DNA of 64,000 nt, from positions 1 to 64,000 of the forward strand of contig CAITDR010000124.1 in the NCBI GenBank assembly GCA_903891165.1, read 5' to 3'. The translations under genes were made by a program, and so were the position numbers. How positions within the stretch are numbered: the stretch's first letter is position 1; each line of letters starts with the position of its first letter. The notes under the pieces are model-generated. The model was not told the origin of the DNA. It was given only the letters and a program-made list of their open reading frames with translations, and did no database searches. Shown here piece after piece: positions 1 through 64,000 of the stretch. This stretch comes from an uncultured Pseudomonadota bacterium. Lineage in GTDB: Bacteria; Myxococcota_A; UBA796; SXON01.

Positions 1-442
1 CGTCGCCATCGGTATCCACACCATCGTCGTAGGTGGTCTGGTTCAGGTAGGTATCTGCCAGATTGAAGATGACCTCACCCAGGTTTCGGGTGGTCACCGT
101 GCTACTGTGCGTGGTAACGGTAGCCAGCTTGGCGCTCAGCTCAGCATAGGAGCTTCCCACGGGGACAATCGGGTAGTAGGTGTCGTCCCCCGCATTCGGG
201 CTGGTGCCGACCACGCCAAAATGCGCCCAGTCAAAGTGCCGGGCCACCGCATCGATGGCATCTTTCGCGTCTTCCAGGCAGCTTGTGGAGGAGCTGCCGT
301 CGCAAGGGCTGTCCATGGACGCCGAGAGGTCCAGAACAAAAATCACCGTCGGCGGCACCCGCTCGATGTCGGAGAGCAGCTCATCGGTGCCCGCAGAGCC
401 GGCAAAGACAAGAGAAGGAAGCATCAACGCGAGCAAGGTCAT
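1..442 (-). CDS. PilY1-like / VWA-domain secreted protein (partial, truncated by window start)
   Basis: Reverse-strand reading from ATG at 442: MTLLALMLPSLVFAGSAGTDELLSDIERVPPTVIFVLDLSASMDSPCDGSSS...; signal peptide plus VWA DxSxS motif; upstream of PilX/W/V/FimT-like genes; no stop before window edge. Confidence 0.75.
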   Translation of the reverse strand, partial: MTLLALMLPSLVFAGSAGTDELLSDIERVPPTVIFVLDLSASMDSPCDGSSSTSCLEDAKDAIDAVARHFDWAHFGVVGTSPNAGDDTYYPIVPVGSSYAELSAKLATVTTHSSTVTTRNLGEVIFNLADTYLNQTTYDDGVDTDGD

Positions 443-450
443 CGTCTACC

Positions 451-1044
451 TCAGCGGATCTTGCAGGGTCCCTGAACCACCTTGCGGATGGTAGAGACCA
501 CAGTAGCCTGGATGGGGTTGGCGGCCCTCTGGCCGTAGTCTGCAGAGGAAGTAGGCGGGCGGAACCAGCCTTCCGACTTCATATCCCAATAGTCCGAACG
601 GAAGGACTGCCGACCCTGTTCGGTGCTGTAGCCCGGCGGGGGGCCGGAGCACTTCGAAAAGACTGCGTCCACCCGATAGGTTCCCTGGTTCATCACAAAT
701 TCAGTGCCGACGAACATCGCCTCGGCGTCGTCGCCCGAACCGGTAGAGGAAGGGACAAAAAAGCCGCCGGTATCAGCCGTATCCCAGCCTTCGTCGGCGG
801 GCTGTTCGTGCTCCAGCTGGAAGCGTGCGTGGGCGGTGCCCGCATCGGCGGCATTCATGACCACCATGTGGCGCTGGTTCGTCAACGCGATGCGCTGATC
901 CACACCAGCCACCGAAAGGGAGGTTGCCCCTATCACAGTGAGCACCGCAATCAGCACCAGGGCCACAAGCATGGCATAGCCCTGCCGGCCGCGAAAGAGC
1001 GGTGCGGGAGGGCGGAAGGGGCCAGACTTCATGGGCGTCCTCAT
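451..1044 (-). CDS. PilX-like type IV pilus minor pilin/assembly protein
   Basis: N-terminal RQGYAMLVALVLIAVLTVIGATSLSVAGVDQRIALTNQRHMVVMNAADAG resembles PilX N-terminus; position in pilin cluster. Confidence 0.75.
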   Translation of the reverse strand: MRTPMKSGPFRPPAPLFRGRQGYAMLVALVLIAVLTVIGATSLSVAGVDQRIALTNQRHMVVMNAADAGTAHARFQLEHEQPADEGWDTADTGGFFVPSSTGSGDDAEAMFVGTEFVMNQGTYRVDAVFSKCSGPPPGYSTEQGRQSFRSDYWDMKSEGWFRPPTSSADYGQRAANPIQATVVSTIRKVVQGPCKIR

Positions 1045-2126
1045 GGCATATTCTGGATGCGCATATTCCGTACCATGACCTCAGTGCTCAGGGTCTGCCG
1101 GAAATAGTTGTCTTCGGTGCCACCGGCACTGTTATCGGCCAGCGCCGGCCGAGCACTCATCCGCAGGCGCTGCGGATCCTCGCGACTGGACTTCACCACA
1201 AAGCTCACCCGGATCATGTAGACGTCATCCGGGTCGTCACTTTCGATGGAATTGTTGTAGTCGTCGATACTATTCACCCAGTCCAGGGCGGCCGTGCAGT
1301 TGGTGCCACCAATGGGGGAACGCAGACAATACTCGATCTGCATGTCCTCGATGTGGTCCACTACCGGTACGTCGTTGCCATCCGGCGAGGAGAAGTCCAG
1401 GTCCATCATGAGCACGGGGTGCTCGGCGCTGCCCGCCCCCATGCCGTCAGTTTCATTGGCATCCACATAAAAGGTTGCCACTTCCGCGCGGGAGCAGGTC
1501 ATCACCAGGGGCAAGTTGCCGCCACACAGGCTGTCGTAGTCCACGAAGGCGCTCTGGTTGGAGCTGACGTAGACTTCGCCCAAGGTGGCGTCCACCGCGG
1601 TGATCATCCAGAGGTAGCTGCGATATTCGCCAACCGCCGCGTAGTCCAGGCACATGATGGTCTCCCCCGCCTGAAGAGCGCCAAGCCGCGCCGCATTGTT
1701 GAAGGCGGTGGGCTCAAAAGTCAGCGTGGTTGTTCCACAATCCGGGGCAGACCTCGACGTGGTGTTCATGGTCAGGCCCGGCTCCATCGTCACCAGGGTG
1801 ATCGCGTCGGAGCCGTTGGGACCCAGGCCATTGTAGGAGATGATCGCGGGCAGCGGTGCACTGCCATTGGCCGCTCCGTTGGTAAAGCCCAAAAGGCCAA
1901 AGGTACGCCCGGAAGTCCCGTAGCCAGCCATACGCGCGGTGCGGGTCAGCACGTCGGTGGCCAGTCGGAGGTTCTGGTGCATCTCCATCTGGATGTCCTG
2001 ATAGAGCAGCTGCTTGGTCTGGTTGGTGAAGACGTTGTAGATGGCACCCACAACAAAAACACCAATGGCGACGGCAATGATCAGCTCGATCAGGGTGAAG
2101 CCGGAGCGGGCAGCGCGCTTCAACAT
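1041..2126 (-). CDS. PilW-like prepilin with N-terminal cleavage/methylation motif
   Basis: MLKRAARSGFTLIELIIAVAIGVFVVGAIYNVFTNQTKQLLYQDIQMEMHQNLRLATDVLTRTARMAGYG; class III signal GFTLIEL. Start chosen at 2126, not the longer ORF start. Confidence 0.85.
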   Translation of the reverse strand: MLKRAARSGFTLIELIIAVAIGVFVVGAIYNVFTNQTKQLLYQDIQMEMHQNLRLATDVLTRTARMAGYGTSGRTFGLLGFTNGAANGSAPLPAIISYNGLGPNGSDAITLVTMEPGLTMNTTSRSAPDCGTTTLTFEPTAFNNAARLGALQAGETIMCLDYAAVGEYRSYLWMITAVDATLGEVYVSSNQSAFVDYDSLCGGNLPLVMTCSRAEVATFYVDANETDGMGAGSAEHPVLMMDLDFSSPDGNDVPVVDHIEDMQIEYCLRSPIGGTNCTAALDWVNSIDDYNNSIESDDPDDVYMIRVSFVVKSSREDPQRLRMSARPALADNSAGGTEDNYFRQTLSTEVMVRNMRIQNMP

Positions 2127-2620
2127 TAGGAGTCCCGGAAGCGGAAGGAAGAAACGGTGGTTCCGTGGTAGAAGCCCGTCGCCACGTCCTCGTAGTTGCA
2201 GCGCACCCGCAGACGTAGCCAGGTGGAGTCCGCGTCCATCGGCGTGACATCCCAGGAGACGGAGTACATCACCGGCCCCAGGCTCACATCGTCGTTGTTC
2301 GCGGCATTCACTTCCACCCCGGTGCCCTGCTCCAGTGCACTCCACATATCGTAGTCCGCATCGCTCATTCCGGCATCCTGCAGCGAGGTGGGCTGGCTGG
2401 TGGCGGTCCAGTCGGCGGCCTGCAGCCGCTCCATCTGGGTCTGGGCGAGGTAGGTGCAATCGGTCAGGCGCCGGGCATTCATGTTGGAGCGAACGGCCTG
2501 AGCGTGGAATCCAAACATCACGATCAGCGACGCACCGAGGAGCGCCGAGGCCACCATAACTTCGACCAGGGTGAACCCGCGGGTAGAAGCCGTCCGACGA
2601 TGGAAGAGGGAGCGGTTCAT
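2126..2620 (-). CDS. PilV-like prepilin
   Basis: MNRSLFHRRTASTRGFTLVEVMVASALLGASLIVMFGFHAQAVRSNMNARRLTDCTYLAQTQMERL; GFTLVE prepilin motif; overlaps neighbouring genes by 1-4 bp. Confidence 0.8.
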   Translation of the reverse strand: MNRSLFHRRTASTRGFTLVEVMVASALLGASLIVMFGFHAQAVRSNMNARRLTDCTYLAQTQMERLQAADWTATSQPTSLQDAGMSDADYDMWSALEQGTGVEVNAANNDDVSLGPVMYSVSWDVTPMDADSTWLRLRVRCNYEDVATGFYHGTTVSSFRFRDS

Positions 2621-3405
2621 GGCGCGGTCGCCTCCGCGGCGCCCACTGGATTTCCAGGGAGCAAGGTTCGTTTTCCGGTCTCGATCCGGATCATCCCGGT
2701 GCGGCTGATGCGCAAGTCCGCTCTCCCCATGCCTCCATCGAAGGAAGCACGTTTGTTGATCAGGGTCAAGGTGATGTAGCCAGAGCTGAAGTCCGCCGGT
2801 GGATTTTCGATCCAGCCTCGCGGGGAGAAGACGATGGCCTTGGCGCAGTTCAGCCCCGGCCCCACGAGGCTGGGACCGTCGGCGAGGCTGATCCAGGGAC
2901 TCTCCATCGATCCTCCAGGATAGAGGCTGCGTTCTCCCAGACCGTCGTCCACTACCCCGTTCTCGTTGGGGGGCAGGGTGTCCCACTCGGAGCTCAGCCC
3001 CGAGCGGTTTCCGATCTGAAGCAGCCATTCACCGCCTTGAGGCTCCGTCGGATCCAATGCCGCGTCGGCAGAGACCAGCACAAGGCGAGTCTGCCGGTTG
3101 CTGTAGATCGCCAGCGAGCGTAGCTGCTGGAGATCGGCATGGAGAAGGCGGGAAATCTTCAAGAGACGGTACTGGGCGAGAGAGGTCTGAACTGCATACC
3201 AGCCGATGGAGGACAGAATCGCGAGAATCGCGATCACGATCGCCAGCTCTGGAAAGGTAAAGCCTGCCTTGCCACTCCTTTGGCATGCAAGAATGGGGCC
3301 AGGAAGCTCAAGAGTGGAGGTAGAGGGGGCAGCACGGCTTCCAAGCGTGCTATCGGCAACGCTACCGATGCCCCTCCGCCAATGGGGTGGGAAAAAACTA
3401 CCCAC
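2617..3405 (-). CDS. FimT/GspH-like pseudopilin
   Basis: GKAGFTFPELAIVIAILAILSSIGWYAVQTSLAQYRLLKISRLLHADLQQLRSLAIYSNRQTRLVL; start uncertain (prepilin motif lies about 45 aa in). Confidence 0.75.
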   Translation of the reverse strand: MGSFFPPHWRRGIGSVADSTLGSRAAPSTSTLELPGPILACQRSGKAGFTFPELAIVIAILAILSSIGWYAVQTSLAQYRLLKISRLLHADLQQLRSLAIYSNRQTRLVLVSADAALDPTEPQGGEWLLQIGNRSGLSSEWDTLPPNENGVVDDGLGERSLYPGGSMESPWISLADGPSLVGPGLNCAKAIVFSPRGWIENPPADFSSGYITLTLINKRASFDGGMGRADLRISRTGMIRIETGKRTLLPGNPVGAAEATAP

Positions 3406-4198
3406 CTGGGGACTTCCTTCCCTGGTTCACCGGGCAAAGATCGTCTACCGCCCCCCGGCGTCGCTGGATCAAGCGCCGGGCCTGCTGCACCTCGCCGGGC
3501 AGCACCCCCATCGCTTCCGCCTCATCCAGGTTCCGACTGGCTTCCTCCAAAACCTCGTAGATGGGTGGCGCGGTCTCGGCGCAGCGCTCTCGATCCACAC
3601 GATCCGCCGTCACCGCTGTAAGCGCCCGTGCCCGGCTAAGCAGCGCGAGCAATTTTCCCCGTTTATCTTGTGCTTTCTGTAGGGCCAACGTAGCCGCGTC
3701 TACCGCCTCCGGCGCCCGTTCCAGCGCCAGCAGCGCCTCGGCACGGCCCTGCAGCAGTACCGATCGGTCGGGTTGCACCAACAGCAGCTGATCAAAACGG
3801 ACCAAAGCTTCCGCCGGTTGTCCTGTAGAAAGCTCTAAAATTCCGAGACTCTGCTGGGTAGCGGCGTCGTCCGGCGCAAGGGCAAGTGCCTCTTCAAACC
3901 TCTTGCGGGCCATCGCCGGGTTGCCCTCCGCCATGGCCACACTGCCCAGGCCCCGGTAGCATGCAGCATAGTCGGGATGTTGGCGTAGACACTGATCAAA
4001 AGAGGAACGTGCCGGCTCGATCTGCCCGGCGAGGTGCCAGGTCCAGCCCAGACCGTACAGGGCCTCGGCGTTGCCGGGCTCTTTTTGGAGGGCTGCTCGC
4101 CAGGATGCCTCGGCGGCCACCAGATCCCCTTCCTCTAACGCCTCTTTTCCAGCGCGGATGTCCGCACCGACGCCGCAGGCCACAAGCCAGAAGATCAT
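3398..4198 (-). CDS. TPR-repeat lipoprotein-like protein
   Basis: [17 protein letters not shown]...; repeated NAEALYGLGWTWHLAGQIEPARSSFDQCLRQHPDYAACYRGLGSVAMAEGN motifs. Confidence 0.75.
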   Translation of the reverse strand: MIFWLVACGVGADIRAGKEALEEGDLVAAEASWRAALQKEPGNAEALYGLGWTWHLAGQIEPARSSFDQCLRQHPDYAACYRGLGSVAMAEGNPAMARKRFEEALALAPDDAATQQSLGILELSTGQPAEALVRFDQLLLVQPDRSVLLQGRAEALLALERAPEAVDAATLALQKAQDKRGKLLALLSRARALTAVTADRVDRERCAETAPPIYEVLEEASRNLDEAEAMGVLPGEVQQARRLIQRRRGAVDDLCPVNQGRKSPGG

Positions 4199-5574
4199 CC
4201 AACCTCCAGGCCGTACTCACGGATCTTATACAAAAGTGCTTTGTAGGACAGCTCCAGGATACGCGCCGCTGCCGCCTTGTTTCCAGAGGTACGCTGCATG
4301 GCCCGCTGAATCAGATCGCGCTCCAGTGCCGCGGTACGCTGTGGGATCGAGAGCAGGTCCCCCTCCACCGTGGGCGTGGCGGGAGGCTGCTCGCGAATGT
4401 TCACGGGCAGGTCCTCCACCGTGATGTGGTTCCGGTCGCAAAGCAAAATTGCACGTTCTAAAGTATTTTCGAGCTGACGGACATTTCCGGGCCATCGGCA
4501 CAGCAGAAGTGTTCTCATCGCCTCGGGTTCGACGGTGGGCCGGAGCAGACGCAGGCGCTGGCAGAGGCTGCCAATCAGGTGCTCGACCAGGAGCGGTACA
4601 TCTTCGGGGCGCTCCCGCAGCGGCGGCAGGTGCAGGTGCACTACCGCAAGGCGGTAGTAGAGATCTTCGCGGAAGGCCGGCGGCATCAAAGAGCGGGCGG
4701 TGGCGGCCACGATTCGTACATCCAGCTCCACATCGGCACGCGCGCCCAGACGACGCACCTTGCCGTCCTCTAAAACCCGAAGGAGCTTGGCCTGCAGCCC
4801 CAACGGCAGCTCCCCGATCTCGTCCAGAAAGAGGGTGCCCCCGTGGGCATCCTCAAAAAGACCCGGTTTATTGCCAACTGCGCCGGTAAAGGCCCCCCGC
4901 ATGTAGCCGAACAGCTCACTCTCCAGGAGATTTTCGGGGATAGCCGCACAATTCACCGCCACAAAGGCGCGCTCCCGCCGAGGTGAGAGCCGATGCAGGG
5001 CACGGGCACACAGCTCCTTGCCGGTGCCACTCTCGCCGGTGATCAGCACCGTGGTGTCGTAGGGTGCCACGCGCTCCAGCATCCGCAGGGCGGGCTGAAT
5101 AGCAGGTGCACGGCCTACAAATCCCTCTACAGGTTCGCCTACACGTTCGGAGAGGCGTGCGTTCTCCAACGCAAGACGCCCCCGATCGCGGGCCAGGTTC
5201 TCGCGCTCCTCCAGCTTCCGCAGGGTGAGCACCACCTCGTCCGGGGTCAGGGGCTTGGGAATATAGTCGTAGGCCCCCCGGCGTACGGCCTCCAGCGCCG
5301 CCTCGGTGCCACCGTAGGCGCTCATCATGATCACCGGAGGCGCTTCGGGAGGCAGCTGACTTAGGAAGGTCAAGCCATCCATTTCCGGCATACGGATGTC
5401 GCAAAGCACCACATCTGCTCCGCGAACCAACGGAAGCGCGTCACGACCATTGGGGGCACCCAACACCTGATAGCCGGCCCGGGTCAGGACCAGCTTCAGC
5501 ATGTGGCGGATGTTTTCTTCGTCATCCACCACCAGGACCCGGAGGGAGGGTGGCACCTGGACATGATAGCTCAA
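4195..5574 (-). CDS. Sigma-54-dependent response regulator (NtrC family)
   Basis: REC ([13 protein letters not shown]), AAA+ sigma-54 domain ([29 protein letters not shown]), C-terminal FIS-type HTH ([25 protein letters not shown]). Confidence 0.93.
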
Positions 5575-5578
5575 GCCG

Positions 5579-6847
5579 ATGGCACCGCCCCGTCTGCTGC
5601 AGCTGGTCCACGGCTACCCGCCCGAACAACGGGCAGGAACCGAAGTCTACGCGCAGCGGGTGGCGGCGGGTCTGCAGGCGCGCGGGTGGCAGGTGCACAC
5701 CGTGGCGGCGCACCGGGAGCCCGGCGCCGCCCTCTATGCCGAGCGCCGGGAGCCGGGGCTCTTGCGGGTGGTGCAGAACCGGCCCTTCCGGGGGCTGGCA
5801 GCGGCAGAGTCTGACCCAATCATGGATCGAATTATCGAGCGGGAGATCGAAAAATTCAGACCAGATCTGGTCCATGTGCAGCACCTGCTCTTTCTTTCGA
5901 CCAGCTTCCGTTGTGCAGTGCCGATGATCTGGACCCTTCATGATGCCTGGGGCTGGTGCCCGGCCGGGGGGCTTTTGTTGAAGGAAGGACGCCCCTGTTC
6001 CGGGCCTTCGGCCGCCTGTGTGACCTGTGCGGGGGCCTGGGGCAGCGAGCCTGCGGCAGCGGAACAACTCATCGGACTTGCAGGTCGGTTGAGTTTTCTG
6101 GCCTCAACGGGGCAGATGCATCGGCTGTGGAAACGTTTGCCCGTGCGCTTGCGTGCACGCTTGCCTTCGCGACCAACCGTGCTGACGCAGGGGCATGTGG
6201 ACCGGCGCCAGGAGGCCCTGAAAACATTCGCAGGGCGTTGTGCACGGTTATTGTCTCCGAGTCGCTATCTTGCGGAGAAGGCGGAGGCGGCGGGTCTCGG
6301 TCCTGTGGAGCTGCTGCCCCAGGGGGTGGACGCCCCGAACCTGCCTGAACTTCCGCGAGACTACCTGCTCTTTCTGGGCACACTTGCCCCCCATAAGAAC
6401 CCGATCCTGGTGCGGGAGGCATGGAAAAAATCCGGCTCTCCCCTCCCCTTACGTATCGTCGGTCCGCCGGGCTCAGATCTGGGCTACCTGCGGCAGCTGG
6501 AGACGGGCCAACCGCGCCCGGAGGCTGCCGTTGCCGACCCTTTTCCGCTACTTCGCGGTGCAAAAGCCCTGGTTCTGGGATCGATCTGGCCCGAGAATGC
6601 GCCGCTGGTCATCCGCGAGGCGCAGGCGGTGGGCACCCCGGTGATTGCGCCGGACATCGGGGGGATTCCCGAGCTGGATCCGTCCTGTCTCTACCCCCCC
6701 GGCAACCTGGAAGTGCTGGCGGCCTGCATCCGGGATGCCGGATCGCTGCCTCCTCCTCCGCCTCCCCCCTCCTTTTCTGCCCACCTCGATGCCCTGGAAA
6801 AGCACTACTTTTTGCTGGGAGCAGGACGACCGGCCCGACGTGCTTAG
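5579..6847 (+). CDS. Glycosyltransferase, GT4-like
   Basis: LLQLVHGYPPEQRAGTEVYAQRVAAGLQARGWQVHTV...; C-terminal ENAPLVIREAQAVGTPVIAPDIGGIPEL. Confidence 0.88.
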   Translation: MAPPRLLQLVHGYPPEQRAGTEVYAQRVAAGLQARGWQVHTVAAHREPGAALYAERREPGLLRVVQNRPFRGLAAAESDPIMDRIIEREIEKFRPDLVHVQHLLFLSTSFRCAVPMIWTLHDAWGWCPAGGLLLKEGRPCSGPSAACVTCAGAWGSEPAAAEQLIGLAGRLSFLASTGQMHRLWKRLPVRLRARLPSRPTVLTQGHVDRRQEALKTFAGRCARLLSPSRYLAEKAEAAGLGPVELLPQGVDAPNLPELPRDYLLFLGTLAPHKNPILVREAWKKSGSPLPLRIVGPPGSDLGYLRQLETGQPRPEAAVADPFPLLRGAKALVLGSIWPENAPLVIREAQAVGTPVIAPDIGGIPELDPSCLYPPGNLEVLAACIRDAGSLPPPPPPPSFSAHLDALEKHYFLLGAGRPARRA

Positions 6848-6866
6848 GTTGAGAGCGGGAGGCAGG

Positions 6867-7289
6867 ATGGAACCGTTGGTGGACCGCATCAGCGACTATC
6901 TGGTGCAGATGGACATCGACCCAGAACCCACAGAGGAAGGGATTTTTCTGGTCCGCTATGGCTCTGCGGTGGTGATGATCTCCACTTTTACGCACGAGGG
7001 CCAGGACTATGTGCGCCTTGCGGCGGTGCTGTTGTTGGGCTTCCGACCCAAGCTGGAGCTGCTGACGCGCCTTCTACGCCTGAACTCCCATGTTCTGATG
7101 GGATCTTTTCAGCTTTTTGAAGATGAGACGCTCTGCTTCACCCATACGCTGGTGGCCAAAGGACTGGACCTCGCGACCTTCCGCCATGCCCTCCTCTATG
7201 TGGGCCGTGTCGCGGACGATCACGACGAGGCGCTGCAGGCCCTGGGTGGCGGCGAGCGGATGGAAGAAATTTTGGATGCCCCAACCTAG
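6867..7289 (+). CDS. YbjN-domain-like protein
   Basis: MEPLVDRISDYLVQMDIDPEPTEEGIFLVRYGSAVVMISTFTHEGQDYVRLAAVLL...; start placed at 6867. Confidence 0.6.
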   Translation: MEPLVDRISDYLVQMDIDPEPTEEGIFLVRYGSAVVMISTFTHEGQDYVRLAAVLLLGFRPKLELLTRLLRLNSHVLMGSFQLFEDETLCFTHTLVAKGLDLATFRHALLYVGRVADDHDEALQALGGGERMEEILDAPT

Positions 7290-7297
7290 GAGGAAGA

Positions 7298-7651
7298 ATG
7301 CCGGGAACGGTGTACAAGGCTGGATCGTCGGTGGTGCTGGGCCGCTGGGATGGCGAGCGCCTGTATGAGGGTGCAAGTATGACCCAGGTGGCGAATCGGA
7401 AGGGGGAGCGTGTCTACAAAGGTGCTGGACAGACGCAACTTTTTCGCATCACCCGCGGAAGTTTCTACGCCGGAAACAGCAGCGAGGTGGCCTGGAGGAT
7501 CAACAATGGCATGGTCTACAAGGGCAATTCCTCGGAGGTGGCTTGGCGTCTGCGCGGCGATCAGCTGTACAAAGGCTCCGCACCCTTTTTGAAGGGAGAG
7601 GGTTGTACCGATGAGGAGCTGGTGCTGGCCGGGCTTTTATTGGGGAGCTGA
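7298..7651 (+). CDS. Small beta-repeat protein, 4-fold beta-flower-like
   Basis: Repeats GERVYKGAGQTQLFRITRGSFYAGNSSEVAWRINNGMVYKGNSSEVAWRLRGDQLYKGSA; GGAGG RBS upstream. Confidence 0.65.
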   Translation: MPGTVYKAGSSVVLGRWDGERLYEGASMTQVANRKGERVYKGAGQTQLFRITRGSFYAGNSSEVAWRINNGMVYKGNSSEVAWRLRGDQLYKGSAPFLKGEGCTDEELVLAGLLLGS

Positions 7652-7656
7652 TAGCC

Positions 7657-8334
7657 TTATCGTAGGCCGTACATCGCATCCAACACGGCGACGGTGATGT
7701 TGCACCAGGCATGAAAGAAGGCGCCCGCCAGGGTGCTGCCGGTCTTTTCCCGCAGCCAGCCAAAGAGCAGCGCCGGGAAGAAGATCGCGAAGTGCCACCA
7801 GCGAAAGGTCACGATGGAATGACCGAAGGCAAAGATGATCGCGGTAAGGGGCAAGCTCCAGCCCACCGCCACCCCGAAAAGTGTCCAGGGTCGGGGGAGG
7901 AGCTCGTTCAGCCGCCCCTGAAGGTAGCCGCGATAGAAAAACTCTTCAGGAACCGCCACAAAAAAGAGGTGGTAGGGGATGAGGAGCCAGGCGTCTTTGG
8001 GCAGCCGCAGATCAGGGGCGTAGCCAAAGATCAGGCTCTGGTAGAGGTGGTAGCCTAAAAGCCAGGGCACGATGATGATGGCAATCACTTTGCCTGCCTC
8101 GATCGCCGCTTCTTTCCACGCAGGCCCATCCGAGAAGGCCGGCAGCGCCAGCCCATAGCCATCGGGATCCACCCCCCGATAGCGGCACAGATAGACAGGC
8201 GCATAGACAAACAAAAAGGGGACCAGGGCGAGGACCACCTCGTGAACGCCCAGATCGTGCAGGACCACCACCCCCCGGATGGCCAGCAGGGTGCCCAGCC
8301 ACAACAGCCCCAGCTCGATCGCCAGCTTCTTCAC
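7657..8334 (-). CDS. CPBP family intramembrane glutamic endopeptidase
   Basis: Motifs PEEFFYRGYLQGRL, FGHSIVTF and FFHAWCN; several TM helices. Confidence 0.88.
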   Translation of the reverse strand: MKKLAIELGLLWLGTLLAIRGVVVLHDLGVHEVVLALVPFLFVYAPVYLCRYRGVDPDGYGLALPAFSDGPAWKEAAIEAGKVIAIIIVPWLLGYHLYQSLIFGYAPDLRLPKDAWLLIPYHLFFVAVPEEFFYRGYLQGRLNELLPRPWTLFGVAVGWSLPLTAIIFAFGHSIVTFRWWHFAIFFPALLFGWLREKTGSTLAGAFFHAWCNITVAVLDAMYGLR

Positions 8335-9155
8335 CGAGGCACGCCGTTCGTACTTCCGCTGCGGTAGCCCTCCAGATCCAGGGTCACAAAGGCGAAGCCC
8401 TCGGCCTTACAGGCCCCCACCACCGCCTCCCGGAGATCCCCACCGGCCAGCAAGGGCAACTGTTCCAAAGCCAGCTCGATGCGCAAAATCTCCGTCGTAC
8501 CTGCTTCGTGGTAGCGTACCCGGAAGCCCCGAAAGCCCAGCGTCCGCAGAAGACTTTCAATACGCCCCACCCTCGTGACTCTCTCCAGAGTCACGCGTGT
8601 TCCCACCGCAAAACGGGAACCCAGACAGGCAAAGGAGGGCTTGTCCCATAGTGGCAGGCCCAGGGCCAGTGCCGCGGCACGTACCTCCACCTTGGTCAAC
8701 CCGGCTTCGACCAGTGGATGCCGCACGGCCTGCTCGGCCGCCGCCTTCAGACCGGGGCGGTGGCCGCCCAGATCATCGACGATGGTGCCATCTGCTACCC
8801 AACGCAACCCCAGGCTTTTTGCCCGGTCCGTACACAGTTGAAACAGCTCGGTTTTACAAAAATAGCAGCGATCCCCGCCGTTGCGGGCATAACCTTCCCG
8901 CTCCAGCTCTGCGGAGTCCACGATCACGTGCCGCGCTCCGATAGAGGCTGCAAAAATGGCGGCTTCATCGGCCTCTTCTGCGGGAAGGGTCGGCGACGTA
9001 GCCGTCAGACCTACCGCTCCCTCCCCCAGCTCCTGCACGGCCACCTTCAGCACCAGCGCCGAGTCCACACCACCCGAGAAAGCCACCAATACCTGACCCA
9101 TCTCCCGCAGGACAGCTCGCAGGTTTTCCAGACGTTGCTCCAAAACTACTTCCAT
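8331..9155 (-). CDS. larE: ATP-dependent sacrificial sulfur transferase LarE
   Basis: PP-loop VAFSGGVDSALVLKVA; CYFCKTELF; KPSFACLGSRFAVGTRVT. Confidence 0.9.
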   Translation of the reverse strand: MEVVLEQRLENLRAVLREMGQVLVAFSGGVDSALVLKVAVQELGEGAVGLTATSPTLPAEEADEAAIFAASIGARHVIVDSAELEREGYARNGGDRCYFCKTELFQLCTDRAKSLGLRWVADGTIVDDLGGHRPGLKAAAEQAVRHPLVEAGLTKVEVRAAALALGLPLWDKPSFACLGSRFAVGTRVTLERVTRVGRIESLLRTLGFRGFRVRYHEAGTTEILRIELALEQLPLLAGGDLREAVVGACKAEGFAFVTLDLEGYRSGSTNGVPR

Positions 9156-9877
9156 GGGTGCACCCGTACCAACATCCCCATCTCCAGCGCCAGCTCCGCC
9201 TGCGCCGACCCGTTACGAACGGCCAATTCCAGCCTACCGGTAGAGCCGGTGAGCGCCAGGGCCTCCCCCGGCGCGACCGCACCATAGCTCACAAAAACCG
9301 GCAGGGAGCGGTCGGCCACCTCTACCTCGCCCACGTCGATACCCCGAAGCGAGGTGATCGCATTTCCATAGCCATCAAAGTACAGGATCTCTCCTTCGCC
9401 ATCCTTGGCCTCTGGCAGAGAGAGCCGCTGGGGATCCGACACCGGGTGGCCCAGGCGGCCTGGCTCCTGCCCGGCGGCCAGCTTCGCAGCCACCGGCGCA
9501 AAAAGATCACGCCCATGAAAAGTGCGCGAAGCAAGAGGCTCTTTAACGGCGATCTCCCACCACTCCCCGTCGGGAAGCAGGCTCAAAAGTCCGTTGTCCG
9601 GTCCCACAAAAAGACGACCCGCGCTACGCAGGATCACCGGGCGACGCGGCCCTCCCACGCCGGGATCCACCACACATAAAAATACCGTACCCTCCGGAAA
9701 ATAGCGCCAGGCCGACTCCAGAAAGAGGGCGCCAGTGCGCACGTCCTGGGGCGGCACCCCGTGGCTGAGATCCACCAAGGTTAAGGTAGGAAGAAGGTGG
9801 AGCATCACCCCCTTCATCACCCCCACGTAGGGATCGGTCAGGCCAAAATCGCTCAGCAGCACGACAACAGGAGGCAA
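9146..9877 (-). CDS. SAM hydroxide adenosyltransferase (DUF62 family)
   Basis: VVLLSDFGLTDPYVGVMKGVM; VDLSHGVPPQDV; VVDPGVGGPRRPV; FVGPDNGLLS. Confidence 0.92.
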   Translation of the reverse strand: MPPVVVLLSDFGLTDPYVGVMKGVMLHLLPTLTLVDLSHGVPPQDVRTGALFLESAWRYFPEGTVFLCVVDPGVGGPRRPVILRSAGRLFVGPDNGLLSLLPDGEWWEIAVKEPLASRTFHGRDLFAPVAAKLAAGQEPGRLGHPVSDPQRLSLPEAKDGEGEILYFDGYGNAITSLRGIDVGEVEVADRSLPVFVSYGAVAPGEALALTGSTGRLELAVRNGSAQAELALEMGMLVRVHPWK

Positions 9878-9889
9878 AGATGCTCCGAA

Positions 9890-11206
9890 TCAGCGGAAAA
9901 AGGCGAAAGGTTCATCCAGACCGGCCAGCTCGGGATCCACCAGACCCAGGATCTGGCGGGGATCAGAGGCCAGGTCCACCACCCGTCCCAGCGGCCGCCC
10001 CGCCGGATCACGAACGATACGGACCACCGGCCGATCGGCCCGAGAGGGATCGGAGGCACTGTGCAGGATCACCGCCAGCTCTCCCGAAGACAGGCGCACA
10101 GCCGACCCCAGCGGATAGCGGCCAATCACCCGGTTGAAAACGGCCAACAGCTCGGCGTCAAAACGGGGCGATCCCGCCATCTGTGCAAGCGCTTCGTCTG
10201 GGAGCAGTGGACTATGGTGCTCGGTCCTGGTCGTCAGCTTGTCATACATAACGGCAATTGCGACGATTCGCGAGTAGAGGTGCAGGCCGTGCGGCCGCTC
10301 CAACGCATGTTCGTACACCACCATCAGGCGACGCGCGCGCACCGGCGTCAACCGATGGCCGGTCACAAGGCGGGCCGCCACCTCCAAGCGCTGCGCCTCT
10401 GGCGCATCCGAACAAAGTGCCCCCACCAACATGGCCGCAAAACCCAGCTCCACCAGGAGCGGCTTCTCCAAGCCCAGGCGCTGCCCCAAGGCCAGGGAGA
10501 GGATGCAGACCTGGATGGCATGGCGCGACTCCCCCGCCACATCCTCCCGCACCGAGGTCAGTGCGAGGTGGTGGTCGGGCTCGTCGATCGCCAGCTCGGC
10601 GAGGTCCTGCACAGCCTTGAAGAGCTGCGCGGGCATTTTCTCAATATTTTTGTTTTTCGTCGCATGTTGAACAGCGTTTGCAGCGCGCACATAGCCGCGA
10701 AGTGCATCGGAGGCCGCCACCCGCACCGAAGAGCCGGAGCCGGTCACCGAGCCCGACATCAGCTTGCGGGGCGGCAGGACTTCCAAGGCCTGGGCACCGT
10801 GGCCTTCCAGCCAGGCCTGGAAGACAGCGCGGTCCGAAGCCGCCTCGCGCACGCCCGTAAAAAAAGCAGAAAGGTTCATGCGACTTGCAGGCCCTTTCAG
10901 ACGCAGGCCGCCCGCCATACGTGCGCGCAACAGATCGGAAAACTCGGAGAGCTGGGCACGCTGCTCGCGAGAGGCACGCACCGGCATCCCATTCACAAAG
11001 GGAAAGCCCCCGTCCAGCTCGATCCGGCAGTCGCCTCGGGTGGCCACAAGGGTGTTCATATCCTGGATCAACCAGTCCAAAAGCCGCGAAACTGCACGAT
11101 TCGCCACCGCGTGGATGCGGGTGGCGTGGCTGACGGCGCAGAAGCGTCGGATCAGCGACTCAGTGGCCGGATCCCGCTTGTGCCGGGAAACATCCGCGAA
11201 ACTCAT
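9890..11206 (-). CDS. HD-GYP-like domain protein, catalytically degenerate
   Basis: HAIQVCILSLALGQRLGLEKPLLVELGFAAMLVGAL...YSRIVAIAVMYDKLTTR aligns with the HD-GYP fold; HD and HHExxDGxGYP residues are missing. Confidence 0.65.
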   Translation of the reverse strand: MSFADVSRHKRDPATESLIRRFCAVSHATRIHAVANRAVSRLLDWLIQDMNTLVATRGDCRIELDGGFPFVNGMPVRASREQRAQLSEFSDLLRARMAGGLRLKGPASRMNLSAFFTGVREAASDRAVFQAWLEGHGAQALEVLPPRKLMSGSVTGSGSSVRVAASDALRGYVRAANAVQHATKNKNIEKMPAQLFKAVQDLAELAIDEPDHHLALTSVREDVAGESRHAIQVCILSLALGQRLGLEKPLLVELGFAAMLVGALCSDAPEAQRLEVAARLVTGHRLTPVRARRLMVVYEHALERPHGLHLYSRIVAIAVMYDKLTTRTEHHSPLLPDEALAQMAGSPRFDAELLAVFNRVIGRYPLGSAVRLSSGELAVILHSASDPSRADRPVVRIVRDPAGRPLGRVVDLASDPRQILGLVDPELAGLDEPFAFFR

Positions 11207-12912
11207 GCGCCCATCTCCCGCAGAATACTCTCGGCCTCGGTGGCGTGGCGGGGTACCTCCCCCACCACCCGCTGCAGAGCCGACCGGGCATTTTTGGAGC
11301 CCGAAGCTCTAAGTCCTTGGAGAGCCATCCGCTGCGTGTAGGGGTTGGAGGAGCGCTTCTGGCCCAAGGCCAGGGCCATCAGCACCGCGTCCGCCTCTCC
11401 CTTGAGGGTCCGCCCCAAACAGATACACAGCGCTCGGATTTCCGCCTCAGAAGCCTTTTCTATCTCGGCAGCAGTCAGACGTGCCTCGATACGGCGGGCC
11501 TGTTGGGTGTCGCGGGCCGCGATCACATGGCGCAACACTTCGAGGCGCACCCCCTCGGCGGGGTCTACAAAAAGCTCCTGCACCCGCGTGCGCAGCCGTT
11601 GGGAGGGGAAACGTCGCAAGGCATAGAGGGCAGCCTCGCGGATCTCCGCGTCCTCATTGGCGGTCATCGCCAGGATGGGTTCGCCCAGACGTGCATCGTC
11701 CACCCGGGCCGCCATCCCCAGCCCCAGGCGCACCCGCCCCGGATCCTCCGACAGCACGCGACTACGTACGGAGTCGAACAGATCCACCTCGTCCCCTTGC
11801 TCCCTCAACACCACCGCATCGGCCACCACGCGGATCGCCCAGACCGGCAACACCATCACCACCCGGCGCAGCAGATCCTCCACCGTCACCACGGTACCCA
11901 GGGAGAAAAGAATCGCTCGCCACTCCGGGTTCTCCTCCCTCGGCACCGCAAGGCGCAAGTGTTCGATCACCTCTGGATCGACGAATTCGGCCAAGGACGC
12001 CACCACCGAGGAACGCCAGTGGAGCTGCGGCGTACACTCGGGATCCAGGAGCTCCAGAAGGCGGTGTATGCCCGCCGTGTTGGTATTCCCGGCTACAATC
12101 TGGCGCACCAAAAAATCGATCATCGCCCGACCCAGCAGCTCCACCCGCTCCGGGTTCTCGATGGTGTGCATACATAAACCCAGCACCGCCGGCAGCTCGG
12201 GCCCCCCCAGATCCTGCCCCTGCCGAAGCTGCTCCAGATCCTGTTGGATACGGGGCACCAGCTCAAAACCCAGCTTCAGATCAGCAGAACGGCTGCGTTC
12301 CCCCACATCCTCGCGCAGGCGCAGCAGCACCTCCACTTCGTCCTGGCGCATCAAGCCAGACTCTTCTGAAGCTTCAGCCTCCGCTTCCAGAGACTCGATC
12401 ATCTCTTCCACACGACGCACGGCGGGACTGTCGCCGTCGGTCTGCTCGTCCACCAGACGCTCCACCAGCTCCATCCGCACATGCGAAAAGTCCGATTCCC
12501 AGACCGCCGTCGCCAAATCGGATTCGTCGTTCTTCCGTTCATGCCAGGGAGTAACCAGGATTTCTGCGAGCTGGTCCAGCTCCACCACAGTCACCCCGGC
12601 CTCAATGGTCACGGCGCGGACGCCCTCCGAGTAGAGCACCTCCACCAGATCTCCCTTTCGTTCGGTAGCCTCCATCACCGGATGATCGGTATGGTAGATG
12701 GCATCGGGCATGACATCCAGCTGCAGGCGGGAATGCTGCTCCAACGCGGCGCGGATAGAATCCTGATACTGATTCTTGAATCGATTCTCTACCTGGCTTA
12801 CTTTCTCGGTATTCATCCCCTCAAGGAGCTTTGCGCTGCGACGTTCTCGCACCAGCGCACCCAGCGCGGTGCGAAGCAGGGCGACAGAGCGGTCAGAGGT
12901 CGGTGCGGCCAT
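11203..12912 (-). CDS. HEAT-repeat-containing protein
   Basis: AMTANEDAEIREAALYALRRFPSQRLRTRVQELFVDPAEGVRLEVLRHVIAARD; helical repeats throughout. Confidence 0.65.
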   Translation of the reverse strand: MAAPTSDRSVALLRTALGALVRERRSAKLLEGMNTEKVSQVENRFKNQYQDSIRAALEQHSRLQLDVMPDAIYHTDHPVMEATERKGDLVEVLYSEGVRAVTIEAGVTVVELDQLAEILVTPWHERKNDESDLATAVWESDFSHVRMELVERLVDEQTDGDSPAVRRVEEMIESLEAEAEASEESGLMRQDEVEVLLRLREDVGERSRSADLKLGFELVPRIQQDLEQLRQGQDLGGPELPAVLGLCMHTIENPERVELLGRAMIDFLVRQIVAGNTNTAGIHRLLELLDPECTPQLHWRSSVVASLAEFVDPEVIEHLRLAVPREENPEWRAILFSLGTVVTVEDLLRRVVMVLPVWAIRVVADAVVLREQGDEVDLFDSVRSRVLSEDPGRVRLGLGMAARVDDARLGEPILAMTANEDAEIREAALYALRRFPSQRLRTRVQELFVDPAEGVRLEVLRHVIAARDTQQARRIEARLTAAEIEKASEAEIRALCICLGRTLKGEADAVLMALALGQKRSSNPYTQRMALQGLRASGSKNARSALQRVVGEVPRHATEAESILREMGA

Positions 12913-12972
12913 CTGCTAGGGATAACCCAATCCGCTCTGGAGGGGACCCCCAGGATCCGATAAGGAGGGGCG

Positions 12973-14907
12973 GTGGAAGCTACCGGACTGAGCGAAATTT
13001 TTGTCACCCTTGGCATACTCACCCAAGAGCAGCTGACGGGCGCGCGCGCTGAAATGACTGATGAGGAAGAAGGCATCTTTATCGAACGTCTTTTGCTTCA
13101 AGGGCTGCTGACGGAGGAGGCTCTGGCCCGTGCCCTGGCCACCCGGTACCGACTCAACATGGTGCCCTTGGATCGGCTTGGGAAGCTGAACGTCTCCCCG
13201 GAGATCCTGTCGCTGCTGCCCGCCGAGCTGATGCGCAGCCGCCTTCTGCTGCCCACCTTCCTGGATGCAGAAAAAGGGGTTCTTTCGCTGCTTACTGCCG
13301 ATCCCACCGATGGAGATGCCCTGCGGCTGGCCCAAGAGGCCGCTGGTGCTGAGCGCCTCCGACTTTTTGTTGCACCGCGGACGGCGCTGGATGCGCTGAT
13401 TCAACGGCTGCTCCCCGACGGGGAGGACTCCGGGGTCCACACGGCGCTGCGCTCGCTGACGGTGGCCTGGGAGCCCATTCCTCAGCTGGCCGACCGCCTG
13501 TGTGGTCTGGTGGACCCGACGCGGGTGGCCGTGGCCCGCAGCTCGGAGGAGGTGCTGGCGCTGCTGCACGCGGGGCGGGTGGAGCGGCTCTTGCACCGTC
13601 CTGAAGTTCGGATGTTGGTAGAGGCACATCTTCCGCAATGGAAGAGACTTCATCCCCAGCTCTTGGTAGGAGAGGTCTCCAGTTGGGGGCCGGACGCGCA
13701 GCCGGCTATCCCCTATGACCGCAGCCGTGATGTGCTCCACCGCACGATTGAACGCAGCTTTATAGCCCTGGAACGCCGTGATCCCGAGGGGCGACAACGT
13801 CTGCGGCGCCTGTATCAGCTGGCGCGGGACATGGCCCGACGCCTGGAGCTGACCCTGGAGCAACAGGACGCAGTCGTGTTGGCTGCTCTTCTTTTGGGCC
13901 TGGAGGATCCCACCACGGATGGCGGACGTTTTGTGTTGGTACGCGACGCCATCCGGGAGCTGGAGCCCCCCTACGATCTGGAGCCGATCCTGGTGGCGCT
14001 GGAGCGGCGTATCTCTGGGGTGGATGGTCCAACGCGGATTTTTGAGGTGGAGATCCTGTACACCGCACGTGCGGCGGCACGTCTGGGGCTGCGTGACGGG
14101 GAGGACACTCTGGCGGCCTTTGGACTGGAGGCTACTCGCCACGATGGCCCGACGCTGCGGATCCTCGGCGAAGTACTAGCGACCCGGACCCTTCCGCCAC
14201 CCTCCAGCCCTCCAGAAACCATTTTGGTGGCCGAGCGCGACAGTACGCTGATCGCCGCATTAGAGGCGCGTTTAACCAGCGTGGGCTTCCAGGTTCTTAC
14301 CGTAGGCGATGGCGAGCAGGCGATCGCCGCTGCACGCCGCCTGCCGGTGGCGGCAGTGATCGCGAATATGCGTCTGCCCAAAAAGGATGGGACGACGCTC
14401 CTTTTGGAGCTTCGGCGGGATGCGCAGCTTGGAGATATCCCCGTTTTTCTCCTGTCGGAGAGCGGCAGCCCCGCCGACGTGGCGCGTGGCCTGGAGCTTG
14501 GGGCAGAAGATGTCTTACTACGTCCATTTTCACTCGATGGACTGCTGATCAAGCTGCGGCGGGTGCTGGATCGACGCAGCCATACGGCGGAGTCGGCGAT
14601 GCGCGGCCAGTTGCGCTTTCTGCCGCTGGTGGAGCTGCTGCAGATGCTGATGATGGGCGGGAGAACGGCCTGGATTCACATCACCAGCAGCGCGGAAGAT
14701 GGGATGGTACAGGTGCGGAACGGGCGGATTGTGGCGGCCGAGCTGGGTGCAGCCTGGCAGGGGGTGGAAGCCCTCTACACCATGGTGGACCTGGACGACG
14801 GGCGCTTCTCCGTACATTTTGGCGATCTCAACCGCACAAACCTGCAAGGGAACAGCGAGTTTTTGCTGTTGGAAGCCTTGCGGAGACGCGACGAACGCCG
14901 GGGCTGA
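12973..14907 (+). CDS. Multidomain response regulator: MshEN-like N-terminus, degenerate HD region, REC, DUF4388/PATAN
   Basis: GTG start with AAGGAGGGG RBS; N-terminal LTEEALARALATRYRLNMVPLDRLGKLNVSPEILSLLPAELMRS; REC TILVAERDSTLIAALEARLTS; C-terminal GQLRFLPLVELLQMLMMGGRTAWIHITS. Confidence 0.8.
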   Translation: MEATGLSEIFVTLGILTQEQLTGARAEMTDEEEGIFIERLLLQGLLTEEALARALATRYRLNMVPLDRLGKLNVSPEILSLLPAELMRSRLLLPTFLDAEKGVLSLLTADPTDGDALRLAQEAAGAERLRLFVAPRTALDALIQRLLPDGEDSGVHTALRSLTVAWEPIPQLADRLCGLVDPTRVAVARSSEEVLALLHAGRVERLLHRPEVRMLVEAHLPQWKRLHPQLLVGEVSSWGPDAQPAIPYDRSRDVLHRTIERSFIALERRDPEGRQRLRRLYQLARDMARRLELTLEQQDAVVLAALLLGLEDPTTDGGRFVLVRDAIRELEPPYDLEPILVALERRISGVDGPTRIFEVEILYTARAAARLGLRDGEDTLAAFGLEATRHDGPTLRILGEVLATRTLPPPSSPPETILVAERDSTLIAALEARLTSVGFQVLTVGDGEQAIAAARRLPVAAVIANMRLPKKDGTTLLLELRRDAQLGDIPVFLLSESGSPADVARGLELGAEDVLLRPFSLDGLLIKLRRVLDRRSHTAESAMRGQLRFLPLVELLQMLMMGGRTAWIHITSSAEDGMVQVRNGRIVAAELGAAWQGVEALYTMVDLDDGRFSVHFGDLNRTNLQGNSEFLLLEALRRRDERRG

Positions 14908-15250
14908 GATACAACTTGACATCTTGTGGGGGCCTCGGATACGCTCCTGAGGACGAAAAATTCACGGTCTGGCGTCGTTTCGCCATGGACTGGTTCAAGG
15001 TGGCCAAGGGCTGCTGGGGGAGGAGGAGGCCAAGGGCCTTGGCGTCTCTCCCGCGCGGACCGGCCGGATCGCTGCTTCCTCCTCCTCTCCCTCCGTCCCT
15101 TTCTTGCGGCCGGTGGCCTCCCTTCCCCGCGAAGGTCGTGGCCCCACGGCTCCCCACCGCTCCCGCTCTGCCGCCCTGTCCGGGGCCTGCCTTGGCTTTT
15201 TTCTACTCCTTCAACCTTATGAATCCCGAAAATTATTTTCTCAAAAGCCC

Positions 15251-15279
15251 TTGATCGCCGCGCGAGGCTGCGCTACAGT
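15251..15279 (+). promoter_or_regulatory. Candidate sigma70 promoter
   Basis: TTGATC (15251-15256), 17-nt spacer, TACAGT (15274-15279). Confidence 0.35.
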
Positions 15280-15285
15280 CAGAGG

Positions 15286-15457
15286 GTAGACAAAACCTTC
15301 CTTCCCGGCCTGTTGATGCCCTTTCTCGCCTGCCATCGCACCACCGTAACAAGCGACCGCCCCGTGGGCGGCGATGCCCGGCCGTGGCACTTCTGAGACC
15401 GATCCCCCTGGATCTCTCCGAAGCCCCGGCCCACGTGCCGGGGCTTCTGCTTTTTGG
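15286..15457 (+). ncRNA. Candidate structured non-coding RNA or 5' leader
   Basis: Consecutive hairpins CCGCCC/GGGCGG (15357-15371), GAGA-GATCC/GGATC-TCTC (15395-15418) and a GC-rich terminator (15420-15447); no supported ORF. Confidence 0.35.
15420..15457 (+). terminator. Intrinsic terminator (or attenuator)
   Basis: gaagccccggcccacgtgccggggcttctgcttttt: GC-rich hairpin followed by a T tract. Confidence 0.75.
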
Positions 15458-15583
15458 CTATCACCCCCCATATCAACCTGGTTGGGGGTCGTCTTCTACG
15501 CGGTTGTGCACGGAAACGGCGCGACCGGTACCACGGCCCCCCCTCCCCTTCCCCCAACCGAGGCATCGTCCTCTGGAGTCATC

Positions 15584-15748
15584 ATGCTCAACGAACTTCC
15601 TTGTCTTTTCGACGTCAGCCACCGCGACCTGCTGCCTTTGGCACCGGTCGAGCGGTGGCCGACCCTCCGGCCCACCCGGCTCCGCCCCCAGCGGCAGCCG
15701 CCGCCGTTGCCGCTGGAGCGGGGGGCTGACATTCGAATAGCGGCGTAA
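15584..15748 (+). CDS. Possible 54-aa Arg/Pro-rich small protein
   Basis: CTGGAG RBS, ATG at 15584, MLNELPCLFDVSHRDLLPLAPVERWPTLRPTRLRPQRQPPPLPLERGADIRIAA*; stop lies 3 nt before a terminator. Confidence 0.3.
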   Translation: MLNELPCLFDVSHRDLLPLAPVERWPTLRPTRLRPQRQPPPLPLERGADIRIAA

Positions 15749-15751
15749 ACA

Positions 15752-15785
15752 AAAAAGACCCCTCCGAAAGTAGGGGTCTTTTTTA
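15752..15785. terminator. Bidirectional intrinsic terminator
   Basis: aaaaaagacccctccgaaagtaggggtctttttt: perfect stem with A and T tracts on both sides, between plus-strand region and convergent DUF4331 gene. Confidence 0.9.
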
Positions 15786-15839
15786 TTGCCTGCTGGGAGA
15801 GACCCACCGACGGATCTCACCCCGCAAAGGGATGCCCGC

Positions 15840-17285
15840 TCAGTACGTCGCCCCCGGCCAAGGATCCCCCATAAAGGGGAAGTCATCCAGCACGGTCAGG
15901 CCGGTATTGCTCACCCCATCCGACACCAGCGAGCTGTAAGAACCCACGAGGAAGCCGGCCAATGCGGTCAGCTCCACATCCACCACGTCGTCGGTGATGA
16001 AGCGCCCGTTGGGGAACTCGCCAAGGCCGTTGGCCGTCCAGCTGGTGCAGCCATTCAGGTTGATGCGCAGGGCCTCGAAGGCCGAGAAGTTCTTGTTCTC
16101 TCCGGAGATCGGCCCGCCGAAGCTGTAGCCGCCCGGCATGGTGCAGAAGCCCGAATAGCCGGTGAGGAAGGCCACCACCAGATCTTCCCGGCCCGTCACC
16201 GCCGTTTCCAGACCGATGGCGGTCAGGTCGAGGGCTGCGTCGGCCTCTACTTCGAGCTGGTTGGCGTCGGGCGTACCCAGCACGGCGTTCATGTAGATGG
16301 GCAGCAGGGGCTCCGCAACCCAGCTCAAAAACTGGAGGTCGTCGCTGGGATGACTCGCGTTGAAGATGTCTTTTTCGCTGATGGGCAACACGGCTTCGTT
16401 CACCAGCGGCATACCCAGACGCGACACCTGCACCCACTCGCCACGATCCTTGTGGCTGGCGTCGGCACGCCGAACCGTCAGCGCCCGGCGGGAGGTGGTG
16501 GACCATGCGGCGATCACGTCGTTCTGACGTCCACTACTGGGTGCCAACCCATCGCGGGTCAGGCTGTCCGCATCCACTTCAATGGCGATGGAGTGGACGT
16601 TGAAGCCATAGAGCGAGTTGGTATTGGCCGTTACACCCACACCCAGAAGATCGAAGGTGTGCGCCAGGTCCACATAGAACTCCTCCTGCCGGGGACCGGC
16701 AAAGTAGCTGTAGTCCGCGCCGCCTACCGTCGTATTGTAGGTGTGTGTGGTGGTGATGATTCCGCCCGCCGCATCAGTGGGATCGTAGCCACCCACGATC
16801 ATCGAGCGCGGGCCCACATTCGCCGGAGCCACATCGCCCTGCCCGATCACCGTGGAGGTGGAGCCGTCCACCCGGGTCAGCGTGTAGGTCTGGGCGATGT
16901 TGATGTCTTCGATGCCATCCACGCCCTGCACCCCGCCATTGCCGACGCCAAAGGCCACGCCGTCATTGTAGAGGAAGGTGTCAGGAATATTGTACGTCGT
17001 GTTGGTCTGGAACTGAAAGGTGATGTCCTCCTGGCCGTCCCCTTCGTTGTCGATGTGGATCTGGTAGAGCACATCGTCGTCGAAGTTGTGGAAGTTGGGA
17101 CCGCTGTAGGGCGCCTGCAGCGGCAGGACGTTCATGATGAACACCACCTTCGAGGTGTCGTTGGGGTTGCGGAACATATAGAAGTCGGTGATGTCCGCCG
17201 AAGGATCCCGCGAAATTGCGGGGGCTTCCCGGTGAGAGGAGGCCAGGACATTCGGGCTTGCCGCGAGAAGAAGAACGCTAAGCAT
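15840..17285 (-). CDS. DUF4331 domain-containing secreted protein
   Basis: SSHREAPAISRDPSADITDFYMFRNPNDTSKVVFIMNVLPLQAPYSGPNFHNFDDDVLYQIHIDNEGDGQEDITFQFQ. Confidence 0.88.
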   Translation of the reverse strand: MLSVLLLAASPNVLASSHREAPAISRDPSADITDFYMFRNPNDTSKVVFIMNVLPLQAPYSGPNFHNFDDDVLYQIHIDNEGDGQEDITFQFQTNTTYNIPDTFLYNDGVAFGVGNGGVQGVDGIEDINIAQTYTLTRVDGSTSTVIGQGDVAPANVGPRSMIVGGYDPTDAAGGIITTTHTYNTTVGGADYSYFAGPRQEEFYVDLAHTFDLLGVGVTANTNSLYGFNVHSIAIEVDADSLTRDGLAPSSGRQNDVIAAWSTTSRRALTVRRADASHKDRGEWVQVSRLGMPLVNEAVLPISEKDIFNASHPSDDLQFLSWVAEPLLPIYMNAVLGTPDANQLEVEADAALDLTAIGLETAVTGREDLVVAFLTGYSGFCTMPGGYSFGGPISGENKNFSAFEALRINLNGCTSWTANGLGEFPNGRFITDDVVDVELTALAGFLVGSYSSLVSDGVSNTGLTVLDDFPFMGDPWPGATY

Positions 17286-17297
17286 GGGTGCCTCGAT

Positions 17298-19562
17298 TCA
17301 GTAAGAGAGGGTGTAGATGTCGGCAGCGGCGCTGTCGGAGACATCAGAGAAATACAGGTTTAAGGCGCTGGAAGCGACACCAGTCGGAAGTTTGAGCCCA
17401 CTGGTGGGCAGCTCCTCCGTCAGGCTTCCGTCGCTCTTGAGCCCGGTGACGCCGGAAGACTGGATATGGCTGTAGAAAAGCCAGCTTCCATCCTCGCTGA
17501 CTGCCAGTCCGCCGGGGAAGGACACCTTGAAGCCGGTGGCCAGGGTGCTGTAGGTGGAGAAGTTGCTGGAAAGCGCCAACAAGGCCGATTTCTGGGCACC
17601 CGCCCGCGCGTCCACCACATATACCCTGGTACCGTCCGGACTCACCGCCAGCGCCAGTGGCTCCGACAGGGGGCTGCCGACGTGCTCGGCCACGGGTGTA
17701 CCCCCGTTGGCATCCATGGAGAAAATGGCCGGGTAGCCATTCAGCTCGTTGCTCGTTACGTCGTCCCTTCCACTGATATACAGTGTAAGTCCGTCGGGAG
17801 AGACGGCGACATCGCCGGGCATGTCCACCACGCCGCCCGCTCCCAGCTCCACGCAGCTTCCGCTGCTTACATCCACCGCAAAGACCTCTCCGATGTGATC
17901 CGCCGAGCTGGTTTCAGCAGCAGCATCGGCCACATAGAGGGTGGTTCCGTCGGGAGACAGCGCCAGACCGGTGGGCTGTACCAGAGGATCTCCGCTGTAG
18001 ATCTCGGTGATGGCGCCGGTGCTCAGGTCCACCCCCACCACGGCCGCTTCGCCCGCGGTGTTGAAGCCCACGGCATAGAGGGAGGTGGCATTGGCGGCCA
18101 CGTCGATGGCTTCGCTCAGGTCTGCGGTAGCAGAGATCGGGGAAAATGCTGCATTTTCCAGGGGATCGTCGGCATTGGCCACATAGCCGCTGGGCTGGCT
18201 GCAGGAGGTGAGCATGGTGTCGGGGTCGCCGGAGCCATCTCCGTCGCGGTCGATGTACCAGGTGCCGCCCACCACAGCGGTGTCGTTGTCGTCGATAAGC
18301 CCGTCGCAGTCATTATCTACTGTGTCGCAGATTTCATCTACACCAGGGTTCAAGCTGGCATCTGCGTCGTCACAGTCGCCATCGGCGGGGGCTTCGCCGG
18401 GAAGCGCCTCGCAAGAAACCGTCGCATTGCCAGTTCCGTAGCCATCGCCATCGGCGTCGGTGTACCAGCTGCTGGCGCCCACCACGCCCACGTCATCGTC
18501 GTCGGCGACGCCGTTGCAGTCTTCGTCCACGTTGCCGCTGTCACAGACTTCGATGGCATCGGGGTTGACGAAGGGATCGCTGTCGTCGCAGTCGTTGCCA
18601 TCGGCCACGCCGATGGCCGCACAGGCGACCAGGCCGGTGCTGGCGTTGCCAAAGCCGTCGCCGTCGTTGTCCTGGTACCAGGTGGTCGCGTTCTGGAGGT
18701 TGGGATCGTCGTCATCGACGAGGGCATCGCAGTTGTTGTCCTGGCTGTCGCAGATCTCAGCATTGCCAGGGTACAAGGCGCTGTTGCTATCGTCGCAGTC
18801 ATCGCTGGAAGAGGCGTAGCCCGCCGGTGCGCGGCATGCCTCGATGGTGGCAGCGACCGTGCCGTGGCCATCCAGGTCATTGTCGGCGTAGAAGCTGCTC
18901 TGACCGGTGACGTCGGCATCGGCATCGTCGGTGTTGCCATCGCAGTCGTTGTCCAGACCGTCGCAGACTTCGGTGCCGCCAGGGCGGGCTTCTGCAGAGC
19001 TGTCGTCGCAATCCACTGGCTCGTTGACATAGCCGTTGGGCGCGGTGCAGGCCACAATCGGGCTGGTCTGGTCGCCGTAGCCATCGCTGTCGCGGTCGGC
19101 GTAGAAGGTGGCGCCGCCGGTGCGGTTGGGGTCGGCATCGTCGATCAGGCCGTCGCAGTCGTTATCCACACTGTCGCAGACTTCAGAGGCGTCAGGGTTG
19201 ATCGCCGCGTCGGCATCGTTGCAGTCTTCGTCGTTGGTGACGTGGCCGGTCGGTGCAGCGCAGGCGGTGATTCCCGTGCCCGCACCGGCGCCGTCGCCGT
19301 CGGCAGCGGCGTAGAAGCTGGTACCGCCGGTGACGGTAGGATCGGCGTCGTCCGCCAATTCGTCGCAGTTGTTGTCCTGACCATCGCAGATCTCGGCGGC
19401 TGCCGGATTTACGTTGGCGTCGTTGTCATTACAGTCTTCACCCGCCGAAAAACCGTCGGCATCCAGATCGGAGGGAGCAGGTCCCGTATCTTTGCCGGTA
19501 TCGTTGGGTGGAGGACAACCTGCCAATACGGCCAGGCTGCTCAGGAGAAGCAAGGTTCTCAT
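17298..19562 (-). CDS. Lipoprotein with about seven MopE-like putative metal-binding repeats plus beta-propeller-like C-terminus
   Basis: Lipobox LAVLAGC; repeated DCDDxxxxxxPGxxExCDxxDNDCDGLIDDxD units; C-terminal LALSPDGTTLYVADAA/VAVSPDGLTLYISGRD blades. Confidence 0.85.
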   Translation of the reverse strand: MRTLLLLSSLAVLAGCPPPNDTGKDTGPAPSDLDADGFSAGEDCNDNDANVNPAAAEICDGQDNNCDELADDADPTVTGGTSFYAAADGDGAGAGTGITACAAPTGHVTNDEDCNDADAAINPDASEVCDSVDNDCDGLIDDADPNRTGGATFYADRDSDGYGDQTSPIVACTAPNGYVNEPVDCDDSSAEARPGGTEVCDGLDNDCDGNTDDADADVTGQSSFYADNDLDGHGTVAATIEACRAPAGYASSSDDCDDSNSALYPGNAEICDSQDNNCDALVDDDDPNLQNATTWYQDNDGDGFGNASTGLVACAAIGVADGNDCDDSDPFVNPDAIEVCDSGNVDEDCNGVADDDDVGVVGASSWYTDADGDGYGTGNATVSCEALPGEAPADGDCDDADASLNPGVDEICDTVDNDCDGLIDDNDTAVVGGTWYIDRDGDGSGDPDTMLTSCSQPSGYVANADDPLENAAFSPISATADLSEAIDVAANATSLYAVGFNTAGEAAVVGVDLSTGAITEIYSGDPLVQPTGLALSPDGTTLYVADAAAETSSADHIGEVFAVDVSSGSCVELGAGGVVDMPGDVAVSPDGLTLYISGRDDVTSNELNGYPAIFSMDANGGTPVAEHVGSPLSEPLALAVSPDGTRVYVVDARAGAQKSALLALSSNFSTYSTLATGFKVSFPGGLAVSEDGSWLFYSHIQSSGVTGLKSDGSLTEELPTSGLKLPTGVASSALNLYFSDVSDSAAADIYTLSY

Positions 19563-19923
19563 CCAGTGACCTCCATCGGCGCGGAAAGCACCGCGGCCAG
19601 GATACGGATTTTGACCAGAAAAGGATCGGCAGGCCTCAAAAGATAGCTCTTTGCAAATTCCGGGAGGGAGGACTCCCTCGGGTGGCGCAGAAATCCTTCA
19701 AAAAATCGACTGTCCTTGCTCCGCTTTTTGCCTGATATCTTCATAAGGCCGCTTGCCCGACCTCTTTGGGCCAAGACCGGAGGCGCCACTTTGGTACGCT
19801 ACCTTACAGATGTCCAGCTTCGGCCCCTGCAATGCTGGCGATCCGTCTGGAATCTGGCAGGCTTGCCGGGAAGAGATGATCCTTTTCGCATTGCCACGCG
19901 TAGTGGCACCAGGAGACCTGACG

Positions 19924-21294
19924 ATGTACCGACTGCTTCCCTTCCTCCCCTCGCTCTTCCTCCTCACCGGCTGCCCCCCTGAAGAAGTTAAGGAGAGCAT
20001 TCCCGAATCCGATACCGATACGGATACCGATACCGACACGGACACCGATACCGACGCCGATGCGGACCCGGTGGTGTCGATCACCAGCCCCACCAACGGC
20101 GCCCAGCTCACCGGCGGTCAGGTGGACCTCACCTACACCGTGGAGAATTTTGTGATGGACCCCGCCGCCATCGGCGGCGCAGCGGTAGAAGGTGTGGGCC
20201 ATGCCCACATCTACGTGGACAGCAACTACATAGATGCAACCGCCGATCTGGACTATTCGCTGTTGGGCCTGTCCAGCGGTCCCCACAACATCGAAGTACG
20301 TCTCGCCAACAACGACCACTCTGAGCTGGGGATCTCCGACAGCCTGACCATTGAGATGATCAGCCCCTCCATCCAGATCCTCGCTCCGCAGACCGGCTCG
20401 CCGGTGCCCGGATCTTCGGTGGAGATGCAGGTGCAGATCGGGGACTTCACCCTGGATCCTATCGGCAGCCCCAACGCAACCGGGCACGGGCACTACCATG
20501 TGGAAGTGGACGGCGTCTACTTCGACCTGAGCAACGACCCCACCACCGCCTACGCCACCCGGCTATCGGCCGGCGCCCACAACATCACCGTGCGGCTGGT
20601 GGCCAACGATCACCTGCCGATCCAGAACGGTGGCACCTGTGGGGCGGATAACCTGACCTGTTCCAGCATTGACATCACCGTGCCTGCCGACGGTCCCCAG
20701 CTCGCTCTGAGCGACTACGGCGGCGATTATGGCTCGGCGACCGTGCCGGTCAACACCACGGTCAGCAACTTCACGCTGGAGCCCGATCATGTAGGTGGAA
20801 CCAACGAAAGTGGACATGGCCACATCCACATCTACGTGGACGGCAGCTACTACAACTACACCTCGCTGACCAGCGACTGGATCTACAACCTGGCCCCCGG
20901 TGACCACACGATCAAGGTGGTCCTGGCGAACAATGATCACAGCGAGCTTGGGGTTGTAGACTACCGCTATGTGACCGTGGCGGCAAACGCGACCGACGTG
21001 CGCATCAGCTCTCCCGCCAACAACGAGGTGGTGACCAGCACCTTCTATACCAACATTTCCGTAAGCAACTTTACGATGGTGGACCCCACCTTCAACACGG
21101 TAAATATGCCAGGGGAAGGGCACTATCACCTGTACCTGGATGGCATCTACTACGGGCTTTCCTACGACACCAGCATCATGATGAGCAACCTGTTGCCCGG
21201 CAGCCACACCCTTCAGGTGGAGCTGACCAACAACGATCACTCCGATCTGAACCCGCAGACGCTGAGCGCTCCGATCAACATTACGGTGCAGTAG
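19924..21294 (+). CDS. Lipoprotein with DT-rich linker and four repeats of a GHGH...NNDHSEL domain
   Basis: MYRLLPFLPSLFLLTGCPP; ESDTDTDTDTDTDTDTDADAD linker; four ~90-100 aa repeats with GHxHxYVDG...LxPGxHxxxVxLxNNDHSEL. Start placed at 19924. Confidence 0.8.
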   Translation: MYRLLPFLPSLFLLTGCPPEEVKESIPESDTDTDTDTDTDTDTDADADPVVSITSPTNGAQLTGGQVDLTYTVENFVMDPAAIGGAAVEGVGHAHIYVDSNYIDATADLDYSLLGLSSGPHNIEVRLANNDHSELGISDSLTIEMISPSIQILAPQTGSPVPGSSVEMQVQIGDFTLDPIGSPNATGHGHYHVEVDGVYFDLSNDPTTAYATRLSAGAHNITVRLVANDHLPIQNGGTCGADNLTCSSIDITVPADGPQLALSDYGGDYGSATVPVNTTVSNFTLEPDHVGGTNESGHGHIHIYVDGSYYNYTSLTSDWIYNLAPGDHTIKVVLANNDHSELGVVDYRYVTVAANATDVRISSPANNEVVTSTFYTNISVSNFTMVDPTFNTVNMPGEGHYHLYLDGIYYGLSYDTSIMMSNLLPGSHTLQVELTNNDHSDLNPQTLSAPINITVQ

Positions 21295-22807
21295 AAGAGA
21301 GGAACTCAGCGGCCCGTTTTGCACGCGGGCCGCTGGGATCCAGGGCCAGGTAGCGTGTCCAGGCATCCCGCGTTCGTCCGTCGGGAGCATCCTGGTAGAA
21401 CCTACCTCTTTCATACCAGGCGCGCGCATACTCGGGCGAGAGGGTACAGGCCCGGTTGTAGTGGGCGGCGGCCAGCGCCCGGCTGGTCGCCTTGGGGCTT
21501 GCCTCGTAGAAGCTGCCCAACAACAGATGCATCGCCGGATCCTCTGGCCAGCGGATCACCGCTTCACGGGCATCGATCAAGCCTTTTTCTGGCCCACCCA
21601 GGATGGCGCGTCGCATTTGGATACGTGCAACCAGCTCATTTTCGAAGGGGTTGGAGGAGGAGGCGGCGGCGCTCATCGCATCGGTGAGGCGGTCCACGGC
21701 CTCTGGCTCCAATGCCAACGCCGAAGCCAAGGCGGCGGCCCAGATCAGCGCCGGACGCAGGGGCGGCGGTGTAGGCTCCTGGGGACGCTCGCCGCGCCCC
21801 TCCGCCTGGACGAGGTAGCGGAGGCCGGGGAGCAGCGCTGCCTGGGCTTGGAGACGCTCCTGCTCCTTCAGGAGCACATCCGCCTGCTCCACCCGATCCA
21901 GATCCAGCAGCAACAAGAGCCGCGCCACCAGGACATCGGCCGCCGCCGGAGAGGCCGGCCCCAGATCCGCCAGCCCTTCGCGCAGCTCGCCCTTCCGCGC
22001 GTGGACCGCCGCCAACACCAGTAGTGCATCGGGATCTGTGCCGTCGGTAGCCCGCGAAAGTTCCGCAATCGAGAGCGCTTTTGCTACATCGCCACGCCCC
22101 AAAAGTGCCCGGGCCTGCACACCCAGGACCCGCGCTCGCAGACGGCCGGGCAGTCGATAGCGCACCTGCACCAGATCGGCGAGCTGCACCTGCACGTCGG
22201 GCGTACCCAGCTCCACCCGCAGCACCTGAGCCAGCAGATGATCGGGATGATCCAGCAGAATTGAGCGTAGCTCCTGCGCGCTCTCCTCCTGGCGCCCGGC
22301 AGCGTGCAAGATCCGTACCCGCAGCAGGCGCACCCGCAGAGCGGCCAGCTCCTGGATGCCATTCATCCAGGACAAGGCGGCACCGGGCTCGCCCCCAGAC
22401 AGGGCAATACGGGCGTAGATCAAGCGCTCTTCGTCGGTAGCCGGAGGAGCCGGGCCCAGGATACGGCGGGCCTGTCCCAGGTCCCCGTCGCGCAGCGCCA
22501 GCTCGGCGCGGACCAGGCGGGAAGCCGGGTCTTCGGGCGGCAGGGAGGCCACCCAGAGCTCCACCTGCTTACGACGGTCGGGCGCCACCTCGAAGTCCAG
22601 GATGGCCAGCCGTATCGTCGCAAGGGCGGCGTCCACGGCAACGGGATCGGGGGCGCTCTCGCGACGCTGGAGCAGGCGCTGCTCCTCGTCCCGAAGGCTT
22701 TCCAGGGAGGCCTCGCCCAAGGCTTCCGCCGCCTCCACACCGAGCTCCTGAGGAGAGAGTGGAGGGGAACCGCAGCCGAACAGCACCAGCAGCAGGCCGA
22801 GCAACAT
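21281..22807 (-). CDS. TPR-repeat lipoprotein
   Basis: MLLGLLLVLFGCGSPPLSPQEL lipobox; alpha-helical TPR-like repeats. Confidence 0.7.
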   Translation of the reverse strand: MLLGLLLVLFGCGSPPLSPQELGVEAAEALGEASLESLRDEEQRLLQRRESAPDPVAVDAALATIRLAILDFEVAPDRRKQVELWVASLPPEDPASRLVRAELALRDGDLGQARRILGPAPPATDEERLIYARIALSGGEPGAALSWMNGIQELAALRVRLLRVRILHAAGRQEESAQELRSILLDHPDHLLAQVLRVELGTPDVQVQLADLVQVRYRLPGRLRARVLGVQARALLGRGDVAKALSIAELSRATDGTDPDALLVLAAVHARKGELREGLADLGPASPAAADVLVARLLLLLDLDRVEQADVLLKEQERLQAQAALLPGLRYLVQAEGRGERPQEPTPPPLRPALIWAAALASALALEPEAVDRLTDAMSAAASSSNPFENELVARIQMRRAILGGPEKGLIDAREAVIRWPEDPAMHLLLGSFYEASPKATSRALAAAHYNRACTLSPEYARAWYERGRFYQDAPDGRTRDAWTRYLALDPSGPRAKRAAEFLSSTAP

Positions 22808-22808
22808 C

Positions 22809-24224
22809 TCAGCCTTGGAGGAACCAGATCAGCACTACCAGAGCAAAAAAAGCCAGACCCATCAGCGCGACCAGCGCCGCCAACAGCTTGGTCAGCGCAC
22901 CCATGTCCGGGGCGGCAGGTGGCGGCGGCGCCACCTCTTCCGACTCCGGATCAGGGCCGGAGAGCAGAGCCGATCCCGAAGATGGAACCGGCACTTTTTC
23001 AATCACTTCCATGGGCCGCTTGCGCGACTCGGTGGGCTCGTTCAGGGGTTCGGGCGCGGGTGCCGACCGCGAGAGCTGCACCAGGTTTTCGTCCTCCTCC
23101 TCCATCCGTGCGGGCTCGGCCTCCGATGCCGAGGGCTGCACACCCATAGACGCCTGCCAATCCCGAAGATTCAGCGTCTCCCGTAGGTTTTCGTCCTTCC
23201 GCGTGTGCATGGGCTTACGCTGGCCATTTTCGCCAGGGCGCAGCACCAGCATGATCTGGGTGTCCTCGGCGCGGCCGGGGACATTGGCGGAGTTCATCTG
23301 AGCGGCATCTTTGCCAGGATCCGTGTCCTCCTGAGCGGATAACATCTGCTCCCGCGTTGCGATGGGGGAGAAGCTGGTGTGCTCCTCGCGGTCGTCGCGA
23401 CGAGAGGCCTGCACCGTCACCTTGAAGAGCGACGGGAAGTTGGCCCCCTCCTCCATCATCACCGCTGCCTGTTTGGCTTCCGTATGTTCGGGTTCCTCTG
23501 CCAGATCTGCCCCACCCAGCTCTTCAAGGAGCTTGTCCACGGGGCTGTCCTTGCTGGTGAAGGTGCCATTGAGTCCCCAGAGCAGGTCCTGAACCCGACG
23601 ATTCTCCGGGTCCATCCTCCGCAAACGCTCCAAAATACTCTGCGCCCGAAAAGAGGAGCCAGTCGTAAGAAAATACTCGGCCAACCCGATCAAGGCGGCG
23701 GGATCCCCGCTCCCCTCGATCTCCCGCGCCTGTTGCCCCAAGCGCACCGGCTCGGCCTGCGCGCGCTTCCACAGCTCCTCCACCTCGGGTCCAGAACGAT
23801 GTTCCCGGAGCGCGGTGAGAATCTTCCGGGCATGCGAAGGCCAACCCCGCTCCAGGTAGATCTCGGCCAGCAGGCGCTGTGCCTCCACATCCTCGGGGTT
23901 ACTTTCGGTCACTTCGCGTGCCCGCGCCATGGCCCGATCCATCAGCCGCAGGGCGAACAGGGCGCGAGCCTCCGCAAAACGTGACCTTCGAGTAGGGTTT
24001 CCGCCAACCACCCACGCTTCAACAACACGAATGACGTTGCGATGATCGCTGCGCGCAGAGAGCTGCTGCACCAGCTCGTCCAGGCGGCGATCTCGGGGCG
24101 ACAGGAGGGGAGAGGGGGCGACAGGAGGCAAGGGCAAAAGATACCACGGATCGGGATTGCGCGCCGCTACAAGGCGACCCGCAAACCGAGGTGGCCCCCA
24201 AAGCTCTGATCCAGGGGTCCCCAA
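22809..24224 (-). CDS. TPR-repeat protein with C-terminal TM anchor
   Basis: ALFALRLMDRAMARAREVTESNPEDVEAQRLLAEIYLERGWPSHARKIL; C-terminal LTKLLAALVALMGLAFFALVVLIWFLQG. Start uncertain (overlaps upstream gene). Confidence 0.65.
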   Translation of the reverse strand: MGTPGSELWGPPRFAGRLVAARNPDPWYLLPLPPVAPSPLLSPRDRRLDELVQQLSARSDHRNVIRVVEAWVVGGNPTRRSRFAEARALFALRLMDRAMARAREVTESNPEDVEAQRLLAEIYLERGWPSHARKILTALREHRSGPEVEELWKRAQAEPVRLGQQAREIEGSGDPAALIGLAEYFLTTGSSFRAQSILERLRRMDPENRRVQDLLWGLNGTFTSKDSPVDKLLEELGGADLAEEPEHTEAKQAAVMMEEGANFPSLFKVTVQASRRDDREEHTSFSPIATREQMLSAQEDTDPGKDAAQMNSANVPGRAEDTQIMLVLRPGENGQRKPMHTRKDENLRETLNLRDWQASMGVQPSASEAEPARMEEEDENLVQLSRSAPAPEPLNEPTESRKRPMEVIEKVPVPSSGSALLSGPDPESEEVAPPPPAAPDMGALTKLLAALVALMGLAFFALVVLIWFLQG

Positions 24225-25153
24225 TTCAGCTGTCCGTACACTTTTACCAGGAAAATGTTGGCTTGGACACCGGCAAAGACGCGCGCGGAGCTGTCCGCAG
24301 CCAGACCGTTTGTGACCAGCGTGGCATCCACCCGCCCAAGCCGTTGTTTCTGGCCTTCATATTCGATTTGTAGCGGGCCTCCCAGGGACAGATCCGTGGT
24401 GGCCCGGCTGCCGCCCAGGCGCAGGTCGAAACCCAGGCCGGTATAGAGGCCCACCACCGAGAGGCGCATATTGGTGGACAGCTCGATGGGGACGGTGCTG
24501 GCATTGCTCTCCAGCGTAAAACTGCCGGAGGCATCCCAGCGTACGGCGTCGGCCTCGACCGGCATGGTCTGAGAAAGCTGCAGATGGTAACGCGATAGCT
24601 CGTAGCCGGTCGTCAGATCCAGGCCGCCCCACTCCACAATTCCCTTGTGCGGTGGCCGGATCATCTTGAACTGTAGATGGGCCCCCAGGTTCTGCATCTC
24701 CGCCTCAAAAACGCCGGTTTTTCCTTTCAGGGCCATCCCGTTGACCGAAAGCACAAAACGCCGGAGGACACTCTCGTCACCAGAAAGAAAGCCCAGGTTC
24801 AAGGCTGCCATCAGGGAAAGCTGCACCGAATAGCCACCTTCAGGAAGCTGCTCTGGGCCCCAGGTGAGCGAGGGGGCGATGCCGTTTTCCGAGCTGCCAA
24901 AGGAGGCGCCCACCACAAAACGCTGGGGGTTGCTGGCATAGTCCACCCCCATCCCTTTGGTGGACAGGGCGTTGGCATTGGCCATCCGCTCCAGGAACTC
25001 TTCGTGCCCGTCGATATGCAGGGTTCCATCCACCTTATCGGCGATGTCTTGCTGGATCTGCTCGGCGTCCAACCCCGCCTGGGCGGCCAGCTGAGGGTCC
25101 ACCTGCACCCGGACCTGCTGCGCCAGCGCCATGCTGAAAAGTGCGATGATCAT
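24167..25153 (-). CDS. Putative outer-membrane beta-barrel protein
   Basis: MIIALFSMALAQQVRVQVDPQLAAQAG signal peptide; beta-rich C-terminus ending NWGPLDQSFGGHLGLRVAL. Confidence 0.55.
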   Translation of the reverse strand: MIIALFSMALAQQVRVQVDPQLAAQAGLDAEQIQQDIADKVDGTLHIDGHEEFLERMANANALSTKGMGVDYASNPQRFVVGASFGSSENGIAPSLTWGPEQLPEGGYSVQLSLMAALNLGFLSGDESVLRRFVLSVNGMALKGKTGVFEAEMQNLGAHLQFKMIRPPHKGIVEWGGLDLTTGYELSRYHLQLSQTMPVEADAVRWDASGSFTLESNASTVPIELSTNMRLSVVGLYTGLGFDLRLGGSRATTDLSLGGPLQIEYEGQKQRLGRVDATLVTNGLAADSSARVFAGVQANIFLVKVYGQLNWGPLDQSFGGHLGLRVAL

Positions 25154-25199
25154 CGTGCCTCCTGGGGATTGGACACCACTTAAGAACTCTCTAACGCCC

Positions 25200-26081
25200 T
25201 CAGCCGCGAAAAAGCTCCCGGACGGCACGGCGGACCACCCCCGGCAGATCGGCGTAGCGGGTGGCGCGATAGATTCTTCCATGTCCTTCCTGGGCCATTT
25301 CGCGACAACACCGCGCGCCTTGGGGGTGGTGGTCCCCCAGATGTACCACATGGAGGCGTGGAAAGCGCCGGGCGACCGGCACCGGGTTCCGACCCACATT
25401 GGCCAGCCCATCGGTGAGCAACAGCCCCACCCGATCCCGCTCGCGTCCGCTCCGAAGTTCTATCAGAGCCCGCTCCAAGCCCGCTTCGATATTGGTATAG
25501 CCCTGGGCAGGCACCTCCAGGACCCGACGCACCACCTCCCGCGGGGACAGCTCCTCCTCCACCCCCACCAGCCGATGTGCAGTTGTATCAAAGACTACAA
25601 CTCCAACCTTCTCCAGCTTCAAGCGCAAGATTGCCACCGCCACCGCAATCAGCGCCACCTTCTCTCCGGTCATCGACAGCGACATGTCCAGGATGGTGAC
25701 CAGGGCCAAGGCACGCGGGCTTTGCTGGGTAAGACGCAATTGCTCTGGGCGCACCAAGCCCGACACCCCCAAAAAACCAGCTTCCAGGCTACGCTCCAAG
25801 TCCAGCTCTCCGGGGCCGGGCCAGGCATGTTCCGCAAGTGCGACCGGCCGGGCGGCATGGCGGAGAAGGTCGCGTGCGCGGCGGAGGATCGCGTCGATGG
25901 CGGCCTCGCGCGCCTTCCGACGGAGCGGAGCCGGCAGCTGCGCTCCCAGCTTCCGCCAGTTTTTGGCCAGCTCCCAGCCCCCGGGCAGCTCGCTCTGATC
26001 CTCTCCTGCGGCGGCGTGGGCTTCGATCAGAGAGGACGCTGCTCCACTATCGTGGGACAGCAACCCCGCGGTGGGCTTCAC
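25200..26081 (-). CDS. VWA-domain protein
   Basis: MIDAS-like ALVTILDMSLSMTGEKVALIAVAVAIL; adjacent to a MoxR ATPase. Confidence 0.8.
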   Translation of the reverse strand: MKPTAGLLSHDSGAASSLIEAHAAAGEDQSELPGGWELAKNWRKLGAQLPAPLRRKAREAAIDAILRRARDLLRHAARPVALAEHAWPGPGELDLERSLEAGFLGVSGLVRPEQLRLTQQSPRALALVTILDMSLSMTGEKVALIAVAVAILRLKLEKVGVVVFDTTAHRLVGVEEELSPREVVRRVLEVPAQGYTNIEAGLERALIELRSGRERDRVGLLLTDGLANVGRNPVPVARRFPRLHVVHLGDHHPQGARCCREMAQEGHGRIYRATRYADLPGVVRRAVRELFRG

Positions 26082-26899
26082 AACGGCGGGGACGCGCTCA
26101 GTTTTTTTTTGAGATCCTCAACAATCTGGGCCAGCTGGCCCGGCTCCAGGGCCTCCACCCGCGTGGGTAAGGCCAGGGCCGCCGCCCGACCCAGATCTCC
26201 GCCCAGACCCACGGCAATATCGGCGATGGCGATGGCTGCGCGTACCGACGCTCCCCGGCGAAGGCGGGGATCCTGGCGGGTGGCCCGCACCAGCGCGACC
26301 GCCTCGCGGATCAGAGCCTCCGTTGGAGAACGTCGGCATTCCTGGCGAAGGATCTCGCATTCCTCCTCCGCGCTCTGGTAGCCCAGGCGCACCAGCTCAA
26401 ATCGATCCTGAAGGGCCTCCGACAGTGCCCCGGTCGCGACAAATTCCGCCGGATTCTGGGTAGCCACCACCGCAAAACCCTCCTTAGCCCTCACTTCTCC
26501 CAACTGCGGCACCTGCAGCCGTCCCTCGTCCAGCGCCGGCAGCAGCACATTCTGCACACCCTCCGGCATACGGTTCAGCTCGTTCAGGAAAAGCACCGCT
26601 CCTTCCTGCATGGCGCGCATCAGCGGCCCAGCCAGAAAATTCTCCGGCTGATAGCCCCGTGCGAGGACCGCCGGGGGGTCAAAGGCCCCGACCAGCCTGG
26701 ACTCGGTGTAGCGTCCATCGCCATCTACGCGGATCATTCCTCGACCGAGCCGATCCGCTACCGAACGCGCAAGAACGGTTTTACCCACACCAACGGGCCC
26801 CTCCAAAAGCACATGCCGGCCTGCCTCCAGGCAAGCCAGCATGGACTCCCGCTCTTCCAAACGCCCGACAATAGCGGACGCCTCAGAGGCAAGAATCAA
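26078..26899 (-). CDS. MoxR-family AAA+ ATPase
   Basis: Walker A GPVGVGKTVLARSVA; AVLFLNELNRMPEGVQNVLLPALDEGRLQVP; VVATQNPAEFVATGALSEALQDRFELV. Confidence 0.92.
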   Translation of the reverse strand: MILASEASAIVGRLEERESMLACLEAGRHVLLEGPVGVGKTVLARSVADRLGRGMIRVDGDGRYTESRLVGAFDPPAVLARGYQPENFLAGPLMRAMQEGAVLFLNELNRMPEGVQNVLLPALDEGRLQVPQLGEVRAKEGFAVVATQNPAEFVATGALSEALQDRFELVRLGYQSAEEECEILRQECRRSPTEALIREAVALVRATRQDPRLRRGASVRAAIAIADIAVGLGGDLGRAAALALPTRVEALEPGQLAQIVEDLKKKLSASPPL

Positions 26900-27609
26900 C
26901 GGCGATTCAGGCGCATCAGCAGCGAGAGGATGTTCCAGAACAGGACCAGGATCCCCAGCGTGATGGTGTAGGCACCTTCCACGTGCATGGATGTGGTGAA
27001 GCGGTGGATGACGCCATTGAGCTGGTACAGCAGAGATCCTGCAGAAATCAGCACAAAGACGCCGGAAATCACCAGACCAAAGCCGCCGCCGAACAGGCCA
27101 GGGAAGGCAAAGGACACCGCCATGATGATCAGCATGGGAATGCTGAGCGCCGAAAGTGCAGCGCCGATCATGGAGAATTCACGCGGCGCCGACCATGCGT
27201 AAGCGGCCATGCCCAAGGCGGAGAAGAAGGTGAGGCCACCTGCCAGTCCGATGAGCAAAAAGGGATTGCCGAAGCTTGCCCCGCTGACCAGCATTGCCGC
27301 GAGCAGCAAAAAACCCATCGCGACGCCCTGCGCGGCAGTACCCAGGAAGAAGCCGGGCCACTTCGCATTGCCGAAGACCATGGGCTGTGCGACGAAGTTG
27401 GTGATCGCCCAACAGCCCAGGATCAGGATCATGGGCGCATAGCCGCTGAGCAACTGGGGGGTGGTGGCAATCACCGTCGCACTGGCGACGCTGGTGATAC
27501 CGGACACGCCCAGCCCCAACAGGGTGGTGCTGAGCACCCGGCGCAAGTACGCGCTGCGGTCGGCCTGGGTTGCATGGGCAACCACCGCTTCAAAACTATA
27601 GGAAGACAT
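26896..27609 (-). CDS. Bax inhibitor-1/YccA family membrane protein
   Basis: Seven-TM pattern; YLRRVLSTTLLGLGVSGITSVASATV; start at MSSYSFEAVV. Confidence 0.85.
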   Translation of the reverse strand: MSSYSFEAVVAHATQADRSAYLRRVLSTTLLGLGVSGITSVASATVIATTPQLLSGYAPMILILGCWAITNFVAQPMVFGNAKWPGFFLGTAAQGVAMGFLLLAAMLVSGASFGNPFLLIGLAGGLTFFSALGMAAYAWSAPREFSMIGAALSALSIPMLIIMAVSFAFPGLFGGGFGLVISGVFVLISAGSLLYQLNGVIHRFTTSMHVEGAYTITLGILVLFWNILSLLMRLNRR

Positions 27610-27707
27610 GGACTCTCCAGAGCTACAGGCTAGCCAGGATGCGGGGGGAGTCAAGCCAGCGCTTTCACTTTCAGGATCATGCCCGGACGATTTTGTAGTC
27701 TACCTTA

Positions 27708-28370
27708 CTATTTTACCGATCCACCCCAGTCCACGCGGGTCCACCCCCGACGCCGCGCCTCTCTGGCCAGGGCGGGGTCGGGGTTGACCACGACCGGATG
27801 TCGCACCCGCTCCAGCACGGGCATGTCCGAATAAGAATCCGTATAAAACCAGGACTCTTCCAGCTTTTCCCCAAGCTGCAACGCCAGTCGCTCTGCATGT
27901 ACTACCTTGCCGGCACCAAAACAGAGGGGGCGCTGGGGCTGGCCAGTGAACCGACCGTCCTGGACCTGGAATTGGTTGCAGCAGAGGTGGGGGATTCCCA
28001 GGCTTTCCCCTACAGCTTCGCTCAGATAAATGGAGGAGGAAGTGAGCAGAGCCAGGCTGTGCCCCTGCTCCCGGTGCTGCTGCACCGCGGGCAGGGCTCC
28101 GGGGCGAAAGGTACGCTCCACCTCGCTCCGGTAGAAGCGGAGGCTGCGTTCACGCAGAACCTCCTCCTCCTCCCCCGCCAACGTGGCGATGGCCTCCTCC
28201 AAAATAGGCTCCATCCTGCTGAAACCAAGGTGGTAACCGAAGATCCACAGGGCGGCGCGCGCGGCCTGACCGATACGGATGCGGCCCTCCCGCCGCTCAA
28301 AAGCCACCCATAGCTGCCCTGAATTGACGCTGATCAGGGTGCGGTCCAGGTCAAAGAAGGCGATGGGCAA
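27708..28370 (-). CDS. HAD-IB (SerB-like) hydrolase
   Basis: FFDLDRTLISVNSGQLW; LALLTSSSIYLSEAVGESLGI; YTDSYSDMPVLERV. Confidence 0.88.
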   Translation of the reverse strand: MPIAFFDLDRTLISVNSGQLWVAFERREGRIRIGQAARAALWIFGYHLGFSRMEPILEEAIATLAGEEEEVLRERSLRFYRSEVERTFRPGALPAVQQHREQGHSLALLTSSSIYLSEAVGESLGIPHLCCNQFQVQDGRFTGQPQRPLCFGAGKVVHAERLALQLGEKLEESWFYTDSYSDMPVLERVRHPVVVNPDPALAREARRRGWTRVDWGGSVK

Positions 28371-28468
28371 AGCAGCTCCGGCGACGGAAGGAGATAGCGC
28401 ATGACCGCGTGGGACTCAAGCCCAGCGCGCAGATGGCCGTATGTCCGGACGTGGAAGGCCAGACGCTC

Positions 28469-28852
28469 ATGCACCCAACCCCCCGTGTCCTGGTCATTGA
28501 TGACGAGGAAAAAGTCTGTGTGGCCTTACGACGCAGCCTGCGCGCCCAGGGGGATACGACCACCATCTCTTCCCCGGTGGCGGCGCTCCAACACTTCCAG
28601 GAAGGTGCGCGCTATGATCTGGTCTTCTGCGACCTGCGTATGCCAGGCATGTCCGGACCAGAGCTGTATCACGAGCTGTTGCGCGTTGCGCCGGAGCAGG
28701 CTGCGCGGGTGGTGTTTATGACCGCCGACGCGGATCGGTGGGAGCACCACGAATTTTTAAGCCGGGTGGCCAACCGCTTCATCGAAAAACCCTTCGATAT
28801 CCGGCGGGTCCGTGAGCTGGCCACCGCCTGCTGCACCTACACCAATTCGTAG
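28469..28852 (+). CDS. Single-domain response regulator (receiver)
   Basis: PRVLVIDDEEKVCVALRRSLRAQG; DLVFCDLRMPGMSGPELYHELL; FIEKPFD. Start alternative at 28409. Confidence 0.88.
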   Translation: MHPTPRVLVIDDEEKVCVALRRSLRAQGDTTTISSPVAALQHFQEGARYDLVFCDLRMPGMSGPELYHELLRVAPEQAARVVFMTADADRWEHHEFLSRVANRFIEKPFDIRRVRELATACCTYTNS

Positions 28853-29664
28853 GCCGCTTCCTCCAGAAGTTTTCGTAGCAGGGCCAGGTGCAGGCTGTGG
28901 CCTGAGCGCCAGGCCCGGAAGTGGCCCAGGACCGGGGCGCCGATCAGGGAAAGATCCCCGAAGAAATCCAGGGCTTTGTGGCGGACAACCTCATCCGGAG
29001 CGCGCAGACCGCCCGGGTTCAGGGGGCCTTCGTCCCCAAAAACCAGGGTATTTTCCAGGCTTGCGCCACGCGCCAGACCCATCGCCACAAGCCGCTCGGC
29101 GTCCGCGAAAAAACCCAGGGTACGCGCCCATGAAAGCTCCGCCACAAAATCTGCAGGTCCGCCTGCCCAGTGCTGGGTGCCGATCGCGGGATGGGCAAAG
29201 GTGACGCCCATCGTCAGGCGAAGTTGCTCGGACGGCTCGACCTCCATCCAGCTTTCTCCAACTTCAACACGGAGAGGAGCCCGGACACGAAGGGTAGACA
29301 CCGGTGCCGCCTGCACCAACAATCCGGCCCGTTGGATGGCCTCCACCCAGGGACCGGCCGTCCCGTCGAGAACCGGGACTTCTCCGCCCTCCACCTCTAT
29401 TTCCAGGTTGTCCACCCCCGCCGTGTAGAGCGCCGCCCCCAGGTGCTCGACCATGGACACCCGCTGTGTACCTACACCCAGGGTGGTGGCCAGCTGGGTA
29501 CCGGTCACAAAGGGCACCCGCGCCGGGATACGCTCCCCTCCGAGTACATATACCAGACCGCTATGTACGGGCGCCGGGCGGGCGCTAAGACGTACGGATG
29601 CACCGGTGTGGAGTCCCCTCCCCTCCATCACAAAGGGGCGGGCAAGGGTCTGCTGCGGCCTCAC
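28837..29664 (-). CDS. lpxC: UDP-3-O-acyl-N-acetylglucosamine deacetylase
   Basis: VEHLGAALYTAGVDNLEIEVEGGEVPVLDGTAGPWVEAI; VRHKALDFFGDLSLIGAPVLGHFRAWRSGHSLHLALL. Confidence 0.93.
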   Translation of the reverse strand: MRPQQTLARPFVMEGRGLHTGASVRLSARPAPVHSGLVYVLGGERIPARVPFVTGTQLATTLGVGTQRVSMVEHLGAALYTAGVDNLEIEVEGGEVPVLDGTAGPWVEAIQRAGLLVQAAPVSTLRVRAPLRVEVGESWMEVEPSEQLRLTMGVTFAHPAIGTQHWAGGPADFVAELSWARTLGFFADAERLVAMGLARGASLENTLVFGDEGPLNPGGLRAPDEVVRHKALDFFGDLSLIGAPVLGHFRAWRSGHSLHLALLRKLLEEAAYELV

Positions 29665-30062
29665 TTCGGCGCCGCCGGGATTCCCTCCACCTTATCGCCG
29701 ACCTTGATACCATTTCTGGAATACCAACCCTGGTTTACCTCAAGAGCATACTGAGCTGGCCCAGCGGAGGCGGTGCCATGGGTATCCAAGGGCTTCATAT
29801 CGGAAATACTGATAATTACGCCCCGAGTATCGAGAAAAGCTATAGAAAGAGGGATACGCGTATTTTTCATCCAGAAGGAGCGAGGCTCAGCATTCTCATA
29901 CACAAAGAGCATCCCCTGACTCTCAGGCATACTCTCCCGATACATCAGGCCCAAGGCCCGTTCTTCGCCATTGTCGGCGATCTCCACGGAGATCGGCTTT
30001 CCCGCCACGGTGAGTGTGCTGAGATCCGCGCCATTACAAGCCAAAATCCATGCAAAAATCAT
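29661..30062 (-). CDS. DUF192 domain-containing protein
   Basis: [59 protein letters not shown]. Confidence 0.92.
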
Positions 30063-31048
30063 GGCTTCTCTCCAGGAATTCCTAAAGCGCGCCGTCCGGA
30101 TTGGGTGAGAATACGCCCCTGCGGGGTCCGCTGCACAAGGCCCTCCCGGATCAAAAAGGGCTCGCAGACCTCCTCGATGGTGTCCTGCTCTTCGCCGATG
30201 GCCGCGGCGAGGTTGGATAGTCCCACCGGACCTCCATCAAAACGCACTGCAATGGCGTGGAGGATACGACGATCCAGGCTGTCCAGGCCGCGCTCGTCCA
30301 CGTCCAGGCGCCCCAGCGCCATGCGGGTCAGCTCCAGATCGATCACACCGTTACGATGAACCTGGGCAAAATCCCGCGCCCGACGCAGCAAACGGTTGGC
30401 AATCCGTGGGGTGCCCCGGGAGCGGCGCGCCAGCTCGAGCGCCGCATCTTCGGTCAGCTCCAGGCTCAGGCGTCCGGCACTCTGGAGGAGGATCGTTCTT
30501 AATTCGGCGGGCTGATAAAAATCGAGGACGGCCTGGATGCCGAAGCGGCCGCGCAGCGGACTGGTGAGTAGCCCGGAGCGGGTGGTGGCACCGACAAGGG
30601 TGAAGCGGGGCAGGGGCAGGCGCACCGACTGGGCCCCCGGACCCTGACCCAGGACAATGTCAATATGAAAGTCTTCTAAAGCCGGGTAGAGCACTTCTTC
30701 CACCGCACGCGGGAGGCGGTGGATTTCGTCGATAAAAAGCACCTCGCGCGGGCCCAGGCTGTTGAGGATCGCGGCCAGATCGCCGCCTCTTTCCAGGGTA
30801 GGTCCCGAAGCCGTACGCAGACCAACGCCCAGCTCGGTTGCAATGATGTGGGCGAGGGAGGTTTTTCCAAGACCCGGCGGGCCCGACAGGAGCACATGGT
30901 CCAGCGCCTCGTTGCGCGCCATGGCGGCCTGGACGTAGACCTTCAGGTTGTCCTTGATCTTCTCCTGGCCAATGTAGTCCGCAAAACGACGCGGACGAAG
31001 CGCGGGATCGACCTGCTCCTGCTCCACCGGATCCACCAAGCGGGTCAC
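30059..31048 (-). CDS. ruvB: Holliday junction branch migration DNA helicase RuvB
   Basis: [66 protein letters not shown]. Confidence 0.98.
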
Positions 31049-31620
31049 GCGCCACCTCCGGCAAAGATACGCAGCGCCTCGGCGAGGCGCGCCTGTAGCG
31101 GTGCGGCGCCCATACCCCGCTCCTTCAGAGTCTGCATCGTGCTGTCGATTTCAGAGGGTTTATAGCCCAATCTTCCGAGTGCCAGGGGCAGCGGATCGTC
31201 GGGACTGTGGATGACGGTCGAGGCGCCACCGGTAAGCTTGCCCTTCAGCTCCAGAATCAGGCGTTCGGCCGTCTTTTTTCCGATGCCGGAGATGGTGGAG
31301 AGGGTGCGGACATCGCCGCCGTTGACGGCCTGGGCCAAGGCGTCTACCGAAAGTGCTGAGAGCGCCGAAAGACCGATCCGTGGCCCCACCTGGCTCACCG
31401 AGATCAGTTGTTCAAAGACCTTTTTTTCGGCCGGGCTGCCGAAGCCATACAGGGTGATCGCATCCTCCCGGACGGCCGTATAGATCCACAGGGTGACGTC
31501 GCCTCGCAACGTCGCCAGCAACCGCTCCGGCACCAGAACGGCATAGCCGACCCCACCCACATCCAGGATCATCTGCTCGCCGTCCACCTCGGCCACGGTA
31601 CCGCGCAGTCTTCCGATCAT
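31045..31620 (-). CDS. ruvA: Holliday junction branch migration protein RuvA
   Basis: [49 protein letters not shown]. Confidence 0.97.
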
Positions 31621-32108
31621 TTAGGGGCTCCCGGCATATTTTTCCAACCGTGCGCATGGTGGGTGATGGCGATGGCCACCGCGTCGGAGACATCGTGGGG
31701 CCCGCCCACCGGCGCCCCCAACAAAAGCCCCACCATCCGCTGCATCTGCTCTTTGTCAGCTCTTCCCGAGCCGGCAACCGAACTTTTGACGGTCATGGCA
31801 TTGTATTCCTGCACGGCAAGGCCACGCTGCGCCAAGGCGAGGAGCGCCACCCCACGCGCCTGCCCCAACTTCAGCGCGCTGGTGGAGGACTTGTGCGAAA
31901 AAATCGCTTCAATCGCCGCACATTCGGGCTTGTATCGATCAATCACCTCCAGAAGACCTTCGTAGATCTCCCGCAGCCGCTCGCCGGTGAGCGCATCGGT
32001 ATCGGTGCGGATTGCGCCCCCGGCTACCAGCCGATAGCGTCCGGCCTCCCGCTCCACCAGCCCCCAGCCGGTGGTGCGGCTGCCAGGGTCCACCCCGAGC
32101 ACACGCAT
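31617..32108 (-). CDS. ruvC: Crossover junction endodeoxyribonuclease RuvC
   Basis: MRVLGVDPGSRTTGWGLVE; ECAAIEAIFSHKSSTSALKLGQARGVALLA; DVSDAVAIAITHH. Confidence 0.98.
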   Translation of the reverse strand: MRVLGVDPGSRTTGWGLVEREAGRYRLVAGGAIRTDTDALTGERLREIYEGLLEVIDRYKPECAAIEAIFSHKSSTSALKLGQARGVALLALAQRGLAVQEYNAMTVKSSVAGSGRADKEQMQRMVGLLLGAPVGGPHDVSDAVAIAITHHAHGWKNMPGAPK

Positions 32109-32162
32109 CGAAGCTCTCCACGCGCGAAGGGACTATCCGGTGGGGGGGGCTTGCGCAAGGGT

Positions 32163-33917
32163 TCAGTGACCGACGGACGCCACCCCAAAACGCACCCGCC
32201 CCTTCTCCTCCTCCACCTTCCCCCGATCCCCTAGCTCCCGATCCAGCATCAATGCCGGATCCCAGCGCCAGATCGACCGGTCGCCATTCCGCTCGATCCA
32301 CACCTTCCCTTCGGCCACCGCTCGGCTGGCGGCGGCCAGATCGAAGCCGGAGGCACCTGGAAAAAGTGGAGAGAGATCGCGAATCAATGCCTCGAAGCGG
32401 CCCTGCACCTCGGGATCTACAAATTGGTAGCGATAGCGGGCCGTATAGGCCACGTGCAGCCAGGCGGGGCGTAGACCCACCCCGACCAGCCCCAAACGGG
32501 CGGCCATCCTCCCCAAAAGCTCCCCGGCCTCCCGGGCCATCCCCAGGCCGGGCACCTCTTGACCTGGCAAGGGTGGACGCTTAAAAGCTCCCTTCGGATG
32601 CCGTAAGGTAAGCCAATGAACAAACAAAACCCGCTGGTCTTCCAGTGTCTGGATCTCCAGGCTGGACTCCACCAGGATCTCCCGCTGCGGTGCCTCGGAA
32701 AAGCGGCCGCTCAACTGCATCCGCTCCCCCGGATCGGCCGCAAGCAGCTCCACACGGAAGTCGTGGTAGCCCAGGCTTTCCAGGGTGTGGAGGATGCCGA
32801 AGTGGTGCAGGGCCACCTCCACCCCGGCCGCCGTATAAAAACCCAGGAGACGGTCGGGTTTTGCCGGACGTAAGCCGAGGGTTGCGGCCAGATCGTCGTC
32901 CGACAGCTCCCAGGATCCCAGCTTGTCCTTGGGGAGTTCTTCCGAGAGGCGCGCATAGCGAAGGGCCATCGGATCGACGGTGACGGGTATCTTGGGCGGG
33001 CTATGCCGCCGCAAAATCCAGGCGGTACCTGCCAGGAGTCGCCAGGCATCCTCCCGGTACCCTCCGCCGGGCAACCATACCGACGGAAGCGCTTTGAGCT
33101 TTTCTGCTACCCGACGATCTCGCTCCCAGGCCCCGTCAAAACTCAGGGCCAGGCCGCCCAGGGGATCCCCCGCCAGCACGTCGCCCCCGGCGATGACAAA
33201 AACCAGCGCACAGGGCGGCATCCGCAACAACAGCGCGTTCAGCCGCTCCAGGTAAGCGGCATCGTCTGCCCTGGGGCACACCGTTTCGTCCACCCCGGGC
33301 AGCTCTCCCCAATCCACGCCAGAAATGGATCCAATCCAGATTTCTCCTAATTTTTCGGTACATGCGGCGGTGCCATCAGGCGGGTGCGCATCGAGATCAA
33401 GGACGCCAATTCGGCCTTTAAAACCCTCACTCCGCAGCACCGCCACCGCCACGGCGATGTCATTGACCGCACACATCCCCGCTCCCTTTCCGGGATAGGC
33501 ATGGTGGAAGCCGCCAAAAAGATTGAGCGCGACCCCCTTGGTCTGTAGCACCTCCCGTGCCGCCGCCAGCGTGCCCCCGCAGGCCATCCGGATGGCGGAG
33601 AGCAGCGGATCCACCTGAATATCCCAGCTTTCCAGTGCAAAAACCCGCGCCAGGGTTTCGGGCAGGCTCAGTGCCTCCAGCCAGGCCGCGTCGTGGACCC
33701 GCGCCAGGTCTGAGTAGGCAATCCGCTCCGGACGCCGTTGTTGATCTTTCCCAAGGATCCCCTCCTCTTCCAGAAACCACAGCACCAGATCGGCGCGCCG
33801 CGGATCAAAGCCCACCCGCGCCTGCATCGTCGTAAAGGGCAGACGGTAGGAGGGGTCGTACCACACGGGGACCTGTGGGGCGGACCACCAGTCGGAGAGG
33901 CGTTGGAGGATAGACAC
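32163..33917 (-). CDS. Histone-deacetylase-superfamily protein with long C-terminal extension
   Basis: LFGGFHHAYPGKGAGMCAVNDIAVAVAVL; GVLDLDAHPPDGTAA; IAGGDVLAGDPLGGLALS; LPGGGY. Confidence 0.85.
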   Translation of the reverse strand: MSILQRLSDWWSAPQVPVWYDPSYRLPFTTMQARVGFDPRRADLVLWFLEEEGILGKDQQRRPERIAYSDLARVHDAAWLEALSLPETLARVFALESWDIQVDPLLSAIRMACGGTLAAAREVLQTKGVALNLFGGFHHAYPGKGAGMCAVNDIAVAVAVLRSEGFKGRIGVLDLDAHPPDGTAACTEKLGEIWIGSISGVDWGELPGVDETVCPRADDAAYLERLNALLLRMPPCALVFVIAGGDVLAGDPLGGLALSFDGAWERDRRVAEKLKALPSVWLPGGGYREDAWRLLAGTAWILRRHSPPKIPVTVDPMALRYARLSEELPKDKLGSWELSDDDLAATLGLRPAKPDRLLGFYTAAGVEVALHHFGILHTLESLGYHDFRVELLAADPGERMQLSGRFSEAPQREILVESSLEIQTLEDQRVLFVHWLTLRHPKGAFKRPPLPGQEVPGLGMAREAGELLGRMAARLGLVGVGLRPAWLHVAYTARYRYQFVDPEVQGRFEALIRDLSPLFPGASGFDLAAASRAVAEGKVWIERNGDRSIWRWDPALMLDRELGDRGKVEEEKGRVRFGVASVGH

Positions 33918-33998
33918 ATCGCTGTCTATCCCGGCGCCGCCCCAGCCCCTCCCAAAAAACCCTTCCCCTTTGCCCCACGGTGACTAGCTTCCTCCGCC

Positions 33999-34253
33999 AT
34001 GCCGCGCCCGACCTTCCCCCATACGATGTTGGATCTTGTCCATGCTGTTGATGGCCCGCTGGGCCTCGTGGTGGGGGATCTCCCCAATGGGCAACTTTAT
34101 GTGCTGAAACGAAATCGGAAGACGCCGGGCTACAGCCTGTTGGGCTACCGGGATGTCAGCCGAAAGGATCTGCTGTCCAGCCGGGAGATCGCAGATCGTC
34201 GCGAGGCATTGAATGCTATGTCTGAGGCCATCGGCCTGGGAGAACGCCTATGA
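33999..34253 (+). CDS. Small conserved-looking protein of unknown function (84 aa)
   Basis: MPRPTFPHTMLDLVHAVDGPLGLVVGDLPNGQLYVLKRNRKTPGYSLLGYRDVS...; ATGA overlap with downstream helicase gene. Confidence 0.6.
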   Translation: MPRPTFPHTMLDLVHAVDGPLGLVVGDLPNGQLYVLKRNRKTPGYSLLGYRDVSRKDLLSSREIADRREALNAMSEAIGLGERL

Positions 34254-36286
34254 ACCCGGTGGTACAAGAAGAGATCGGCTGTCTGGAAGAGGTCGTCGCG
34301 GCGATGCAGCGGGTGCCTCCGCCGGAGAGCCTGGACGAAACTGGGCTTTTGGCGGAGCTGGAGCGGCTTCGGGAAGACGCACGCACCGCCAAAAACGAAG
34401 ATAAAGCCGCCATTGAGCAGCACTATGAGCATATGGGGCGCCTGTTGGAGCAGCTCCGCAAGGGGCGGCCCACCGACTCCGTGGACCCCGAGAGCCCCTA
34501 TTTTGCCCACATCCGTATCCGGCAGGGCAGTCGGGACACCGACATCTTCCTGGGCAAGGCAACGCGACTCGGCGATGGTCTGCGGATTGTAGACTGGCGC
34601 CATGCGCCCATCGCAAAAGTCTACTACCAGTACGAGGAAGGAGAGGAGTACGAAGAGGATCTTGGCCATAAAACCTTGACAGGTCAAGTGATAGCACGGC
34701 GCACCGTCTCCATCCGGGAGCGGGAGCTGGAGCGGGTTTCTGCGCCGCAAGGCACCTGGGTTCGGGAGGACGGCGCGTGGACCGAATTGGCCACCTTGAA
34801 GCCGGTTCGTATGGATGCCACGGGGGTCTTTTTGTGGCACCGGGCCGCAGGGGACCAGAAATTGGGCACCGGTCTGGCGCGGCGGGCCGACAAACACCTG
34901 CCGGACATTGCCGCACTCATCGACAAAGAGCAGTTTGAACTTATCTCAAGGCCCGACGCCGGGCCGGTGATCCTGCGGGGTGGTGCCGGATCGGGCAAGA
35001 CCACAGTGGCCCTGCACCGCATCGCCTGGCTGGCCCACCAGAACCCCACCCGCTTTGCACCGCACCGGATGCAGGTAGTCGTTTGGGGCAAGGCACTTCG
35101 GGACTATGTAAGCAAGGTCCTGCCGAATCTGGGGGTGAACAATGTGGCGGTCACCACCTGGTCGGAGTGGTCCCGGCGGCTGGTGGGTCGTCTCTTTCCG
35201 ATGTTGCCGGGCCACGCAAATGCCAACACCCCTGCCATGGTTGCCAGGTTCAAGCTGCATCCTGCACTTCCGTTGAAGCTGGAAAAGCTGATCCGCGGCC
35301 GCAAGGTGCAGGCCAACCCCTCGGCGGTCTTAGAGGACTGGCGCCTGGTGACCTCCGACCGGAGCCTGATGGAAGAGCTGGGCTTTACCCCTGCAGAAAC
35401 CGAGCAGATCGCCGAACATGCCCGCGCTCAGCAGACCCAGTTGGACCGGCGCCTGGAGCGGGAAAAGGGAGCGGAACCCTGGCTGGACGAGGAGGACGAC
35501 GCCATCCTCTTGCGATGCTGGCAGCTCCGCCTGGGGGCGCTGAAGGCCAAAGGTGGTGGAGAGCTGCGCTACAGCCACATTGCCGTGGATGAAGCCCAGG
35601 ATTTTGCAGCGATGGAACTTGCCGTGCTGATGGGCACCCTGGACAAACACCGCTGCATCACGCTGGCGGGTGACACCCAGCAGCACATTCTGGAAGTGGG
35701 CGGAACCGGCGATTGGAGCACCCTTCTCGATAGCCTGGGTATCCCAGCCACATCGTTGTCCTCGCTGCGCATCTCCTACCGCTCCACCCGCCCGATCACC
35801 GCCTATGCCCGGGCCATCCTGGGCAAAGCCGCAGAGGACGACCAGGCACCGCTGACCACCCGCGACGGCCCCCCCGTCGAGATCCTCCCCTTCCCCGACC
35901 ACGGTGCCTGTGTGGACTTTTTGGGGCGTGCGCTGCGGCCGCTCTTGGGACGGGAGCCCAATGCCTCCATCGCCATCATTACGCCCACGTTGGAGCTTGC
36001 CCGCACCTATTTCCGGGGTCTGGAGCGGATGGAGCTGGCAAGGCTGCGGCTGATAGAGGATCAGACCTACAGCTTCACCCCCGGCATCGACGTGGTGGAT
36101 GTAAGCCAGGTCAAGGGACTTGAGTTCGACTATGTAATTGTGGTGGAGGCCAGCAGCGAGTACTACCCGGATCGCCCGCACCTGCGTCGTCTCTTGCATG
36201 TGGCGGCCTCGCGTGCGATCCACCAGCTCTGGTTTACGATGGTGGGTGACCCCTCACCGCTGCTTCCTCGGGAGGTCAAGCCATGA
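34250..36286 (+). CDS. HelD/UvrD-like superfamily 1 helicase
   Basis: IVDWRHAPIAKVYYQ (HelD-type), Walker A GGAGSGKTTVALHRIAWL, VDEAQDFAAMELAVL, LAGDTQQHI, GLEFDYVIVVEAS, LLHVAASRA. Confidence 0.88.
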   Translation: MNPVVQEEIGCLEEVVAAMQRVPPPESLDETGLLAELERLREDARTAKNEDKAAIEQHYEHMGRLLEQLRKGRPTDSVDPESPYFAHIRIRQGSRDTDIFLGKATRLGDGLRIVDWRHAPIAKVYYQYEEGEEYEEDLGHKTLTGQVIARRTVSIRERELERVSAPQGTWVREDGAWTELATLKPVRMDATGVFLWHRAAGDQKLGTGLARRADKHLPDIAALIDKEQFELISRPDAGPVILRGGAGSGKTTVALHRIAWLAHQNPTRFAPHRMQVVVWGKALRDYVSKVLPNLGVNNVAVTTWSEWSRRLVGRLFPMLPGHANANTPAMVARFKLHPALPLKLEKLIRGRKVQANPSAVLEDWRLVTSDRSLMEELGFTPAETEQIAEHARAQQTQLDRRLEREKGAEPWLDEEDDAILLRCWQLRLGALKAKGGGELRYSHIAVDEAQDFAAMELAVLMGTLDKHRCITLAGDTQQHILEVGGTGDWSTLLDSLGIPATSLSSLRISYRSTRPITAYARAILGKAAEDDQAPLTTRDGPPVEILPFPDHGACVDFLGRALRPLLGREPNASIAIITPTLELARTYFRGLERMELARLRLIEDQTYSFTPGIDVVDVSQVKGLEFDYVIVVEASSEYYPDRPHLRRLLHVAASRAIHQLWFTMVGDPSPLLPREVKP

Positions 36287-37218
36287 ATCCTGCGGCCCTT
36301 ACCCGTCTGCGTAGTGGCGGAACCGACCGGTTGGTGGATCTGCTCCTGGATGATGTTCTGGATCGCCCGCTGGCCGAGCTGGTGGACCCGGCCTGGGCGG
36401 CCCGACAATTGGTGGTGGCCGCACGTGCGGTGGCGGCCGACCAGAAGCTGGAAGACTGGCTGCGGCAGCGCTTGGCCGAGCTGAGAAAGCAGGTTCCCAG
36501 AGGGCATCTTCCCCTCCCCGCCGAGGTGCGGCGCCCGCTGGAGGAGGTGCTCAAAAAGCCCTACCGTCCGGACCGGCTCCTTGTTGGGCGACTGATGGAT
36601 CACGACGCCGCTCGGCTGATGCTGAAGAGCACTTTTCAGGATCTTCTGGTCAGCTTTGGGCGCAAGTTAAAGCCGGTGATGCCCAGCAAACCGCCCGGGC
36701 TCAACCTGGGAAGGCTCTCCAAAATCGGCGAAGCGGTCAGCGGGGTGGTGGGACAGGAAGTCGAGCGGCAGGTGGAGGAGAAGGCACGGGAGTTTATGGA
36801 GGCCGGGGTGCAGAGGCTGGTGAACACCATCGCCGATCACCTGTGTGACCCGCGCCATGTGCAGGAGTACGCATCCTGGCGGGTCTATGCGTTGGATGTA
36901 CTTTTAAGCACGGATATGCGCGATCTGGAGAAGGAGTTAGAGAAGCTGGATCCGGATGCTTTGGTCGCGACCGGTACCGCAATTGCCCGGGGTTTTCTGG
37001 GAAGAGCGGAGCTGGAGGGAGAGCTGGAAACGGTGATGAAGGCGGCCCTGGATCAGACTGGCAACCGATCGCTGCGCGACCTGCTTTCTGAAGTAGGAAG
37101 TGGAGAGTTGGGCGACCAAAGTATCAAAATGCTCCGGGACCTGCTGCGGCAACGTGCGGCGGCCGTGGTGGAAACGGAGGCCTTCGCCCAGTGGTGGGCG
37201 GAGGTGGTGGAGGGATGA
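36283..37218 (+). CDS. Hypothetical helical protein, coupled to HelD-like gene
   Basis: ATGA overlap with upstream stop; long alpha-helical ORF with no family recognised. Confidence 0.65.
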   Translation: MNPAALTRLRSGGTDRLVDLLLDDVLDRPLAELVDPAWAARQLVVAARAVAADQKLEDWLRQRLAELRKQVPRGHLPLPAEVRRPLEEVLKKPYRPDRLLVGRLMDHDAARLMLKSTFQDLLVSFGRKLKPVMPSKPPGLNLGRLSKIGEAVSGVVGQEVERQVEEKAREFMEAGVQRLVNTIADHLCDPRHVQEYASWRVYALDVLLSTDMRDLEKELEKLDPDALVATGTAIARGFLGRAELEGELETVMKAALDQTGNRSLRDLLSEVGSGELGDQSIKMLRDLLRQRAAAVVETEAFAQWWAEVVEG

Positions 37219-38183
37219 TCTGGCTCTCCGCGCTGGCCTGGGCACACCGGCCAGGACTTTCCTACGCCAAGATCGAGGGAGATAGCCTGATTCTCACCTT
37301 TGCGGCGCCAGAGCTGCAGGGACTTGCGCCGCTGAACGACCTGGAAGCCTCACGTCTGCTCCTGGCCCAGGCAACCATCGACAAAACCGAAGTGTTGTCG
37401 AATGATATCGTCTGCCCGCATAGCGAAGCCACCATCCACGCCGTGGAAAATGATGGGATCGAGCTGCGCTCTACGCTGGACTGCCCCTCGGGCGATACGT
37501 GGACCTACCGCGCCAACTTTTTGAAGGACTTTGAGCCCGGGCACCGGCACTACCTGGAGGTGGATGCCCAGCCCATCGGTGTACTGGATCAAGGCAACCT
37601 GGAAGCCACTTTTACGGGGGTTGCCGACCGGAGCGAGGTGGCAGAGCGCTTCCTGCACCTGGGGGTGGAGCATATCTGGACCGGCTACGACCACCTGCTC
37701 TTTTTGGCCGGGCTTTTGTTAGCAGCCGCGCGCCTGAAAGATATGTTATTTATTGTAACCGGATTCACGGTGGCCCACTCCATCACCCTGTCACTGGCGG
37801 CCACCGGGATCCTGGTGGTGCCTCCGGAGATCGTGGAGCCCGCCATCGCCGCCTCCATCGTGTGGGTGGGGCTGGAGAACCTGTGGAAGCCCCCACCCCG
37901 ACGGCGGGTGGTGCTCACATTTTTGTTGGGCTTGATTCACGGCTTTGGTTTCGCCGGAATGTTGGCCGAGCTGGGGCTGCCCGCGGGAAATCTGGCCTTG
38001 GCGCTGGTGTGTTTCAACGGCGGAGTAGAGCTGGGACAGGCGGGTGTGGTGCTGGTGCTGCTGCCGATCCTGTTGCTGCTACGACGGCGGCCCTGGTGGG
38101 AACGGTATGCCGTACCGCTGTTGTCGCTCGGGGTAGCGGCGATGGGGCTTTATTGGCTGGTGGAGCGGGTTTTGGGGAGGTGA
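37215..38183 (+). CDS. HupE/UreJ-family membrane protein
   Basis: HLGVEHIWTGYDHLLFLAGLLL; FTVAHSITLSLAATG; LLGLIHGFGFAGML; start at 37215 overlaps previous stop. Confidence 0.85.
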   Translation: MIWLSALAWAHRPGLSYAKIEGDSLILTFAAPELQGLAPLNDLEASRLLLAQATIDKTEVLSNDIVCPHSEATIHAVENDGIELRSTLDCPSGDTWTYRANFLKDFEPGHRHYLEVDAQPIGVLDQGNLEATFTGVADRSEVAERFLHLGVEHIWTGYDHLLFLAGLLLAAARLKDMLFIVTGFTVAHSITLSLAATGILVVPPEIVEPAIAASIVWVGLENLWKPPPRRRVVLTFLLGLIHGFGFAGMLAELGLPAGNLALALVCFNGGVELGQAGVVLVLLPILLLLRRRPWWERYAVPLLSLGVAAMGLYWLVERVLGR

Positions 38184-38198
38184 ATGAGGGTTCATTCA
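38181..38198. repeat. 18-bp palindrome TGAATGA-GGGT-TCATTCA (left flank)
   Basis: Perfect 7-bp arms with 4-nt loop; near-identical inverted copy at 39910-39927. Confidence 0.75.
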
Positions 38199-38253
38199 TT
38201 GTCCGGCGCGGCGATGGCTGCCGGAGGGGCCCGCTTCATGATAACTTGCAGCG

Positions 38254-39891
38254 ATGCCGCCGCCGATCCTGATCTCCACCTCTGACTTCCTGAAGATTCG
38301 CAAGGCCCAAGGTCTGTATGTGGACAAAAGCGACTTCATCGTGGAAGTGCTCCGGCGGCCGGCCGAGGCCCAGCTTTACCCGCGGCCCCGGCGTTTTGGA
38401 AAGACCACGAGCATGTCGGCGTTACGCTATTTCCTGGAAAAAGGGGAAGATCGGAGCAGCTTCTTCTCCGACCTGAAGGTCTGGCAGGATCCGCTGTGTC
38501 GGAAGCACTTTCAGAAGTATGCAGTGATCAACCTGAGCTTCAAAGACGTAAAACCGCAGCGATGGGAGGAGATGAAGGTACAACTTGAGGATGTGGTGCG
38601 CGACGAGCTACGGCGACACATGCCCGGGCTGCGGACCGCAGGGATCGATCCGGCGCTGGTGGGGATGCTGGATGCGGCAAGCTCCGGCGATGTTCGCCCC
38701 AGAATTCTCGTCAACCTCTGCGAGGCGCTGTACGCCGCAACCGGCGAAAATGTAGTGCTGCTGATCGACGAGTACGACGCCCCCCTTCTGCACGCCTGGA
38801 CTCGCGGCTACTACGACGAAGTTGCCTCCTGGTTCCGGGCTTTTCTTACGGCCGGCCTCAAGGACAACAGCTACCTGTACCGGGGCGTGCTGACCGGGAT
38901 CCTCCGCGTTGCCAAAGAGTCCATGTTTTCTGGGCTCAACAACGTACAGGTCTATAGCCTACTCTCCAAAAAGGAGGAGCTGTTCGGCTTCACCGAAGCC
39001 GAAGTAGCCGATCTGTTGCAACTCTATGGCCGGGAGGCCGAAGCGGAAGAAATCCGGGCTTGGTACAATGGCTATCGCTTTGGGGGGCGCACCGTCTACA
39101 ACCCCTGGTCCATCCTGAGCGTGCTGGGCTCGCCGGAGGAGGATCTGGGCCCTCACTGGCTGAACACCAGCGACAATGCCATGGTGCGCGAGCTTTTGTT
39201 GAAGGAGGCGGATCTACAACCTGCCATCACAACCTTGTTAGCAGGAGGTTCCATTGAGCGGAGTGTGGACGAAAATGTAGTACTACGCGACCTGACCGGG
39301 GATCATATCTGGAGCTTCCTACTCTTTTCTGGCTATCTGAAGGCACTTTCTTTCCGGGAGGATCAGGGGCGAACGCTTGCTGAGTTGGGCATTCCCAATC
39401 GGGAAGTGACCAAACTCTGGCAGAACACCTTTGTGCGCTGGCTGGAAACGGCGGCGGGTCAGATCGAGCCACTGCACCAGGCCATCCTTGCCGGTGCAGC
39501 CGAAAAGGTAGAGCAGATCCTATCCAAAATGCTACTTCGGCACGTCTCGCAACACGACGTGACCATGACCCAGAGCGAAGCCTTCTATCACGCATTTGTG
39601 TTAGGATTACTGGTGAGCATGGAGCGCACACACTTCGTGCGCAGCAACCGGGAAGTAGGCAAGGGTCGTGCGGATGTCCAGATCATTCCCAAACAGCCTG
39701 GCCAGCCGGGAGTGGTACTGGAGTTCAAAAGACAGGACGACAAACGGAGCCTTTTTGCCCACGCCGGAGCCGCCCTGCGCCAGATCCAGCAGAAGGGCTA
39801 CTGCACCGAGCTGGAGTCCGCCGGCGCCACCCCCATCCACCGCCTGGGCATCTCCTTTGCGGGAAAAGACGTGTCGGTTCGGGGTGGTTGA
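38254..39891 (+). CDS. AAA-ATPase-like / PD-(D/E)XK nuclease superfamily protein (DUF1703-type)
   Basis: VDKSDFIVEVLRRPAEAQLYPRPRRFGKTTSMSALRYFLE; LLIDEYDAPLLHAW; GKGRADVQIIPKQPGQPGVVLEFKRQ. Confidence 0.9.
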   Translation: MPPPILISTSDFLKIRKAQGLYVDKSDFIVEVLRRPAEAQLYPRPRRFGKTTSMSALRYFLEKGEDRSSFFSDLKVWQDPLCRKHFQKYAVINLSFKDVKPQRWEEMKVQLEDVVRDELRRHMPGLRTAGIDPALVGMLDAASSGDVRPRILVNLCEALYAATGENVVLLIDEYDAPLLHAWTRGYYDEVASWFRAFLTAGLKDNSYLYRGVLTGILRVAKESMFSGLNNVQVYSLLSKKEELFGFTEAEVADLLQLYGREAEAEEIRAWYNGYRFGGRTVYNPWSILSVLGSPEEDLGPHWLNTSDNAMVRELLLKEADLQPAITTLLAGGSIERSVDENVVLRDLTGDHIWSFLLFSGYLKALSFREDQGRTLAELGIPNREVTKLWQNTFVRWLETAAGQIEPLHQAILAGAAEKVEQILSKMLLRHVSQHDVTMTQSEAFYHAFVLGLLVSMERTHFVRSNREVGKGRADVQIIPKQPGQPGVVLEFKRQDDKRSLFAHAGAALRQIQQKGYCTELESAGATPIHRLGISFAGKDVSVRGG

Positions 39892-39909
39892 GGGGGGCCA
39901 TCTCTCCCC

Positions 39910-39927
39910 TGAATGAAGCCTCATTCA
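39910..39927. repeat. 18-bp palindrome TGAATGA-AGCC-TCATTCA (right flank)
   Basis: Reverse complement TGAATGAGGCTTCATTCA matches the left copy at 17/18 positions. Confidence 0.75.
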
Positions 39928-40020
39928 TTTCTTCCCCACCTCCAAGCCCCCGAAAAGGCGCCTGCGGCGTTCCTCGCCGCACGCGCCTTTGTGGGTGTTG
40001 CAACCGCCAGGCTTATTCCC

Positions 40021-40644
40021 CTAAAAAATCCGCTCCCACCTTTGTAAGAGCGCTTTGGCTTTCGGGCCGCCGCGGGGGCTGGGCAGGGGGTCCACTTCTC
40101 CTTCGGGAGATTCTACCAGCTCTTGTAGGGCGCTGATCCGCTCGCCCAGGATCGGCTCGCTGGGGTGGGCTTCGGCAATTCTCAGCCATACTCCCAGGGC
40201 TTCTTCCAGTTTTCCAGCACCCTCCAGCCGCTCAGCAACGGCAGGACGGTCGAAGGGATCCTCTCCCCGGAGTGTGGAGAGCGCGGTTTGTGTAGACAAG
40301 GCGGCGCGTAGCTCGGACACCCGCACGTCGGAAGGCGCAAAGCCGCTCATCCGGTCCAGCACCACTCTGGCTTCACGCCACTGCCCTTCGGCGGCCAACA
40401 GCCGGGCCAGCAACAGCCCGGCAGATAACTGTGATGGCTCTCCGTTGAGTACCTCCTCCAGCACCCCGATGGCCAGCCGCCTCGCTCCCCCTTCGGCGTG
40501 CACCCTCGCCAGCAATACCCTCCCTGCGGCATGGTCGGGCGCGGCCACAAACAGCTCTCTCAGGGTCTGGAGTGCTTCCTCCCGCTCTCCCTGCTCCAAC
40601 AGCTGCTCGGCCCGCGCTAACAGGCTCTGCGCGCTGCTCCTCAT
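40021..40644 (-). CDS. TPR-repeat protein
   Basis: ARAEQLLEQGEREEALQTLRELFVAAPDHAAGRVLLARVHAEGGARRLAIGVLEEVL. Confidence 0.7.
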   Translation of the reverse strand: MRSSAQSLLARAEQLLEQGEREEALQTLRELFVAAPDHAAGRVLLARVHAEGGARRLAIGVLEEVLNGEPSQLSAGLLLARLLAAEGQWREARVVLDRMSGFAPSDVRVSELRAALSTQTALSTLRGEDPFDRPAVAERLEGAGKLEEALGVWLRIAEAHPSEPILGERISALQELVESPEGEVDPLPSPRGGPKAKALLQRWERIF

Positions 40645-41258
40645 CCCCCTGTGCCGGTGGATACCGCGATCACGGCCGCCGACACCTGGATGTCCACCGT
40701 CACGTCCTGCGTTCCACCGGGCGCAGGTGCCTGATCCACAAACAGGTAGAAGGGCATCAGCCCGTGCTTGTCGCTCTCCCCGGTCATCATGTTGGGCCGG
40801 AACGGGGCTCCGGTGTCGCTCACCGGGGTGGTGTACGTGCCCGAGATCTGGAAGAACTGCTGCTTTTCCGCGTCGAAATATTCGGGGCAGCCCTCTGCAG
40901 TGGGGTCGCCCACGCAGGCTTCAAAGGGGCCTTCCACAATCTCGATGGCCGCTTCCGGGATCACATAGATGTTTACGGCGTTGGTGTAGACCGTTACCGC
41001 GATTTTTTCCTGGGGGACATCCTGAGGATTGGTCACCAGCGCCCGCATAAAGATCAGGTTCCCGATGCCATCCGCCGGGTCACAGTCCGCAAGGTAGGCG
41101 CCCTCGTTGGCGTAGTCGTCCAACGCGCAGCTATTGGAACATTTGGCGTACCGGCAGCCCTCAGCAAAATTAATCGCCCCGGGTGCGGCGGACACCGTAG
41201 ACCCGAATTCGGCCACGTAGGGGCCTGAGCAGGCCAGCAGTCCAAGCAGCGTGATCAT
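40641..41258 (-). CDS. Hypothetical lipoprotein
   Basis: MITLLGLLACSGPYVAEFGSTV lipobox; Cys-rich N-terminal part (CRYAKCSNSCALDD). Confidence 0.6.
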   Translation of the reverse strand: MITLLGLLACSGPYVAEFGSTVSAAPGAINFAEGCRYAKCSNSCALDDYANEGAYLADCDPADGIGNLIFMRALVTNPQDVPQEKIAVTVYTNAVNIYVIPEAAIEIVEGPFEACVGDPTAEGCPEYFDAEKQQFFQISGTYTTPVSDTGAPFRPNMMTGESDKHGLMPFYLFVDQAPAPGGTQDVTVDIQVSAAVIAVSTGTGG

Positions 41259-42352
41259 CCCAACCTCTTCAGCGCATCCACCAGCGCGGGGACTTCTTCC
41301 ATCGTCAGCTTCCTCAGTACCACCTCTCCAGGGGCCTGCGGTACAACAATCTTGAGCATACCACGCGCGCGCTTCTTGTCGAAGCCTATCGCCCGCGCCA
41401 GCGCTCCTGCATCCGCCTCAAAGGGCAGTTTTTGCGGTAATCCCATCCTTCCCAGGAGCCCGTGGATGCGCTGTGGCAGCTCCCTCTCGGTGAGCCACCC
41501 CCGCCCCCACCCAAACCTTGCCACTGCGAGGATCCCGAGTCCTACGGCCTCTCCGTGCCCGAGCCTCCCGTAGCCTCCCACCGTCTCGATGGCGTGCCCC
41601 AGCGTGTGCCCCAGGTTCAGCACCGCCCTCGGTCCGGCCTCCCTCTCGTCGGCCTCCACCAGCCTTGCTTTGGTGCGGATGGACGCTTCTATCACCTTCG
41701 CCAGACCTTCCGGGTCCCTCTGCAACAGCGCCGGGGCCATCCTCTCACAGTCGGCGAGAGCAACTTCTCCCTCGATCAGCGCATGTTTGACCACCTCTCC
41801 GAGTCCGGACCTCAGATCCACTTCGGCCAGACTCTCCAGGCTCTTGAGCGCTGCCCACACCAGCACCGGCTGGTAAAAACTCCCGACAAGGTTTTTGCCA
41901 GCTTCGGTGTTTACGCCGGTTTTTCCACCGACGGAGGCATCAACCATGGCCAGAAGTGTGGTAGGAACCTGCACAAAAGGGATACCTCTCATCACGGTGG
42001 CGGCGGCAAAACCCACGATGTCCCCGGTCACCCCGCCCCCCAGTGCCAGCACCGGTGTCGTCCGGTCCACCCCCAGGTTCACCAGCGCCTCCACCAGCCT
42101 TCCCCAGGTCTGGAGATTTTTGTGCGCCTCTCCGTCGGGGATCTCCAGCTCCTCCACCTTCCACCCCTCCGCCTCCAGCTCCCTCCGCACCACCGCCCCG
42201 TACAGCGCCCCCACCGTCGGGTTGCTGACCACCACGCAGCGATCCCCCTCCTGCACCCCTCGTAGCTCGGCCCCAAGCCCACGGAAATCGGAGGCCACCA
42301 CCACGTTGTAGCTCCGCTCTCCCAGCCCTATCTCTTGACGCGTCAAGCGCAA
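41255..42352 (-). CDS. aroB: 3-dehydroquinate synthase
   Basis: VLALGGGVTGDIVGFAAATVMRGIPFVQVPTTLLAMVDASVGGKTGVNTEAGKNLVGSFYQP; NLGHTLGHAIE; GHGEAVGLG. Confidence 0.97.
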   Translation of the reverse strand: MRLTRQEIGLGERSYNVVVASDFRGLGAELRGVQEGDRCVVVSNPTVGALYGAVVRRELEAEGWKVEELEIPDGEAHKNLQTWGRLVEALVNLGVDRTTPVLALGGGVTGDIVGFAAATVMRGIPFVQVPTTLLAMVDASVGGKTGVNTEAGKNLVGSFYQPVLVWAALKSLESLAEVDLRSGLGEVVKHALIEGEVALADCERMAPALLQRDPEGLAKVIEASIRTKARLVEADEREAGPRAVLNLGHTLGHAIETVGGYGRLGHGEAVGLGILAVARFGWGRGWLTERELPQRIHGLLGRMGLPQKLPFEADAGALARAIGFDKKRARGMLKIVVPQAPGEVVLRKLTMEEVPALVDALKRLG

Positions 42353-42804
42353 AGGGCCTCCACCGCATCGGCGACTCGTTCAGGGTCTTCTTCCGCTTCT
42401 ACCCATGGACCGGCCAGGCGCCAGCTCTCCTGCCGGGCGGTCCATAGTGCCTCCATCTGCCCTCCGAGCGGTCGCCCACTGCCGACGATTCTCCGCGCCA
42501 ATACGGCTACGGGTGCCATCAGCACTACCACCTTCCACTCCGATAGCAGCGCCCGGTTTGTGTCCGCGACCACCGTCCCTCCCCCTAGCGCAAGGACTCC
42601 CTCTTTTCCGACGATCGTCTCCAGCGTGGCCGTCTCCCGCCGCCGGAAGCCGACCTCTCCTTCTTTTGCCCATAGGGCAGGAATGTCGCCAATCTCCTGG
42701 TCCAGATCCACAAAGGGGCGCCCATGCCGCGCGGCAAGCAGCCTTCCCACGGTGCTCTTTCCGGCCCCCATGGGCCCGGCGAGGGCCAGCCTTCCCGGAA
42801 TCAC
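42343..42804 (-). CDS. aroK: Shikimate kinase
   Basis: GTG start; LALAGPMGAGKSTVGRLLAARHGRPFVDLDQEI; GVLALGGGTVV; GRPLGG. GTGA overlap with pilQ stop. Confidence 0.92.
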   Translation of the reverse strand: MIPGRLALAGPMGAGKSTVGRLLAARHGRPFVDLDQEIGDIPALWAKEGEVGFRRRETATLETIVGKEGVLALGGGTVVADTNRALLSEWKVVVLMAPVAVLARRIVGSGRPLGGQMEALWTARQESWRLAGPWVEAEEDPERVADAVEALCA

Positions 42805-45266
42805 TGGCTGGCGGAGGGATCTTCGTCCACCGGCACGATCCGCGGGGTGATGAAGATCAACATCTCGTTCTGCTCCCGCGTGCTGGAGCTGTTCCGGAAC
42901 AGGTAGCCAATCAGCGGGATCTTTCCAAGTCCGGGGACCCTCTCCTGCGCGAAGGTCTCGGTGGTGGCGTAGGCCCCGCCGATCACTGCGGTGTCGCCAT
43001 CGGCCACCAGCACCCGTGTGTTCATCTGCTTGGTCTGGATGGCCGGCTGCCCTTGGATGACCCGCGCAAAGTCGGGCCGGTCGTTGGTCAGGCTGATGTC
43101 CAGGAAGATGTAGCCCTCCGACGTGATGTGCGGGGTGACTTCCAGTTCCAGTGCGGCCTTCACAAATTGGACCTGCGTACCGCCGTTGGAGGTGGAGAGG
43201 TAGGGGATCCTGGCGCCCTGCTCCACATTTGCGGTCTCGTTGTCCATCACCCGCAGCTTGGGGGCGGACACGGTGCGTGCCCAACCTTCGGCCTCCATCG
43301 CGGCGAGTCGCACATTCAGGTCGATCAATCCGGGGATACTGCCCAGGCTGAAGTCCAAGGCCGACGAAGGGCCGTCCGGTCCCATGTCCACCGAAAGTGT
43401 GTTCCCGATGGAAGAGGGGAAAAAGGCGCCGGTGGGGAAGCCGGTGGCGGCCGAGGCGTCCAGACTCCCACCCCAGGTGATACCGAGGCTCCTCGAAAAG
43501 TTGCTGCTCGCCTCGACAAAGCGGGCGTCGATGGTGATCTGCCGCGTGGGCCGGTCCACCTGGATCAACAGCTGCCGCACTTTGGCGAGGTAGTCCTCGG
43601 CATCCCGCACAATGAGCTGGTTGCTCCGGGCATCCACTTCGACCGAACCCCGCTCAGACAGGATGGACTCCACCTGCTTGATCAGCTCGTCGGCCTGCGC
43701 GTAGTTCAGCGGGGCGACATAGATGCCCAGCGGCGCCAGCTTTTCCTGAGAAATCTGGGCGTCCAACGCGGCCTGTTGCTCGGCCTTGATCTGCTCCAGC
43801 GGCGCAACCCGGATGATGTTTCCGAACTGCTGTGCGCCCAGGCCCTTGGCCTGCAACACCGCTGCGAGGGCTTCGTCCCAGGGCACATCTTCCAATCGAA
43901 CGGTGACTTTCCCGCTTACATCGTCGGAAGAGACGATGTTGATATCCCCGTATTCTGCAATAAACCGGAATACGGTGTGGATGTCGGCGTCCTGCAGGTC
44001 GATGCTGACCCGCCGCCCGGTGTAGTTGCGCCCGCCGGTATTGGCTTCCGTCGCAAAGGCGAAGGCATCCGGTGAGCCAGATCCGTCGGATCCCAGCTTG
44101 GACTGAGGGTCCACCCGCCTTCCGGTGCCGGTGATCATCACCTCGCTTCCCATGGCGTTGGAGAGGGTCCCGGTGCCGTTGGTGTCCGGCCCGGAGGGAG
44201 CGGCCGCGGCGGCACGCTGGAGTGCCCGGTCACGCTGGGCGAGGATCTCGGGAGGGGTAGCAATTTCAAGTACATACAGCTCACCCTCTCGGGAAACACT
44301 GTAGGTGCTGTTCATCCTCAGTTGGATGGATACCCGTGTACCGTCCCGGGTGGCGTAGGCGCGGATTTCATCCACGGCCGAGGCGAAGAAGCGGGTGTCC
44401 AGCTGCCGCCGTAGTGAGCCCGGCATCACCGCACCCTTCAGGTCGATGACGATCATGTCGGCACGCGGGGTGCTGACCACCGGATCCACCATCTTCAGGC
44501 CGAGGATGACCCGGCTGGACTTGTCCCTCTGCTGGAAGTCCAGCGAGGTGAGCACGGCACCTTCGGCGACGGCCTGGGGACCGGAGAGCCGAATGCCCTC
44601 GGAGTTGTTTGTGTCCGGAGTCGGAAGTGCGGCCTGGCTGGAGCTGGAAGCAGGAGCGGGGGTCGGGGTGGGCGCAGGCGCCGGGCTCGGAGCGGGGGCC
44701 GCGGGTTCGGGCGGGGGCTCGTCGGCCAGGGCGGGATCGTCCGCCGGGGCCGGCTCAGCGGGGGCCGATGTGGCCACCGGCGCAGGCGCGGGCTCGTCCA
44801 TCCCCTGCTTTTCGGGCAGCGCCGCGAGGGGATCCTCGATGGTGCCGGGGATCAGGGTCAGCACGATGCTGTTTCCCTCCACCCGCGCTTCGTGCTGGGC
44901 ATCCCCCGTCAAAAACAGGGTGAGCCGCACATTTTCGGCACCGTCCTGGAAGGAGGAGAACTCAGCCTTGCTGACCAGCCCGCCACTGCTGACTTCGGGC
45001 GCGGGGCCCAGCGCCGCGCCGGTGATGTCCACCACGAGCCTGCTGGGGTTGCTGGCCCGGAAGATGCTGTAGGAGGCGGTGGAGGTGGACAGGCGGATCT
45101 GCACGACGGTGCTGTTGCCGGAGGCGCTGATCGCCACACCGTCCACCGAAGCAGGCTCGGCCGCAAAAACAGGCGCCGAAAAGAGGGACGCCACCACAAG
45201 AAGAGCCGCGAGGCCGACCGGCTTCATGAACGCTCCACAATCTACTTTGTTCAGCTTCGACGTCAT
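42801..45266 (-). CDS. pilQ: Type IV pilus secretin PilQ
   Basis: AMIN-like N-terminus (ISASGNSTVVQIRLSTSTASYSIFRASNPSRLVVDITGA); DIHTVFRFIAEYGDINIVSSDDVSGKVTVRLEDVPWDEAL; secretin core with VDRPTRQITIDARFVEASSNFSRSLGITWGG. Confidence 0.95.
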   Translation of the reverse strand: MTSKLNKVDCGAFMKPVGLAALLVVASLFSAPVFAAEPASVDGVAISASGNSTVVQIRLSTSTASYSIFRASNPSRLVVDITGAALGPAPEVSSGGLVSKAEFSSFQDGAENVRLTLFLTGDAQHEARVEGNSIVLTLIPGTIEDPLAALPEKQGMDEPAPAPVATSAPAEPAPADDPALADEPPPEPAAPAPSPAPAPTPTPAPASSSSQAALPTPDTNNSEGIRLSGPQAVAEGAVLTSLDFQQRDKSSRVILGLKMVDPVVSTPRADMIVIDLKGAVMPGSLRRQLDTRFFASAVDEIRAYATRDGTRVSIQLRMNSTYSVSREGELYVLEIATPPEILAQRDRALQRAAAAAPSGPDTNGTGTLSNAMGSEVMITGTGRRVDPQSKLGSDGSGSPDAFAFATEANTGGRNYTGRRVSIDLQDADIHTVFRFIAEYGDINIVSSDDVSGKVTVRLEDVPWDEALAAVLQAKGLGAQQFGNIIRVAPLEQIKAEQQAALDAQISQEKLAPLGIYVAPLNYAQADELIKQVESILSERGSVEVDARSNQLIVRDAEDYLAKVRQLLIQVDRPTRQITIDARFVEASSNFSRSLGITWGGSLDASAATGFPTGAFFPSSIGNTLSVDMGPDGPSSALDFSLGSIPGLIDLNVRLAAMEAEGWARTVSAPKLRVMDNETANVEQGARIPYLSTSNGGTQVQFVKAALELEVTPHITSEGYIFLDISLTNDRPDFARVIQGQPAIQTKQMNTRVLVADGDTAVIGGAYATTETFAQERVPGLGKIPLIGYLFRNSSSTREQNEMLIFITPRIVPVDEDPSASQ

Positions 45267-45775
45267 CAAGGCTTCCCCCCACCTGCACCCAGCTTGAGCT
45301 GGACCGGATTCACCACCAGCTCGTCGTCGATGGACTTGTACTCTTCGGTGACCACCACCAGACCATCCTGGATCGCCGTGACTTTGCCCCAATTCCGGCC
45401 CACATAGGAGCCGAGCTTCACCACATGACCCACCCCTTCGGGGTCGATGAGCATGGCCCGCGGGGAGTCGGTGCCAAAAATGATTCCGCGCAACACGTAG
45501 CGCTCGACATCCCATCGCTGTAGGGGCGGCTGATTCCCATCTTCTCCCGGCAGCTCTACGTTCCGCTGGGAGATGAAGCTCTGGAAGGGATCCCGCTTTC
45601 CGGCAGGGTTGTAGGCATACTCAGGCACCACTTCGGCGGCGCTGGGATCGTCCTTTTTGGCCTCGGTTTTGGCAGGCGCCACCGGAGCAGTCGGCTTGGC
45701 CCCAGAGGAGTTGGCGTCCACCACCTCCCCACAGGCCACCAGCAGAAGCATCGCGAGCGACATCGTGTACCTCAC
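45266..45775 (-). CDS. pilP: Type IV pilus pilotin-like lipoprotein PilP
   Basis: Lipobox LLLVACG; YNPAGKRDPFQSF; LRGIIFGTDSPRAMLIDPEGVGHVVKLGSYVGRNWGKVTAI; between pilO and pilQ. Confidence 0.92.
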   Translation of the reverse strand: MRYTMSLAMLLLVACGEVVDANSSGAKPTAPVAPAKTEAKKDDPSAAEVVPEYAYNPAGKRDPFQSFISQRNVELPGEDGNQPPLQRWDVERYVLRGIIFGTDSPRAMLIDPEGVGHVVKLGSYVGRNWGKVTAIQDGLVVVTEEYKSIDDELVVNPVQLKLGAGGGKP

Positions 45776-46392
45776 TTCTTCTTCTTCTTCTGGGCTTCCA
45801 GTTCTTTGTTCCGCTTGATCTCTTCTTCGGTAAGGAACCGGTAGGTCACAACCTTGCCGGAGACCGTCAGCACGGTATCCCCTGCATTTTCGGCGGCATC
45901 CGAGAGCAGCACGTCCGCCACCGAGACGATACGGTTCATCTTCGACACTTTGTCGAAGAAGGTCCCCACCTCGTGGAAGCCGCCGTCCATCACGATCTGC
46001 ACGGGAACTTCGGCGTAGTACTCCTTCATCACCTCGGGCAGTGGCTGGAACTTACGGACTTCCAGGCCTGATTTGCGGGCGAGGCCGTCGATGTCAGACA
46101 GCAGCGCGGGGATCTCCCGGCCCTCCGGCAGCTCCCGCAGGGCTTTTTGAAGCTCGGCAGAAAGCTGCTGCACCTTTGCCGCAAAGGCGGGACGGTTGGC
46201 AGCACGCCGGGTGGCTTCGTCCCGTTTGGCGGACAGCTCGGAATTTTTCGCGTTTGCCGCAGAGATTCCGTCCAGTGTGGGCGAGATCAGCACAAAGAAG
46301 GCTGCGACCAGGATCAGGAGATAGCCCAGGGCGAAGGTCAAAAAACGCTGCGAGCGCGGCAGCTTGTAGAAGCGATCCATGAGCTGGTTCAT
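45772..46392 (-). CDS. pilO: Type IV pilus inner membrane component PilO
   Basis: Single N-terminal TM, coiled coil, GLEVRKFQPLPEVMKEYYAEVPVQIVMDGGFHEVGTFFDKVSKMNRIVSVADV. Confidence 0.92.
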   Translation of the reverse strand: MNQLMDRFYKLPRSQRFLTFALGYLLILVAAFFVLISPTLDGISAANAKNSELSAKRDEATRRAANRPAFAAKVQQLSAELQKALRELPEGREIPALLSDIDGLARKSGLEVRKFQPLPEVMKEYYAEVPVQIVMDGGFHEVGTFFDKVSKMNRIVSVADVLLSDAAENAGDTVLTVSGKVVTYRFLTEEEIKRNKELEAQKKKKK

Positions 46393-48134
46393 GTGCCACT
46401 GCCTCCGGGCGCGGGTGCGGCGGGTGCGGCCCCTTCAGGCTTCTTGGCGTCCTTCGTCGCATCCTCCACTTTCTGGCTGGTAAGCCGCGAGGTGAGCTTG
46501 AAGTCCTTCAACAGCACTCCGTTGGCTGCATTCGCCCCTTTGAGCTTCGAAGCTTCGATATCCTGGAGGAAGACCTGTTCGAAAGACTCAGTCTTGTCCA
46601 GGCTCCGTAAGAATTGGCTGATGACTTCGTTGCTGACGGACGTACCTTTGACCTCGATCTGGTCGCCCTTCTGGGTCAGGCTGACCAGCTGCACCTTGTC
46701 CGGTGTGGCGGTCGCCAGATCGTCCAGCATGTGGACCGGCCCGGTCTTCTGCGCGCGCAGCGCACCGATGACCTGAAGTTTGGTCTGCAGATCCTTCTCC
46801 ATGGTCTCCAGCTCTTCCACGGCGGCCACGTCGGTCGCCGCCTGGTCGATGGCCGCCTGCAGCGCCTTGGTCTGCCCCTGCACCGCCGAGAGCTGGATCT
46901 GAAAGACCCCCCACAGCGCCAGCGCCACCCCCACGGTGATACCTGCACCCACCCCGCCCAACAGCAGATCCCGGCGGATCGCCTCGGCTTTCCGGGTCTG
47001 CCGGATAGGCAGCAGGTTGACACGGATGATGGACCGGGTCTCGCCCTTGACCGGCGGGGTCCGGTTGTCGTCCATGTAGCGCAGCGCCAGACCCACCGCG
47101 ATGCCTGCCTGCGGGGCGGTATCGCGGAGATAGCCAGGTTGGAAGCCACGCTCGTCGATCACGATCCGACGGAAGGGGTCCACCACTTCCACCGGGCAGC
47201 CGCAGAAGCGCTCCAGCGCGCTCTTCAGCCCCGGCGTGCTGGCCGCCCCACCGGCGATGTACAGGTAGGAGAGGTTCCCGCCGCCCGCGGTGGACAGGTA
47301 AAAGTCCAGGGAGCGATGGACTTCTCCGGCGATGTTGTCGGAGACCGCCGAGAGCACCCGCTCCACTTCTTCGGGCACCACCGCGGCCCGATCCCGCTCT
47401 GCACCGCCGCCGGTCTTAAATGCCTCGGCCTCTTCATAGGAAATATTAAGTGCGCGCTGGATTTCTTCCGTGTACGCACGTCCGCCCATGCCGATGTCGC
47501 GCGTGAAGGTACTCACCCCACGCCGCAGCACGTTCAGGTTCACCACCCCCGCTCCGACATTTACCAGGGCCACCAGATCCCCGGGATTGTCGTAGTTGAG
47601 ATTGAACATATTCTCCATGGCAAAGGCGGCGACATCGATCACCACCGGCCGGAGCCCAGCCTCCATCACCACACTGGTGTACTCGTTCACCAGTTCCTTG
47701 CGCGCGGCGACCAACAGCACGTCCATCTGCCCGGCCTCGTCGGCCTTCCCCTGGAGCACATGGGCATCCAGGTTGACGTCGTTCACGTCGAAGGGGATGT
47801 ACTGCTCTGCCTCCCAGGGCAGAGATTCTTCCATTTCATCCTGCGTCATCACCGGAAGGGAGATACGCTTGATGATGACGGAATTCCCAGAGATGCCGAC
47901 CACGGCATCCTTGGTTTTAATCTTGTTCTTCGCCAACAACTCCTTGATTGTGGAGACGATGGCGGTGGTATTCATGAAGGCGCCGTCGACGATCGCCTCC
48001 GGCGGGAGCGCGGCAATGCCGAAATTCTTCAGGCGATACTTGCCATTACGCTCGCGCTCAAGCTCCAAAAGCTTCACATAGCTGGAGCCGATGTCCAGCG
48101 CGACGGTACTCGCTTTGCGGGAAAGCAGGGCCAA
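46389..48134 (-). CDS. PilM-PilN fusion protein
   Basis: PilM half: VALDIGSSYVKLLELERE...AGIAVGLALRYMDDN; PilN half: IIRVNLLPIRQTRKAEAIRRDLLLGGVGAGITVGVALALWGVFQIQ. One uninterrupted 581-aa frame. Confidence 0.9.
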   Translation of the reverse strand: MALLSRKASTVALDIGSSYVKLLELERERNGKYRLKNFGIAALPPEAIVDGAFMNTTAIVSTIKELLAKNKIKTKDAVVGISGNSVIIKRISLPVMTQDEMEESLPWEAEQYIPFDVNDVNLDAHVLQGKADEAGQMDVLLVAARKELVNEYTSVVMEAGLRPVVIDVAAFAMENMFNLNYDNPGDLVALVNVGAGVVNLNVLRRGVSTFTRDIGMGGRAYTEEIQRALNISYEEAEAFKTGGGAERDRAAVVPEEVERVLSAVSDNIAGEVHRSLDFYLSTAGGGNLSYLYIAGGAASTPGLKSALERFCGCPVEVVDPFRRIVIDERGFQPGYLRDTAPQAGIAVGLALRYMDDNRTPPVKGETRSIIRVNLLPIRQTRKAEAIRRDLLLGGVGAGITVGVALALWGVFQIQLSAVQGQTKALQAAIDQAATDVAAVEELETMEKDLQTKLQVIGALRAQKTGPVHMLDDLATATPDKVQLVSLTQKGDQIEVKGTSVSNEVISQFLRSLDKTESFEQVFLQDIEASKLKGANAANGVLLKDFKLTSRLTSQKVEDATKDAKKPEGAAPAAPAPGGSGT

Positions 48135-48337
48135 GACGAACCCCCAGGCTCCCCGGTTTTAGCCCAAGAAGACATGCCCGGTCAACCACTCTTGAGGGTC
48201 ATCCCCAGGAACAGGCTTTCCTCGTTCCCTTCTTGGGAAATTTTTTCCCACTCGCCCGTGACGGGGAAACGGCGGCGGCGCAATCGGGGAGGATCCGCAC
48301 TCTATCAGCATAGGCGGAGACTGACCTTGACGCTGTT

Positions 48338-48351
48338 CTTGACAGGTCAAG
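48338..48351. promoter_or_regulatory. 14-bp palindrome CTTGACAGGTCAAG upstream of pilMN
   Basis: Perfect inverted repeat in the intergenic region between pilMN and the DnaC-like gene; the same word or pattern occurs at 34675-34688 and 42334-42347. Confidence 0.45.
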
Positions 48352-48363
48352 ATCTGGAGCGCC

Positions 48364-49257
48364 TCAGAAGCGGCCGCGGGTCTTCCGAAAATCCTCCCCG
48401 CTGACCGGTACCAGGTTCACCACCTCATAGAGTCGGGAGTAGACCCGCTCGCCCAGCCGGTCGTCCAAGCTCTCCAGGCTGCCCGCCGCGAGGCTGCCAC
48501 TCTGGGGGCTGCGACTGCGGTTTTCGTTGCCCTTCAGCGGGAAGTTGGTGGTCGCCAGGATCCGGCGCCGCGCGTTGTAGCGCCGGGTGATGATCTCGTC
48601 GATCACCGAAAGCTCAAACTCGGTCTTCCGCCCCTTCCCCAGCTCGTCGATGGCCAGGATCGGCACCTGCACCAGGGGGGTCAGGGTGACCGCCTCGCCA
48701 TCCCCCCGGTCAAAACCCTCACGGATCGAGCTGATCAGGTGGGTGAACTCCACAAAGCGGCACTCCACACCATAGCGGAAGATCAGCTCCCGGAGTGCAC
48801 CGACCATCAGGTGGGTCTTGCCCCGGCCGGGCTCCCCTAGCCAAACCATCCCCTGCTGCGCACTGTTCTGCGGGTCAAAGGTATCCAACCAGCGCCGGGT
48901 GATGGTCCATGGCTCCCGACGCCCCTCCATCTCCGACCGGAAAGTCTCCAGCGTACACAGCGCATGGCGGGAGGGGATCCTTGCCCGGTTGAACATGGCG
49001 ATTCGGTCGGGCAACATCTGGCAGCGACAGCGTAGTACCCGCATCACCTTCCCGCTCCGCAGCGAGGCGCCCGCCTGCAGGGGGTGGGCCTTGGGGTTGC
49101 CGGTGGGCCAGGTAAGCGCGTCGGCCTGCTCCACCTCGACCCGGCCGCTGCCCCTACAGCGTGGACAGAGCTCCTGCGGCAGCAAATGGGCTTCGGCAAA
49201 AGTCCCGGAAGCGTCTATCGAAAAGCCCTCATGCCACTGCACGTTCCAGCTCCTCAC
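48364..49257 (-). CDS. DnaC/IstB-like AAA+ ATP-binding protein with Zn-ribbon-like N-terminus
   Basis: LCPRCRGSGRVEV; Walker A GEPGRGKTHLMVGALRELI; VPILAIDELGKGRKTEFELSVIDEIITRRYNARRRILATTNFPL. Confidence 0.82.
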   Translation of the reverse strand: MRSWNVQWHEGFSIDASGTFAEAHLLPQELCPRCRGSGRVEVEQADALTWPTGNPKAHPLQAGASLRSGKVMRVLRCRCQMLPDRIAMFNRARIPSRHALCTLETFRSEMEGRREPWTITRRWLDTFDPQNSAQQGMVWLGEPGRGKTHLMVGALRELIFRYGVECRFVEFTHLISSIREGFDRGDGEAVTLTPLVQVPILAIDELGKGRKTEFELSVIDEIITRRYNARRRILATTNFPLKGNENRSRSPQSGSLAAGSLESLDDRLGERVYSRLYEVVNLVPVSGEDFRKTRGRF

Positions 49258-49933
49258 AGATGCGGGTCATCGAAAACTCGGGGTAGCGACGGCGCAGACT
49301 ATCCCGGGCACGCTCTTCGGCGGCGCGCTGCAGGCCACTTTCGCCCAGGAGCGCGGCGAGATCCTCCAGGTCCTTACTCGCCTGTTCGAGAAGTGCAGGA
49401 TGTTCGGGACGGTGCAGCTCCCACAGAGCGGCGTGCAGCTCGCGCACGATGTGGCAGGCCTGCTGCAGGCGCGCCTCCAGGTCGCCCGACAGGCTGTGCA
49501 AGCGCCCTCGGGCGGCCGCCAGAAGCGCCTCCTCCCCCTCCACCGGGCTTCCTTCGGGGGTCGGCAGCTCCAAGGGGGCAGGCAGCTTGCCGGCCCGCAG
49601 CTTTTTGAGCGTGGCTTCGCAGGCGTCCAGATGAAAAGGATGGCGCGCACGGCGGGCGACGCGGCGGGCGGCCACCTGCTCGATGGCCACCAGGATGCTG
49701 CTGACCGGGTGACCGGCCTCCAGCCAGGTCACCAGCAAGCGGCCGTCCTTCCCGGAGAGAAAAGGAGCCCCGCCCCGCGCCTGGACAAACCATGCGCGCA
49801 CCTCCTCCGCGGCGGCCGCCAGAGACTCCGGGACTTCGGTTCCAAATACGCCGCTCCCTTCGCCCACGATCTCTGTTCCCTCACGCAGCTCTTCCAGATG
49901 TTCCACCTTTTCCCCCTCTCCCGGCGTCGCCAT
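49229..49933 (-). CDS. Hypothetical protein, overlapping partner of DnaC-like gene
   Basis: ORF MATPGEGEKVEHLEELREGTE... overlaps downstream DnaC-like start; helical, no family recognised. Confidence 0.6.
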   Translation of the reverse strand: MATPGEGEKVEHLEELREGTEIVGEGSGVFGTEVPESLAAAAEEVRAWFVQARGGAPFLSGKDGRLLVTWLEAGHPVSSILVAIEQVAARRVARRARHPFHLDACEATLKKLRAGKLPAPLELPTPEGSPVEGEEALLAAARGRLHSLSGDLEARLQQACHIVRELHAALWELHRPEHPALLEQASKDLEDLAALLGESGLQRAAEERARDSLRRRYPEFSMTRICEELERAVA

Positions 49934-49999
49934 GTGGCGGCTTTTCTATTATCCTTGGCGGCCATGCTGCGGGGGCTTCCGCGGCAAGCCGGAGCCTGT

Positions 50000-51235
50000 A
50001 TGTCCCGTCTCTTCCCGTTGTCTGTGCTACTTCTTTCTGTGATGGTCACCCCTGCCTGGGCGAAAAGCAAGGACAAGAAGGACGACGATCAGGAAGAAAA
50101 AGACGATAAGGACAACAAGGACGAGCCCAGCGACGACGATCTGCTGGAAGAAGATATCACGCCCAACGAGGATGACTTTAAGGAAGAGGCCGATCCGAAC
50201 GACAAGCCGCCTCCCCGCCGTCTGGATCCAGACGAAGAAGATAAAAAGGAAGAGGGCGAGCTGGATTTTGAGGAGGGAGAGGACGAGGACAACCTCCAGT
50301 TCGACGAGAACGATAACGACGAGCAGGAGTCGCTGAAACCCCGGGGCCCCGGCGAGGACACCGCGCAGCTCTACCGCGAAGCCGAGAAAAAATACCGCGA
50401 GATGAGCCCCGAAGAGGAGCTGATCGCCTGGGAGCAGTACCTCCAAAAATACCCGAAGTCCCTGTTCCGGGAGCGTATCGACGAGCGGGTGGAGACCCTC
50501 TCCAGCGATATGTACAACGAGCGGGTTCCCGGCTCAGATCGGGGGGCACGCGCCTCGGATGCGGCCCGGCGGGAGCTGAACTTCTTCCAGCCCGTCCATA
50601 TGTCCTCGGCCGACCCCCGCCAGAAGATTATCCTGGAGGCGGGCTGGGGCTTTCCCAACTGGGTTTCCGTGCAGCTCGACTACGAGCACGCCTTCACCCG
50701 CGAAGCCTCCGCGCATGCGGGGATTGAGCGCAACCTGACCGGCTATTCCATCGGTCTGGGCGCCAAGTATGCGCTGATCAAGTCTGCACGCACCGGCACG
50801 ATCTTCTCGGGCGGAATCGACTTTTATGGAAACACCCTGCCAGCCTACGCGGGAATCCGGCCCACCCTCTCGTTTGGGCAGCGGATCCGGGTGATGGAAG
50901 GTCTGGACCTCCAGGCCCAGGTGGCCCTGGATCTGGAGCTGCGGAAGCCCTTTGGGGTCCGCTGGGATGCGGGCCTCGGTGCTGAGCTGCACCCCAACAA
51001 GGTGGTGTCGATCTTCGTAGAGACCGACATCGACATGAAGTACGTGGGCGCGCAGGAAGTGCCGCTCTTCTACTTCAATACCGCGATCTTCGGCTTGAAA
51101 TTTGTGCCGCGCGCCGGCGACAAAGACGGCCATGGCCGCTTTGAAGCAGGCCTGGCCGCCGATGCCCCCTATGCCTACCAGTACTGGGGCTTCTACCGCG
51201 GTGGGGTGGACCTGATGGGCGCCTACTACTTCTAG
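50000..51235 (+). CDS. Outer-membrane-type protein with extremely acidic/charged N-terminal region
   Basis: GGAG RBS; MSRLFPLSVLLLSVMVTPAWAKSKDKKDDDQEEKDDKDNKDEPSDDD...; beta-barrel-like C-terminus ending GVDLMGAYYF. Longer ORF start at 48818 rejected. Confidence 0.75.
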   Translation: MSRLFPLSVLLLSVMVTPAWAKSKDKKDDDQEEKDDKDNKDEPSDDDLLEEDITPNEDDFKEEADPNDKPPPRRLDPDEEDKKEEGELDFEEGEDEDNLQFDENDNDEQESLKPRGPGEDTAQLYREAEKKYREMSPEEELIAWEQYLQKYPKSLFRERIDERVETLSSDMYNERVPGSDRGARASDAARRELNFFQPVHMSSADPRQKIILEAGWGFPNWVSVQLDYEHAFTREASAHAGIERNLTGYSIGLGAKYALIKSARTGTIFSGGIDFYGNTLPAYAGIRPTLSFGQRIRVMEGLDLQAQVALDLELRKPFGVRWDAGLGAELHPNKVVSIFVETDIDMKYVGAQEVPLFYFNTAIFGLKFVPRAGDKDGHGRFEAGLAADAPYAYQYWGFYRGGVDLMGAYYF

Positions 51236-51258
51236 GCGGCCCTTCTCCGACTTCGGCC

Positions 51259-51603
51259 TTACTCGACCGGCCAGCCCTGAGCCACCCAGGCCATGGTGCC
51301 GCCTTCGATGTTGACGCCCTTGTAGCCACGGTCGGCGAGGATGCCGCAGGCGCGCGCGGAGCGGGCACCGGAGCGACAGATCACATAGATTTCCTGCCCT
51401 TTATACGGGGCCAGCTGGTCTACGGTCTGCGCAAAATCCGCCAGCGGCATCAGCACGGCCCCCGGCACATGCCCACCCTGGTACTCCTCCGGTGTGCGAA
51501 CATCGACAAGAACCGGCACTTGTCCGGCTTCCCTCGCCGCCTTCAGAAAGACCACATCCACGGCAGGAACGGTTGGACCAAAAACAGAATTCAGAAAACT
51601 CAT
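51259..51603 (-). CDS. Rhodanese-like domain protein
   Basis: VLVDVRTPEEYQGGHVPGAVLMPLADF; IYVICRSGARSARACGIL (CRSGxR active-site loop). Confidence 0.93.
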   Translation of the reverse strand: MSFLNSVFGPTVPAVDVVFLKAAREAGQVPVLVDVRTPEEYQGGHVPGAVLMPLADFAQTVDQLAPYKGQEIYVICRSGARSARACGILADRGYKGVNIEGGTMAWVAQGWPVE

Positions 51604-51781
51604 GATGACCTCTTCGGGGGGCGAGATTTTAGCCCGCTGGACTGACCGGGGCACGCCCGGAAGCGCAGCAAGGATCATGCCATGCCCACTGCGCAACGAT
51701 CCTCAACCATCTATGCCTTTTTTGGAGGAGGAGGTAGGATCGGGCACGTTTCAAAATGGTTCAGGGACGTTCCAGAATGTT

Positions 51782-53665
51782 TCAAACAGCCGTCGAACTG
51801 TGGGCGGGGACCACCCAGCGCCAGCCGCCCTCGCCGCGCTGTAGCAGCGGTGCGACATCGCAGATCAGGCAGTCCAGGCTGGGATCCAGGTTGATACATT
51901 TCGGATTTTCCAGCATTCTACAAAGACTCTCCAGCCCCTGTATCATCAGCTTGGCCGACCGCTGCCGGGGCCACTCGATCCCCCGTTGTAACAGGTCCGC
52001 ACGCAGCTCCGCCTCGGACCAGCGCAGGAAGTCCTCTCCTTTTTCCCAGCTTCGGGCTGGGTAGTACAGAGTCTGGAGCGCCGCCTGAAGAAACTGCGGG
52101 TCGGTGGCCACCGCCAGCCCCAAGGCGTCGTGCTCCAGCACCCGCTCCAGGGCCAGCTGGTAGACAAGCTCAGCCTGAAACACTGGAGCAAGCGGCTGAT
52201 CTCGGTTCCACAGGGCGGAGGCGGCGTCGATATACTGGTGCAGCACTTCTTTGATGTGGAAGGGGTGCGAGCGCGCACGAAAGACCAGGATCGGCGCCCA
52301 GCAACGCCAGCGCTCGTAGGCTCCTGGATCTGAGGAGGGTACCGCGAGGTTGGTCGTAAAAATACGCAGCTCGGAAGGGCGATGACTTACAAAAAGGCGA
52401 TCGGTGAAAAGAGTCTCCAGGAGGCCTTCGGCCAGGTCGCTGTGGACCTCCTCGCTGACCGGGCCACTCAGGTGCTCAAAGGAGTCCTGCCCGGTGAGGA
52501 AGACGAAGAAGGCATTGTCCTGAAAAATGCCCTTCAGCCTGCGAATGGACTCTTTGAAATAGTCGAGTTCATTCAGGGTGAACTTGTCGATTTCGTCCAC
52601 CAGAAACATCGGATAGAGCCCGATGTCCCGCAGCTGCTGGAGGATGTGGGGCAGCCACCGCGGCAGCGCCCGGCTACTCCGAAGATCCTCTTTGAACTCC
52701 AGAGAGCTGACATCCGAGGACTTTCGGATACGGTCGGTGGTCCAGTTCAGGACGGTGGTGGTGCTCACCGCACTGCTCACCGCAGCCACCGACGCCAAGA
52801 GTGGCGAGACCTGGTAGACCCCCGCAGCCATGAGGCCGCCCGAAAGAATCCCCAACAAAGGGTTCATATAGTCGCTGCCACGTATGGTTTGCTCGGTACG
52901 TTGGCGACGTTCCTCCTCCGTCTGATCCGTCTGCTTGCGGGCCTGCTCCAGCGTGCCCGAGATCATCATATAGCCCTGGGAAAGCCCCCAACATGCGCTC
53001 ACTTCCCGTGCACCTCGGTACTTGCCCGCCTGCGGAAAAAGCACGCCATGCGGCATCGCTCCGCCCGCCTCCCACCACAACCTCAGCCGGGACAGGTGGA
53101 TGGCCGAGCGCATCATATCCACCCGCAGCTGTTCGGCGATCTCCGCACGTTCTTCCTGGGCGTTGGGGCGCAAGTGCTGCACGTCCACACCCATCGCACG
53201 TATCATTTCATGAAGCACCGCGTGGTGTAGGGCTTTGACCAGCACCTCCATCAGCACGTCGGCGGGCTCACGCAGCGGCGGAGTTGCGGCGGGAGGCTGG
53301 CCCGCGGCCCCCGCTGCCGTGGGTGTCACCGGTGCCGATGCGGCGGACCCGGCTGCCGCCTGGATCGCCCATTTTTCGGCCCGGGCCAACAGGGAAGGTC
53401 CATAGAGAGTGACCGGCAGAAGCCGGCGATCCGCGGCGTCCGCGCTCACACTCCGCAGGGCGTGGTGCACCATCATGGTCTTGCCCGAGCCCCGATCCCC
53501 ACCCACAAGGACCGACCGACCAGGCAATTCGTCCCGCAGGTAGCGATCCAGCAGATCCACCAGCATCCGCCGCGCCGCCGAATCTGCAGGCATGGCGACG
53601 TCCCGTAGCGGAGGCAGCCGGTTCATCCCCGAGGGTTCAGGAAGATGGCGGATGTGGAGGCTCAT
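51782..53665 (-). CDS. Membrane-inserted P-loop NTPase, KAP-like
   Basis: Walker A VGGDRGSGKTMMVHHAL; hydrophobic insertion MNPLLGILSGGLMAAGVYQVSPLLASVAAVSSAVSTTTVLNW; Walker B-like YPMFLVDEIDKF. Confidence 0.72.
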   Translation of the reverse strand: MSLHIRHLPEPSGMNRLPPLRDVAMPADSAARRMLVDLLDRYLRDELPGRSVLVGGDRGSGKTMMVHHALRSVSADAADRRLLPVTLYGPSLLARAEKWAIQAAAGSAASAPVTPTAAGAAGQPPAATPPLREPADVLMEVLVKALHHAVLHEMIRAMGVDVQHLRPNAQEERAEIAEQLRVDMMRSAIHLSRLRLWWEAGGAMPHGVLFPQAGKYRGAREVSACWGLSQGYMMISGTLEQARKQTDQTEEERRQRTEQTIRGSDYMNPLLGILSGGLMAAGVYQVSPLLASVAAVSSAVSTTTVLNWTTDRIRKSSDVSSLEFKEDLRSSRALPRWLPHILQQLRDIGLYPMFLVDEIDKFTLNELDYFKESIRRLKGIFQDNAFFVFLTGQDSFEHLSGPVSEEVHSDLAEGLLETLFTDRLFVSHRPSELRIFTTNLAVPSSDPGAYERWRCWAPILVFRARSHPFHIKEVLHQYIDAASALWNRDQPLAPVFQAELVYQLALERVLEHDALGLAVATDPQFLQAALQTLYYPARSWEKGEDFLRWSEAELRADLLQRGIEWPRQRSAKLMIQGLESLCRMLENPKCINLDPSLDCLICDVAPLLQRGEGGWRWVVPAHSSTAV

Positions 53666-54114
53666 GGTGTGGGGCTCCCCGCCATGGGAGTCGCCGGCGG
53701 GGCCGTCGCCGGTGCAGCCGGTGCGATCGCGGCCTCTTTCCCAGCGTTAGGGGCGACTTCAGCAGCGACGCTTGGCTGCTCCGCCTCCTGCATTTTTACA
53801 AACTGCACGGCGGATACACCACCAAAAAAGATGGCCATGGCCAAATGCGCCACGGCCGGGCTGATGCTCACCCCCCCGCCGGTGCCCCCCAGTCCGCCCC
53901 AATAGCTGCGCAGCTCCAGCTGCCGCGATTGTTTCAGCTCGCTGGCATAGGCCAGCCCAAAGGAGGCCGAAAAGGCCAAAGAAAAGATCGGCATCAGGCT
54001 GCGAAGGCGGCTCTCCATATGGCCGGGCAGCCAAATCCCGCCCTCTTCGCTGACCAGAAAAGCAAGGCCAAAGCCGATCAGGACGCCGACAAAAATCCAG
54101 GGTAGACGACCCAT
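53662..54114 (-). CDS. Small membrane protein, translationally coupled to KAP-like NTPase
   Basis: Three hydrophobic segments (WIFVGVLIGFGLAFLV, PIFSLAFSASFGLAYA, VAHLAMAIFFGGVSAVQFV); 4-bp overlap with downstream gene. Confidence 0.65.
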   Translation of the reverse strand: MGRLPWIFVGVLIGFGLAFLVSEEGGIWLPGHMESRLRSLMPIFSLAFSASFGLAYASELKQSRQLELRSYWGGLGGTGGGVSISPAVAHLAMAIFFGGVSAVQFVKMQEAEQPSVAAEVAPNAGKEAAIAPAAPATAPPATPMAGSPTP

Positions 54115-54115
54115 C

Positions 54116-54835
54116 TTATCCCTCCAGCTCTGGCTCTTTTTGGAGAGCCTCCGCCCAAAAGGGCAGCTTTTGATAGTGGCTCAGAAGTTCTGCCGGCAGC
54201 GGGGCCTGCACCGAGAGGCCCTCCAATTCCATCCGTAGACAATGGAGAGCCAGCCGCCGAATCCCATTTTCCCGCCAGAGGCGATTGGTAGCACGGCAGC
54301 CATGCTCCACATCCCCCACGATGGGGTGGTCCAGATCCCGCACATGACGCCGCACCTGGTGATAGCGACCGGTCTTCGGCCACGCACGAAGAAGAGAACA
54401 GCGAGGTTCTTCCGAGGTCCCGATGCAGTCTACCCGGGTCGCAGCCTCCTGCATCACCCCCTTGGTATTCTTCAGCGCCCGCTCCCAGAGCACCTCTCCC
54501 TCCCGACGCCAGGTACCCCGACACAGCGCAAGATAGGTCTTTTTTCCCTCTGCCAACCGCTGCGCCCAGCCCTCCACCCCCTCGGCGGTGAGCGCCACCA
54601 ACAGACAGCCCGACACCGGCTGGTCCAGCCGGTGGACCGGCCACACATAGCGACCCAGCTGACTGTGCAGGATCTCCACCAAAGGAAGATCCCAGGAGAG
54701 CCCACGATGTACCGGCACTCCAGCTGGTTTATTCACCACAATCCAGCCCGGCCCCTCTGCGATGATAGGGATAAAGGGCACCCCCTCCCCTTCCCCAATT
54801 GGCAGCGCATTCTGAGCCATCTTGTCCACCCCCAA
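54116..54835 (-). CDS. RluA-family pseudouridine synthase
   Basis: WIVVNKPAGVPVHRG; VWPVHRLDQPVSGCLLVALT; GRYHQVRRHVRDLDHPIVGD. True start may be 54820. Confidence 0.9.
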   Translation of the reverse strand: MGVDKMAQNALPIGEGEGVPFIPIIAEGPGWIVVNKPAGVPVHRGLSWDLPLVEILHSQLGRYVWPVHRLDQPVSGCLLVALTAEGVEGWAQRLAEGKKTYLALCRGTWRREGEVLWERALKNTKGVMQEAATRVDCIGTSEEPRCSLLRAWPKTGRYHQVRRHVRDLDHPIVGDVEHGCRATNRLWRENGIRRLALHCLRMELEGLSVQAPLPAELLSHYQKLPFWAEALQKEPELEG

Positions 54836-54856
54836 CGCATAAGCTATCCTGCGGCC

Positions 54857-55480
54857 ATGCCCACGCTACGCTGGATTCGTGCGCCCGCCTCCGCCGCCAC
54901 CACCAACGGACAGCCCATCGCGACGGGCGAAGAGAACCGTGCGGCCCTTCACCGGCTTCAAGCCCTGCTGAAGAAGCCTACCCTGATCGTGGTACCCGGC
55001 TTTACCCCTGTAAAAACTACGATACCCATCCAGCTACACGAGGTGTCGCAGCGGCGGGTCCGGACTGCGTTGGAGCAGGCCCCAAAAAACCGGCTTTTTC
55101 TGTTCAGTGGCGGAAATGTACACCCGGAGGGCACACCCTACAACGAAGCCTACGAGATGAAACAATTTGCGATGCGGAGCCTGGAGGTGCCCGAGGAGGA
55201 GATTGTCATCGACCCCTACGCCCGGCACTCCACGACAAACCTACGCAATGCCGGGCGTTTTATGAAGGTTTTTGGCTTCAAAAAAGCCACCATCGTCACC
55301 AGTTTTGATCAGGCCTTTTATTATGGCTTCCAGATCATCAGCACCTTCGAGCTACGCTGTCGCAGCGAGCTGGGCTACAGCCTGGGCGAGATGAAGGCGC
55401 TGGACCTGGATCTCTCGCGACTCTCCTTCAGTCCTTCCGATGACGTGGATCGCCCCGGAGACGATCCACTGGACCCCTGA
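54857..55480 (+). CDS. YdcF/DUF218-like protein
   Basis: TLIVVPGFTPVK...RLFLFSGGNVHPEGTPYNEAYEMKQFAMRSLEVPEEEIVIDPYARHSTTNLRNAGRFM. Confidence 0.75.
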   Translation: MPTLRWIRAPASAATTNGQPIATGEENRAALHRLQALLKKPTLIVVPGFTPVKTTIPIQLHEVSQRRVRTALEQAPKNRLFLFSGGNVHPEGTPYNEAYEMKQFAMRSLEVPEEEIVIDPYARHSTTNLRNAGRFMKVFGFKKATIVTSFDQAFYYGFQIISTFELRCRSELGYSLGEMKALDLDLSRLSFSPSDDVDRPGDDPLDP

Positions 55481-55497
55481 GACGTTAAGCTTCCCCC

Positions 55498-56532
55498 ATG
55501 GCATTGGAGCTTTCCGGAGTGGCGGTCACCGCAGGCAGGGCCACCCTGTTGCAGGGTCTGGACCTGAGCCTGGGACCGGGCCAGCTGGTGGGCCTGATCG
55601 GCCCCTCCGGCGCCGGAAAAAGCACGTTAATCAAGGTACTACTCGGCATCCGTGAGCCCTCATCGGGCACGGTGCGGCTGAACGGGCAGCCGGTGCAGCA
55701 GGCCGGACCGGTGGGCTATGTGCCCCAGGACGATGCCCTCCACGGCAGTCTTCGCGTACAAGAAGCTCTGCTTTTTGCTGCTGAGCTGCGCATGCCCACC
55801 TGGACCGATGCCGCCCGCCGCTCCCGCGTGGAGCAGGTGATCCAGCAGGTAGGGCTGGAGGAACGCCAGAAGGTCGCGATCCATCGCCTCTCCGGTGGCC
55901 AGCGTAAACGGGTGAGTGTGGCCATGGAGCTGCTGACCAGCCCCCCGGTCCTGATCCTGGACGAGCCCACCTCCGGCCTGGATCCAGGCATGGAAGCCAA
56001 GATGATGGAGCTTTTTCAGGCCGTGGCCCAGGCGGGCCGTATCGTCCTGGTCTCCACCCACGCCATGCAGAGTCTGGACCGCTGCTCCCGCCTCCTCATC
56101 CTCATGCAAGGTCGTATGATTTTTGGGGCTGCGCCCGATCAAGCGCCCGACTGGTTCGGCACCCGTAGCCTCAATGGCATTTTTGATCAGCTCCCCACAC
56201 AGCGACCCGAAACATGGGCCCAAAAATGGGCCACCGGCCGCACCCTCCTGGCCCAAAGCACCCCCGTCCAACTTTCCGCCCACTTACGCGTGGCTGGCCT
56301 CCCCGAACACCCAAGTGATACACGGCAGGGTGATACACGGCAGGGTGATACACGACAGAGTGATACACGACAGGGTGATACACGACAGGGTGATACACGA
56401 CAGGGTGATACATCCACCCCATCATCTGCTGATTCCCTGAAGCCCCCCAAAAATCTGCACCCGGCGCTTCGGGATCCAGCCCTGCAAAAACAGCTTGAAG
56501 AGCTGAAAGCCGCCCGCGAGAAAAAGGGATGA
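55498..56532 (+). CDS. ABC transporter ATP-binding protein with C-terminal [GS]DTRQ repeat
   Basis: GPSGAGKSTLIKVLLG; HRLSGGQRKRVSVAMELLTSPPVLILDEPTSGLDPGMEAKMM; tail SDTRQGDTRQGDTRQSDTRQGDTRQGDTRQGDTSTPSS. Confidence 0.92.
   Translation: MALELSGVAVTAGRATLLQGLDLSLGPGQLVGLIGPSGAGKSTLIKVLLGIREPSSGTVRLNGQPVQQAGPVGYVPQDDALHGSLRVQEALLFAAELRMPTWTDAARRSRVEQVIQQVGLEERQKVAIHRLSGGQRKRVSVAMELLTSPPVLILDEPTSGLDPGMEAKMMELFQAVAQAGRIVLVSTHAMQSLDRCSRLLILMQGRMIFGAAPDQAPDWFGTRSLNGIFDQLPTQRPETWAQKWATGRTLLAQSTPVQLSAHLRVAGLPEHPSDTRQGDTRQGDTRQSDTRQGDTRQGDTRQGDTSTPSSADSLKPPKNLHPALRDPALQKQLEELKAAREKKG
56315..56413 (+). repeat. Tandem 15-bp minisatellite (gtgatacacgRcagR), six full units plus a partial
   Basis: Read directly: gtgatacacggcagg x2, gtgatacacgacaga, gtgatacacgacagg x3, gtgatacat; in frame. 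Confidence 0.95.
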
Positions 56533-57305
56533 GCGAGGTGCCGGCAAAAACAGCGGAAAGGAGCCGCCCGCCGGAGAGGCCGGTTCTGCGACAGGTGGAT
56601 GTATTGACCCGGCGGTATTGGGCCTGTACCCTTGGAGATCCTGTCACATTGCTGCTGTTGCTCGCACAGGCGCCCTTCATCGGCTACCTGTGTACCCTGG
56701 TGTGGGGATCCATCGAAAAAGATACTCCCTCCCTATATTTTGTGCTGTGTCTCTCCTCGGTGTGGTTCGGATGTATCAACGCATGCCGGGAGGTGGTGAA
56801 GGAGAGGGCGATCCTGGAGCGGGAGCGTTTTTTCGGGCTGTCGCTGGGCGCCTATGTGCAGTCCAAAGGCAGGGTATTGGCGGGTATCGGTGCGGTACAG
56901 GTGCTGATGCTGCTGATGGCGGTGGAGTGGAAGATAGCATTGAACGGGAATTTTTGGCTACAGCTCGTGGCCCTGTGGGGGGCGAGTCTGTGTGGGACGG
57001 GGCTGGGGCTGCTGGTGTCGGCCTTTTCCAAAAGCCAGGAGAGGGCGGTTGGCGCCATTCCCCTGCTCATCCTCCCTCAGATCCTGTTTTCCGAGTTTTC
57101 TATCCCCAAAGAATCCTTTTCGGATACCGTACAGTGGGCCGAGCGGGCGATGCCCGTCCACTGGGCCTTCGAGATCTTCCAGCAGGCCGCCTCCACCGAG
57201 CCCGAGGGATGGACCCTGTTGGGGGCACTATGTGTGCTGCCGCTCTACGCAAGCGGGCTGGGCCTCCTGACCGTCGCCGCCCTGTTACCCCGGAGAGAGC
57301 TTTGA
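56529..57305 (+). CDS. ABC-2 type transporter permease
   Basis: WFGCINACREVVKERAILERERFFGLSLGAYVQSKGRVLAGIGAVQVLMLLMAV; multiple TM helices; ATGA coupling to ATPase. Confidence 0.85.
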   Translation: MSEVPAKTAERSRPPERPVLRQVDVLTRRYWACTLGDPVTLLLLLAQAPFIGYLCTLVWGSIEKDTPSLYFVLCLSSVWFGCINACREVVKERAILERERFFGLSLGAYVQSKGRVLAGIGAVQVLMLLMAVEWKIALNGNFWLQLVALWGASLCGTGLGLLVSAFSKSQERAVGAIPLLILPQILFSEFSIPKESFSDTVQWAERAMPVHWAFEIFQQAASTEPEGWTLLGALCVLPLYASGLGLLTVAALLPRREL

Positions 57306-57793
57306 AAAATTTTGCCTACCTCCTACTTTTTCTGATCCTCGCCGCCGGAGTATACGCGGGGGGTGCCCACCTATCCGGAGGTGCCTGGCCCACCTTCGGG
57401 CTGCCGCTGGGCGGGGCGATGGGCGAGCTGCGGCAGATGTGCCAGTCCTACTGGGAAGACATCCAGTTCAAGGATTTTAAACATGCCGCACAATACCATG
57501 ATCCGAGCGTGCAGGACAGCGTAGACATCCCCTACCTCCTGGAACGGATCTTCCTTCAAAAACCTGAATTTTTGGACCTGATGGAATACGAAGTCGTTTT
57601 TGTAGATATCGACTCCAGCGGGCTGCGCGGACGGGCAAGGACCCGGGTACGGGTCAAGGATCTGGTGAAGGAGAAGATCCGCGATCAGGAGGTGATGCTG
57701 TACTTTAAGAGAAAGAGTAGCTCCGACCCATGGTATATGGATCTGGAGACCAGCCTGCGGGCCATTGAGGGAGAAGAGGGAAAGAAGCACTGA
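57302..57793 (+). CDS. Membrane-anchored hypothetical protein, third gene of ABC operon (TTG start)
   Basis: GGAGAGAG RBS, TTGA overlap with permease stop; (M)KNFAYLLLFLILAAGVYAGGAHLSGG... Confidence 0.6.
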   Translation: MKNFAYLLLFLILAAGVYAGGAHLSGGAWPTFGLPLGGAMGELRQMCQSYWEDIQFKDFKHAAQYHDPSVQDSVDIPYLLERIFLQKPEFLDLMEYEVVFVDIDSSGLRGRARTRVRVKDLVKEKIRDQEVMLYFKRKSSSDPWYMDLETSLRAIEGEEGKKH

Positions 57794-57887
57794 AGCCGAA
57801 GGAGGGGCACGACCCGGCCGGCAGGATCAAGATGTCGCGGCCCCGACGAACATACACCGTGCTACCTTCCAAAAAAAGGAGCTGACC

Positions 57888-58946
57888 ATGCTGAGCCTCT
57901 GCCTTACCCTGTTTGCGGCTGCACAGACCCCCAACACCGGCGGGCTGGAGGTGGTGGGCGAGGGGCGGAGTTTAAGGTTGGTGGACGCCACCGGACACGC
58001 ACTCACCAACGAGCAGGCCCTACGAGCGCTGGGCCGCGACGATCTGGCGGAGGAGGCCCGGCGGCACCGGAACCTGATCAAGGCAGGCTCGATTGCGCTC
58101 TGGAGTGGCGGGGGGCTACTGCTGTTGGGGGGCAACAGCTTGAACAGTGCGTCCAGCCTTACGGTTCCGGCCACCAACAACGACTTCAACCCGACGGGAC
58201 TGGTGGTGATGGGGGCGGGGGTAGCTGCCGCAGGCGGTGGCTTTGCCCTGTACTTCGCCGACCCGAAAAAGCCGCTGACTGCCTGGATTGATCCGGTGGA
58301 GATCAACAGCATCATGGCCCAGCAACAAAGGCCCGTGGTCGGCGGCAACCCGCCGCTGCCCGGCGACGGAAGTGCTCCCCCTCTGGCGGGGGAGGCCCCC
58401 AACCCCTATCGACCGGTGGGCGAAGGCAGCCTGTGGATCGACGAGGAGGGCCAGCTGCGGATGGGGAGCCGGCGGCTGGATGCCGAGTCGGCGGCCCGGT
58501 TGTTCAACGACGATATTGTTGCCGAGCGCTACGAAGAGACCCGCACCCGCGACAAGGCCCTGTGGATTCCGGTCACGGCCGTGGGGGGCGCCATGGCGGT
58601 GGGTGGCTCCGCCACCGCACTGGTCGGGCTGGTTCTGCTGATCGGCGGGGGAGTGGGGCTCGACAATGACATGGCCACCCGCGGGACAGTGCTGTTTTTG
58701 GGCGGGGGACTGGCCAGCATGGTGGGTCTCGGGGGTGTCGCCGCCGGAACCACTGGACTGATCGTGACCGCGGTAAAACACAATCGGGTGGACTACTACT
58801 ACAGCCCGGATGAACTGCGCAACCAAGTGGATGGCTACAACAAAAATGCGCCCCTGCCGCCCGGGGTGATGCCGCTGCCTGAAGCAAAGCTGCAGGTCAT
58901 GCCGATGCTCGGTTTTGGCATCGTGGGTGTACAGGGAACATTTTGA
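57888..58946 (+). CDS. Hypothetical membrane protein with glycine-rich TM segments
   Basis: AAGGAG RBS; MLSLCLTLFAAAQTPNTGGLEVVGEGRSLRLVD...; several hydrophobic Gly-rich stretches. Confidence 0.65.
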   Translation: MLSLCLTLFAAAQTPNTGGLEVVGEGRSLRLVDATGHALTNEQALRALGRDDLAEEARRHRNLIKAGSIALWSGGGLLLLGGNSLNSASSLTVPATNNDFNPTGLVVMGAGVAAAGGGFALYFADPKKPLTAWIDPVEINSIMAQQQRPVVGGNPPLPGDGSAPPLAGEAPNPYRPVGEGSLWIDEEGQLRMGSRRLDAESAARLFNDDIVAERYEETRTRDKALWIPVTAVGGAMAVGGSATALVGLVLLIGGGVGLDNDMATRGTVLFLGGGLASMVGLGGVAAGTTGLIVTAVKHNRVDYYYSPDELRNQVDGYNKNAPLPPGVMPLPEAKLQVMPMLGFGIVGVQGTF

Positions 58947-58980
58947 GCGAACAATCCCATAGAAGAAGGAAGGCATAAAA

Positions 58981-59826
58981 ATGTTGACACGGCAAATGGG
59001 TCCCTGGACGGTTTCGGCGCTGGGCCTTGGGGGAATGCCCTTATCTCTCAGAAGGCGGCCTTCGGAAGCGGATGCAATCAACCTGATCCATGCCGCGTTG
59101 GACGGGGGAATCACACTGATTGATACCGCCGATGTCTACTGTATCGACCACCGAGACATCGGGCACAACGAGCGGCTGATCAGCAAGGCCCTTCGCGATC
59201 GGAGCGATCGTACAAAAATCCTGGTAGCGACGAAGGGCGGACTGGAGCGCCCCAACGGGGCATGGCCCAGCAATGGGCGTCCCGAGCACATGATCGCCGC
59301 CTGTGACGCCAGCTTGCGTGCGCTCGGGGTAGAGAAAATTGCGCTCTACCAGATCCATGCCCCGGATGACGAAGTGCCCTGGGCCGACACCGTGGGCGCC
59401 GTCGCGCGGCTGAGGGAAGCCGGAAAGATCCAGGAAGTGGGCCTGTCCAACGTGAGTGTGGAGCAGATCGAGGAGGCCCGGGCCATTGTGCCCATCGTGT
59501 CGGTGCAGAACCGCTGCCATTTTCTGGATCGGAGCGGCTGGGAGGACGGGGTGATCGACCACTGCACCCGCGAAAACATCTGCTTTTTGGCCTATTCTCC
59601 GGTGGGCGGCAGCAGTGACTATGCGGATATCGGCGCCGACCCGCAGCTTATTGCGGTCGCCCGTGCACACGGTGCAAGTCCCTACGAGGTGGCCCTGGCT
59701 TGGCTCCTTACAAAAAGTCCGGTGATCTTGCCCATCCCCGGCGCCAGCCGGATGAGCAGCCTGCAGTCGATTTTGCGGGCGGGGGAGCTTTTGTTGGGGG
59801 ATGGGGAAGTGGCGGGGTTGGGGTGA
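58981..59826 (+). CDS. Aldo/keto reductase
   Basis: VSALGLGGMPLS; LIDTADVYCIDHRDIGHNERLISKAL; ILVATKGGL; IALYQIHAPDDEVPW; VGLSNVSVEQIEEA. Confidence 0.92.
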   Translation: MLTRQMGPWTVSALGLGGMPLSLRRRPSEADAINLIHAALDGGITLIDTADVYCIDHRDIGHNERLISKALRDRSDRTKILVATKGGLERPNGAWPSNGRPEHMIAACDASLRALGVEKIALYQIHAPDDEVPWADTVGAVARLREAGKIQEVGLSNVSVEQIEEARAIVPIVSVQNRCHFLDRSGWEDGVIDHCTRENICFLAYSPVGGSSDYADIGADPQLIAVARAHGASPYEVALAWLLTKSPVILPIPGASRMSSLQSILRAGELLLGDGEVAGLG

Positions 59827-59847
59827 ACCGGGAGGTGGGATTGGCGC

Positions 59848-59868
59848 GATACATTTTTATAATGTATC
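59848..59868. repeat. Inverted repeat GATACATT-TTTAT-AATGTATC
   Basis: Perfect 8-bp arms in the intergenic space downstream of the aldo/keto reductase. Confidence 0.85.
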
Positions 59869-59898
59869 ACCAAAATCAGCCTAATCCCTACATACCTG

Positions 59899-59919
59899 TG
59901 ATACATCAAAAATGTATCA
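59899..59919. repeat. Inverted repeat TGATACAT-CAAAA-ATGTATCA
   Basis: Perfect 8-bp arms; overlaps the stop codon of the nuclease-like gene. Confidence 0.9.
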
Positions 59920-60837
59920 TATCCCTGCAGAGGTTTCCTGCTGCTCCCCCTCCGACGAGTGGATCTTAAAAGATCCGCAGGAGGACGGACGATAGCCCTG
60001 AGGTGCGGTCGCTGGCAATCGCCCTCGCATCCATGCAAGTTCACGGAGTAGAATCCGTCGGATACTGGCAGCCGAGGTAGATAGTTTCACCTGCTGGCCT
60101 GCCATCTGAAGCACCACGGCCCCTTCGGCCGGTACCAGCTCCAAGTGCAGTCCGACCCGAGGGGCCTGCGCGGCAGCAACCCGACGCACTTCCGCCATCA
60201 GGATTTTCTCCAGCGAGCGGAACTGGTGGCGCGGTCGGTAGGAACCGGAAAACTTGGGAACCCGCGTCGGAAGTGGTCCCCGAACATAGGGGTACAGGTC
60301 CGCAGCGTGTTGACTCTGCACCGGCAGGACCGGAAATCCAGACTTGGTGACTCTAACAATCTCTTCGCGCGGAACATCCGCATTTTCAGGGCAAAGCAAC
60401 ACACCTTGCCATCGAATCTTGATTTTCTCCGGTAGGACAGCAAATTCGGACCGAAGTCGATCACAGCCCGCCTTCAGCTGATCCAGACCCGTTTCCAGGT
60501 TCTTGCGTTTGGTGCCCTTCAGCTCCACCAGGGTGCAATACCACGTTGCATCGTGCCCCTCAGTCCGAAGTGCAGCCCAGCGTTTTCCACAGGGGATAAA
60601 GAGCACCAGATAGTCCGGCTTTTTCACACCCTCACCACCGATCAGGGGCCTTGAACCACCCCAGTCCAGGTTAAAAATAAGGCAGATTCCTTCGTCCTGG
60701 ATAGCCTCATGAACATAAAAACGGACTCCACTCTCCGGCGGTACACTCCTGGCCCCCCGGACCATCCCTCCGACAAAAAGGTTCTCCAAAAAGCTGCTGC
60801 GCGGGTCCGCCTGACGGCGTTCAAGCCGGGGTGGCAC
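59917..60837 (-). CDS. Candidate PD-(D/E)XK nuclease-like protein, partner of ATPase
   Basis: KKPDYLVLFIPCGKRWAALRTEGHDATWYCTLVELKGTKRKNLETGLDQLKAG fits PD...ELKG...Q. GTG start at 60837 preferred (AGAGGAAG upstream); ORF extends to 60891. Confidence 0.6.
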   Translation of the reverse strand: MPPRLERRQADPRSSFLENLFVGGMVRGARSVPPESGVRFYVHEAIQDEGICLIFNLDWGGSRPLIGGEGVKKPDYLVLFIPCGKRWAALRTEGHDATWYCTLVELKGTKRKNLETGLDQLKAGCDRLRSEFAVLPEKIKIRWQGVLLCPENADVPREEIVRVTKSGFPVLPVQSQHAADLYPYVRGPLPTRVPKFSGSYRPRHQFRSLEKILMAEVRRVAAAQAPRVGLHLELVPAEGAVVLQMAGQQVKLSTSAASIRRILLRELAWMRGRLPATAPQGYRPSSCGSFKIHSSEGEQQETSAGI

Positions 60838-62206
60838 GATCTTCCTCTTCACGAATGGCAAAGTAGATGTTCTGCAGATCGCCACTCGCATCGCTCAGCG
60901 TGGGGGATCGAACACCCCAGCCCTCCTCCCACAGATCCCGCAGCTTCCCCTCCTCCATCTGCCAGGCACCCACTTCCTCTCTCTTCAGAAAGGCGGGCGG
61001 ATCCTTCAGGAACAGGTGGGAGGCCTGCCGCTTCCCCAGCTCCGTGTCGGATGTATCACCCGCAACCAGATTGTTCAGGTGGGCCATCAGGTAGGGACTA
61101 TGCGTGGTCAGCAGCACTTTTTTCCCGAGACGCACCAGGATGGCCAGTGTCTCCAGCAGCTTCGCCTGCGTCAGGGGGTGCAGGTTCAGCTCGGGCTCGT
61201 CGATGATCAGGAGCTGACCCGGATGCCCGTGCCGCATCCACAAGAGTAATGGCGCAAGCTGCTTCACGGCGGAAGATGCGTTGTAGAGGTCCAGTGGAGT
61301 GGCGCCGGGAATTGTGAGCTTCATCTCTCGCGCCGAGGGACCCAGGGACTCCCAGACCAGGCGGTGTTCGCCCATTGCGACCGCTTCCAACTGGGTTGCC
61401 AGGACGGAGACAGCGTCTTCGGGGCGAACCTTGTCGTCCAACTCGCAGAGCGCCAGAAAATCCAGGAAGTCCTCCACCGGCTGGGGAAAACGCTGCTCTC
61501 CCAGCTCCCGATAGAGCTGTTCCTGGCGGGAGAGCTGGGATGGCCCCCCCCGCTCTCTGAATAAAACCGCCTGCCGACGAACATCCAGAAGCATCTTCAG
61601 CCGCCGCTGGGACAACATTTTGTATGTTAGAACTAGACTGTTCCGTTCAGCGGGAAGTGCGAACGGCATCGGAAACAAGGACTGAGCCGCCCGATTGAGC
61701 CCGGGCCCCAAGGCCTCCAGAAGCTGCGATAGCGGAACCTCCTTTTCCGGGCCACGTTGGATCCCCGGCAAAATCCAACCAGCCTCCGTGTATCTGGCGC
61801 CGGGGATTCCGCTGATGATCGCGGCATGCAAATCCCCAGGCTCCAAAGTGAAATCCAGGATTGCCCTGTTGGCTCGGTCGGAGCCATCCTGAAAGAACAC
61901 AGGTAGCTGCTCCGCTATATTTCTGCACTGGTACCTTAACCGCTCCTCAAACTCTGCCTCAAACCGAGCAAGATGACCTAATACAAAAAGTTCTTCTTGC
62001 CGCAGTCTAATTTGAAATTCAGTTCCAACTCCCAGAAGTGCATACACCGCATAGGCCAGCCAGGTCTTCCCCGCGTGGTTCGGCCCCAAAATGGCCGTGA
62101 ACGGCCGGAGCGGCAACTCCACATCTGCCAGGGGCCCCAGGTTCTGGATACGGATCTTCAAGCGTTCTCCAAGAGATTTTCTATCCGGGGCTGGCCCCAC
62201 CTGCAA
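60821..62206 (-). CDS. AAA15/OLD-like ABC-type ATPase
   Basis: KIRIQNLGPLADVELPLRPFTAILGPNHAGKTWLAYAVYALL; QLLIIDEPELNLHPLTQAKLLETLAILVRLGKKVLLTTHSPYLMAHLNNLV. Confidence 0.9.
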   Translation of the reverse strand: MQVGPAPDRKSLGERLKIRIQNLGPLADVELPLRPFTAILGPNHAGKTWLAYAVYALLGVGTEFQIRLRQEELFVLGHLARFEAEFEERLRYQCRNIAEQLPVFFQDGSDRANRAILDFTLEPGDLHAAIISGIPGARYTEAGWILPGIQRGPEKEVPLSQLLEALGPGLNRAAQSLFPMPFALPAERNSLVLTYKMLSQRRLKMLLDVRRQAVLFRERGGPSQLSRQEQLYRELGEQRFPQPVEDFLDFLALCELDDKVRPEDAVSVLATQLEAVAMGEHRLVWESLGPSAREMKLTIPGATPLDLYNASSAVKQLAPLLLWMRHGHPGQLLIIDEPELNLHPLTQAKLLETLAILVRLGKKVLLTTHSPYLMAHLNNLVAGDTSDTELGKRQASHLFLKDPPAFLKREEVGAWQMEEGKLRDLWEEGWGVRSPTLSDASGDLQNIYFAIREEEDRATPA

Positions 62207-62277
62207 CCGCAGCCCCGCCCGGAGCTGGCTTGGCCCATGACGTCACCGTCTGCACTCTCTGCAGAAACCTTGATCCG

Positions 62278-62360
62278 TGACACATCCACTCCATGTATCA
62301 CTAAAACAACCTTCCCCTCATCACTCCCATGATACATCCAAAAAGTATCACCATGTATCA
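62278..62360. repeat. Cluster of TGATACAT/ATGTATCA half-sites upstream of ATPase gene
   Basis: TGACACAT 62278-62285, ATGTATCA 62293-62300, TGATACAT 62330-62337, GTATCA 62345-62350, ATGTATCA 62353-62360. Confidence 0.85.
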
Positions 62361-62377
62361 AATCCGCCGCCTCCCCC

Positions 62378-62581
62378 CTACCGCCGCAACCGCACCACCA
62401 CCGGCAGCGCGGCCGGCACCAGGTTCGCCACCACGGCCACACCCACCCGCTCCCAAGCCTCGACATCCGCCTGGATCGCCTCTTCCGACCACGGAAGCAG
62501 GCTGAGGGCCAGCCCAGAAGCGCTGATCAGCCCGAGCACGGCAACACTGGTAAAGATCAGGTCCAAGGTCAGAAAGTCCAT
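62378..62581 (-). CDS. Small membrane protein (67 aa)
   Basis: MDFLTLDLIFTSVAVLGLISASGLALSLLPWSEEAIQADVEAWERVGVAVVANLVPAALPVVVRLRR; two hydrophobic segments. Confidence 0.45.
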   Translation of the reverse strand: MDFLTLDLIFTSVAVLGLISASGLALSLLPWSEEAIQADVEAWERVGVAVVANLVPAALPVVVRLRR

Positions 62582-62742
62582 GATTTTTCTCCTCCACACG
62601 CGAGGCAGGTTACCAGGGCTCCCGGCCAGCGAGAGCCCCTTGCGTTGAACGTGTTTTCAGGTTAGCTGAACACCCGACAGGCTGCAAGTCTTTTCAGGTC
62701 AACACCCCCAAAAATTTCCATAGTCGAGGCAGATGAGCAGAT

Positions 62743-63720
62743 ATGGACGAAAAGCAGTTGAACAAAGCCCAGAAGTTCGTGCGGATTTTGGAGCTGATTC
62801 AGCGCCCCGGTGGGGTCGCGGCGCAAGAGCTGATCGATCGTTTTGAGGTAGATTCCCGCACTCTTCGCCGCTATTTCTCCGATCTCAAGGAGATGGGCGT
62901 GCCCCTGAAGGAGGAGTCCGGCTCCGGCGAGCGCCTCCTTGCGGTGGATCCCACCTACGCCCGTACCGGCGTCCATCTGACCCTGGCCGAAGTGCTCTCT
63001 CTCCACTTTGGCCGCACCCTTTTTACCTTCCTGGATGGCACCTCCTTCGCCTCGGAGATGGATGGCGCGATTGAGCGCCTCACCCCGGCGATCAGCCGCT
63101 TCACCCAGGACATCACCCGCGACCTGGATCGCAAGTTTATGGCCGTGGGTGAACACGCCAAGGACTACACGGGGGAAGGGGACCTCCTGGACGAGATCGT
63201 CAGCTCGCTTTTGTACAACAACCCCGCCGATGCCGAATACCGTCGTATACGCTCGGTGTCGAAGTTCTACAGGCTGGAGCCTCTGACTCTGGCCACCTAT
63301 CGGCAGGGACTCTACCTTTTTGCCCGTGACCTGGGTGAGCAGAAGGTGAAGTGTTTTGCGGTGGAGCGCTTCGTCCGCTACTCCCGCCTCCGTCGCGAGC
63401 GTTTTGACTACCCGGACTACTACGACCCCCACGACGAAACTGCCAGCGCCTTCGGAATTACCGGCGGCCCCCCTGAAGATGTGACGGCCGTCTTCACCCC
63501 CACCGTCGCGCCCTATGTGCGCGAGCGCCAGTGGCATCGTACCCAGCGTCTCGAAGTACAGGAAGATGGTGGCATTCGCCTCTGGCTGAAGGTCTCCGTC
63601 TCCCCCGAATTGAAGGAGTGGCTCCTTGGTTTTGGGCCGGAGGCCAAAGTGGAGTCCCCGCCCTCCCTGGTGGAGTGGGTACGCGACGCCCATCGTGCGG
63701 CCTTGGACCGCTACAAATGA
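62743..63720 (+). CDS. WYL-domain helix-turn-helix transcriptional regulator
   Basis: KFVRILELIQRPGGVAAQELIDRFEVDSRTLRRYFSDLKEMGVPLKEE; YRLEPLTLATYRQGLYLFARDLGEQKVKCFAVERFVRYSRL. Confidence 0.9.
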   Translation: MDEKQLNKAQKFVRILELIQRPGGVAAQELIDRFEVDSRTLRRYFSDLKEMGVPLKEESGSGERLLAVDPTYARTGVHLTLAEVLSLHFGRTLFTFLDGTSFASEMDGAIERLTPAISRFTQDITRDLDRKFMAVGEHAKDYTGEGDLLDEIVSSLLYNNPADAEYRRIRSVSKFYRLEPLTLATYRQGLYLFARDLGEQKVKCFAVERFVRYSRLRRERFDYPDYYDPHDETASAFGITGGPPEDVTAVFTPTVAPYVRERQWHRTQRLEVQEDGGIRLWLKVSVSPELKEWLLGFGPEAKVESPPSLVEWVRDAHRAALDRYK

Positions 63721-64000
63721 AGATTCCCGAGCGCGATGTCCTTCCCACACTGCTGCTCCCCGAAGATCCCAGCGCCCAAGATGAGTCGCTTCTTCCTCCT
63801 CTGACCCAGAAGGAAGCCCGCGTCTTCCATGCACGTCTCGCGCCCTGTCTCTCCGGGAAGCTCCCCTGGGATCCTGAGCTTCTGCAGCTTGCGGAGCAGC
63901 TACGCCTGAACCAGCCTTTTGGATCGCTCCCCCCTCCTCCTCTCCTGGAAATTCCGCTTTCGGACGAGCTTCTCTCCGATCTCTGCGAGGACTACAATCC
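63717..64000 (+). CDS. Unknown protein, partial (truncated by window end)
   Basis: ATGA overlap with WYL gene stop; MKIPERDVLPTLLLPEDPSAQDESLLPPLTQKEARVFHARLAPCLSGKLPWDPELL... open to the window edge. Confidence 0.55.
   Translation, partial: MKIPERDVLPTLLLPEDPSAQDESLLPPLTQKEARVFHARLAPCLSGKLPWDPELLQLAEQLRLNQPFGSLPPPPLLEIPLSDELLSDLCEDYN

Follow-up and report, generated by a model that had tools for sequence, protein, structure and literature searches.

WonAB, found in the WASA-1 prophage of Vibrio cholerae, consists of an OLD-type ABC ATPase and a PD-(D/E)xK nuclease, and both genes and both active sites are required for its action against ICP1 (PMC12137116). Upon activation of WonAB, translation stops and the host DNA stays intact. 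The toxicity of WonB needs WonA and is abolished by deletion of wonA, which rules out simple sequestration (PMC12137116). The same authors related WonAB to the 'OLD-ABC ATPase + novel REase' operons described in silico and to PD-T4-4 (PMC12137116). PD-T4-4 of E. coli came out of an anti-phage selection (PMC9519451), and a PD-(D/E)xK domain is given for it in a review table (PMC10952713). Gabija, Septu, PARIS and class 1 OLD likewise use an OLD-type ATPase as the sensor or regulator of an effector, their effectors being TOPRIM plus UvrD helicase, HNH or AriB.

Here, we analysed a stretch of 64,000 nucleotides (the window; contig CAITDR010000124.1, positions 1 to 64,000) from an uncultured bacterium, and both open reading frames of the pair that the original prediction had proposed were present on the minus strand at the predicted positions. 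Our best explanation, which we consider probable, is that the pair is a divergent member of the WonAB/PD-T4-4/'OLD-ABC ATPase + novel REase' group, in which an ATPase-controlled nuclease aborts infection, and that the palindromes around it are ordinary gene-end elements. The features of the locus are as follows.

59847-59869 and 59899-59919: two gene-end palindromes with spacers of 7 and 5, 29 bp apart, between the convergent aldo/keto reductase and nuclease genes
59917-60837, minus strand: PD-(D/E)xK-type nuclease partner gene (P0001), 306 aa, GTG start
59920-60342, minus strand: C-terminal part of the nuclease (about residues 166-306), low-confidence prediction
60821-62161, minus strand: ATPase gene (WonA/PD-T4-4_A-like, OLD-type ABC ATPase), 446 aa from the TTG at 62161
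Within the ATPase, residues 41-48 (numbered from 62206): Walker A, GPNHAGKT
Within the ATPase, residue 188 (numbered from 62206): conserved R188
Within the ATPase, residues 333-344 (numbered from 62206): Walker B/D-loop, LIIDEPELNLHP
Within the ATPase, residues 367-370 (numbered from 62206): H-loop, TTHS
62278-62300 and 62330-62360: imperfect gene-end palindromes, 3' of a small gene (62378-62599, minus strand) and upstream of the ATPase gene

The GTG start of the nuclease at 60837 is preceded by GAGG and lies inside the 3' end of the ATPase gene, giving an overlap of 17 bp with the ATPase stop. The GC content of the pair was 0.58-0.59 compared with 0.61-0.66 in the neighbour genes, in keeping with acquisition from elsewhere.

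The open frame of the ATPase reaches a TTG at 62206 (60821-62206, 461 aa). Since the relatives of the ATPase start with 'M(K/R)xxxxNLGPL' and a GGAG ribosome-binding site precedes the TTG at 62161, the latter is the likelier start, and the protein is probably 446 aa long. When we aligned 12 ATPases, the G and GK of Walker A, R188, the EPE of the Walker B/D-loop and the THS of the H-loop were invariant. The significant Pfam matches were AAA_21 and AAA_15, no TOPRIM domain was found in the ATPase with Pfam, and the best PADLOC models were PD-T4-4_A (1.4e-39) and PDC-M47A (1.4e-29), with AriA, Old and GajA behind, all of which agrees with the OLD-type ATPase that had been predicted. A match to PD-T4-4_A at E<=1e-20 was present in 14 of 379 genomes from the phylum; the 20 other same-family genomes searched had none, indicating that the ATPase gene is accessory.

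The nuclease partner P0001, taken alone, gave no significant match in Pfam, PADLOC (0 families) or NCBIfam, and nuclease-only searches by tblastn against phylum genomes, genome contigs, viral contigs and plasmids returned nothing. A phmmer match to AcrIIC2 (E 0.012) spans the ExK-helix stretch only. The predicted signature 'PD...ELKG...Q' is present (P74 D75 ... V104 E105 L106 K107 G108 ... Q120), and the putative catalytic set is D75, E105, K107 and Q120. Against a profile of the partner family, which is matched by residues 1 to about 165, P0001 scored 7.6 bits and ranked first among 1,822 ORFs of the same genome plus 200 shuffles; the next independent ORF scored 2.6 bits, and the absolute HMMER E-value of P0001 in this decoy set was 0.34. 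The hhalign alignment to the partners gave P = 2.4e-5 over 101 columns with the catalytic residues in register, and in a 51-row alignment D75 was conserved in 50/51, E/D105 in 50/51, K107 in 47/51 and Q120 in 48/51 rows. These results bear out a PD-(D/E)xK-type partner. They also indicate that the nucleases of this family can diverge beyond all current defence-finding models yet keep their catalytic residues, and surveys demanding both genes miss such pairs, since PADLOC, Pfam and NCBIfam all fail to detect P0001.

The predicted fold held in one respect and not in another. When we modelled the nuclease by AlphaFold with the 51-row alignment, pLDDT was about 86-91 over most of residues ~40-150 and mostly low elsewhere, and this confident core shows the strand and helix order beta-beta-alpha-beta-alpha-beta expected of a PD-(D/E)xK core; the model built without an alignment reached a pLDDT of 39.7. 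However, a Foldseek search of the model against PDB gave no significant match (best E 0.14), and although the insignificant matches include the PD-(D/E)xK enzymes SgrAI, Bse634I and EndoMS, they are unusable as evidence. A PD-(D/E)xK fold is thus supported by motif and predicted topology and not by structural matches. Compared with related partners, the nuclease has about 100 additional residues, and from about residue 200 on (~100 residues) it had no counterpart in the other partners.

To see which genes adjoin related ATPases, we scanned genome contigs with the ATPase alignment only and retained the best 80 of 248 loci, which span many phyla of bacteria and archaea. Among these best 80 of 248, the next gene directly downstream was 120-240 aa long with an (E/D)xK-type motif, as judged by a loose regular expression, in 68 of the 74 readable loci, and the partner usually started no more than about 20 bp from the ATPase stop. 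Because the scan relied on the ATPase alone, the repeated presence of the partner counts as independent evidence, and it covers the ATPases of the window's clade; the co-localization expected of a genuine pair is clearly seen. On plasmids of Bernardetia, Enterococcus and Klebsiella, the related ATPase gene is directly followed by a gene of 176-210 aa, two of the three partners matching both the PD-T4-4_B and PDC-M47B models and the third matching PDC-M47B. In a member of the phylum (L037), the ATPase and its partner closely resemble those of Polyangium (L156), which suggests that the phylum is probably Myxococcota. As a separate observation, a 4.3-kb 'Streptococcus infantis' contig (L161) holds a near-identical copy (branch 0.002) of the PD-T4-4 pair of Klebsiella plasmid pKPN6, and this contig is probably a contaminating ColRNAI-type plasmid.

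We then compared the relationships of ATPase and nuclease. A tree of 85 ATPases placed the window ATPase with L048, from the same phylum, and with the methanogen copies L163 and L166 (100/96), the join with L048 involving long branches, which can meet falsely. Among 75 partner nucleases, that of L048 was closest to P0001 (z 5.4), while those of L166 and L163 ranked 9th and 32nd. An E(L/M)KG form of the active site is present in the window, L048, L163 and L166, and is seen in just 9 of the 75 partners. The concordant relatedness of ATPase and nuclease fits joint inheritance of the pair. It is conceivable, but in our judgement rather unlikely, that the window, L048 and L163/L166 form a separate deep branch, with ELKG instead of ELKS, a new C-terminal domain in the window nuclease, and perhaps a trigger or substrate different from that of WonAB/PD-T4-4. 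The deep branch, with its methanogen copies, would lend itself to studying what is sensed by the ATPase.

Detailed comparison with the known systems points to where the pair should be filed. First, the window shares with WonAB the order of ATPase then nuclease, an OLD-type ABC ATPase without TOPRIM, and a PD-(D/E)xK-type motif in the partner; the host lineage is different, and the likeness is drawn from the published description of WonAB and not from sequence identity. Second, PD-T4-4 and PDC-M47 provide the best defence models for the ATPase and have the same gene order, and the partners of their bona fide members share the D...E/DxK...Q set with the window nuclease. However, the window ATPase scored 135 bits compared with 772 for a true PD-T4-4_A. 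The window nuclease matched no PD-T4-4_B or PDC-M47B model, while the bona fide partner P0003 scored 3.6e-93, and strict membership in PD-T4-4 therefore fails. Third, as cited in the WonAB paper (PMC12137116), the 'OLD-ABC ATPase + novel REase' operons, known by comparative genomics only, have an OLD-ABC ATPase adjoining a restriction-enzyme-fold gene as in the window, and the ATPase-partner loci of our scan appear to be these operons, exact subfamily aside. Finally, the effector domains of the other OLD-type systems were not recognized in the pair or in the neighbouring proteins scanned. For Gabija, Pfam recognized no TOPRIM in the ATPase and no helicase beside it; for Septu, Pfam and PADLOC gave no HNH match for the nuclease, which has the D...ExK...Q motif instead; and for PARIS, they gave no AriB or DUF4435 match for P0001. 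The partner is accordingly unlike AriB, GajB and PtuB, as had been thought.

Thus, the pair has the features of the wider WonAB/PD-T4-4/OLD-ABC ATPase + novel REase group, namely an OLD-type ATPase with Walker A, Walker B/D-loop and H-loop and a downstream overlapping gene with a PD-(D/E)xK motif, and on sequence grounds this group is its right filing. A probable defence module is therefore upheld, but the proposal of a distinct ATPase-nuclease system is not, since the design has already been described. What is new is the member itself, with ~25% identity to its relatives and a nuclease whose C-terminus extends ~100 residues beyond the partners examined. With this pair, a recently found design for abortive infection is placed in an uncultured lineage, probably a myxobacterial one, on the outermost edge of the family.

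The two-gene anatomy, the motifs of ATPase and nuclease, the recurrent adjacency and the concordant relatedness of both proteins were established directly here. The WonAB experiments (PMC12137116) lead us to infer that the ATPase activates the nuclease, that infection is aborted and that the target lies in the translation machinery. The target comes from this one relative and could differ in the window pair. Most likely, the ATPase acts as the sensor and governs a nuclease effector, and infection is thereby aborted. The ATPase would probably dimerize in the ABC manner and bind the small nuclease, keeping it stable and inactive. A phage-induced change sensed by the ATPase would then release or activate the nuclease, which would cut a nucleic acid through its D75/E105/K107 site, and this cleavage would halt phage production while sacrificing the infected cell.

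PD-(D/E)xK folds are mostly DNA nucleases. Here, we need to consider that the pair might be a restriction-like system, with an ATPase that loads on DNA or scans it and a nuclease that directly cleaves the DNA of invading phages or plasmids without killing the host. PADLOC places the ATPase also near Old and GajA, which are DNA-acting OLD nucleases, and the additional C-terminal region of the nuclease could bind DNA. However, Pfam recognized no DNA-binding domain, and in WonAB, the sole characterized relative, the DNA is intact and translation is stopped (PMC12137116), so we regard this alternative as possible but the less probable one. A second alternative is a toxin-antitoxin-like stability module, an addiction cassette instead of a defence system, with the ATPase holding a nuclease toxin. 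The overlapping two-gene operon would suit it, as would the related pairs on plasmids, of which the Enterococcus pair adjoins a Txe/YoeB pair. We think it improbable, since simple sequestration does not explain the loss of WonB toxicity upon wonA deletion (PMC12137116) and PD-T4-4 was obtained by its anti-phage effect (PMC9519451). Abortive infection by an ATPase-controlled nuclease remains our preferred reading.

Inverted repeats had been noted on both sides of the pair and proposed to make it mobile or to regulate it. The repeats are real and far beyond chance, with 10 copies of TGATACAT/ATGTATCA in the window against 0.38 expected, but they are a genome-wide feature of gene ends and do not set the pair apart. 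The genome holds 40 copies of TGATACAT-N6-ATGTATCA with variable loops (reversed control 0) and 65 palindromes with a spacer of 0-12 (reversed-pattern control 0), compared with 0-10 in each of 20 family relatives. In the sampled contigs, the spaces between convergent genes account for 16% of the intergenic bases and contain 10 of 21 intergenic palindromes (p = 8e-4), and those between divergent genes account for 34% and contain 2 of the 21 (p = 0.012); the sample includes contigs picked for palindromes, which affects density and should not affect placement. Another eight copies fall within predicted genes, and a single repeat protein (L056) accounts for five of these. The stop codon TGA of the nuclease (59917-59919) is inside the palindrome at 59899-59919, and in several palindromes the TGA stop of the flanking gene is the first three bases, the stop of the nuclease among them. 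For either strand, the left palindrome pair folded as RNA far better than its shuffled versions (z -4.4 and -5.1). Based on these observations, we suggest that the palindromes mark gene ends in this lineage and probably serve as terminators or RNA-processing hairpins.

A spacer of roughly 6 bp between inverted arms resembles the core sites of tyrosine recombinases. In addition, both flanks show the same 7-29-5 palindrome layout with an aligned identity of 47/73, which could suggest a mobile cassette bounded by TGATACAT palindromes as recombination or transposition sites. However, the 29-bp middles of the two flanks agree at just 14/29 positions, which gives no indication that a mobile end was copied. 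The 65 copies have variable spacers and lie mostly at gene ends with enrichment between convergent genes, one palindrome contains the nuclease stop codon, and Pfam found no integrase or transposase in the flanking genes scanned. We consider a mobile cassette very improbable and keep to gene-end elements. Recombination sites of the attC or dif type were dropped for the variable spacers, the gene-end placement and the poor similarity of the two flanks, and a DNA-uptake sequence was set aside, as the single motif exceeds expectation by only a few-fold (48 against about 13 in 498 kb, two 20-kb loci masked N).

The genes flanking the pair encode a pseudouridine synthase, an ABC transporter, an aldo/keto reductase and a WYL regulator and are not a defence island, and no other defence gene was found among ten window proteins scanned with Pfam. 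The 73-aa gene at 62378-62599 is divergently paired with the WYL/HTH regulator at 62743-63720, and at least four same-family relatives have the same pairing. The WYL regulator was rejected as a pair-specific defence regulator; its orthologues occur in nearly all relatives searched, while the ATPase occurs in no other same-family genome searched.

Some minor observations concern the palindrome motif. The form TGATACAT-N5..7-ATGTATCA, also seen in L052, L053 and L054, often holds the TGA of one or both convergent genes. In L056 (10253-11282), tandem repeats of about 201 bp lie in a 1,174-aa ORF, and their 'DDTxxDVSP' segment happens to spell the palindrome. At 56315-56413 of the window, TGATACA is repeated seven times in tandem with 15-bp spacing within the ATPase gene of the ABC transporter, and this half-site motif, here coding sequence, encodes a DTRQG/DTRQS repeat tail.
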